In this document: positions 1-33,465 of the stretch, piece after piece
Layout of the letters: every line of letters begins with the position of its first letter
Position numbering within the stretch: the stretch's first letter is position 1
NCBI GenBank assembly: GCA_015232645.1
Contig: JADFZF010000016.1
Location: 1 to 33,465 of the forward strand
Source of the DNA: Magnetococcales bacterium
GTDB taxonomy: Bacteria > Pseudomonadota > Magnetococcia > Magnetococcales > UBA8363
Reading direction: 5' to 3'
Length of the DNA stretch: 33,465 nt
Made by a program: the position numbers and the translations under genes
Notes under the pieces: model-generated
Database searches by the model: none
What the model was told of the DNA's origin: nothing
Seen by the model: only the letters and a program-made list of their open reading frames with translations

Positions 1-1
1 C

Positions 2-40
2 GTTGTCCCTTCTTCGCAAAAACCGCGAAGAAGGGACAAC
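2..40. repeat. Perfect 16-bp hairpin, loop AAAAACC
   Basis: The arm GTTGTCCCTTCTTCGC at 2-17 is followed by the 7-nt loop AAAAACC (18-24) and an exact reverse complement at 25-40. No T-tract follows, so it does not look like an intrinsic terminator. A second hairpin 16 bp further on has a loop that begins with the same AAAAACC and is likewise closed by CGC/GCG. The GGCGCGCGCC palindrome at 44-53 separates them. The function is unknown; a REP-like intergenic element is one possibility. The element lies at the window edge, so more units may lie to the left. Confidence 0.8.
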
Positions 41-56
41 CAAGGCGCGCGCCTGC

Positions 57-91
57 GCAAGATTCCCGCAAAAACCACGCGGGAATCTTGC
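57..91. repeat. Perfect 13-bp hairpin, loop AAAAACCAC
   Basis: The arm GCAAGATTCCCGC at 57-69 and its exact complement at 79-91 enclose the 9-nt loop AAAAACCAC. Like the hairpin at 2-40, the stem closes with CGC/GCG and the loop starts AAAAACC, although the outer arm sequences are unrelated. Conserved loop and closing pairs with free arm sequence suggest that structure rather than arm sequence is kept. No gene is recognised next to it. Confidence 0.8.
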
Positions 92-148
92 TCCGTATAA
101 AAGGGCGCGTGAAAAGCAAAGTCAAAAACAAGAAAAAAATCAAAACCC

Positions 149-180
149 TGGGGGCAATCCCCCAGACCCCTTTTTTCTTT
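149..180 (+). terminator. Terminator-like hairpin with T-tract, repeat copy A
   Basis: CTGGGGG and CCCCCAG pair around a CAAT loop at 149-166. ACCCC and a T-rich run (171-180) follow. On the plus strand this has the form of a rho-independent terminator, although the ACCCC spacer between stem and T-tract is unusual. The 26 bases at 151-176 are identical to 281-306, so this is also one copy of a short dispersed element. No gene is seen upstream on the plus strand inside the window. Confidence 0.5.
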
Positions 181-280
181 CAGAAATTTATTATATGGAT
201 CCGTACACTGTCAATGGTTGTCTCAAATTAATGAAAGTAACAAAGTGGAAATAAACAGTTTAAAGTAAATTAACGCTTAT

Positions 281-346
281 GGGGCAATCCCCCAGACCCC
301 TTTTTTTTTTCAATCATTCCAAACCGGAGGGGATCTGAATTGTTGC
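281..346. repeat. Dispersed intergenic element, copy B
   Basis: This begins with the same hairpin core (GGGG, CAAT, CCCC), ACCCC and T-tract as the copy at 149-180, then continues with a further segment reading roughly AATCATTC, AAACCGGA, GGGA, CTGAAT. The stretch 291-346 aligns without gaps to 26547-26602 with 49 of 56 positions identical. The two copies are 26 kb apart in unrelated contexts, which marks a dispersed intergenic repeat rather than a gene-specific terminator. No coding potential is seen in it. Confidence 0.7.
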
Positions 347-713
347 ACCGCAAGAACGAACCGCTAAAGAAGGGGGCATGAAATGTCAAAACCTTGAGGC
401 CTCACCCAATCTTGCCGAGGAGGGATCCTCTTCCTTCCCGGTTGATGCAATCAGCAGGTCGGGCTCATTGTGCCCATTTGCCCCCGAGCCGCGAACTGGA
501 TAACTGGCACGAAATACGCATTCCCTCCCCTGTTTACAGCCCGATGTGCATTGGGTGACTGTGGAAATGTTCGTTTTTAGAGAGATGACACGTTAAGTGG
601 ATATCGGTCTGTGACCATGGGAAACACTCCTGGCATTGTAGCGAACCAGGGGTCCATGAAGGTGTTGGACGACGGTGGGCACCTTGTCTACAGACCAGCC
701 TGGGAGAGGCCCT
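347..713. other. Non-coding stretch upstream of the receiver-phosphatase gene
   Basis: No convincing gene lies here. A 53-codon open frame at 617-778 has no ribosome-binding site and runs into the following gene. A minus-strand frame across 534-1133 is the shadow of the phosphatase gene. The only regulatory candidate seen is a sigma-54-like element at 505-520. Confidence 0.5.
505..520 (+). promoter_or_regulatory. Candidate sigma-54 (RpoN) promoter
   Basis: TGGCACG at 505-511 matches the -24 consensus fully. After four bases, ACGCA at 516-520 gives the essential GC of the -12 element, with exactly 10 bases between the GG and the GC. The TT normally found before GC is AC here, so the -12 part is weak. 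Transcription would start near 531, about 180 bases before the receiver-phosphatase gene. No enhancer site was identified. An ntrC gene is present in the window, but a link is only inferred. Confidence 0.35.
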
Positions 714-1850
714 ATGTTGAGCGAAACGGGAAGGCGTCCAATCATTCTGGTTGTGGACGATACGCCCGAGAATATTGATGTTCTCAAGGGGGCGCTCATC
801 CAGGATTATACTGTTCGCCCCGCCCCCAATGGCCACATTGCCCTCAAAGCGGCCATGGTCCAACCTTACCCGGATCTGGTCCTCCTGGACATCATGATGC
901 CTGGAATGGATGGCTACGAGGTATGTCGCAGATTGAAGGCCAATAAGGAGACCAGCGATATTCCCATCATATTTGTCACGGCCAGATCGGAGGAGGCGGA
1001 TGAGATCGAAGGGTTGAAACTTGGTGCCGTGGATTATATTACCAAACCCTTCAGCATTCCCATTGTTCAGGCAAGGATCAAGACCCATCTGGAGCTGCGT
1101 TTTACTGCCCGAGCCTTGAAGAAGAACAACCAAAATTTAATGTATGAACGAGAATTGATCGAAAACATCATCGTCAAGATGCGCAGGGCCGACACTCTGG
1201 ATGAGCGAAATTTGCGTCATATCGTCGCGCCGGTGGAACAGACGGCAGGTGATATGCTCTTGTCGGTATTCACTCCAGAGGGAAGGCAGCTGGTACTATT
1301 GGGGGATTTTACCGGACATGGCTTGCCGGCAGCCATCGGTGGCCCGTTGGTCACCTATATTTTGCATGAGCACGCCTCCAGAGAGTCCTCCGGGCTCGCC
1401 ATCATGTCGGAAATCAACTCCCAGCTTTTCATGCGTCTGCCCACCGGTGTTTTTTTTGCGGCGTTGTTATTTGACATTTCGGTGCATCGCGATCAGGTCA
1501 TCTTGTGGAATGCAGCGCTTCCCGAGGCGTTGTTATTTCGCCAGGGGAATGTGGTGCAACGTTTTCCCTCGATGATGCCCCCCTTGGGGGTGACCACCTC
1601 CTTGGATCTGAGCAAGGCGGGGATCGTTTTGGAGGTGCAAACGGGCGACCGTCTGTATGCCTATTCCGATGGCATCACCGAAGCTCACGGGGATGCCAAG
1701 GAAATGTTTGGTGAACGACGGCTGGAAGCTTTTCTGACGGACGTCGTGACGACCGATATTCCATTAGCAAGTTTACTGGATATCCTGGAGGCACATGCCG
1801 GCACCAGAAACCATAGTGACGATATAACTTTGGTGGAAGTGCGAATTTGA
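714..1850 (+). CDS. Response regulator with PP2C-type (SpoIIE/RsbU) phosphatase output
   Basis: This is a 378-aa two-domain regulator. The receiver domain (about 10-125) has the acidic pair D15/D16, phosphoacceptor D59 in LVLLDIMMPG and conserved K111 in ITKPF. A helical linker (about 125-165) leads to a SpoIIE-type metal-dependent phosphatase domain with D180, the GDFTGHG motif (D198), YSDGITE and the C-terminal DDITL. Family members dephosphorylate anti-sigma-factor antagonists (STAS proteins) in partner-switching pathways, so phosphorylation by a histidine kinase probably controls the phosphatase. No STAS protein, anti-sigma factor or cognate kinase is seen beside it. The ATG at 714 is preferred over an in-frame GTG at 675 because GGGAGAGG lies just before it at 702-709. 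It converges with the tRNA-Leu gene. Confidence 0.88.
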   Translation: MLSETGRRPIILVVDDTPENIDVLKGALIQDYTVRPAPNGHIALKAAMVQPYPDLVLLDIMMPGMDGYEVCRRLKANKETSDIPIIFVTARSEEADEIEGLKLGAVDYITKPFSIPIVQARIKTHLELRFTARALKKNNQNLMYERELIENIIVKMRRADTLDERNLRHIVAPVEQTAGDMLLSVFTPEGRQLVLLGDFTGHGLPAAIGGPLVTYILHEHASRESSGLAIMSEINSQLFMRLPTGVFFAALLFDISVHRDQVILWNAALPEALLFRQGNVVQRFPSMMPPLGVTTSLDLSKAGIVLEVQTGDRLYAYSDGITEAHGDAKEMFGERRLEAFLTDVVTTDIPLASLLDILEAHAGTRNHSDDITLVEVRI

Positions 1851-1889
1851 TCCAGGGTCATGATTGGCGACGGTGGGTGTCCGGCGACC

Positions 1890-1974
1890 TGGTGCGAAAG
1901 GGGGGATTTGAACCCCCACGCCCGAAGGCACTGGATCCTAAGTCCAGGGCGTCTGCCAGTTCCGCCACTTTCGC
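1890..1974 (-). tRNA. tRNA-Leu, anticodon UAG
   Basis: The minus strand folds into a complete 85-nt class II tRNA. The acceptor stem is GCGAAAG/CTTTCGC with discriminator A and an encoded CCA. The D-arm is closed by GCG/CGC, the anticodon stem is CTGGA/TCCAG with loop CTTAGGA, there is a long variable arm (TGCC, TTCG, GGCG), and the T-arm is GGGGG, TTCAAAT, CCCCC. The anticodon bases lie at 1938-1940 and read UAG, which decodes CUA and, with wobble, other CUN leucine codons. No strong promoter was recognised upstream (1975-2100). Confidence 0.97.
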
Positions 1975-2171
1975 ACGATTTGCCCGCTGCCGTGATCAAT
2001 TGTGCCACTGCTTTATTGTTCAGAGCCATGGAAAAAATGGTCGGCCTCAAGAAACCGGGTTGTGCCGGCAGGGGCTGCTTCAGGAGGGGGAGTGGGATAA
2101 TTTTTTAATAAGGTGATGGACGTTTTAACAAAGGTTTCTTTATTGCGGTGAAATATTGATAATATGGCGGC

Positions 2172-2197
2172 AACATTGAGCATTGAGCATGAATGTT
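2172..2197. promoter_or_regulatory. Tandem CATTGAG units inside an inverted repeat
   Basis: Two direct copies of CATTGAG (2174-2180 and 2181-2187) are followed by CATGAATG. The block is bracketed by AACATT (2172-2177) and AATGTT (2192-2197). It lies in the A+T-rich part of the aceE leader, so a regulator-binding site is plausible. It does not match the E. coli PdhR operator as I know it. The binding protein is unknown. Confidence 0.25.
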
Positions 2198-2245
2198 TGA
2201 TTGTAATAGTGTAATGTTGCAAATTGGATGATCGTCAATAGAGAT

Positions 2246-2309
2246 CCTGATCATCGTGCGAGCCCCAGTTGGATCAGGCAGAGGCCCACGTGTCAAAACG
2301 ATGATCAGG
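2246..2309 (+). promoter_or_regulatory. 12-bp perfect inverted repeat in the aceE leader
   Basis: CCTGATCATCGT at 2246-2257 and its exact complement ACGATGATCAGG at 2298-2309 enclose 40 bases. The loop holds a further GGATCAGG, and the same GATCA core recurs in GGGATCAAG just after the second arm. This could be a paired operator or a 5'-leader RNA stem. No known riboswitch consensus was recognised. Confidence 0.4.
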
Positions 2310-2372
2310 TTGCGGGATCAAGACATGGACAAGGAAGTTTCAGGATTCCGTCGCGAACCCTCGGTCAAGATT

Positions 2373-2410
2373 GGGGTCGGTGCCCAACTCCCCAAGATGG
2401 GGCCGACCCC
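2373..2410 (+). promoter_or_regulatory. Nested GC-rich hairpin in the aceE leader
   Basis: GGGGTCGG at 2373-2380 pairs with CCGACCCC at 2403-2410. Inside it CCCC (2390-2393) pairs with GGGG (2399-2402) around AAGAT. No T-tract follows, so it is not a standard terminator. It ends 111 bases before the aceE start codon and would form in a leader transcript beginning near 2200. Attenuation or RNA stabilisation is possible but not shown. Confidence 0.35.
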
Positions 2411-2521
2411 TTGCCCGATCCATCCCATGAACCGAGCAGGCCGCTCGCTTCAACCTTCATCGACCCCATGGATGGACAGACCCCTGGCTCAAGACCCTTT
2501 GACCCTACCAAGGTGACAAGC

Positions 2522-5194
2522 ATGAATGAAAAAAAAATGTCGGAACAGAATGAATGGGAGCTTGAAAACCTGGAATGGCGGGAATCCCTGGACCATGTGT
2601 ATCAACATCAGGGGGCCAATCGGGTCGTGGAACTGCTGCACACCCTCCAGGCCCATGGCAAAATGCTTGGGGTGGAGATCCCTTTTTCCGCCAATACTCC
2701 GTTTGTCAATACCATTCCTCCGGAAATGCAGCCTCCCTATCCGGGCAACCGTTCCCTGGAACGGCGGATCAAAAGTCTGATCCGTTGGAATGCCATGGCT
2801 ATGGTGGTGCGGGCCAATCGCGATGAATCGGGGATAGGTGGCCATATTTCCACTTATGCTTCGGCCGCCACCCTGGTGGAAGTGGGATTCAACCATTTTT
2901 TCCGCGGGCCCGATCATCCAGGGGGGGGCGATCTGATCTTTTTTCAGGGGCATTCCACCCCGGGAATCTACGCCCGAGCCTTCTTGGAAAACCGTTTGAA
3001 CGAACAACATTTGATCAATTTTCGCCGCGAACTCGATCCCAAGGGGGGGCTCTCCTCCTATCCACATCCCTGGCTGATGCCCGATTTTTGGCAAGCACCC
3101 ACCGTCTCCATGGGTTTGGGACCGATCATGGCCATCTACCAGGCCCGCTTCATGCGGTATCTCACCGACCGCCATCTGAAGGATACCTCGGAAAGAAAAA
3201 TATGGGCATTCCTCGGCGACGGCGAAACCGATGAACCCGAATCCCTCGGGGCCATCAGTTTGGCGGCCAGAGAAAAGTTGGATAACCTGATTTTTGTGAT
3301 CAATTGCAATCTGCAGCGCCTGGATGGACCCGTGCGGGGCAACAGCCAGATCATCCAGGAGTTGGAAGCCGATTTTCGTGGCGCCGGATGGAATGTCATC
3401 AAGGTGATCTGGGGCTCGGATTGGGACCCGCTGTTTGCCCGGGATCACGATGGCTTGCTGGTTAAACGGTTATCGGAGCTGGTGGACGGCGACTACCAAA
3501 GATTATCCGCCGAGGGGGGAGCCTACATTCGCAAACACGTCTTTGGCGGTCATCCACAACTCATGGAGATGGTGGCCCACCATTCGGACGAACAGTTGGA
3601 ACGGATGAACCGTGGTGGGCATGATCCCGAAAAGGTTTACGCCGCGTTCAAGGCGGCGGTGGAACACAAGGGGCGCCCGTCGGTGGTGCTGGCGATGACG
3701 GTCAAGGGATATGGGCTGGGGGCGGCGGGTGAGGGGAAAAATATCACCCACTCGCAAAAAAAATTGAATGAAGAAGAATTGCGCGATTTTCGTTCCCGGT
3801 TCCAGGTTCCTCTGTCGGATCAGGATGTGGCGGCCATGCCCTTCTACAAGCCATTGGCCGACAGTCAGGAAATCCGCTATCTCCTGACCCATCGCGAAAA
3901 ATTGGGGGGATTTCTGCCATGCCGTCGCTGCAGTCAGGACGAGCTGGCCCTTCCTGCAGAGGGGGTTTTTGGTGAATTTCTTCCGGGATCGGGCGAACGA
4001 TCGATCTCGACGACCATGGCTTTTGTCCGGATCTTGTCCAAACTTTTGCGTGATCCCGGCTTGGGCAAGCGCATCACTCCCATCGTCCCCGATGAAGCTC
4101 GCACCTTCGGGATGGAAGGCTTGTTTCGCCAGTGCGGCATCTACTCCCACCCGGGACAACTTTACGAACCGGTGGATCATGACAGTCTGCTCTACTACAA
4201 GGAAACCCGCGACGGTCAAATTTTGGAAGAGGGAATCACCGAGGCGGGGGCCATGAGTTCGTTCATCGCCGCCGGGACCTCCTACGCCAATCATGGCCTG
4301 ACCATGATTCCATTTTTCATTTACTATTCCATGTTTGGTTTTCAGCGCATTGGCGATCTGGCTTGGGCCGCCGCCGACATGCGCTCCCGTGGTTTTCTCA
4401 TCGGTGGCACCGCAGGCAGAACGACCTTGGCAGGAGAGGGGTTGCAACACCAGGATGGTCACAGCCATCTCCTGGCCCTCCCCATCCCCAACCTGGTGGC
4501 CTATGACCCCGCCTTTGCCTATGAGTTGGAAGTGATCATCGAGGATGGGCTGCGGCGCATGGTGGTCGAACGGGAAGATGTGTATTACTATCTGACGGTA
4601 ATGAACGAAAATTATCCCCAACCCGCCATGCCGGAAGGGGTCAGGGAAGGCATTTTGCGCGGACTGTACCTATTCAAACGCCCCGCCAATCCCGACTTGC
4701 CCTTGAAGGTGCAACTCTTTGGCAGCGGGGCCATCATCAACGAAGTCCTGGCCGCTCAGGAATTGCTGGCCGAGTATGATGTTGCCGCCCAGGTTTGGAG
4801 CGTCACCAGTTACAAATGTTTGCATCGGGACGCCATGGCCATCGAACGTTTCAACCGCATGCATCCCCAGCAACCGGAGCGTCAGCCTTATATAACCCAA
4901 TGCCTGCAGGGACATGCGGGGCCGGTGATCGCGGCGTCCGATTATGTGCGTGCCCTCCCGGACATGGTGGGACAATGGGTCCCCAATGGCATGGTCAGTC
5001 TCGGGACCGACGGGTTCGGGCGTAGCGATTCGCGACCAGCGTTGCGCGACTTCTTCGAGGTGGATGTCAAATATATCACCCTGGCGGCACTGAGCGCCCT
5101 GTATCGGCGGGGAGAGATCGGAGTCGAGGTGGTCAACCAGGCGATGCGGCAATTGGGCATTGATCCTCAACGGCCCGATCCGGTCACCCGATGA
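2522..5194 (+). CDS. aceE: Pyruvate dehydrogenase E1 component, homodimeric type
   Basis: The 890-aa protein matches the usual length of homodimeric AceE (887 aa in E. coli). It decarboxylates pyruvate with thiamine diphosphate and acetylates the lipoyl group of E2. The ThDP/Mg motif is visible as GDGETDEPE near residues 232-240 and NCNLQRLDGPV near 261-271. Family-typical blocks include VKGYGLGAAGEGKN, the segment around GITEAGAM, and GTDGFGRSD near the C-terminus. The ATG at 2522 has AAGGTG at 2510-2515; a second in-frame ATG at 2537 is possible. It is the first gene of aceE-aceF-lpd, 46 bp before aceF. The long structured leader suggests transcriptional or post-transcriptional control. Confidence 0.97.
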   Translation: MNEKKMSEQNEWELENLEWRESLDHVYQHQGANRVVELLHTLQAHGKMLGVEIPFSANTPFVNTIPPEMQPPYPGNRSLERRIKSLIRWNAMAMVVRANRDESGIGGHISTYASAATLVEVGFNHFFRGPDHPGGGDLIFFQGHSTPGIYARAFLENRLNEQHLINFRRELDPKGGLSSYPHPWLMPDFWQAPTVSMGLGPIMAIYQARFMRYLTDRHLKDTSERKIWAFLGDGETDEPESLGAISLAAREKLDNLIFVINCNLQRLDGPVRGNSQIIQELEADFRGAGWNVIKVIWGSDWDPLFARDHDGLLVKRLSELVDGDYQRLSAEGGAYIRKHVFGGHPQLMEMVAHHSDEQLERMNRGGHDPEKVYAAFKAAVEHKGRPSVVLAMTVKGYGLGAAGEGKNITHSQKKLNEEELRDFRSRFQVPLSDQDVAAMPFYKPLADSQEIRYLLTHREKLGGFLPCRRCSQDELALPAEGVFGEFLPGSGERSISTTMAFVRILSKLLRDPGLGKRITPIVPDEARTFGMEGLFRQCGIYSHPGQLYEPVDHDSLLYYKETRDGQILEEGITEAGAMSSFIAAGTSYANHGLTMIPFFIYYSMFGFQRIGDLAWAAADMRSRGFLIGGTAGRTTLAGEGLQHQDGHSHLLALPIPNLVAYDPAFAYELEVIIEDGLRRMVVEREDVYYYLTVMNENYPQPAMPEGVREGILRGLYLFKRPANPDLPLKVQLFGSGAIINEVLAAQELLAEYDVAAQVWSVTSYKCLHRDAMAIERFNRMHPQQPERQPYITQCLQGHAGPVIAASDYVRALPDMVGQWVPNGMVSLGTDGFGRSDSRPALRDFFEVDVKYITLAALSALYRRGEIGVEVVNQAMRQLGIDPQRPDPVTR

Positions 5195-5240
5195 GGCATA
5201 AAACAACCGTCCACTGGCAAGGGGTTAAGGAGATGTCCCA

Positions 5241-6569
5241 ATGAGTACGGAATTCAAACTGCCCAACCTGGGTGAAAATATCGCTGGAGGGGATATTGTC
5301 CATGTACTGGTGACACCAGGAATGACGGTGGCATCGGGAACGCCATTGTTGGAGGTGGAAACCAATAAGGCGGTTGTCGAGGTCCCGGCGGAGAGTTCCA
5401 TGACCATCCAGGAAGTGATGGTCAAACCAGGTCAGCACGTCACCGTAGGTCAGGTGATGTTCGTCATCACGGCGGGAGAGGCGGTTGCGGCGACGGTCGC
5501 CCCCGGTGTAACGATGGCTCCGGAACCGGTCGTATCGGTCCCAGCCGAAACATCGAAGGCCCCAGAATCACCCCCGATCAAGCCTGCCGTCACGGCGTCC
5601 CTCCCCGCCCCCGAGGCACTGCCTCCGGTCCGCCCCAACGCGATGCCGGTCCCCGCAGCACCATCGGTGCGGCGAGAGGCACGGGAATTGGGTATCGATA
5701 TACGCGCCGTTCAGGGGACCGGACCGGGTGGACGCATCGGCATTGGTGACGTGCGTGCCCATGTCAAGTCCCTCAATCAAGGACGGATGACCGCCTCGGG
5801 CATGAGCGGAGGCGTTCACGACGGTCGGGTCCCCATGCACGTCCAACTCCCCGATTTCAGCCGGGTTGGTCCGGTCCGCCGGGAAAAGATGAAAGCGGTG
5901 CGCCGGTCCACCGCTAGCCATATGGCAGCCACCTGGAATACCGTCCCCCAGGTGACTTGCCATGACAAGGCCGATATCACCCGGTTGGAATCGCTTCGCC
6001 AACGCTACGCTCCCCAGATACAAAAACAGGGGGGCAAACTTTCCGTGACCGCCATCGTTCTCAAGGTGATCGCCACCGCCCTGAAGATATTCCCCCAATT
6101 CAATGCCTCGGTGGACATGGCGACGGAGGAGATCATTTACAAACAGTTTGTCCATGTGGGGGTGGCGGTGGATACTCCGCGAGGCCTCATCGTACCAGTC
6201 ATTCGGGATGTGGATCAGAAAAACATCACCCAGCTTGCCGTGGCCCTGGCCACCATGTCGGCGACGGCGCGTGCAGGCAAAACCCCCCTGGAAGAGATGC
6301 AGGGTGGCTGTTTTACCCTTTCCAACCTCGGTGGCATCGGTGGGACCGGGTTTACCCCCATCATCAATTATCCCGAAGTGGCCATCCTGGGCATGGCCAA
6401 AGGGGTGGTGGAGGCGGTACACATCGATGGCGGTTTTCAACCGCGACTGATGCTGCCGTTGTCTCTGTCCTTCGATCATCGCATCATCGATGGTGCTGAT
6501 GGCGCCCGGTTCATGCGTTTTATCTGCGAAGCTTTGGAAGAACCCCTGCTTCTGAGTCTGATGGGGTAG
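5241..6569 (+). CDS. aceF: Pyruvate dehydrogenase E2, dihydrolipoamide acetyltransferase
   Basis: This 442-aa E2 core subunit moves acetyl groups from lipoyl-lysine to coenzyme A. It has one lipoyl domain (about 1-75) with the lipoylated lysine K43 in ETNKAVVEV, a flexible Ala/Pro-rich linker (about 80-140), a peripheral subunit-binding domain (about 142-178, RREARELGID and GTGPGGRIG) and a catalytic domain ending with SFDHRIIDGADG, giving H413 and D417. E. coli AceF has three lipoyl domains, so this is a short form. AAGGAG at 5227-5232 precedes the ATG by 8 bases. lpd follows after 29 bp. Confidence 0.96.
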   Translation: MSTEFKLPNLGENIAGGDIVHVLVTPGMTVASGTPLLEVETNKAVVEVPAESSMTIQEVMVKPGQHVTVGQVMFVITAGEAVAATVAPGVTMAPEPVVSVPAETSKAPESPPIKPAVTASLPAPEALPPVRPNAMPVPAAPSVRREARELGIDIRAVQGTGPGGRIGIGDVRAHVKSLNQGRMTASGMSGGVHDGRVPMHVQLPDFSRVGPVRREKMKAVRRSTASHMAATWNTVPQVTCHDKADITRLESLRQRYAPQIQKQGGKLSVTAIVLKVIATALKIFPQFNASVDMATEEIIYKQFVHVGVAVDTPRGLIVPVIRDVDQKNITQLAVALATMSATARAGKTPLEEMQGGCFTLSNLGGIGGTGFTPIINYPEVAILGMAKGVVEAVHIDGGFQPRLMLPLSLSFDHRIIDGADGARFMRFICEALEEPLLLSLMG

Positions 6570-6598
6570 GAAAATCGACAACCGATGGGAGCCTGCAA

Positions 6599-8020
6599 AT
6601 GAGTGCAACCAAGCATGTGGTGGTTATCGGCGGTGGCCCAGGGGGGTATGCTGCCGCTTTCCTGGCTGCCGATCACGGCTTTCGCACTACCCTGGTGGAT
6701 GAGTTGGCGCATCCGGGGGGGGTCTGCCTGCACTGGGGCTGCATCCCCAGCAAGGCCCTGCTGCACGCCGCCAAGATCATCACCGAGGCCCGGGAGGCGG
6801 AACATATCGGTATTCGATTTCAACAGCCGCACATCGATGTCGCCGCCATTCGGGCCTGGAAAAACAAGGTGGTGGGGACGTTGACTTCGGGATTGGGACA
6901 ACAGTGTCAAAAACGTCAGGTGACGTTCATCCAGGGCCGCGCCCGTTTTTTGGCTTCCGATCGGATTACGATACAAAGAGCTGATGGCCAAACTGATGAA
7001 ATTACTTACGATCATTGCATCCTCGCCACCGGTTCGCTCCCCAGGTCCTTGTCCGAATTCCCCTGGACCGATCCCTGGGTCATGGATTCCACCCGAGCCT
7101 TGGAGTTGGAAGGGATTCCAGAACGATTGCTGGTGATTGGCGGTGGCGTGATTGGCCTGGAACTCGGATCGGTCTATGCCACCTTGGGAAGCCGGGTCAG
7201 CATCATGGAAATGACACCGGGCCTGCTCCCGGGGGCCGATCGCGATCTGGTACGGCTCTTGGCACGGCGGGTCGATGCCTGGGCGGAAAAAGTCATGTTG
7301 GAAACCCGAGTCGATGGGGTCGAGGGGATGGGGGCGGCGGTCAAGATCACGTTTGTCGACAAGGAGGGCAGGAAAACCTCTGCGGAATTCGACCGGGTCT
7401 TGGTCAGCGCCGGGAGAATACCCCATTCCGACAACCTGGGGTTGGAATACACCCGGGTCAAACTCAACCGGGGATTCGTCAAGGTTGACCCAGGGATGCG
7501 CACCGATGATCCACATATTTCCTGCATCGGTGATCTGACCGGCGGCCCCATGTTGGCTCACAAGGCCTCCCATGAAGCCCGGGTCGCGGTGGAGGTTCTG
7601 GCAGGGAAAAAGTCGGAATTCGATGCTCGGGGAATCCCGGCCGTAGCCTTCACCGATCCAGAAATGGCCTGGGTGGGTTTAACGGAAACCGAAGCGCAAA
7701 AACAAGGCCTGAGCATCAAGGTGGCCCGTTTCCCTTGGGCCGCTTCGGGCCGGGCGCAGACTCTCGGTCTGGGAGGGGGGGTCGATGGCGTCACCAAGTT
7801 GATTTTTGATCCCGAAAGCGAACGCGTGCTGGGGGTAGGCATCGTCGGCAGCGGGGCGGGGGACTTGATTGCCGAAGGGGTGTTGGCGTTGGAGATGGGG
7901 GCTACCGCCTACGACCTGGCAGCGACCATTCATCCCCATCCGACGCTTTCGGAAACTGTCATGGAAGCGGCAGAGGTCTTCCTCGGCCATTGTACCCACT
8001 ATTTTACCCCCAAGCGTTAG
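6599..8020 (+). CDS. lpd: Dihydrolipoamide dehydrogenase (E3)
   Basis: This 473-aa flavoprotein reoxidises dihydrolipoamide on E2 and reduces NAD+. The N-terminal FAD-binding fold has GGGPGGY (residues 11-17). The redox-active disulfide is C43/C48 in GVCLHWGCIPSK, where H and W replace the more usual NV of CLNVGC. A second dinucleotide fold has VIGGGVIGLELG. The C-terminal HPHPTLSE gives catalytic H447 and E452. There is no N-terminal lipoyl extension. GGGAG at 6587-6591 precedes the ATG. It is last in the operon and converges with lnt. Confidence 0.96.
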   Translation: MSATKHVVVIGGGPGGYAAAFLAADHGFRTTLVDELAHPGGVCLHWGCIPSKALLHAAKIITEAREAEHIGIRFQQPHIDVAAIRAWKNKVVGTLTSGLGQQCQKRQVTFIQGRARFLASDRITIQRADGQTDEITYDHCILATGSLPRSLSEFPWTDPWVMDSTRALELEGIPERLLVIGGGVIGLELGSVYATLGSRVSIMEMTPGLLPGADRDLVRLLARRVDAWAEKVMLETRVDGVEGMGAAVKITFVDKEGRKTSAEFDRVLVSAGRIPHSDNLGLEYTRVKLNRGFVKVDPGMRTDDPHISCIGDLTGGPMLAHKASHEARVAVEVLAGKKSEFDARGIPAVAFTDPEMAWVGLTETEAQKQGLSIKVARFPWAASGRAQTLGLGGGVDGVTKLIFDPESERVLGVGIVGSGAGDLIAEGVLALEMGATAYDLAATIHPHPTLSETVMEAAEVFLGHCTHYFTPKR

Positions 8021-8025
8021 CCGAA

Positions 8026-8060
8026 GGGCCAACGGGTTCGACTCGTTACCGGGAAGGCCC
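8026..8060. terminator. Possible terminator hairpin between convergent lpd and lnt
   Basis: GGGCC at 8026-8030 pairs with GGCCC at 8056-8060, with an inner AACG/CGTT stem. It lies in the 51 bp between the two convergent stop codons. There is no clear T-tract on either side, so termination is only suggested by position. Confidence 0.25.
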
Positions 8061-8071
8061 CCCGCCACTGA

Positions 8072-9679
8072 TCAGGCGACGGTTTTCTCCGTCTGGGAAC
8101 GATGACGTCCCATCAACCATGAAGTTATACACATGTAAACCCACAACAAAATCCACCACGGTTCGGTGATCTGGAAAAAACTTTTCCCCACCCCCTGGGG
8201 GACATGGACGATCAGAGTCCCAGCGACATTGGGTTCGATGCGGCCCAATTCGCGGCCAGTCTGATCGAAGGAGGCTGAAATGCCCGTATTGGCCACCCGG
8301 ATCATGGGCAGACGATTTTCCACCGCCCGCATTTGGGCCATGGCCAAATGTTGCGGCTTGGCCGCTTCCCCGAACCAGGCATCGTTGGTGACATTGATCA
8401 GCCAACGCGCATTGGCCAAGGCCAATTCACGGACTTCATCGGGAAAGATGGTCTCATAGCATACCAGGGCACCGATGGCCCCATGTTCCCAAGGCATGGG
8501 GACCGGACCCGGTCCACGGGAGAAGTCTTCACTGCCGTAGGTCAATTTTTTGATAAAGGAAGGCATGATACCACGAAAAGGGATGAATTCGCCGAAAGGA
8601 ACCAGATGGTGCTTGTCGTAGCGGCGAGTCAAGTCACCCTTGGCATCCAAGAGGATCATACTGTTGTAGAAGAGCCAACGTTTGTCGGCATCGGGGTTTC
8701 GGTCGGCCATGGGGGCACCGGTGAGGATGGGGGCACCCAGGCGTTGACTGAGGGTTCCAATCCGTTTCATGTTTTCGGGCGACGCCTGGATAAAGAAGGC
8801 GATGGCGGTTTCGGGCCAGACCACCAGGTCGATCGGCTCGTTGATGTTGCCACTCAAACCCAGATATTTGATCAACCCCTGTTCGCGATATTTGGGATCC
8901 CACTTTTGCGACTGTTCCACATTGCCTTGGACCATGGCCACCTTCAAAGGTTGGACCCAGGCGTCTTGGTGCTGCAGGGCGGATAATTGGTCGCTGCGCC
9001 ACAGGCCATAAGCCGATGCCAGAAGCATGGACCCTGCGATCAGGATCAGCCCCAGCGATAAAGTCGGGACGGCAAAGCGTCGGATCCAAATCAGCGCCAA
9101 GACGGAAGCGGGGAAGACCATGAACCATGACAATAGCTGAACCCCACCCAGATCGGCCATTTGCATGATCCAGGGCCGGTTGTTCCAGCCATAACCGACC
9201 AGGTTCCAGGGGAATCCAGTAAAAAGGTGGCCGCGGAGCCACTCCGTGATGACCCACAAAGCGGGGGCGGCCAGGGGGATCAACCCGGGACGTCGAGCCA
9301 GTTGCGGTAACAGGGCGGCGAAAAGGGCGACATAAACCGCCATGGTCGCCGCCAACAAGGACAAGACCACCAGGGCCACCCCCATCCACAAGCCACCGTA
9401 GTGATTCAGGCTGGTCAACAACCAGGAAAATCCGAGCAGATGGTGCCCCAGCCCGAAGAAAAAGCCGAGCCAGGCCCCTCGTTTCCAGGAAACCTGCATG
9501 GCGGCGACAATGAGAACCGTCAGCGCCAGGATCATCAATGGCTGTTGGCCATAGGGCGGCAATCCGCCCACCGCAACCATTCCCGCAAGAAAAGCGGCGG
9601 CCTGCAAACGCCAGCGATGCATGAACCTGATCATGAAATTTAAATTCGGGTGGCAGGGAGGGGAATCATTATTCTTCAT
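8072..9679 (-). CDS. lnt: Apolipoprotein N-acyltransferase
   Basis: This 535-aa inner-membrane enzyme adds the third acyl chain to the N-terminal cysteine of lipoproteins. An N-terminal block of hydrophobic segments (about 25-225) leads to a nitrilase-like periplasmic domain. The catalytic triad is visible as E290 (VVWPETA), K356 (RRYDKHHLVPFGEF) and C407 (ALVCYE), with spacing close to E. coli E267/K335/C387. One more hydrophobic segment follows near the C-terminus. The ATG at 9679 overlaps the ybeY stop codon by a few bases; a later ATG (9634, residue 16) would also fit the family, and neither has a strong ribosome-binding site. Last gene of the rsmD-to-lnt run. Confidence 0.95.
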   Translation of the reverse strand: MKNNDSPPCHPNLNFMIRFMHRWRLQAAAFLAGMVAVGGLPPYGQQPLMILALTVLIVAAMQVSWKRGAWLGFFFGLGHHLLGFSWLLTSLNHYGGLWMGVALVVLSLLAATMAVYVALFAALLPQLARRPGLIPLAAPALWVITEWLRGHLFTGFPWNLVGYGWNNRPWIMQMADLGGVQLLSWFMVFPASVLALIWIRRFAVPTLSLGLILIAGSMLLASAYGLWRSDQLSALQHQDAWVQPLKVAMVQGNVEQSQKWDPKYREQGLIKYLGLSGNINEPIDLVVWPETAIAFFIQASPENMKRIGTLSQRLGAPILTGAPMADRNPDADKRWLFYNSMILLDAKGDLTRRYDKHHLVPFGEFIPFRGIMPSFIKKLTYGSEDFSRGPGPVPMPWEHGAIGALVCYETIFPDEVRELALANARWLINVTNDAWFGEAAKPQHLAMAQMRAVENRLPMIRVANTGISASFDQTGRELGRIEPNVAGTLIVHVPQGVGKSFFQITEPWWILLWVYMCITSWLMGRHRSQTEKTVA

Positions 9680-10142
9680 AGGGATTCGTTATCCCCAGAC
9701 GGGACAGGATGGCAATTTCCATGGTTTCCTGAAGCAACTCATCTTCAGGTGATTTTTCATGGTCATGGCCAACGAGATGTAAAACACCATGAACCACCAG
9801 GTGCATCAGGTGGTCCGAGAAGGTTTTTCCTTGTTCATCCGCCTCTCTGGCGACCGTCTCATAGGCGATCACCAAGTCACCGAGCCATAATGGTGCCTCG
9901 GGCGGTTGGCCATCCTCGTCCTCCTCGAGCATGGCGAAGGAAAGGATGTTGGTGGGTCGGTCGATGCCGCGATAACGATGATTCAATTCCTGGACTTCGC
10001 TGTCGTTGGTCAGTCGAACATCGATTTCGGCCCCCTTGTAGCCTCCCAGGTGATCCAGGGTGACCCGGGCCGCTTTGCGAACCAGGGGTTCAACTTTTGG
10101 CCACGGCGATTGCACCCGCACGACCCGCACCGTTGCTGTCAC
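9669..10142 (-). CDS. ybeY: Endoribonuclease YbeY, rRNA maturation factor
   Basis: YbeY is a zinc-dependent endoribonuclease for 16S rRNA 3'-end maturation and ribosome quality control. The signature HGVLHLVGHDH gives zinc ligands H118, H122 and H128 in the 157-aa form. NHRYRGIDRPTNILSF is also typical. The open frame extends to an ATG at 10187, but I prefer the GTG at 10142. It is preceded by GGGAGG at 10152-10157, and the resulting N-terminus matches family length. It still overlaps the end of the pgpH-like gene by about 50 bases, which suggests translational coupling. It lies between pgpH-like and lnt, as ybeY lies near lnt in E. coli. Confidence 0.92.
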   Translation of the reverse strand: MTATVRVVRVQSPWPKVEPLVRKAARVTLDHLGGYKGAEIDVRLTNDSEVQELNHRYRGIDRPTNILSFAMLEEDEDGQPPEAPLWLGDLVIAYETVAREADEQGKTFSDHLMHLVVHGVLHLVGHDHEKSPEDELLQETMEIAILSRLGITNPYEE

Positions 10143-12423
10143 GGCGTACACCCTCCCGGCGTTGTTTGTTTTGATCGGGATATTCAATACGATGGTGATA
10201 GAAGCCCAAGGTCAGCACGCGGATGAACGCCTCTTCGACCAGGGCGATATCCTTGAGATTCAGGCCACACTGATCGAGTTGATTGTCGGAAATCTTATCG
10301 GCGATCAATCGTCGCACCAGGGCCTGGATCTGTGATGAAGAGGGGTTGCGGAGGGTTCTGGCGGCTGCTTCCACCGAGTCTGCCAGCATGATGATTCCCG
10401 CTTCCTTGGTTTGGGGTTTGGGACCCGGATACCGGAATTCTTCGGCGGTGATATATTCCCCTTTTTTGGCGGCCTGGTTGATGGCCTTGTTGAAAAAATA
10501 TTGCAGCAAGGTTGTTCCGTGATGGGTCAGGATGGCTTCGCTGATCGGCCCCCCTAGTTTGTGATTTTTGGCCAACTCCTGTCCATCCTTGACGTGGGCC
10601 ATGATCACCTTGGCCGACATGGAAGGCAGCAGATGGTCGTGTCGATTTTCTCCCGATTGATTTTCGACGAAATAGTTGGGTTTGGTCATTTTACCAATGT
10701 CGTGATAAAGCGCCATGACCCGTGCCATGAGGGGATTGGCATGGATATTTTCCGCGGCGGCTTCGGCCAGGTTCCCCATCATGACCGAATGGTGATAGGT
10801 CCCCGGGCTGCGAAGGGAGAGTTCCTTGAGCAAAGGATGGTCGCCGGAGGCCAACTCCAACAATTTGGAATCGGTGGTCACATTGAACACCGACTCCAAC
10901 AGCGGAATCAAAGCCAAGCCCCACAACCCCATCAACAAACCACTGGTCATGGCCATGAACATGCCGATGATCCAATCGAAACCGGGTTTGTTGCCGCCTA
11001 GAAGTTCCACCACCGGCATGGCGATCATCTGCGCCACCCCCACCCAGACACCCGCCAGCAGTGTATCAAAACGCCGACGGCTGGTGCGCAACCGAGCGCC
11101 GCCGACCAGTGAGCCGATCATGTAGTAACAGAATAATGGCAGCCCGCCATTGGCCGTCAGGGCCTCAAGAAAAGAAAGGATGATCCCGATGATGATGGCT
11201 CCACCGGGTGTTCCCGCGCGCGCTCCGACGGTGAGGGAGGCCAAAGCGGATGCCAGTGCCACATGGGGCAGATAGACCACCATATGGGTGGGAAGTCCCA
11301 GTACTTCGGTAATACCCTGACCAATGGTCAGGGTGATGGTACTGATGAACGATGTACCCAAAAGGATGGCGGCCAACATGTAAACCGTTTCTTTATCCTT
11401 GGGAAAGGCCACCGAGGTGACCAGCAGAAACCATCGTCCCAAAAACAGCAGGATGCCAAGGGTGACTGCCAGGCCAATGAATTTCATGATTTTGGCACCG
11501 GTCCATTGGCTGCGGTTCAAGGCTTCGATTTTCAACCGTGCCGCCTCGCTGACCACTTCTCCCTCGCGCACGATCATCTGTCCCCGCTTGGCCTGAAAAT
11601 AGACCGTATCGATTTTGTCGAAGGCATGTTGCCGTCGTAGACGCGTCTCTGCCAGGTTGAGCACCAGATTGGGGCGGATCATCGCCCGGGTTTCGCGCAG
11701 CAACCATTCCTGGATTTCACGGGGATACTGTTCCAGATGCTTGCGAATGGTCTCGCCGAGAAGCCAGCGCATCCCATTGAGATCGATAGGTTTATCCCAA
11801 TCTTTTCCCTTGCGTTCCTTGCCATCGATAATGGAATAGATCATCGATGGTGTATCGCGCAAGTCCTTCAACACTTCCGGGTTGCTGACCACCGTCTGAT
11901 TGCGCAGCTCCCCCAACCATTCCGAAACCTTGTGGGCCAGGATCGGCAGAGAATCCAACCCAATCAGCGTCTGTACGACCCTGGGGGAGATTTCCTCCTC
12001 CAGCCGCAGGGAGAAATCTTCGGTAATTGCATTGATATCGAGCTGGTTGCCCCGTTCCTTGCGGATGGCCTCCAACCAATCCAAGGCATCGGTGACTTGT
12101 CGGATGACCGGGTCCATCATCCCCCCGTCCCAATCGTAGATCGTTGGAATCCCCTGGGAGGCTGCCAGTCGCAGCTTGAGCGTGGTTTCCTTGTCCTCCA
12201 CCAGCAGATCCCGATCTGCCTTGATGTTTTTTTGGGCAATTTCGCCCACCTCGGGAAGATATTGAGGTTTCATGACCACGGGTGAGTTGATGATGGTCAG
12301 GACGTGGACGTACAGGACGAACATCACGCCATACAAGACCATTTGCGGCGTGATCCATTTTTGACTTTCTTGTTGGGGTTTTTGCAACACCTTGGTGATC
12401 GTTTTTTCCCTGGATTCCGCCAT
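10090..12423 (-). CDS. PgpH-type 7TM-HD membrane phosphohydrolase
   Basis: The 777-aa protein has an N-terminal membrane anchor (about 28-47), a large extracytoplasmic domain (about 50-305), about seven hydrophobic segments (312-515) and a cytosolic HD domain (about 540-700). The HD pair is H574/D575 in ALYHDIGKMTKPNYF, with upstream metal-ligand candidates in the HHS segment near 544. This is the 7TMR-HD architecture of Listeria PgpH, a cyclic-di-AMP phosphodiesterase. The family assignment is firm; the substrate is inferred. The ATG at 12423 has GGAGG at 12436-12440, inside the end of phoH, whose stop is only a few bases upstream. It occupies the place between phoH and ybeY. Confidence 0.9.
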   Translation of the reverse strand: MAESREKTITKVLQKPQQESQKWITPQMVLYGVMFVLYVHVLTIINSPVVMKPQYLPEVGEIAQKNIKADRDLLVEDKETTLKLRLAASQGIPTIYDWDGGMMDPVIRQVTDALDWLEAIRKERGNQLDINAITEDFSLRLEEEISPRVVQTLIGLDSLPILAHKVSEWLGELRNQTVVSNPEVLKDLRDTPSMIYSIIDGKERKGKDWDKPIDLNGMRWLLGETIRKHLEQYPREIQEWLLRETRAMIRPNLVLNLAETRLRRQHAFDKIDTVYFQAKRGQMIVREGEVVSEAARLKIEALNRSQWTGAKIMKFIGLAVTLGILLFLGRWFLLVTSVAFPKDKETVYMLAAILLGTSFISTITLTIGQGITEVLGLPTHMVVYLPHVALASALASLTVGARAGTPGGAIIIGIILSFLEALTANGGLPLFCYYMIGSLVGGARLRTSRRRFDTLLAGVWVGVAQMIAMPVVELLGGNKPGFDWIIGMFMAMTSGLLMGLWGLALIPLLESVFNVTTDSKLLELASGDHPLLKELSLRSPGTYHHSVMMGNLAEAAAENIHANPLMARVMALYHDIGKMTKPNYFVENQSGENRHDHLLPSMSAKVIMAHVKDGQELAKNHKLGGPISEAILTHHGTTLLQYFFNKAINQAAKKGEYITAEEFRYPGPKPQTKEAGIIMLADSVEAAARTLRNPSSSQIQALVRRLIADKISDNQLDQCGLNLKDIALVEEAFIRVLTLGFYHHRIEYPDQNKQRREGVRRDSNGAGRAGAIAVAKS

Positions 12424-12426
12424 GGT

Positions 12427-13443
12427 TCATACCGATCCTCCGTTTTTCCATTGCTGCCTGCCCGCCCGGTCGTACGCCTGAACGATACTTCGTACCAACG
12501 GATGCCGAACCACATCGTGTTCGGAAAAATGGATCCAAGCGATTCCTTCGACGTGTTTCAATATGTCCATGGCGTCGATCAATCCCGAACGGGTCCCCCT
12601 GGGCAGATCGATCTGGGTGGCATCACCGCAAACGACGGTACGGGATCCTGTGCCCAGGCGGGTGAGAAACATTTTCATTTGTTCCGGGGTGACATTTTGC
12701 GCCTCATCTAAAATAATAAACGCCTCCTCCAGGGTGCGACCGCGCATGTAGGCCAGAGGAGCGACCTCCAAGGCATTGCGGCTCACCATTTTTTCCATTC
12801 TGTCGGCTCCGAGGGTATCCTGGAGGGAATCGAACAACGGGCGCAGGTAGGGATCGATTTTTGCCTGCAGGTCACCCGGCAGGAAACCCAATCTTTCCCC
12901 CGCTTCCACAGCGGGACGGGTCAGAATGATCCTGGAAACCGACCCTTCCTGAAAGCGGGCGACCGCCGAGGCGACCGCCAGATAGGTCTTGCCCGTGCCC
13001 GCGGGACCGATGGCAAAGGTGAGTTCGGAACGGCCCAAGGTCTGGATGTAATCGGCCTGTCGGAGGGTGCGTGCCTGGATGGTGCGCCGCGGAGTTCGGA
13101 TGACATTTTCCGGAGCGAATACATCTCTGACGCCACCGGTATCACACAACGCCCGAATGCCCGCCTCAACGCATTGTTGATCCACGAATTGGCCCCTTTT
13201 TAATGATTCATAGAGGGTTTCCAGGAGTATTCTGGCTTTTTCCACCAATTGCCAGGAAGCTGTGATGACCACGGTATTGCCGATGGGGTGCAATTGCACT
13301 CCCAATCGATGTTCCATCAATTTCAGATGACTGTCCAATTCGCCAAACAGTGACGCTGCCAAGCGATTGTCGGGAAATTCCACAACATGGGAACGCAACT
13401 CCGCGGCAGGGTGATCGTTCATATCGACAGGCCAAGCTTCCAT
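12427..13443 (-). CDS. ybeZ: PhoH-like ATPase (YbeZ/PhoL type)
   Basis: This is a P-loop NTPase of the PhoH family, 338 aa from the chosen ATG, close to E. coli YbeZ (346 aa). An N-terminal region of KH-like character leads to the ATPase domain with Walker A GPAGTGKT (about 146-153) and Walker B ILDEAQN (about 244-250). PhoH proteins are linked to RNA processing, and YbeZ works with YbeY, which agrees with the neighbours. The reading frame opens further up at a TTG (13479), but that segment does not look like the family, so the ATG at 13443 is preferred with a weak GGA upstream. It ends just before pgpH-like and lies 81 bp after miaB. Confidence 0.92.
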   Translation of the reverse strand: MEAWPVDMNDHPAAELRSHVVEFPDNRLAASLFGELDSHLKLMEHRLGVQLHPIGNTVVITASWQLVEKARILLETLYESLKRGQFVDQQCVEAGIRALCDTGGVRDVFAPENVIRTPRRTIQARTLRQADYIQTLGRSELTFAIGPAGTGKTYLAVASAVARFQEGSVSRIILTRPAVEAGERLGFLPGDLQAKIDPYLRPLFDSLQDTLGADRMEKMVSRNALEVAPLAYMRGRTLEEAFIILDEAQNVTPEQMKMFLTRLGTGSRTVVCGDATQIDLPRGTRSGLIDAMDILKHVEGIAWIHFSEHDVVRHPLVRSIVQAYDRAGRQQWKNGGSV

Positions 13444-13524
13444 GTTTTCCGTTACGGCAGATCCGCGACGCAACTTCAATCAAAATTGGCACTCAAGATT
13501 TTGTTTGCGCCGGTCTTAGTCCTT

Positions 13525-14853
13525 TCACAGCAAACGCCCTCTGAGGGAATTGGGCAGCCCTTCGACGATTTCCACCATGACCATCTGGCCGAGCAACTCC
13601 GCACCGCCGATGAAATTGACCCGCCGATGGCCTCTGGTTCGCCCCATGACCATCCCGTGGCCTTGACGCGACTCTCCTTCCACCAGGACCTCTTCCTTCC
13701 GGCCCACCTGGCGGCGATTGTTTTCCAGTTGTACCCGGTTCAAATGGTCTTGAAGCACCGCCAGTCGTTGTCGCCCCACCGCGGCTGGAACGGGGTTGGT
13801 CATGGTGGCTGCCGGGGTTTCGGGGCGGGGGGAAAAGAGAAATGAGTAGGCATGGTCAAAACGGACCTCCTCGATGAGCGCCAGGGTAGCTTGGAAATCT
13901 TCTTCGGTTTCCCCCGGAAACCCCACAATGAAATCGGAGGCCAAGGCCATATCGGGGTGGGCGGAACGCAATTTTTCGCTCCATTGGCGATAATGCTCCA
14001 CACCATGCCCACGCCGCATGGCTTGCAGGACCGCATCGGAGCCCGATTGAATGGGAAGATGCATATAGGGACACAACTGTGGGATTTCGGCAAAGGCCTG
14101 AACCAGATCGTCGGTCATATCGACCGGATGCGAGGTGACGAAACGGATTCGCTGTACCCGAGGCATCCTCGCCACTTCAGCGATCAACCGGGACAGATCG
14201 ATGGTCACCCGGGCATCATTCATGGCCTGATAGGCATTGACATTTTGTCCCAGGAGATGCACCTCCACCGCCCCATTGTCCAGGCAAACCGTCACCTCTT
14301 CCAGAACCTCTGCCGCCGGGCGACTCCATTCCCGGCCTCGGGTCATGGGTACAACGCAATAGGCGCAAAAGCGGTTGCACCCTTCCTGAATGGTCACCGA
14401 GGCCACTGGCCCCGATTGTCCGGTTTCGGGAAGGTGGTCAAATTTGTCTTCCGCTTCGGCGTCGGTGGCTTGCAGTTGATGTCGTCCGCGGGCCAGTTGT
14501 TCCAGCATCTGCGGCAGTTCATGATAGTTTTGCGGCCCGAACACCAGATCGACGTAGGGCGCCCGGCGGAATATGTCGTTTCCGGCCGCCTGACCCACAC
14601 AGCCCCCCACGGCAAAGATGACCCCATCCGCCGGCCGTCGACGTTGCACCAGCTTGCGCAGCCGGCCGAGCTCGGAAAATAATTTCTCTTCGGCCTTTTC
14701 TCGAATATGACAGGTATTGAAGATGATCAGATCGGCCGCTTCAGGGGTCGATACCGGATGCCATCCATGGCTGCGGCGCAGCAGATCGTCCATTCGACCA
14801 GCGTCATATTGGTTCATCTGACAGCCAAAATTTTTTATAAAGAAAGTTTTCAA
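13525..14853 (-). CDS. miaB: tRNA-2-methylthio-N6-isopentenyladenosine37 synthase
   Basis: This 442-aa radical-SAM methylthiotransferase adds a methylthio group to i6A37 in tRNAs reading codons that start with U. The N-terminal MTTase domain has C11, C48 and C85 for the auxiliary iron-sulfur cluster. The radical-SAM cluster motif CNRFCAYC has C159, C163 and C166. A C-terminal TRAM domain (about 375-440) binds tRNA. The start is the unusual codon TTG at 14853, which gives the family-typical MKTFFIKNFGCQMN. It lies 6 bases after the coaD stop, and AAGG within the end of coaD may be the ribosome-binding site. The partner gene miaA is not in the window. Confidence 0.95.
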   Translation of the reverse strand: MKTFFIKNFGCQMNQYDAGRMDDLLRRSHGWHPVSTPEAADLIIFNTCHIREKAEEKLFSELGRLRKLVQRRRPADGVIFAVGGCVGQAAGNDIFRRAPYVDLVFGPQNYHELPQMLEQLARGRHQLQATDAEAEDKFDHLPETGQSGPVASVTIQEGCNRFCAYCVVPMTRGREWSRPAAEVLEEVTVCLDNGAVEVHLLGQNVNAYQAMNDARVTIDLSRLIAEVARMPRVQRIRFVTSHPVDMTDDLVQAFAEIPQLCPYMHLPIQSGSDAVLQAMRRGHGVEHYRQWSEKLRSAHPDMALASDFIVGFPGETEEDFQATLALIEEVRFDHAYSFLFSPRPETPAATMTNPVPAAVGRQRLAVLQDHLNRVQLENNRRQVGRKEEVLVEGESRQGHGMVMGRTRGHRRVNFIGGAELLGQMVMVEIVEGLPNSLRGRLL

Positions 14854-14859
14854 TCCTGC

Positions 14860-15354
14860 TCAAACCTTCCTGGATGGATGAAACCGGGACTGGAGGGCTG
14901 TCAATACCACCGAAGGGACGAACGGGGCGACATCTCCCCCCATTTTGGCAATTTCCTTGACGAGCCTGGAGGATATGTAGGTCGTTGACTCGCTGGCCAT
15001 GAGGAACACCGTTTCCACATCGGCATTCAGTTTGCGATTCATGGCCGCCATCTGGAATTCGTATTCAAAATCAGAAACCGCCCGCAATCCCCTCAGAATG
15101 GTACATGCCCCGATCTTCTGAACGAAATGAATGAGAAGACCCTCCATTCGGCAAGGTTTGACCCGCGGCAGCCCCTGAGTGGCATTTTGTAGAAATGCAA
15201 TCCGTTCTTCCACGGAAAACAATGCCGTCTTGCTGGTATTGTCGGCAATGGCCACGATCACTTCGTCAAAAAGGCGGCTACCTCGAGTGATAACATCGAG
15301 GTGGCCCAGGGTAATAGGATCAAAAGTTCCTGGATAAACTGCAATCTTTCTCAT
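14860..15354 (-). CDS. coaD: Phosphopantetheine adenylyltransferase
   Basis: This 164-aa enzyme makes dephospho-CoA from 4'-phosphopantetheine and ATP, the penultimate step of coenzyme A synthesis. The nucleotidyltransferase motif TLGH is at residues 15-18 after VYPGTFDPI. The second conserved block, SSRLVKEIAKMGGDV, lies near residue 130. Length is typical for the hexameric bacterial enzyme. The ATG overlaps the rsmD stop as ATGA, the arrangement of translationally coupled genes; rsmD-coaD pairs are common in bacteria. Confidence 0.96.
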   Translation of the reverse strand: MRKIAVYPGTFDPITLGHLDVITRGSRLFDEVIVAIADNTSKTALFSVEERIAFLQNATQGLPRVKPCRMEGLLIHFVQKIGACTILRGLRAVSDFEYEFQMAAMNRKLNADVETVFLMASESTTYISSRLVKEIAKMGGDVAPFVPSVVLTALQSRFHPSRKV

Positions 15355-15953
15355 GCGGTCGGCTCTTTCCCATCAGTCTTTGCAAAAATGGAGATACGGG
15401 TATCACCGTAGCGTCGGTATTGCAATGGCTTCCATACGGAAAAATCGTTAAAGTGGATTCCCAAGCCATGTTCCGCCACCACCAGGGAGCCAGGAATAAC
15501 AAAACGTAGTCGCCCGAGGGTCGTCAGCAGGTCTGGCATGAAGTGGCAGTTGTAGGGTGGGTCCAGAAAAATGATGGACGTTTGTTTCTCCGAACCTTTC
15601 CGGCGACGAGCGAAGAAAGTTTCCACGGCCCCTAGGGTGGTGCCGTGGATCGCCGATCCCGGGATCACCATCACATCATCGTTGTAGCGCAATCGGTCGA
15701 TGTTGGCCTGTACGACTTGACAGGCGATGGGGTTGGAATCGACAAAGGCGGCACTCTCGGCGCCACGGCTGAGCGCTTCCAACCCCAGCAAGCCGCTTCC
15801 AGCAAAAAGGTCCAGGATCCAGGCCCCTGTCACCCGATCACCCAACATGTTGAATACCGCCTCGCGGACACGCCCGGTCGTAGGCCTGACGCCCCCTCCG
15901 ACCGGAACTTGAATCGTCACTCCGCGATGGGTTCCTCCGGTAATCCGAACCAT
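15351..15953 (-). CDS. rsmD: 16S rRNA (guanine(966)-N(2))-methyltransferase
   Basis: This 200-aa Rossmann-fold methyltransferase modifies G966 of 16S rRNA using S-adenosylmethionine. It starts with the family-typical MVRITGGTHRG and has VRPTTGRVREAVFNML, the SAM-binding DLFAGSG (48-54) and the catalytic DPPY (131-134). It lies 27 bp after the cyclic-nucleotide-domain gene and overlaps coaD by 4 bases. The ribosome-binding site is weak; GGTGGAG lies somewhat far upstream of the ATG. Confidence 0.95.
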   Translation of the reverse strand: MVRITGGTHRGVTIQVPVGGGVRPTTGRVREAVFNMLGDRVTGAWILDLFAGSGLLGLEALSRGAESAAFVDSNPIACQVVQANIDRLRYNDDVMVIPGSAIHGTTLGAVETFFARRRKGSEKQTSIIFLDPPYNCHFMPDLLTTLGRLRFVIPGSLVVAEHGLGIHFNDFSVWKPLQYRRYGDTRISIFAKTDGKEPTA

Positions 15954-15980
15954 GGCCGACGCCGCGCTCCACCGTGATTT

Positions 15981-16676
15981 TTAAAAGGCTTCGGAAAGTT
16001 GTTGGTTGAGGCGCTCGATGAATTCGATCAGGTGTTCGACAATGGCATCACAGCCTTTTTCTATGGCAGTCAGGCTATCCCCACCCTGTTGAATCAGCGC
16101 CTCCAGTTCCGGGTCGATTTCCAGTTCCGGTGATTCTCCCATCAGGGCCTCCACTTTGACCGACATCTGTTCGACGCGCAAGCTGAGCCGGTCGATCATC
16201 ATGTTCTTGAAACGTATACGCAGGGATGGGCCCAAAGTTGGTAATATTTCGTGGCTCAGGCGCAGGACAATCGCTGTTTTCTTTTGTTTGCTTAAGATGG
16301 TCGTGCGGATTGTTTCGTCCAGGTAGAACCTGGATCGAGGGGGTGAGGTCATGGATGGCGGATGGACAATGACGTTTGTGATTCGTTTGCGTCCGGTCAA
16401 GAAAGCCACTTCACCAAAAAAGTCTCCAGGTTCCAACTGCGCCATGGGAATACCGGCTCCTTCTTTGACGACGCTGGCATAGCCATGGAGCAAGACGAAC
16501 AGCGATCGATCCGCTCCCCCCTCCTGAATCAGGAATTCCCCGGTATCGAAACCCAGAATGTTGAGAAAATCCCCGGCAATTTCTTCGGCCTCTCCCTCCT
16601 CAAGGAAAGAAAACAACTCCAGGGCATGGATGATCCCCTGGACCTGGTCCGTGCTCAAGTGATTGAATGTGACCAC
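15981..16676 (-). CDS. Cyclic nucleotide-binding-domain protein
   Basis: The protein is 231 aa from the chosen GTG. Residues about 15-130 form a cNMP-binding beta-barrel: FLIQEGGADRSLFVLLHGYASV, then GDFFGEVAFLTGRKRITNV. The phosphate-binding cassette is recognisable (GE, then R), but the usual R-T/S-A ending reads RIT, so ligand binding is uncertain. The C-terminal part is helical and acidic, with a predicted coiled segment, and contains no recognisable HTH. It is therefore not a classical CRP/FNR regulator. The GTG at 16676 has GGGAG about 7 bases upstream; an earlier in-frame GTG (16730) lacks this. It is the first gene of the rsmD-coaD-miaB-phoH-pgpH-ybeY-lnt run. Its role there is unknown. 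Confidence 0.8.
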   Translation of the reverse strand: MVTFNHLSTDQVQGIIHALELFSFLEEGEAEEIAGDFLNILGFDTGEFLIQEGGADRSLFVLLHGYASVVKEGAGIPMAQLEPGDFFGEVAFLTGRKRITNVIVHPPSMTSPPRSRFYLDETIRTTILSKQKKTAIVLRLSHEILPTLGPSLRIRFKNMMIDRLSLRVEQMSVKVEALMGESPELEIDPELEALIQQGGDSLTAIEKGCDAIVEHLIEFIERLNQQLSEAF

Positions 16677-17139
16677 CAGCTCGCTCCCGACACCACGGTA
16701 TGAACACCTTAACGATCTGTTCCCGACCACGACCCGGGCTGATCCAAACCGTTGAAGACCCGGATGAGGCAGGCCTCGTCATGATATGTATCCCGAACTT
16801 CAGGGGGAGTGGACCCGGGCGCCAAGGCCTCTGAGTGGGAGGGATCAAGACTGGCCCAACCTGTACCAATGCATCCAATCAGCCATCCAAAAAACACACG
16901 GTGAAACTCAACGTCCCGACCACCTGGGGTGCTGGATACTCCAAACCGCCGTAGGTTACCATGTCCGATCAAAAAAATCGAATGAAACAACCGTATCCAG
17001 GTAAATTATCTGCCATATCCGATGGTTGAGCCGTCGATTCGGCTTTGTAATCGGGTGACCTGTCTGGTATCGTGGGCCGGGGCTGGTCCAACATGGCAGA
17101 CCCGACGCGTTCATTCCCTACACCATCGGAGACAAAAAC
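16677..17139. other. Divergent intergenic region with no recognised gene
   Basis: These 463 bp separate the start of the cyclic-nucleotide-domain gene (minus) from the start of the flavin-reductase-like gene (plus), so they should hold both promoters. Short open frames on both strands (for example 16709-16990 minus and 16786-17004 plus) have no ribosome-binding site or family resemblance and look like chance frames. No RNA gene, repeat or strong promoter was recognised. Confidence 0.4.
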
Positions 17140-17757
17140 ATGCTGATCGACCTGGGCACCCTATCCGCGAACCAAGTCTACCATACCGTTACCCAAACGT
17201 TGGTACCGCGTCCCATCGCCTGGGTATTGACGGAAAATCAATCAAAATCCTTCAATATCGCCCCGTTTTCCTATTTCAATGCCGTCTCCAGCGAACCACC
17301 TTTGATCGTCATTTCCATCGGTCTGAAAAAAGATGGCTCCCCCAAGGATACCCGGCGCAACATCCTGGAGAGAAAACATTTTGTCATTCACATCGCCTCG
17401 ACCAATCTCGTTGAGGCCCTCAATAACTCATCCGCCGAACTCCCCGACGAGGTGTCCGAGGTGGAAAAAGAACATCTCACTCTCGTCGAATTCCCTGGTT
17501 TCAGTCTCCCCCGTGTCGATGGATGCAAAGTGGCCTTCGCCTGTCGTTTCCACGAGGTCATGGAAATCGGTAAAATTCGTCAGGCGCTCATCTTTGGAGA
17601 AATTCAGACTATTTTTGTCGATGATTCAGCGATCATCAGGGATAGCAAAGGTCGCGTCCGGGTTGACGCCACGGCCGTCGCCCCGCTTTCCAGATTGGGA
17701 CCCGGGGAGTATGCCGAATTCGGTCAGCTCCTGCGTCTGCCCATCCCCACGGCCTGA
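17140..17757 (+). CDS. Flavin reductase-like (FMN-binding split-barrel) protein
   Basis: The 205-aa protein belongs to the flavin-reductase-like / DIM6-NTAB family. It has the typical opening PRPIAWVLT, followed by NIAPFSYFNAVSSEPPLIVISIG and KDTRRNI, which line the FMN site in relatives. Members reduce free flavins with NAD(P)H or carry FMN as part of small oxidoreductases; the substrate here cannot be told. The ATG at 17140 is preceded by GGAG at 17128-17131. The gene stands alone, diverging from the cyclic-nucleotide-domain gene and converging with the FecR-domain gene. Confidence 0.88.
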   Translation: MLIDLGTLSANQVYHTVTQTLVPRPIAWVLTENQSKSFNIAPFSYFNAVSSEPPLIVISIGLKKDGSPKDTRRNILERKHFVIHIASTNLVEALNNSSAELPDEVSEVEKEHLTLVEFPGFSLPRVDGCKVAFACRFHEVMEIGKIRQALIFGEIQTIFVDDSAIIRDSKGRVRVDATAVAPLSRLGPGEYAEFGQLLRLPIPTA

Positions 17758-17792
17758 GACAGCCCTCTTCAATCATTGCAATTGGCGGTGGC

Positions 17793-18563
17793 TCAATATT
17801 TATTTTCTGATTTCCACGAAGGAGAGTCGATGAAAGGAGGCCGACGACCGACCAATTCTTCCAACATGATCAATTCCGCATCGGTATGTCCAAGCATGGG
17901 GGCCTTTTCCAACGCCGCCCCTGCCGATGTCTCATCCTTGATATAACGTGGGCTTTCGTGATGTTTGGTGACCACGGTCTCGCGAATCCGGGAATCCTTG
18001 AGGGACTGAATCTCCGCTGTTCCGTAGCAGGTACATACGTAGGTGCTTCCAGGTTGATACTCCAGGAAAGCCGCCGTCCCCCGAATGCCGATGGTGGCGT
18101 TCGGGGTGTTCAATGTCCGCAACCCGGGACTGAATACCGACAAAACCTTTCCTTGTCGCAGGATGAAGCCGAGGGTGGAGCGACTCGCGGTGCCGACAGC
18201 CTCCCCTCCGACCGTATTCGCATCCGTTGCCACTGCCGCTTCCACGTTCATGGCCAAAGGACGATCCAGCAGACGCAATGTGCTGTTGGCATGCACGAGA
18301 AAGGCGTCAGCGCCGGCGACGATGGTCACGCGGCCACTCTTTCCGGTGGTAATCAGGCCGCCCGGAACCGGGACCATCCCGGGTCTCGCCGCCACCCCAT
18401 CGAAAAACACCTCTCCCTGTAGGTCGACCACCCCCTGGTCTGGGGTAGGTTTGCGGCTCAGGCATCCCGCCAGGACAGGGGTTAAACCCAGTCCCGTCAT
18501 CCCAATCGTCCAGGCAAAACGGGTCAACAACGTTCGACGGTGACGGTCTGGCATTGTGTCCAT
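17793..18563 (-). CDS. FecR-domain lipoprotein with Tat-like signal
   Basis: The 256-aa protein begins with a twin-arginine-like signal (MDTMPDRHRRTLLTRF), a hydrophobic stretch and a lipobox VLAGC, so it is probably exported and lipid-anchored. The FecR-type fold is seen in the middle: GEVFFDGV, ITTGKSGRVTIVAG, then RTLNTPNATIGIRGTAAFLEY. A stand-alone FecR domain without sigma-regulator helices or a TonB receptor nearby is unlikely to work like E. coli FecR. The ATG at 18563 was chosen because CGGGA lies 7 bases upstream; longer in-frame starts exist up to 18626. A receiver gene lies 149 bp upstream on the same strand. Confidence 0.75.
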   Translation of the reverse strand: MDTMPDRHRRTLLTRFAWTIGMTGLGLTPVLAGCLSRKPTPDQGVVDLQGEVFFDGVAARPGMVPVPGGLITTGKSGRVTIVAGADAFLVHANSTLRLLDRPLAMNVEAAVATDANTVGGEAVGTASRSTLGFILRQGKVLSVFSPGLRTLNTPNATIGIRGTAAFLEYQPGSTYVCTCYGTAEIQSLKDSRIRETVVTKHHESPRYIKDETSAGAALEKAPMLGHTDAELIMLEELVGRRPPFIDSPSWKSENKY

Positions 18564-18712
18564 GAGCATTTCCCGATCTTCGTCCGCAAAGATGGTATTG
18601 ACTAAACCTATGTTGTACAGGTCCACCGAGAAGCGTCCATGCGGAAGTGACGAATTGGATTAATGATGTCTTGCGGGTGAATGTCGTACCTGAGTCCATC
18701 AGATGGTACAAC

Positions 18713-19123
18713 TTACCACCATACCTTGGGGCTGATGCCAAGCTCGCTCAGTTTGATCAGAATCTTGCCGCGGCTGATGGGTTTGTTGATATAGCCGGTA
18801 CATCGCCCTTCTTCGAAAGCACGCTTCATTTCCGAGGTGGCGTCGACCGCCGTCACCATGACGATGGCCGACTGATTCTCCTGGGGCACCCCCGCTTCGT
18901 CTTCGATTTCTCTCATTTTGCGCAAAGCTTCTTGTCCATCCATGACGGGCATCATGATGTCCATGAGAACGAGGTCGTAAGGTTGTCCCTCGCGCAGGTG
19001 CATGGCAAAGAGTTCCACCGCTTCGGCGCCATCCACCGCCTGGTCACATTGGGCGTAAGGATCCATGACTTTGGCCAGGACCAACCTGTTTTCGATTTGA
19101 TCGTCAACAATGAGACATTTCAT
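18713..19123 (-). CDS. Single-domain response regulator
   Basis: This 136-aa protein is only a receiver domain: acidic pair D7/D8, phosphoacceptor D55 in LVLMDIMMP, and K114 in YINKPIS. After beta-5 the chain ends with a short helix, so there is no output domain. Such CheY-like proteins act by protein contact or as phosphate relays. MDGQEALRKMREIE resembles receivers of hybrid-kinase systems. No kinase is adjacent. The ATG has no strong ribosome-binding site. Confidence 0.88.
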   Translation of the reverse strand: MKCLIVDDQIENRLVLAKVMDPYAQCDQAVDGAEAVELFAMHLREGQPYDLVLMDIMMPVMDGQEALRKMREIEDEAGVPQENQSAIVMVTAVDATSEMKRAFEEGRCTGYINKPISRGKILIKLSELGISPKVWW

Positions 19124-19238
19124 GGGGCTATCACAACCCTGGCAGACGTTTGACCCAAGTCATTTGCTGAAAGATCCGTTCCAAGGAAAATTATGGTACA
19201 TTCCACAGACTTTGTCACGGAAAAGGAAGGGCTTCAGG

Positions 19239-21362
19239 CTAGAAATACACGGGGTCAGGTTGCTCAACTGGCATTGGAACGGTGTCCAGTCCCTCCTGGG
19301 GAGGGGGGGGAGGGGCTGGCGTGAGGGGGATCTCGGGCGAGGGGGGGAGACCCGCGGCGGGAAGGACCGTGACGGGTGTCTGTTCCTGCCAGGGCAGCGG
19401 TTCCTGCCTGGTTGGTCCGCCGGAATCGATCCGGTATAGAGAGTAGTTGCGATGACTTTGTCCCTTTTCGTCGAAATAGACCATTCCGGCGGCTCCGTAA
19501 ATACCCTGCCCTCCCTTCAAGACGGAAAACCAAGGCTGTCCTGACATCCGCTCCACACGCAAAGCCTGGGCAAGCAAAGCGACCGAATCGTAGGCCAACA
19601 TATCCAATGGGGTCGGGTTTTCTTTCCAGGTTTGGTAAAAGGAGGTGTTGAAACGACCGCGGGCGGTATCATCGATATCACAAAAGTAGGCGCCTTTGAT
19701 GAAGTCGGTCCCTTCCTTGAAAAGCTCCGGCTTGTTCCACAACGATGTCCCCATCAAGGTGACCCCCGGGGGGCGGATCTTGAAAAAGGCCGCTTGAGAT
19801 GCAATCAATCGAACATCCTGGGCGCTGGCCGGGATGAACAGTCCGTCGAAGTCGGCGGCGGTATCCTTGGCGGATGGCGATGCGTCTTTCGAGTCGATGT
19901 TGAGCAACGCTTTCAACCAGGGTGAAAAATCATTGCTACCCGGCTGAAAGAACGCTACCCGCGGGACGGTTCCTCCCCATTGTTGCGCGGCGTCGGAAAA
20001 GGCCTGGGTGAGCAGATGGCCATATTCGGTTTCCGGGGCCAGCACCGCGATCCGGTGCAGTTTTTTCTCGGCAACGGCGATTCTGGCCATGAATTTTGCT
20101 TCATTTTCTGGAATAAAGGCGTTTTGGAATACGCCATTTTCGGGTTGCGCAATACCGGCATGGGGGTTCAGGGTCAGGATAGGCAGGCGATGGCGGGCGG
20201 CCACCTCGACGGCTGCCTTGGTGGCTTCGTGAAACACCGGGCCGATGATGGCCCCAACCCCATCGGCACGCAGTTGCTCCACGGCCTGTTTGGTGGCCTC
20301 GGCCTTGACGTGACTGTCACTGATTTTCAGGACGATCCTGGTATCGGGGTAGTCCCGAAGGGCTTTCTTTGAGGCCTTGAGCAGATTTTTTCCCAACGTG
20401 GCATGGTCCCCGCTCAATGGCAGCAGCAGACCGACGACCAGCGTTTGTTGGTTTTCACCGGGGGCCAGGCGACGTTGCGCTTCCTGGGAGGTGAAATCAT
20501 TGCTGCGGGCCGACTGCCAATAGTCTTTGGCTCCTTGGGCAACCGTCCCCCCCTCCTGGTATTGTCGGTCACCCAGAATCAGGGCCAACAGAGGGGCCAG
20601 GGGTGATCCGGAGGGTTGCAAGGCATAGAGTTGTTTCAATCGTTCGGTATCGATCTGATCCACGGTGGCCAAGGCCATACGTGCCTGATCCTGACCGAGT
20701 TGTCCCGGTGGCAGCATCGGCAACAGGTGTTGCGTGTTTTCCGCGTTGCCGTACTGGACATAGCTTTTGACCAAACGTTGCCAGGCAGCGAGTCCCTGCT
20801 CTCGAGGGGCGGTGGATCTGGCCACCTTGATCCAGCTCTCCCAGGCTCCCTTGAGATCGCCTTTCCGAGCCTTCAGGTCCCCGAGCAGGGTCAGGCTTTC
20901 CCAGGCATAGGGCTGCTCGGTTCGAGAGGCGGCGTCGGACAACAACGACCAGGCGTTGCTCGTTTCTCCCTGGAGCATCAGATGATTTCCCAGTCGATAG
21001 CGGGCCTCGTTGGCCTGGGAGGTCGTGCCGAAACGTTGGATGATCGTCTGGTATCGAGCCATGGCTGTATCAATGCGGTTGTTCTCGACAAGCTTCCGGG
21101 CCTCTGCGATCATGTCGTCAGCTTGGCGTGTGTCATCGGCAGTTTGGGCCATCCTGACCTTGGGGCGCGGCTCCCGAGCCTGGATGTCATTATCCATGGC
21201 GCGGGCTTTTTTTTCGGCCTGTGGCAGGGTGCACCCCCCAGCCAGCATCGCACTCAAGATCAGGAGCCCAAGGAGGCCTCCGATCCCGATGGACAATCCA
21301 GACGTTGTTGCCGACTTCCAGCGCAGGCAGACTCGTTCACCAGTAAGCATGGACATTCTCAT
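19239..21362 (-). CDS. LpoA-like outer-membrane lipoprotein, penicillin-binding-protein activator family
   Basis: The protein is 707 aa from the chosen ATG. A hydrophobic signal segment ends in LAGGC, a tolerable lipobox. TPR-like helices follow (about 60-270: tandem YRLGNHLMLQGETSNAWSLL-type units), and then a type-1 periplasmic-binding fold (about 310-640), starting VVGLLLPLSGDHATLG. A Pro-rich tail ends the protein. TPR plus periplasmic-binding domain is the layout of E. coli LpoA, which stimulates PBP1A. The gene order agrees, since lpoA diverges from rsmI in E. coli too. The activator role is inferred from this. ATGs at 21362, 21356 and 21350 are all possible; none has a clear ribosome-binding site, and longer in-frame starts run inside rsmI. 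Confidence 0.85.
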   Translation of the reverse strand: MRMSMLTGERVCLRWKSATTSGLSIGIGGLLGLLILSAMLAGGCTLPQAEKKARAMDNDIQAREPRPKVRMAQTADDTRQADDMIAEARKLVENNRIDTAMARYQTIIQRFGTTSQANEARYRLGNHLMLQGETSNAWSLLSDAASRTEQPYAWESLTLLGDLKARKGDLKGAWESWIKVARSTAPREQGLAAWQRLVKSYVQYGNAENTQHLLPMLPPGQLGQDQARMALATVDQIDTERLKQLYALQPSGSPLAPLLALILGDRQYQEGGTVAQGAKDYWQSARSNDFTSQEAQRRLAPGENQQTLVVGLLLPLSGDHATLGKNLLKASKKALRDYPDTRIVLKISDSHVKAEATKQAVEQLRADGVGAIIGPVFHEATKAAVEVAARHRLPILTLNPHAGIAQPENGVFQNAFIPENEAKFMARIAVAEKKLHRIAVLAPETEYGHLLTQAFSDAAQQWGGTVPRVAFFQPGSNDFSPWLKALLNIDSKDASPSAKDTAADFDGLFIPASAQDVRLIASQAAFFKIRPPGVTLMGTSLWNKPELFKEGTDFIKGAYFCDIDDTARGRFNTSFYQTWKENPTPLDMLAYDSVALLAQALRVERMSGQPWFSVLKGGQGIYGAAGMVYFDEKGQSHRNYSLYRIDSGGPTRQEPLPWQEQTPVTVLPAAGLPPSPEIPLTPAPPPPPQEGLDTVPMPVEQPDPVYF

Positions 21363-22227
21363 GAGAGCAGGTTCGCAAGTGGAAACAACTATCGGTACGT
21401 TGTACATCGTTCCGACCCCCATTGGCAACCTGGAGGATATGACATTTCGCGCCATCAGGATATTGAAATCGGTCCATTGCATTTTGGCCGAGGACACCCG
21501 GTTGACCGGAATTCTCTGTCGTCGCTATGATATTACTACTCGCAGGATCAGCCTGAATGAGCATAATTGTATTGCAAAAATACCTTGGATCCTGGAACAG
21601 TTGCAGGCCGGCCATCACTTTGCGCTCGTGAGCGACGCCGGATGTCCGGGGATCAGCGATCCGGGACAGCCGTTGATCCGTCAGGTGATTCTGGAATCCC
21701 TGCCTTTGGAAGTATTGCCCGGGCCGTCAGCGGCGGTAACGGCTCTCATGGGCAGTGGTTTCTCCATGGATCGATTCGTGTTTGAAGGCTTCCTGGCCAG
21801 GAAAGGCAAAGAAAGGTCGACGATTCTTCAGGCCCTGAAGGACGAAAGACGCACGATCCTTCTGTTTGAATCCCCCCTGCGTCTCGGTGCCACCCTGAGA
21901 GATCTGGCAGCGGCCCTGGGGCCGGATCGATTCGCCGTGGTCGCCAGGGAAATGACCAAAATCCATGAAAATTGGCACCGCGGATCGCTTTCCGGGTTGG
22001 CAGAATTTTTTCGGGAATCGGCACCGCGGGGGGAGGTGGTCATCGTCGTCGACGGGGCTCCGGCGGCGGCGCCCGACACCGATTCGGCCGCTGTGACCGA
22101 ACAGATCAGGTGTGCCCTGGAGGCGGGCATGAAAGTCAAGGAAACGGCACGGCTGTTGGCCACTCAGACCGGGCTTCCGGTCAGCCATCTGTATCGTTTG
22201 GCTTTGCGTCTGAAACCCTCCCAATGA
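21361..22227 (+). CDS. rsmI: 16S rRNA (cytidine(1402)-2'-O)-methyltransferase
   Basis: This 288-aa SAM-dependent enzyme of the tetrapyrrole-methylase fold methylates the ribose of C1402 in 16S rRNA. It shows LYIVPTPIGNLEDMTFRA near the N-terminus, AEDTRLTG, the SDAGCPGISDPG block, GSGF and FEGFLARKGKER. A C-terminal helical domain ends the protein. Starts at 21349 (ATG), 21361 (ATG) and 21379 (GTG, with GCAGG upstream) are all possible. It is divergent from the LpoA-like gene with practically no space between. The stop overlaps the yraN start as ATGA. Confidence 0.95.
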   Translation: MRAGSQVETTIGTLYIVPTPIGNLEDMTFRAIRILKSVHCILAEDTRLTGILCRRYDITTRRISLNEHNCIAKIPWILEQLQAGHHFALVSDAGCPGISDPGQPLIRQVILESLPLEVLPGPSAAVTALMGSGFSMDRFVFEGFLARKGKERSTILQALKDERRTILLFESPLRLGATLRDLAAALGPDRFAVVAREMTKIHENWHRGSLSGLAEFFRESAPRGEVVIVVDGAPAAAPDTDSAAVTEQIRCALEAGMKVKETARLLATQTGLPVSHLYRLALRLKPSQ

Positions 22228-22604
22228 CCTTATCACGGCAGCATCTGGGGCGTGTGGGCGAGGCGAGGGCCGCCATGTTTCTGACCTCACGGTCGTTTAC
22301 CATTATCGAACAAAATTATAGGACCAGCTTTGGCGAGATTGATATTATTGCCAGAAAGGACGACCTGCTGGTTTTTTGTGAGGTCAGGACGCGCCGTCTT
22401 GGCCTGACCGTTGCCGTCGAGACCATTGGTGAATCCATCAACAGCGGCAAACGGGATCGCCTGGTCCGCCTGGCTGAATTCTATCTGCACAACCATCCCT
22501 CTTTGGAGGGTTGCGCTTGTCGCTTCGACGTCATTCTCGTGGCCCGGCAACTTGGACGATGGCGTTTATATTGGCTTGAGGATGCCTTCCGCCCCGGATG
22601 GTAG
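22224..22604 (+). CDS. yraN: YraN/UPF0102 family nuclease-like protein
   Basis: This 126-aa protein belongs to UPF0102, with a PD-(D/E)xK-like fold. The N-terminal G.GEARAAMFL helix and the core GEIDIIA ... LLVFCEVRTR are visible; acidic residues E38, D40 and E53 would form the metal site, and the final lysine of the motif is replaced by arginine. The biochemical role is not established. The ATG overlaps the rsmI stop by 3 bases, so the two are coupled, as rsmI-lpoA-yraN neighbours are in other Proteobacteria. It converges with the AttH-like gene. Confidence 0.93.
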   Translation: MTLSRQHLGRVGEARAAMFLTSRSFTIIEQNYRTSFGEIDIIARKDDLLVFCEVRTRRLGLTVAVETIGESINSGKRDRLVRLAEFYLHNHPSLEGCACRFDVILVARQLGRWRLYWLEDAFRPGW

Positions 22605-22622
22605 ATCCGAACGGTTACCCAC

Positions 22623-23795
22623 TCACTTTTTGCCTCGGTACCCCGCCAACTCCACATAACCATTCCCCCAAACCTTCTTCCCCCCGTGCATTCCCTGAAA
22701 GCGCACTGCTCCCTCCCAATAACGGATCATGGTGCGTCCGAGTTCCTGGTCTTGCAACCAGGGGATGATTTGCAGATCCAAATCGGCTGTTTGGCAACGC
22801 AGGCGCCAACCGGAAGGGTAACGGATACCGGTCATCGGGCTGACCCAATCATCCAAAGGCTCGACGGCAACCCCCTTGTCCGCAATGGTTACCACTCGAC
22901 CTTCGGGACTCACCAGCGTGCCACCACTGTTGAAACCCGATCCGCCTCCCTTTTCCCGCATATGATACACCATCATCTCCCATCCATCTTCCAACTGCAG
23001 GGAAAACCAATCCCACCCCTCCTGAGATGGAGCCAAACTGCTGGTACTCCATTCACGATCGAACCAGCTGGATCCCGAAACACCAACGCGCTCTCCGGCC
23101 GTGGTTATCCAACCCGAGGTTGCCATTCGCGGCAATGAATAATAATAGGAAGCATTTCCAGGTTCGCTGCTCTTGCGACTCAATCCATGATCCCCCTGAA
23201 GCACAACGGGTTTGGCCGCCACCAGCGTCAGATCGATGGCAAAGGAATCCTGATGGGCCGTCAGATGAATCGACGGCTGCCACGGAGAGCCCCCGGCGGC
23301 TGTCATGGACCAGTTCCCCAGCCAGACACGAAACGGATCGGCGTTGGCGCCAGCCAGATCCAGAGCTTCCCGGGAAAAGCGTTGCCAATGATGAAATTGT
23401 TTTTGCTCCACGTCGGTCAGGGCAAAATGTCCCATATAGACCTGGGAAGTTCCCCAGGTTGAAGGGCGAATCCCTGAATCGGCGGCGAGGGCAAAACGGA
23501 ACAAGGTCAGTTCATAGCCGTAATGACGTCCTGACGACGGCGATGTCAGATTGCCGGTCATATACCACCATTCCGCCTTGAAGCGGGGGTGGGGGCCGTG
23601 ATCCCGGGGAAATTGAAACTCGCGAGGTTCATAGGCCCGCTCGAAGTCGGCATCGTCCCCTTTCTGACTCAGAATGGAGGCCATCACCGCATTGTCGGTG
23701 TCCGCGGTGGGGGCGTCAAAGCCGATGACCACCCCGCCGGCGATGATTATTGTCGCGGTCAGTAAAACCGCAATGAGCTCACGCCGCGTCCACAT
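22623..23795 (-). CDS. AttH-like lipocalin-family secreted protein
   Basis: The 390-aa protein has an N-terminal hydrophobic anchor or signal (about 8-26) and the conserved start of the AttH/CrtC-like lipocalin family: FPRDHGPHPRFKAEWWYMTG, GYELTLFRFAL, SSWFDREWS and GWDWFSLQLEDGWEMMVY. The fold is two linked lipocalin-like barrels. Annotations as secreted hydrolase or carotenoid 1,2-hydratase come from weak similarity, so the ligand is unknown. It lies 33 bp downstream of an FtsX-type permease, a common pairing, and the two probably form an envelope transport unit. The ATG has GAGGCGG about 11 bases upstream. Confidence 0.85.
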   Translation of the reverse strand: MWTRRELIAVLLTATIIIAGGVVIGFDAPTADTDNAVMASILSQKGDDADFERAYEPREFQFPRDHGPHPRFKAEWWYMTGNLTSPSSGRHYGYELTLFRFALAADSGIRPSTWGTSQVYMGHFALTDVEQKQFHHWQRFSREALDLAGANADPFRVWLGNWSMTAAGGSPWQPSIHLTAHQDSFAIDLTLVAAKPVVLQGDHGLSRKSSEPGNASYYYSLPRMATSGWITTAGERVGVSGSSWFDREWSTSSLAPSQEGWDWFSLQLEDGWEMMVYHMREKGGGSGFNSGGTLVSPEGRVVTIADKGVAVEPLDDWVSPMTGIRYPSGWRLRCQTADLDLQIIPWLQDQELGRTMIRYWEGAVRFQGMHGGKKVWGNGYVELAGYRGKK

Positions 23796-23828
23796 CAGTC
23801 ACAAACCGCCTCAGGGAATGGATGCCAC

Positions 23829-26375
23829 TTACTGCTGCTCACGCAATGCCTCCAGTGGCGAAGTTCGCGCCATGTTCAGGGCAGGAAACAAGCCTGCAAG
23901 CAAGGCGGTCGGGGTTGCAATCAGCAGTGCCTGAATCAGCACGCTCACACTTGTCACCCGGTGCAGGCTCCATCCGAAAGAACGATAATTGATGACATCG
24001 ACCAAAATCCACCCCAGGAGGTAGCCCAAGGGCATGGCCAACAATCCGGCGATGAAGCCCATGAAACCCGTCTCCAGGAGAGCCAGACGCAGCAGATCAC
24101 CCGAAGTCATCCCCAAAGCCCGGAAAACCGCCAACTCCCGGCCACGTTCCAACTGGATGGCCATCAACGCCGTCCATATGCCCAAAAAAGCGGCCACCAC
24201 CCCCACCATGCGCAACACCCGGGTCACGGCGAAAGTACGATCCAATATTTCCAAAGAGGCCTCACGCAATTCGCGATTGGAACGGATTTCTACCGGATTG
24301 AAAGCTGCGGTTGCCTGACGGATGCTTGCCATCACAGCCGCCACGGTCTCCCCCTTCTGGACCCGTATCCCCATGGTGGCCATGGCATGGTCCTGCCAAT
24401 AACGGACGAACATGGTCCGGCTGATGGTGATGGAACCGGTATCGGCACGGAAATCGGCATAGATCCCGGCCACGGGGAGATCACGGTCTCCCAACGGGGT
24501 CGGAATGGTCAGACGGGATCCCACCTCCAGATGACGGCGAAAAGCCAAGGATTCGGAGACCAGAACTGCCTCCCCCTGTTGAAACCTGGGCCAGGAGTCC
24601 AGAGCCGAGCCGGCGATGAACCAGCGTTCCACATATCGGGGCCAATCAACATCCAAGACGAACAGGTTGACAATCCCCTCCTGGGTATCCATCCCGACCC
24701 GCCGCCCCAGACCGACACTGGCCACCCCGGGGACCTTGGACACCGCCGCCACCAGTTTCGGGTCGAGAATGCCCACTTCCACCCCGGCACCGGTGGAGGT
24801 CTCTCCGGTGGAGAGATAAATGTCGGACGACAAGGTATCCATGAGCCAATGTTCCACGGTGACCTGAAAGCTGTCCACCAGGATGCCCATGCTCACGACA
24901 TTGGCGACCGCCACCGTCAACGCCGCCACGGCGACCCCGGTACGGCTCAGGTTACGGGGGACCATGGCCAACGCCAATGTGGCCATCCATCCCCCAACAC
25001 GTTGCAGGATCGGTTGGATTGAACGGACAAGGAATACCATCAGCACCGGGGTGGCCATGGCGGCCCCGGTGGTCAGGAGGCCCAGGGAGATGAAACCGGC
25101 ATAGAGGTTGTTTCCCGGAAGGGCCAGAAGGATCATCCCGCCCAGGATGACCACGGCGCCCCACAGCCCCATGTGCCAAACTCCTTGGCGGGTGGCCAAC
25201 TCCAGGGCGGAACGGGTCAGAGCGACCGATGGCGGTGGTTGCAACGCTTCCCAGGCGGCCGGAAAAGTGGCCACGAGGGTGGCTCCCAATCCCAATAACA
25301 ACCCCTTGGCCAGGAAATACGGATCCAATGGTAATCCGGTGATCTGAAGACCGAAATAGAGATCGTTGATGGTTCGCACCACCAAAATCAGCAACCCTTG
25401 GCCCAGGAAATAACCAAAGATCAACCCCAGGAAGGTTCCTGGCATTCCCAAAAGCAAGCCATCGACCAAAAGTTGCACCAATAATTCCCCCCGCGTCACC
25501 CCCTGGGCCCGCAACAGTCCGATCCAATGGCGCCGGCGAACCACGGAAAAGGTGATGGTATTGAATATGATGAACATCCCCACCATCAAGGCCATCAGAC
25601 TCAACACCGACAGGTTCAAGCGAAACGATTGGGTCAGTCCCTCCAGGGCCTGGGAGTGATGCGCCATGGCCATCCAGTGCGTGGTCTCGGGGGCCTTGGG
25701 GAGGGGCGAACCTGGGTGTAACACGAGGTCAATCCGGGTCAATCGACCGAAAAAGTCCAAGAGTTCCTGGGCCGTGGCCACGTCAACCACCAAGGTATCG
25801 GTCAAACCGTGGCGGATCAGGGGATCGGCATCGTCCAAAAGGCCGATGATGGCGAGGGTATGTTCCTTGCCGAGAACCGATATGGATAGGGTATCCTGGG
25901 CGGTGATTCCTATTTTTCCAGCGGTTTGTACCGACATGAGCGCTGTTTTAGGGACGGTCACCAGTTTTGCCAAATCAACCCCGGAGGCGTTTTGGACCAG
26001 GTGAGGACGCAAGGGGGCATCCGCCACCACATCAATCCCCAGCAGGCGCAGAACCATTTCGGGGTGTTTGACCAGGACCACCGAACCTTCCACTACCGGT
26101 GCCGCCTGCGCGACACCCTCCTGCCAACGTACCTGACCAAAAATGTGTTCATCCATCCCCCCCGGAGGCCCGACCAATCGATGTGTCGATCGGCCGGATA
26201 TCGCCTGGGTGGAGAGGTGCATGGCCTGAATGGCTCCCTGATTGGCCAAGTCCACCGCGATCACCACCGCCACTCCCACGGCTATGCCGGCGATGGCCAA
26301 AAAAGTCATCCAGGGGTGTCCGAGGAAATATCGGAGGCTGGCGTGAATCAGCAGGGGAACGACGCTTTTTTTCAT
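23829..26375 (-). CDS. ABC transporter permease, FtsX/MacB type, large two-domain form
   Basis: The 848-aa membrane protein has a first hydrophobic helix (about 22-43), a periplasmic MacB_PCD-like region (45-245), an FtsX domain with three or more helices (about 250-420, VLSLMALMVGMFIIFNTITFSVV), further helices, a second periplasmic region, and a second FtsX domain at the C-terminus (about 725-848). This is the layout of LolE/MacB-class permeases duplicated in one chain. Such permeases act with a separate cytosolic ATPase and often an AttH-like protein. No ATPase gene lies in the window. The ATG at 26375 gives the expected N-terminus but has no good ribosome-binding site. Confidence 0.9.
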   Translation of the reverse strand: MKKSVVPLLIHASLRYFLGHPWMTFLAIAGIAVGVAVVIAVDLANQGAIQAMHLSTQAISGRSTHRLVGPPGGMDEHIFGQVRWQEGVAQAAPVVEGSVVLVKHPEMVLRLLGIDVVADAPLRPHLVQNASGVDLAKLVTVPKTALMSVQTAGKIGITAQDTLSISVLGKEHTLAIIGLLDDADPLIRHGLTDTLVVDVATAQELLDFFGRLTRIDLVLHPGSPLPKAPETTHWMAMAHHSQALEGLTQSFRLNLSVLSLMALMVGMFIIFNTITFSVVRRRHWIGLLRAQGVTRGELLVQLLVDGLLLGMPGTFLGLIFGYFLGQGLLILVVRTINDLYFGLQITGLPLDPYFLAKGLLLGLGATLVATFPAAWEALQPPPSVALTRSALELATRQGVWHMGLWGAVVILGGMILLALPGNNLYAGFISLGLLTTGAAMATPVLMVFLVRSIQPILQRVGGWMATLALAMVPRNLSRTGVAVAALTVAVANVVSMGILVDSFQVTVEHWLMDTLSSDIYLSTGETSTGAGVEVGILDPKLVAAVSKVPGVASVGLGRRVGMDTQEGIVNLFVLDVDWPRYVERWFIAGSALDSWPRFQQGEAVLVSESLAFRRHLEVGSRLTIPTPLGDRDLPVAGIYADFRADTGSITISRTMFVRYWQDHAMATMGIRVQKGETVAAVMASIRQATAAFNPVEIRSNRELREASLEILDRTFAVTRVLRMVGVVAAFLGIWTALMAIQLERGRELAVFRALGMTSGDLLRLALLETGFMGFIAGLLAMPLGYLLGWILVDVINYRSFGWSLHRVTSVSVLIQALLIATPTALLAGLFPALNMARTSPLEALREQQ

Positions 26376-26525
26376 TATAAGGATGTTATTTATCTCTGTA
26401 GACCCCTTTCAAGGCTATTTGTGGCTGGACAAGTGGCTCAATCAACAAACAGATTCATGGAATGGGCCGGGAAAGGGGGAAGGGCGAGAATGGACAAACC
26501 TTTGGGGCTTCGTCCGGGGCCGAAT

Positions 26526-26551
26526 CTGGGAAGGGACTCATCCTTTCCCAG
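26526..26551. repeat. Hairpin preceding dispersed element copy C
   Basis: CTGGGAAGG (26526-26534) pairs with CCTTTCCCAG (26542-26551) around GACTCAT, with one bulged T. ACCCC and the T-rich tract of copy C follow directly. Position and downstream context equal those of the hairpins at 149-166 and 281-294, but the stem sequence differs. Confidence 0.55.
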
Positions 26552-26602
26552 ACCCCTTTTTCTTTTTAATCATTCTAAACCGGAAGGGAGCTGAATAGTT
26601 AC
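26547..26602. repeat. Dispersed intergenic element, copy C
   Basis: It aligns without gaps to 291-346, 49 of 56 positions identical: CCCAGACCCC, an 11-base T-rich tract, AATCATTC, AAACCGGA, GGGA, CTGAAT, GTT. It ends 4 bp before the dedA stop codon on the minus strand. Read on the plus strand, hairpin plus T-tract is terminator-like, but no plus-strand gene precedes it. On the minus strand it is the A-rich complement, so it is not an evident terminator for dedA. Confidence 0.7.
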
Positions 26603-26606
26603 GATT

Positions 26607-27227
26607 TTATTTAAGAACGGTCTCGACCGTTGGTTCGTTCTTTTTCCCACGCCACCATTTGATCAGCGCAACGACAATGACCATCAGGACCACCCCCCCT
26701 AAAACATACATTTCATATTCCTTGACCCGTCCCAGAAAGACTTCCACCGCCTTGCCGAAAAAATATCCGGCGGCACCGAACGAACCCGCCCAAATGAACG
26801 CCGCCAAAAAATTGAGAACCATGAACCGGAAAAAGGAAAGCTGGCTCAAGCCAAAGGCTACGGAGCTGATATTGCGGACCCCATAAAAAAAGCGGTAGGA
26901 CAGAATAAACCATGCATCCCAGCGATGAATCAGATCCAAAACCCGATTCAAGCCCTCGGTCCATTTCCCTTTCTTTTTCAGGAACCATTCCCGCCCCAAC
27001 TTCCGCCCGATCCAGAAATAGGCCTGATCGCCCATGAAGGTCCCGACGGCAGCCACCAGCATGGTCAACCAAATATCGAAATATCCTCGGGATGCCAGGT
27101 ACGCCGCCACCAGCAGGACGGTTTCCCCTTCCACAAAGGTCCATGCAAACAGGATCAGATAGCCATATTCACGAAGTAGTTCTTCCACGACCGTACCCGC
27201 ATTCGAGCTGAATTCATTGAGAGTCAA
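26607..27227 (-). CDS. DedA-family membrane protein
   Basis: This is a DedA/SNARE-associated (VTT) family protein of about 206 aa. It shows LREYGYLILFAWTFVEGETVLLVAAYLASRG, then the amphipathic AAVGTFMGDQAYFWIGRKLG segment and FFYGVRNISSV; further hydrophobic helices lie at the C-terminus, which ends in basic residues. DedA proteins are involved in lipid carrier and membrane homeostasis. The start is uncertain: the frame is open to an ATG at 27344, inside the end of rsmB, but the family begins near residue 40 of that frame. I therefore chose a TTG at 27227, although it lacks a clear ribosome-binding site. It follows rsmB on the same strand. Confidence 0.8.
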   Translation of the reverse strand: MTLNEFSSNAGTVVEELLREYGYLILFAWTFVEGETVLLVAAYLASRGYFDIWLTMLVAAVGTFMGDQAYFWIGRKLGREWFLKKKGKWTEGLNRVLDLIHRWDAWFILSYRFFYGVRNISSVAFGLSQLSFFRFMVLNFLAAFIWAGSFGAAGYFFGKAVEVFLGRVKEYEMYVLGGVVLMVIVVALIKWWRGKKNEPTVETVLK

Positions 27228-27253
27228 AACGCCAGCGCTGCTATGAATGATCG

Positions 27254-28588
27254 TCAGGCCAAGCGTACCAATCTTGCGGCAAAAAATCCGTCCATGTCCG
27301 AAATTCCGAGCCTGGTTTGAAAAGCGCCATGAGGCGTGATCCATCCGGAGTCCAGACCATCCGCTTGCAGGGAAACGGGATCATGACGCCATTGGGGATG
27401 ATCAGCGAGAAACCGGTTGACCACCTCCTGGTTTTCCTCCGACTCCATGGAACAGGTCGCGTAAACCAATATCCCACCAGCGGCAACTCTGGGGGCAGCC
27501 GCTTTCAGGATGGCCAGTTGCTCCTGCTGCATGCGCGCTGGGTCTTCGGGTTTTCGCAGCCATTTGATATCGGGGTGACGGCGAATGATCCCGGTACCGG
27601 TACATGGTGCATCCACCAGAACCCGGTCAAAAGTACGTCCATCCAGAAGTCCGGGGTCGGTCATATCCCCCGCCACGATTTCGACCCCCTGAATCCGCAG
27701 CCGGCGTAGATTTTCCCGCAATCGTTGCAAGCGGGCCTGACTTTTATCGAGCGCGGTCAATTGTACCTGAGCGCCGGACTGTCGCGCCAGATCTGCCAGA
27801 TGGGCGGTCTTGCCGCCAGGAGCCGCACAGGCGTCGAGAATCCGATCCCCCGGTTGGGGATGCAATAATCGTGGAATCCACTGCGCCCCTTGGTCGGCGA
27901 CGGCAAAGGTTCCCCGATCATAACCGGGCAGATCCTCCACCCTGCCGCCGGCATCCCAAATCAGCGCATCCGGTGTATCGGGACAGCGTTTCGCGCCCGC
28001 CTCCAGGAGCTGCTTCCAGGTGATTTCCCGGGCAGGAGGGTCTCCATGCAGCCGAAGTGTCAATGGTGCCGGTCGATTGCCTGCTTCCAGGCGTCTGCGA
28101 CATTCCAGCTCTCCTTCCCGCTCCCACCATCGCTTGACCAACCACAGGGGAAAAGAGGTGGCTACCGCCAATCGTTCCATGGGATCGGCGATGGCGTTCA
28201 ATATCGTACTCTGGTCCTTCGATACCGCTTGACGCAACACCGCATTACAAAAGGAGGCCATGGCCCTTTCCCTGGAGTTTTTGACCAGGGTGATGGCTTC
28301 AAACACCGCCGCCCGAGCCGGTATCCTGAGAAACATGGTCTGGTAGAGGGCCGTCACCAGAACGGCCTTGATGAAGTGTCGTTTGGCGGGCAATGGTCGG
28401 GACATGCAACTGGAAACCATGGCATTCAATAAGGAATGGTGCCGCAGCGATCCCAAGGCAATCTCACGGGCTAACCCTTTGTCACGGACTGAGAGCCCTT
28501 GCAGCCAATCATGACCACGCAGCTGCATGCCGTCATGCATGACCTGCATAAGCGCCAAAACCGCGCGCCCGCGAGGACCAGTATTCAT
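27254..28588 (-). CDS. rsmB: 16S rRNA (cytosine(967)-C(5))-methyltransferase
   Basis: This 444-aa enzyme makes m5C967 in 16S rRNA. The N-terminal NusB-like RNA-binding domain (about 1-135) is followed by the methyltransferase with SAM motif DACAAPGGKT (about 252-261) and the two catalytic cysteines of RsmB enzymes: C329 in DAPCTGTG and C379 in YATCSMESEEN. The ATG at 28588 has GGAG 5 bases upstream and is preferred over an ATG six codons earlier (28606). It is 40 bp from the engB stop on the same strand. Confidence 0.95.
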   Translation of the reverse strand: MNTGPRGRAVLALMQVMHDGMQLRGHDWLQGLSVRDKGLAREIALGSLRHHSLLNAMVSSCMSRPLPAKRHFIKAVLVTALYQTMFLRIPARAAVFEAITLVKNSRERAMASFCNAVLRQAVSKDQSTILNAIADPMERLAVATSFPLWLVKRWWEREGELECRRRLEAGNRPAPLTLRLHGDPPAREITWKQLLEAGAKRCPDTPDALIWDAGGRVEDLPGYDRGTFAVADQGAQWIPRLLHPQPGDRILDACAAPGGKTAHLADLARQSGAQVQLTALDKSQARLQRLRENLRRLRIQGVEIVAGDMTDPGLLDGRTFDRVLVDAPCTGTGIIRRHPDIKWLRKPEDPARMQQEQLAILKAAAPRVAAGGILVYATCSMESEENQEVVNRFLADHPQWRHDPVSLQADGLDSGWITPHGAFQTRLGISDMDGFFAARLVRLA

Positions 28589-28628
28589 GAGGTCTCCGGG
28601 GGTCATGGCGCCGGTGAACTCGCGTCAT

Positions 28629-29237
28629 TCATGCCAGAATGTCCTGCAGGCGTTGCCACAACACCTCCAGCCCCTCGTTGGTATGGGCCGAAACCGGAAC
28701 CACCGGTGGCAATCCGTAACCGGGGATCTGCAGCACCCGTTGCTGTAGATCTTTCAAGGCCTGACGCCGGGGGTTGGATTTCAATTGATCGATCTTGGTG
28801 GCGATGGGAAGCCAGGGAGTCCCGGAAGCGGCCAGCAGCGCCATCAATTCCAGGTCGAGGGAAGTCAGGCCGCGGCGTAAGTCCAACAGGATCACAACCG
28901 CGCGCAATCCCGACCGGTTCTTCAGGTAGTGTTCCATGACCCGATCCCAGACCTGACGCTGATCCCGGGGCACTTTGGCATAGCCATATCCAGGCAAATC
29001 GACGAAGATGAAACGTCCTCCCACCGAAAAAAAATTGATTTCCCGGGTCCGACCAGGAGTACGACTGACCCGTGCCAAATTTTTTCGGTTGAGCAATCGG
29101 TTCAATAACGACGATTTACCGACGTTGGAACGACCCGCAAAAGCGATCTCCGGGAATGTCGCCGCAGGGAAATCACGGCTGTCCACGGCGCCGGTGATGA
29201 ACTCGGATCTGAGATAACTGCCGGGATGTTGATTCAT
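28629..29237 (-). CDS. engB: Ribosome biogenesis GTPase YihA/EngB
   Basis: This 202-aa TRAFAC-class GTPase is needed for 50S subunit assembly in well-studied relatives. G1 is GRSNVGKSS (35-43), G3 is DLPGYGYAKV (80-89) and G4 is TKID (147-150). Length fits the family. The ATG at 29237 has no strong ribosome-binding site. It is divergent from dusB across 81 bp. rsmB follows on the same strand. Confidence 0.95.
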   Translation of the reverse strand: MNQHPGSYLRSEFITGAVDSRDFPAATFPEIAFAGRSNVGKSSLLNRLLNRKNLARVSRTPGRTREINFFSVGGRFIFVDLPGYGYAKVPRDQRQVWDRVMEHYLKNRSGLRAVVILLDLRRGLTSLDLELMALLAASGTPWLPIATKIDQLKSNPRRQALKDLQQRVLQIPGYGLPPVVPVSAHTNEGLEVLWQRLQDILA

Positions 29238-29318
29238 GATGCTTGAAAAGGACTCACAAAAAGTGGCAAAGTTGCCTGAATATTAAGCTTCCCCCCCAAC
29301 TCCAAGATCGCCCTGACC

Positions 29319-30323
29319 GTGAATGCCATCGACGAACTGTTTGCCAACACCGCCGCCCAGGGTCATCGTGTCCCTCTGCTTCTGGCCCCCATGGCCGGGG
29401 TGACCGATGCTCCGTTTCGCGGTATCGCCATCAGATATGGCGCCCATCTGGCGTTCTCGGAGATGATCGCCTCTCAGGCCATGGTGCGCAACTCTCCAAA
29501 AAGCATTAAAATTGCCAGCATCCTGCATCCTGAACCGTTCTTTGCGGTACAGATTGCCGGCTCCGACCCCCAGGTCATGGCCGAAGCCGCCAGAATGAAC
29601 GAAGCCCGTGGCGCCCGTATCATCGATATCAACATGGGATGCCCGATGAAAAAAATTACCGGCGCTGGGGCCGGCGCAGCGTTGTTACGGGATGAATCCC
29701 GTGCCGCCACCATTGTCAACGCCGTCAGTCGCGCCGTCAAGGTTCCGGTAACGGTCAAGATTCGTCTGGGTTGGGACCGTGAACATCAAAACGGCTTGGC
29801 CATTGCGCGCTTGGCGGAACAGAACGGCGCCCGTATGGTTACGATTCACGGACGGACCCGCCAGGACATGTACCATGGTCGAGCCGATTGGAGCGCCATC
29901 GCCGCCATCAAAAAGGGACTGTCCATCCCGGTCATTGGCAATGGCGATATCATTGATCCTCAAAGCGCCTTGGAAATGCTGAGCGTCTCGGGTGTGGATG
30001 GCCTCATGATCGGACGTGCCGCCTTGGGCAGACCCTGGATCTTCGCCCAGACGACCCAATTCCTGGCCGGAGGTCCAGTCCCTGCCCCCCCCGACAGTGC
30101 CCACCTTCTGGATCTGGTCATGGAGCACTTCGATGCCTTGATCCGGCACATGGGCCCGGAGCTGGGCAACCGTATGGCACGCAAACATCTCGCCTGGTAT
30201 ACCCGAGGATTGAAGGGTGGCTCCCGTTTTCGCGATGCCGTCAACCATTCCCCCGACCATCATACCACCGCAGCCATGATTCAGACCTTTTTCCGTTCTC
30301 AACCCGAATTCAGGATCCACTGA
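29319..30323 (+). CDS. dusB: tRNA-dihydrouridine synthase, DusB (NifR3) type
   Basis: This 334-aa FMN-dependent enzyme reduces uridines in tRNA. The TIM-barrel opening APMAGVTDAPFR is followed by INMGCPMKK, which has the catalytic C108, then TIHGRTRQDMYHG and a GNGDI phosphate-binding segment; the helical C-terminal domain closes the chain. The start codon appears to be a GTG at 29319; the upstream sequence has no strong ribosome-binding site. The gene order dusB-ntrB-ntrC is the nifR3-ntrBC operon of many Alphaproteobacteria. The stop overlaps the ntrB start by one base. Confidence 0.94.
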   Translation: MNAIDELFANTAAQGHRVPLLLAPMAGVTDAPFRGIAIRYGAHLAFSEMIASQAMVRNSPKSIKIASILHPEPFFAVQIAGSDPQVMAEAARMNEARGARIIDINMGCPMKKITGAGAGAALLRDESRAATIVNAVSRAVKVPVTVKIRLGWDREHQNGLAIARLAEQNGARMVTIHGRTRQDMYHGRADWSAIAAIKKGLSIPVIGNGDIIDPQSALEMLSVSGVDGLMIGRAALGRPWIFAQTTQFLAGGPVPAPPDSAHLLDLVMEHFDALIRHMGPELGNRMARKHLAWYTRGLKGGSRFRDAVNHSPDHHTTAAMIQTFFRSQPEFRIH

Positions 30324-31414
30324 TGCCTACGGCGAAAATAGAAAAAAGATCACGGGAACATCGCCCTTTTTCGCTTCATGTACTCTGGGACCATATCGAT
30401 CTGGCTCTGCTGGCCCTGGATGACCGGATGATTGTCCAAAATGTCAATGCGGCCTGTGAAAGGATGTTCGGCAAGACACACCGATGGCTGACCGGGCAAC
30501 CGATCGAAGCGCTGTTGCCCGGTTATCCGGTGGCGGTGGATCTCATTCAAAGGGCCCAGAATCTGAACATGCCTTTTCGCAGTCGCGATTCCCGCATCTC
30601 CCCCGCCCCCGGGCGGCTGCTTATGGTTTCCCTCACCGTCGTTCCCCTGCGCAGCGCCGAAGGTCATCTCATGGGGACGCTGCTGCAGTTGGAGGAATCG
30701 AGTGATTCGGAACGTCTGGAGCAAAGGGAACGCTTGAATGAAACCATCGATTCCCTCGGATTTTTGGCGATGTCGGTGGCCCACGAGGTCAAAAATCCGT
30801 TGGCGGGCATCCGTGGTGCCGCGCAGCTCATCGAAATGCAACCTTTGAATCCGGCCGCCATCACCTGCACCCAACTGATCCGTTCCGAAGTGGATCGGAT
30901 CAGTCGTCTGCTGGATTCCCTGCTGGGGCTGGCGGACAACCAACCGGTCATGGAAAAAGAGACCAACATTCATGAAATAATCAACCATGTGCAAAAAATC
31001 ATCGGACCCATGCACCCTGAACCACTTTTCGATTTTGATCCATCGCTGCCCTTCATTCGCGGTGATCGGGACCAGCTGGTGCAGGTGTTCTTGAACCTGA
31101 TGCAGAATGCCCTGGAGGCCCTGCGAAACGTACCCAATCCCGTCTTGCACATCCAGACCCGGATCTCGGATCGCATCCGGTTCGAACAGGGGCGGCGACG
31201 AAAACAAATCATCATTGAAATATTGGATAACGGTCCAGGAATCCCGGAGGAGCTGAAGAAAAAAATCTTTTTGCCGTTCGTTACCACCAAAACCAAGGGA
31301 ACCGGTCTGGGACTGACCATTTGTCAAAAAATCGTTCACGAGCATAATGGTCAGATTGAGGTGGAAAGCCATCCCGGACGCACCATATTCCGCATTTTTC
31401 TCCCCATACCCTGA
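30323..31414 (+). CDS. ntrB: Nitrogen regulation sensor kinase NtrB
   Basis: This is a 363-aa cytosolic histidine kinase without membrane segments. A PAS domain (about 20-125) is followed by the HisKA region with H154 in SVAHEVKNPLAGIRGAAQLIE and the ATPase with N-box NLMQNALEAL, G1 DNGPGIP and G2 GTGLGL. In relatives it phosphorylates NtrC under nitrogen limitation and is restrained by PII protein. The TGATG junction with dusB and the two-base gap to ntrC indicate one operon. Confidence 0.93.
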   Translation: MPTAKIEKRSREHRPFSLHVLWDHIDLALLALDDRMIVQNVNAACERMFGKTHRWLTGQPIEALLPGYPVAVDLIQRAQNLNMPFRSRDSRISPAPGRLLMVSLTVVPLRSAEGHLMGTLLQLEESSDSERLEQRERLNETIDSLGFLAMSVAHEVKNPLAGIRGAAQLIEMQPLNPAAITCTQLIRSEVDRISRLLDSLLGLADNQPVMEKETNIHEIINHVQKIIGPMHPEPLFDFDPSLPFIRGDRDQLVQVFLNLMQNALEALRNVPNPVLHIQTRISDRIRFEQGRRRKQIIIEILDNGPGIPEELKKKIFLPFVTTKTKGTGLGLTICQKIVHEHNGQIEVESHPGRTIFRIFLPIP

Positions 31415-31416
31415 CT

Positions 31417-32883
31417 ATGAACCGCAACCTAAAAACCATTCTGGTCGCCGACGACGATGCCTCCATCCGCTTTGTCTTGGAAACAGCCCTGGGACAGGCG
31501 GGTTTTGCCGTGGAAACATTCAACAATTGTCAGGATCTGCTCAGTCGCGCCACCCATGGAACCTGCGACCTCGTCATCACCGATATCGTCATGCCGGGTG
31601 GTTCCGGGCTGGACCTGCTCAAAACCTTGAAAACTCTGCGCCCGGAGCTGCCAGTCATCGTCATCACCGCGCAAAGCACCTTGCGGAATGCCGTCAGCGC
31701 CTTTGAACGCGGGGCGTTTGAATATTTATCCAAACCTTTCGATATCATTAACATCGTCGAATTGGTCGGTCGGGCGTTGGATAGCCAAACGAGCCATTCC
31801 CCGAAACGGGGGGTGGACATGGACCGTTTTGGCGGCATCATCGGTTCATCCCGGGCCATGCAGGAATTGTTTCGCACCATCGGCCGTCTGGCCAATTCGG
31901 AAATGACGGTACTGATCCACGGCGAATCGGGGACCGGCAAAGAACTGGTTGCCCGGGCCATCCATGCCCACAGTCCCAGACGCCATGGACCGTTCACCGC
32001 CATCAACATGGCGGCCATACCTAAAAATCTGGTGGAAAGCGATCTGTTCGGCCATGAAAAAGGGGCCTTCACCGGCGCCATTTCCCGACGAACCGGTCAT
32101 TTCGAACGCTCGCGTGAAGGAACGTTGTTTCTGGATGAAATCGGCGATATGCCCATGGAAGCCCAAACCCGACTGCTCCGGGTGCTGCAAAACGGAACCT
32201 TCACCCGCATCGGCGGAACGGAAATCATCAGCGCCAACGTACGCATCATCGCCGCCACCCACCAGGATCTCCCCCTGGCCATCAGCAGCGGACGCTTTCG
32301 TGAAGATCTGTTTTATCGCTTGAACGTCATCCCCTTGAGCGTCCCATCGCTACGCTCCCGTCCCGAAGATATTCCGCTATTATGCGACTATTTTTTTGCC
32401 CAGGTTTCCAAGAAAACCAATATTCCCCCTAAATGGTTTACCCCTGAAGCCATGGCCCAGCTCCAAAGCTATAGCTGGCCCGGGAATGTCCGCGAGCTGG
32501 AAAATTTGATTCAACGGCTTATGATTCTCTCCCCCCACGACACCATCGGTTCCGATCGTCTCGATTTCATCGACGCCGATGCCCCCGCCGCCAACATACC
32601 GCTGCCGGTCAGCCCCGGACTGTTGGATCCACCTCGACACCCGCGCCCGCTCCCGGGCCCCTCCCTGGAGGACAGTATCATCGCCCTGGTGGAACGCTAT
32701 TTTTCTGAAAGCAACAGCAGTGACATCTCCGACCTCTACGACCGGATTTTGCGAGATGTAGAAAAGACTCTCTTCCATAAGGTGTTGCGAGAAACCAAAG
32801 GGAACCGAATCAAGGCGGCGCGTATTCTGGGCCTGAACCGAAACACCTTGCGGAAAAAGTGTCATGACCTGGGTTTGGAATGA
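31417..32883 (+). CDS. ntrC: Nitrogen regulation response regulator NtrC
   Basis: This is a 488-aa sigma-54 activator. The receiver domain has DDD (12-14), D56 and K106. The AAA+ domain has Walker A GESGTGKE (169-176), the sigma-54-contacting GAFTGA loop (216-221) and Walker B FLDEIGDMP. A Fis-type helix-turn-helix closes the protein (about 460-488, IKAARILGLNRNTLRKK). All catalytic and sigma-54-contact motifs are intact, so it should activate sigma-54 promoters in response to nitrogen status. Sole partner NtrB lies directly upstream. Confidence 0.95.
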   Translation: MNRNLKTILVADDDASIRFVLETALGQAGFAVETFNNCQDLLSRATHGTCDLVITDIVMPGGSGLDLLKTLKTLRPELPVIVITAQSTLRNAVSAFERGAFEYLSKPFDIINIVELVGRALDSQTSHSPKRGVDMDRFGGIIGSSRAMQELFRTIGRLANSEMTVLIHGESGTGKELVARAIHAHSPRRHGPFTAINMAAIPKNLVESDLFGHEKGAFTGAISRRTGHFERSREGTLFLDEIGDMPMEAQTRLLRVLQNGTFTRIGGTEIISANVRIIAATHQDLPLAISSGRFREDLFYRLNVIPLSVPSLRSRPEDIPLLCDYFFAQVSKKTNIPPKWFTPEAMAQLQSYSWPGNVRELENLIQRLMILSPHDTIGSDRLDFIDADAPAANIPLPVSPGLLDPPRHPRPLPGPSLEDSIIALVERYFSESNSSDISDLYDRILRDVEKTLFHKVLRETKGNRIKAARILGLNRNTLRKKCHDLGLE

Positions 32884-32976
32884 TCTCGCTTCATCATCGG
32901 AACCCATTTCAGGTCCTTGGCGACACTTCTCCACCAGGGCAATCAGCAAAACCTGATGGTTCCATGACCCGGGACG

Positions 32977-33005
32977 TTGACAGCGGGGCCGAGTTTTTTT
33001 AAATT
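32977..33005 (+). promoter_or_regulatory. Candidate sigma-70 promoter for the atp operon
   Basis: TTGACA at 32977-32982 is a perfect -35 hexamer, separated by 17 bases from TAAATT (33000-33005), which matches four of six -10 positions. It lies 93 bp after the ntrC stop and points at the AtpI-like gene. The T-rich run 32994-33000 overlaps the spacer. Activity is inferred from sequence only. Confidence 0.5.
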
Positions 33006-33169
33006 ACCAGAGAAAGCAGAGAAGAAACTCAATCAGACTATGGCCGCCCGCTGACGATGGATGCTTGTCCGGGGGCCGCAGCGTGTCGTCAGGAGGGAGC
33101 CTGCGACCCCGACCGATGTCTCCCATTCGGATTGCCAGCCATGTCCCTTTCGTCCCAGGCCCTCTGGCC

Positions 33170-33460
33170 ATGAGTCCGAAACCGGAAAGACCAGAGCCCG
33201 GGGGGAGCAAGTTGTCCGACAATGCTGCCAACAGCTCTGTCGGCAACATCCGACGATCGAAGGTCTCGGGGCCGGCTCTGGGCATGCGGCTGGGAACGGA
33301 GCTGGTCGTGACCACCATGGTGGGGACAGGTCTGGGTTACCTGATCGATCTCTGGCTGCAATCGAGTCCATGGTTTTCCGTCGTCTTCCTGCTTTTCGGC
33401 GCTGCTGCCGGTGTGCGTAACGTGTATCGCCTGGTCAATACCGATCCCGCGTCAACCTGA
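33170..33460 (+). CDS. atpI: AtpI-like F1Fo ATP synthase assembly protein
   Basis: The protein is 96 aa from the chosen ATG. A hydrophilic N-terminus (about 1-30) leads to two hydrophobic segments (about 40-60 and 67-84), with GTELVVTTMVGTGLGYLIDLWL and VFLLFGAAAGVRNVYRLV, the signature of the AtpI/Synthase_I family. These small proteins assist c-ring assembly and magnesium supply of the Fo part, and usually precede atpB. The stop is 5 bases from the window end, so the following atp genes cannot be seen. The start is uncertain; earlier in-frame starts exist at 33116 (ATG) and 33065 (TTG), but the extra residues look non-coding. Confidence 0.82.
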   Translation: MSPKPERPEPGGSKLSDNAANSSVGNIRRSKVSGPALGMRLGTELVVTTMVGTGLGYLIDLWLQSSPWFSVVFLLFGAAAGVRNVYRLVNTDPAST

Positions 33461-33465
33461 AGAGA

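Follow-up and report, generated by a model that had tools for sequence, protein, structure and literature searches.

The repeat that begins at position 281 of this stretch of DNA (33,465 nucleotides, referred to as the window) very probably belongs to a MITE family of Magnetococcales that is mobilized in trans and in which one palindromic core is found across several IS families. Each full element combines two parts—a foldback core, in which no gene is encoded, and outer terminal inverted repeats that resemble those of an autonomous IS. A transposase supplied by an IS elsewhere in the cell would bind the outer ends and move the element. Transposition would leave a target duplication of the length typical for that IS, as is seen at several sites. 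A covarying foldback core common to MITEs whose ends come from three or more identified IS families is, as far as could be found, apparently new, although MITEs, foldback elements, and REPs are each known. A search of the literature, incomplete in coverage and weak as evidence, returned no covarying core shared by MITEs of several IS ends. Literature on repeats in Magnetococcales yielded only unrelated papers, and none turned up that also named insertion sequences and transposases.

Architecture of the copies in the window

The first-pass annotation had aligned positions 291–346 with 26547–26602 over 56 bp, without gaps and with seven mismatches, and this alignment is borne out. Both matches stop exactly at a transposon end, which is CTGAATTGTTGC at 335–346 and CTGAATAGTTAC at 26591–26602. 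The 56 bp are not the element itself; they comprise only the tail with its hairpin and, beyond it, the IS66-type outer end of a larger, modular foldback element. The hairpins that had been described in front of the two copies are present with altered extents. The first is GGGG-CAAT-CCCCC at 281–293 instead of a stem at 281–294, and the second is a 12-pair stem at 26525–26552 instead of a bulged stem at 26526–26551. The first hairpin lacks the CT before its G run because another repeat abuts there. A third, partial copy had also been noticed, and positions 151–182 indeed match 281–312 with 97% identity over 32 nt. The 10-mer CCCAGACCCC occurs three times in the window versus 0.19 expected, a count that is reached in none of 100 shuffles. 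All features are compiled in Table 1.

Table 1. Modules of the repeat family and of its neighbor in the window
Positions	Strand	Feature	Characteristics
1–40	+	Inner hairpin, right half of the large foldback core	13-bp perfect stem, CGC-AAAAACC-GCG loop
42–111	+	Second stem module of the core	Stem 57–69/79–91; conserved flanks GGCGCGCGCC ... GGGCGCGTG
148–182	+	Right tail of the core (third copy of the first-pass annotation)	Hairpin CTGGGGGCAATCCCCCAG, ACCCC, T-tract
183–254	+	Outer arm, terminal-repeat type D	Reverse complement of TTAATTCTACTTTGTYACATTCATTAA; joined to the core tail
255–280	+	End of another repeat, outside the core family	AAATTAACGCTTAT; abuts the GGGG hairpin foot
281–346	+	Second right-end fragment	Hairpin without CT foot, ACCCC, T-tract, AATCATTCC, IS66-type terminal repeat 335–346
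26525–26602	+	Further copy, degenerate right end	12-bp stem 26525–26552, CCCC-T-tract, AATCATTCTAAACCGG, IS66-type repeat 26591–26602

Two right ends of IS66-type copies, both truncated, lie in the window together with the right half of a large core. As these copies have no left end, target duplications were read on elements elsewhere. Herein, positions 1–182 represent this right half including its tail; the first base of the window falls inside an element, and the left half of the core lies beyond the contig end. An earlier reading of 183–280, the 98 bp between the tails, as a single insertion with a 32-bp target duplication was dropped because 183–254 recurs as an outer arm on other cores and 255–280 is the end of a different repeat.

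Only 5 bp separate the terminal repeat of the copy at 26525–26602 from the stop codon of a minus-strand ORF (26607–27344), and no left end of this copy was found. The two genes that flank it are adjacent in no relative; relatives in which both could be located carry them on separate contigs. Just left of this copy, at 26500–26522, lies a GGGGCTTCGTCCGGGG hairpin that belongs to another palindrome family.

The foldback core

In the core, two hairpin/ACCCC/T-tract tails in inverted orientation enclose a variable, self-complementary interior. Its constant shell, read outward, is CAAAACCCTGGGGGCAATCCCCCAGACCCCTTTTTTCTTTYAATAATTTT and occurs on both sides in inverted orientation. The intact copies of the own genome (G000:C44 in L008/L020; L029) are about 455 bp long and fold onto themselves along nearly their full length, and the complete units of relatives contain cores of about 126–592 bp. 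Complete elements measure about 0.2–0.6 kb and carry no gene. A long core folds with a z score of −25.0, and a short core with one of −12.2.

Although the stems change sequence, they stay paired. Among 16 aligned homologues of the second stem module, 96.8% of the cells are paired, and 38 double changes are counted versus 13 ± 3 in shuffles (0 of 500 as high), a test that kinship of the copies can inflate. In the long core type, a CGC-NNAAACC-GCG loop is carried by 10 different perfectly paired 13-bp stems; the loop of positions 1–40 is of the type shared by these homologous copies, and the intact elements at L008/L020 and L029 likewise support its assignment to the core. The hairpin is hence presumably kept either by selection for folded DNA or by arm-to-arm copying. 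The covarying stems represent a natural data set in which long hairpins kept by selection can be set against arm-to-arm copying. A further suggestion, which we hold tentatively, is that a selfish passenger core survives by riding unrelated IS transposases, its covarying stems being selected because a host or transposition protein recognizes hairpins.

A search of the window against Rfam matched only a tRNA elsewhere in it, and five element loci gave no match. The search for a gene-bearing version of the core yielded two intervals of 0.6–6 kb between inverted tails, both without a transposase. Inside some cores (L110 4444–5036 and L032 1187–1524), a further palindrome is repeated in tandem; CTGGAGGACTTCGTCCCCCAGACCCCCTGTGGGGG and its relatives form a nested repeat family.

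Outer ends and autonomous insertion sequences

Outside the core, four kinds of end are recognized—those of IS66, ISAs1, and IS5 and a fourth type D. Autonomous IS66, ISAs1, and IS5 copies with these ends were located in relatives. The IS66-type end (type A) is GTAAC[TC][AG]TTCAG, and perfect 8-bp duplications surround elements with this end at L079, L121, L149, and L061. A 72-bp element at L033 has IS66-type ends and a perfect 8-bp duplication as well, but no core. The autonomous IS66 at L174 encodes a transposase of 472 aa (NF033517, 300 bits) between the same ends, GTAACTATTCAGCACCCCCC. In the own genome, a MAG that is 74% complete, no full-length IS66 transposase was found, only a fragment scoring 26.7 bits. 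The IS5-type end (type B), GGGCGTGTTGACATTCRATAA, is present on the cores of L080, L102, and L111 and at the IS5-like transposase loci L269 and L262. The ISAs1-type end (type C), CAGGGCAATCGCATTTGAAATT, occurs on the cores of L075, L160, and L074, around which duplications of this type were read from the flanks (perfect 9 bp, 9/10, and 8/10, respectively). At L261, an autonomous ISAs1 with the same type C ends is enclosed by the perfect 10-bp duplication ACTGGTTTTG. Type D, which forms the outer arm in the window, is also found on the cores of L255, L256, L258, L259, and L260.

Since the same core lies between the ends of different transposase families, it probably acts as a passenger, which several transposon families would have acquired by capture or by recombination. 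Of 229 core tails collected, 124 show none of the four terminal repeats. Many copies are therefore fragments or move in some other way; the absence of a recognized end is consistent with decay and with half-deletions such as the one at L087.

Turnover between sibling genomes

For 19 elements, the flanking sequences were looked up in the siblings G003 and G004, which are ~91–97% identical in their longest shared stretches. At two sites (L151 and the first copy of L069), the element is present in one sibling and absent from the other. Together with terminal repeats that are accompanied by target duplications, this insertion polymorphism bears out the MITE-like character that had been suggested for the 56-bp repeat. 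Three further sites are common to both siblings and differ in the interior or at one end (L158, L170, and the first copy of L087), and at the second copy of L087 only the right half is left in G004. Several of the polymorphic sites are not clean insertions, with an end missing or a flank altered.

A further site, L125, bears on the strongest alternative, namely that the core is an independent mobile palindrome. It would have entered the MITEs of several IS families by separate insertions, and the transposon ends around it would be chance hosts and not vehicles. At L125, orthologous small IS5-type MITEs contain the core in G004 and not in G003, as expected for such an insertion; the core-less site of G003 could, however, equally be a deletion. 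The roughly one-half of tails without a recognized terminal repeat would also fit an independent core, as would the core tails in other families of the order, which mostly lack these terminal repeats. Against this, no constant duplication or insertion motif was seen at the core boundaries, the stretches examined contained no version of the core that bears a gene, and the terminal duplications enclose MITE and core as one unit. We regard an independently mobile core as possible, yet clearly less probable than a core that travels inside the MITE.

At two loci, only the right flank is shared between siblings, with the core at the junction (L156 versus L212, G003:C172/G004:C142; second copy of L069 versus L213). 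These junctions represent either element-mediated rearrangement or MAG misassembly. All genomes compared are MAGs, in which such repeats can cause misassembly.

Distribution and gene context

The first-pass annotation had proposed a genome-wide repeat family, for which many intergenic copies were to be sought in the genome and its relatives. With the 66-nt query 281–346, 44 matches are obtained in the own genome, and these cover both the partial copy at 151–182 and the degenerate one at 26525–26602. The exact tail 20-mer is found in all eight members of the genus, at 325, 286, 106, 101, 42, 36, 12, and 3 copies per genome, and its reversed control is found in none. Complete cores lie between ORFs in 35 of 41 cases, although ORFs make up 85% of the sequence; the remaining six overlap ORF calls, and several such ORFs are located largely inside the element itself. 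The proposal of a genome-wide family is thus upheld by copy number, by presence throughout the genus, and by intergenic position. Some of the other families of the same order show weaker matches, and among the matches listed, every named carrier from the genome collection is a Magnetococcales MAG. Viral contigs contain no exact match to the repeat, and plasmids contain no match.

The hairpin followed by a T-tract could also be a repeated transcription terminator, its copies being kept because they end transcripts. The tail does score as terminator-like. In the genus, elements avoid divergent gene pairs (2/34 versus 92/455, p = 0.04) and are enriched between convergent ones (14/34, p = 0.04); 18 of the 34, however, lie between tandem genes, as expected. 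In the genus, the tails are arranged symmetrically, as inverted pairs within elements that have transposon ends; ACCCC lies between stem and T-tract, and the T-tract of the copy at 26525–26602 is oriented wrongly for the minus-strand gene that this copy follows. Moreover, use as a terminator would account for retention of copies, not for their spread. As an explanation of the repeat, a multiplied terminator is improbable. The earlier statement that the tails are not ordinary terminators probably holds within the genus, where tails are symmetric and gene contexts mixed. In other families of the order, single tails may act as terminators: of eight whose upstream gene could be identified, seven follow a gene on the same strand. 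Ending transcripts may thus bring some additional advantage, above all to these single tails. Single tails of the form CTGGGGGATGAATCCCCCAGACCCC-T-tract were observed downstream of same-strand genes at L039, L043, L045, L048, L057, L058, and L059, all in other families.

REPINs, too, show palindromes paired in inverted orientation around a variable spacer, many copies, and intergenic position; in them, inverted REP hairpins are moved by a REP-associated tyrosine transposase (RAYT) as single-stranded hairpin DNA that is cut and copied. Of 11 PF01797 loci in the genus, however, none has a tail within 1.5 kb, and the own genome contains no PF01797 match. REPs are defined by GTAG/CGTC tags at one side of the palindrome (PMC3733652); no conserved GTAG or CGTC tag lies beside the hairpin here, and its conserved neighbor is AAAACCCTGGGGG...CCCCCAGACCCC. 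Target duplications of the IS66 and ISAs1 types indicate DDE transposases instead. A REPIN origin is therefore very unlikely, and membership of the core family in the REPIN/RAYT system was rejected on the PF01797 loci; the REP-like label that had been offered beside the MITE-like one is given up for want of a RAYT gene flanked by the tail.

The best 30 of the 44 own-genome copies include 26 at ≤400 bp from a contig end, with the hairpin side toward that end, and the own MAG is therefore often broken inside the repeat. That the repeats are assembly artefacts of fragmented MAGs, as this position and the two loci with a single common flank in siblings might suggest, is extremely improbable, since complete elements with unique flanks and perfect target duplications lie inside long contigs of several independent MAGs, and the contig ends are a consequence of the repeat and not its cause. 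Part of the fragmentation of these Magnetococcales MAGs is probably due to the repeat family, which may also give rise to rearrangements.

Comparison with known systems

MITEs normally derive from one IS. Like the known MITEs that are moved by IS transposases (NEMIS/Correia, RUP, ERIC, and MITEAba12), the Magnetococcales elements are short, gene-less, and foldable, with many intergenic copies, terminal inverted repeats common to autonomous IS, and target duplications. They differ from these in a core that is shared across IS66, ISAs1, IS5, and a fourth end type, and in interior stems that are hypervariable but covarying. One palindromic module between the ends of several DDE families suggests that the interior, and not the ends alone, can be selected and spread.

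With REPs, REPINs, and BIMEs, the elements share palindromes, inverted pairs, high copy number, and extragenic position. They have, in contrast, neither a RAYT flanked by the repeat nor a GTAG/CGTC tag, their cores are longer (130–590 bp), and they possess outer DDE-transposon ends. Eukaryotic foldback elements (FB/Galileo) resemble them in very long self-complementary arms of variable length and in suspected ectopic recombination; the Magnetococcales elements, however, are bacterial, only 0.15–0.6 kb long, and bounded by the ends of bacterial insertion sequences. Tn3-derived inverted-repeat miniature elements (TIMEs) and mosaic non-autonomous transposons are likewise described as modular, non-autonomous, and defined by transposon ends (PMC4133298). 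Their ends come from one transposon family, whereas the Magnetococcales interior carries those of several.

A second repeat at the hairpin foot

The repeat whose end occupies 255–280 of the window abuts hairpins throughout the own genome. Each of the 19 genomic copies of TTAACGCTTATGGGG that were retrieved with a pattern including GGGG runs into a G-rich hairpin foot, in nearly every case that of the tail hairpin. The copies comprise the one in the window, one in G000:C408 (L241, 1500 and upstream), and 17 at other places in G000. IS1272-type insertion uses a stem-loop as target (PMC5678879), and the second repeat resembles this type by ending exactly at the hairpin foot in 19/19 copies. The second repeat, which is possibly a mobile element that targets hairpins, ends in AAWTTAACGCTTAT; at L241, an unassigned gene (...YHLTDKGRSIITALITARNASAESLTKLAA) terminates a short way within the repeat.
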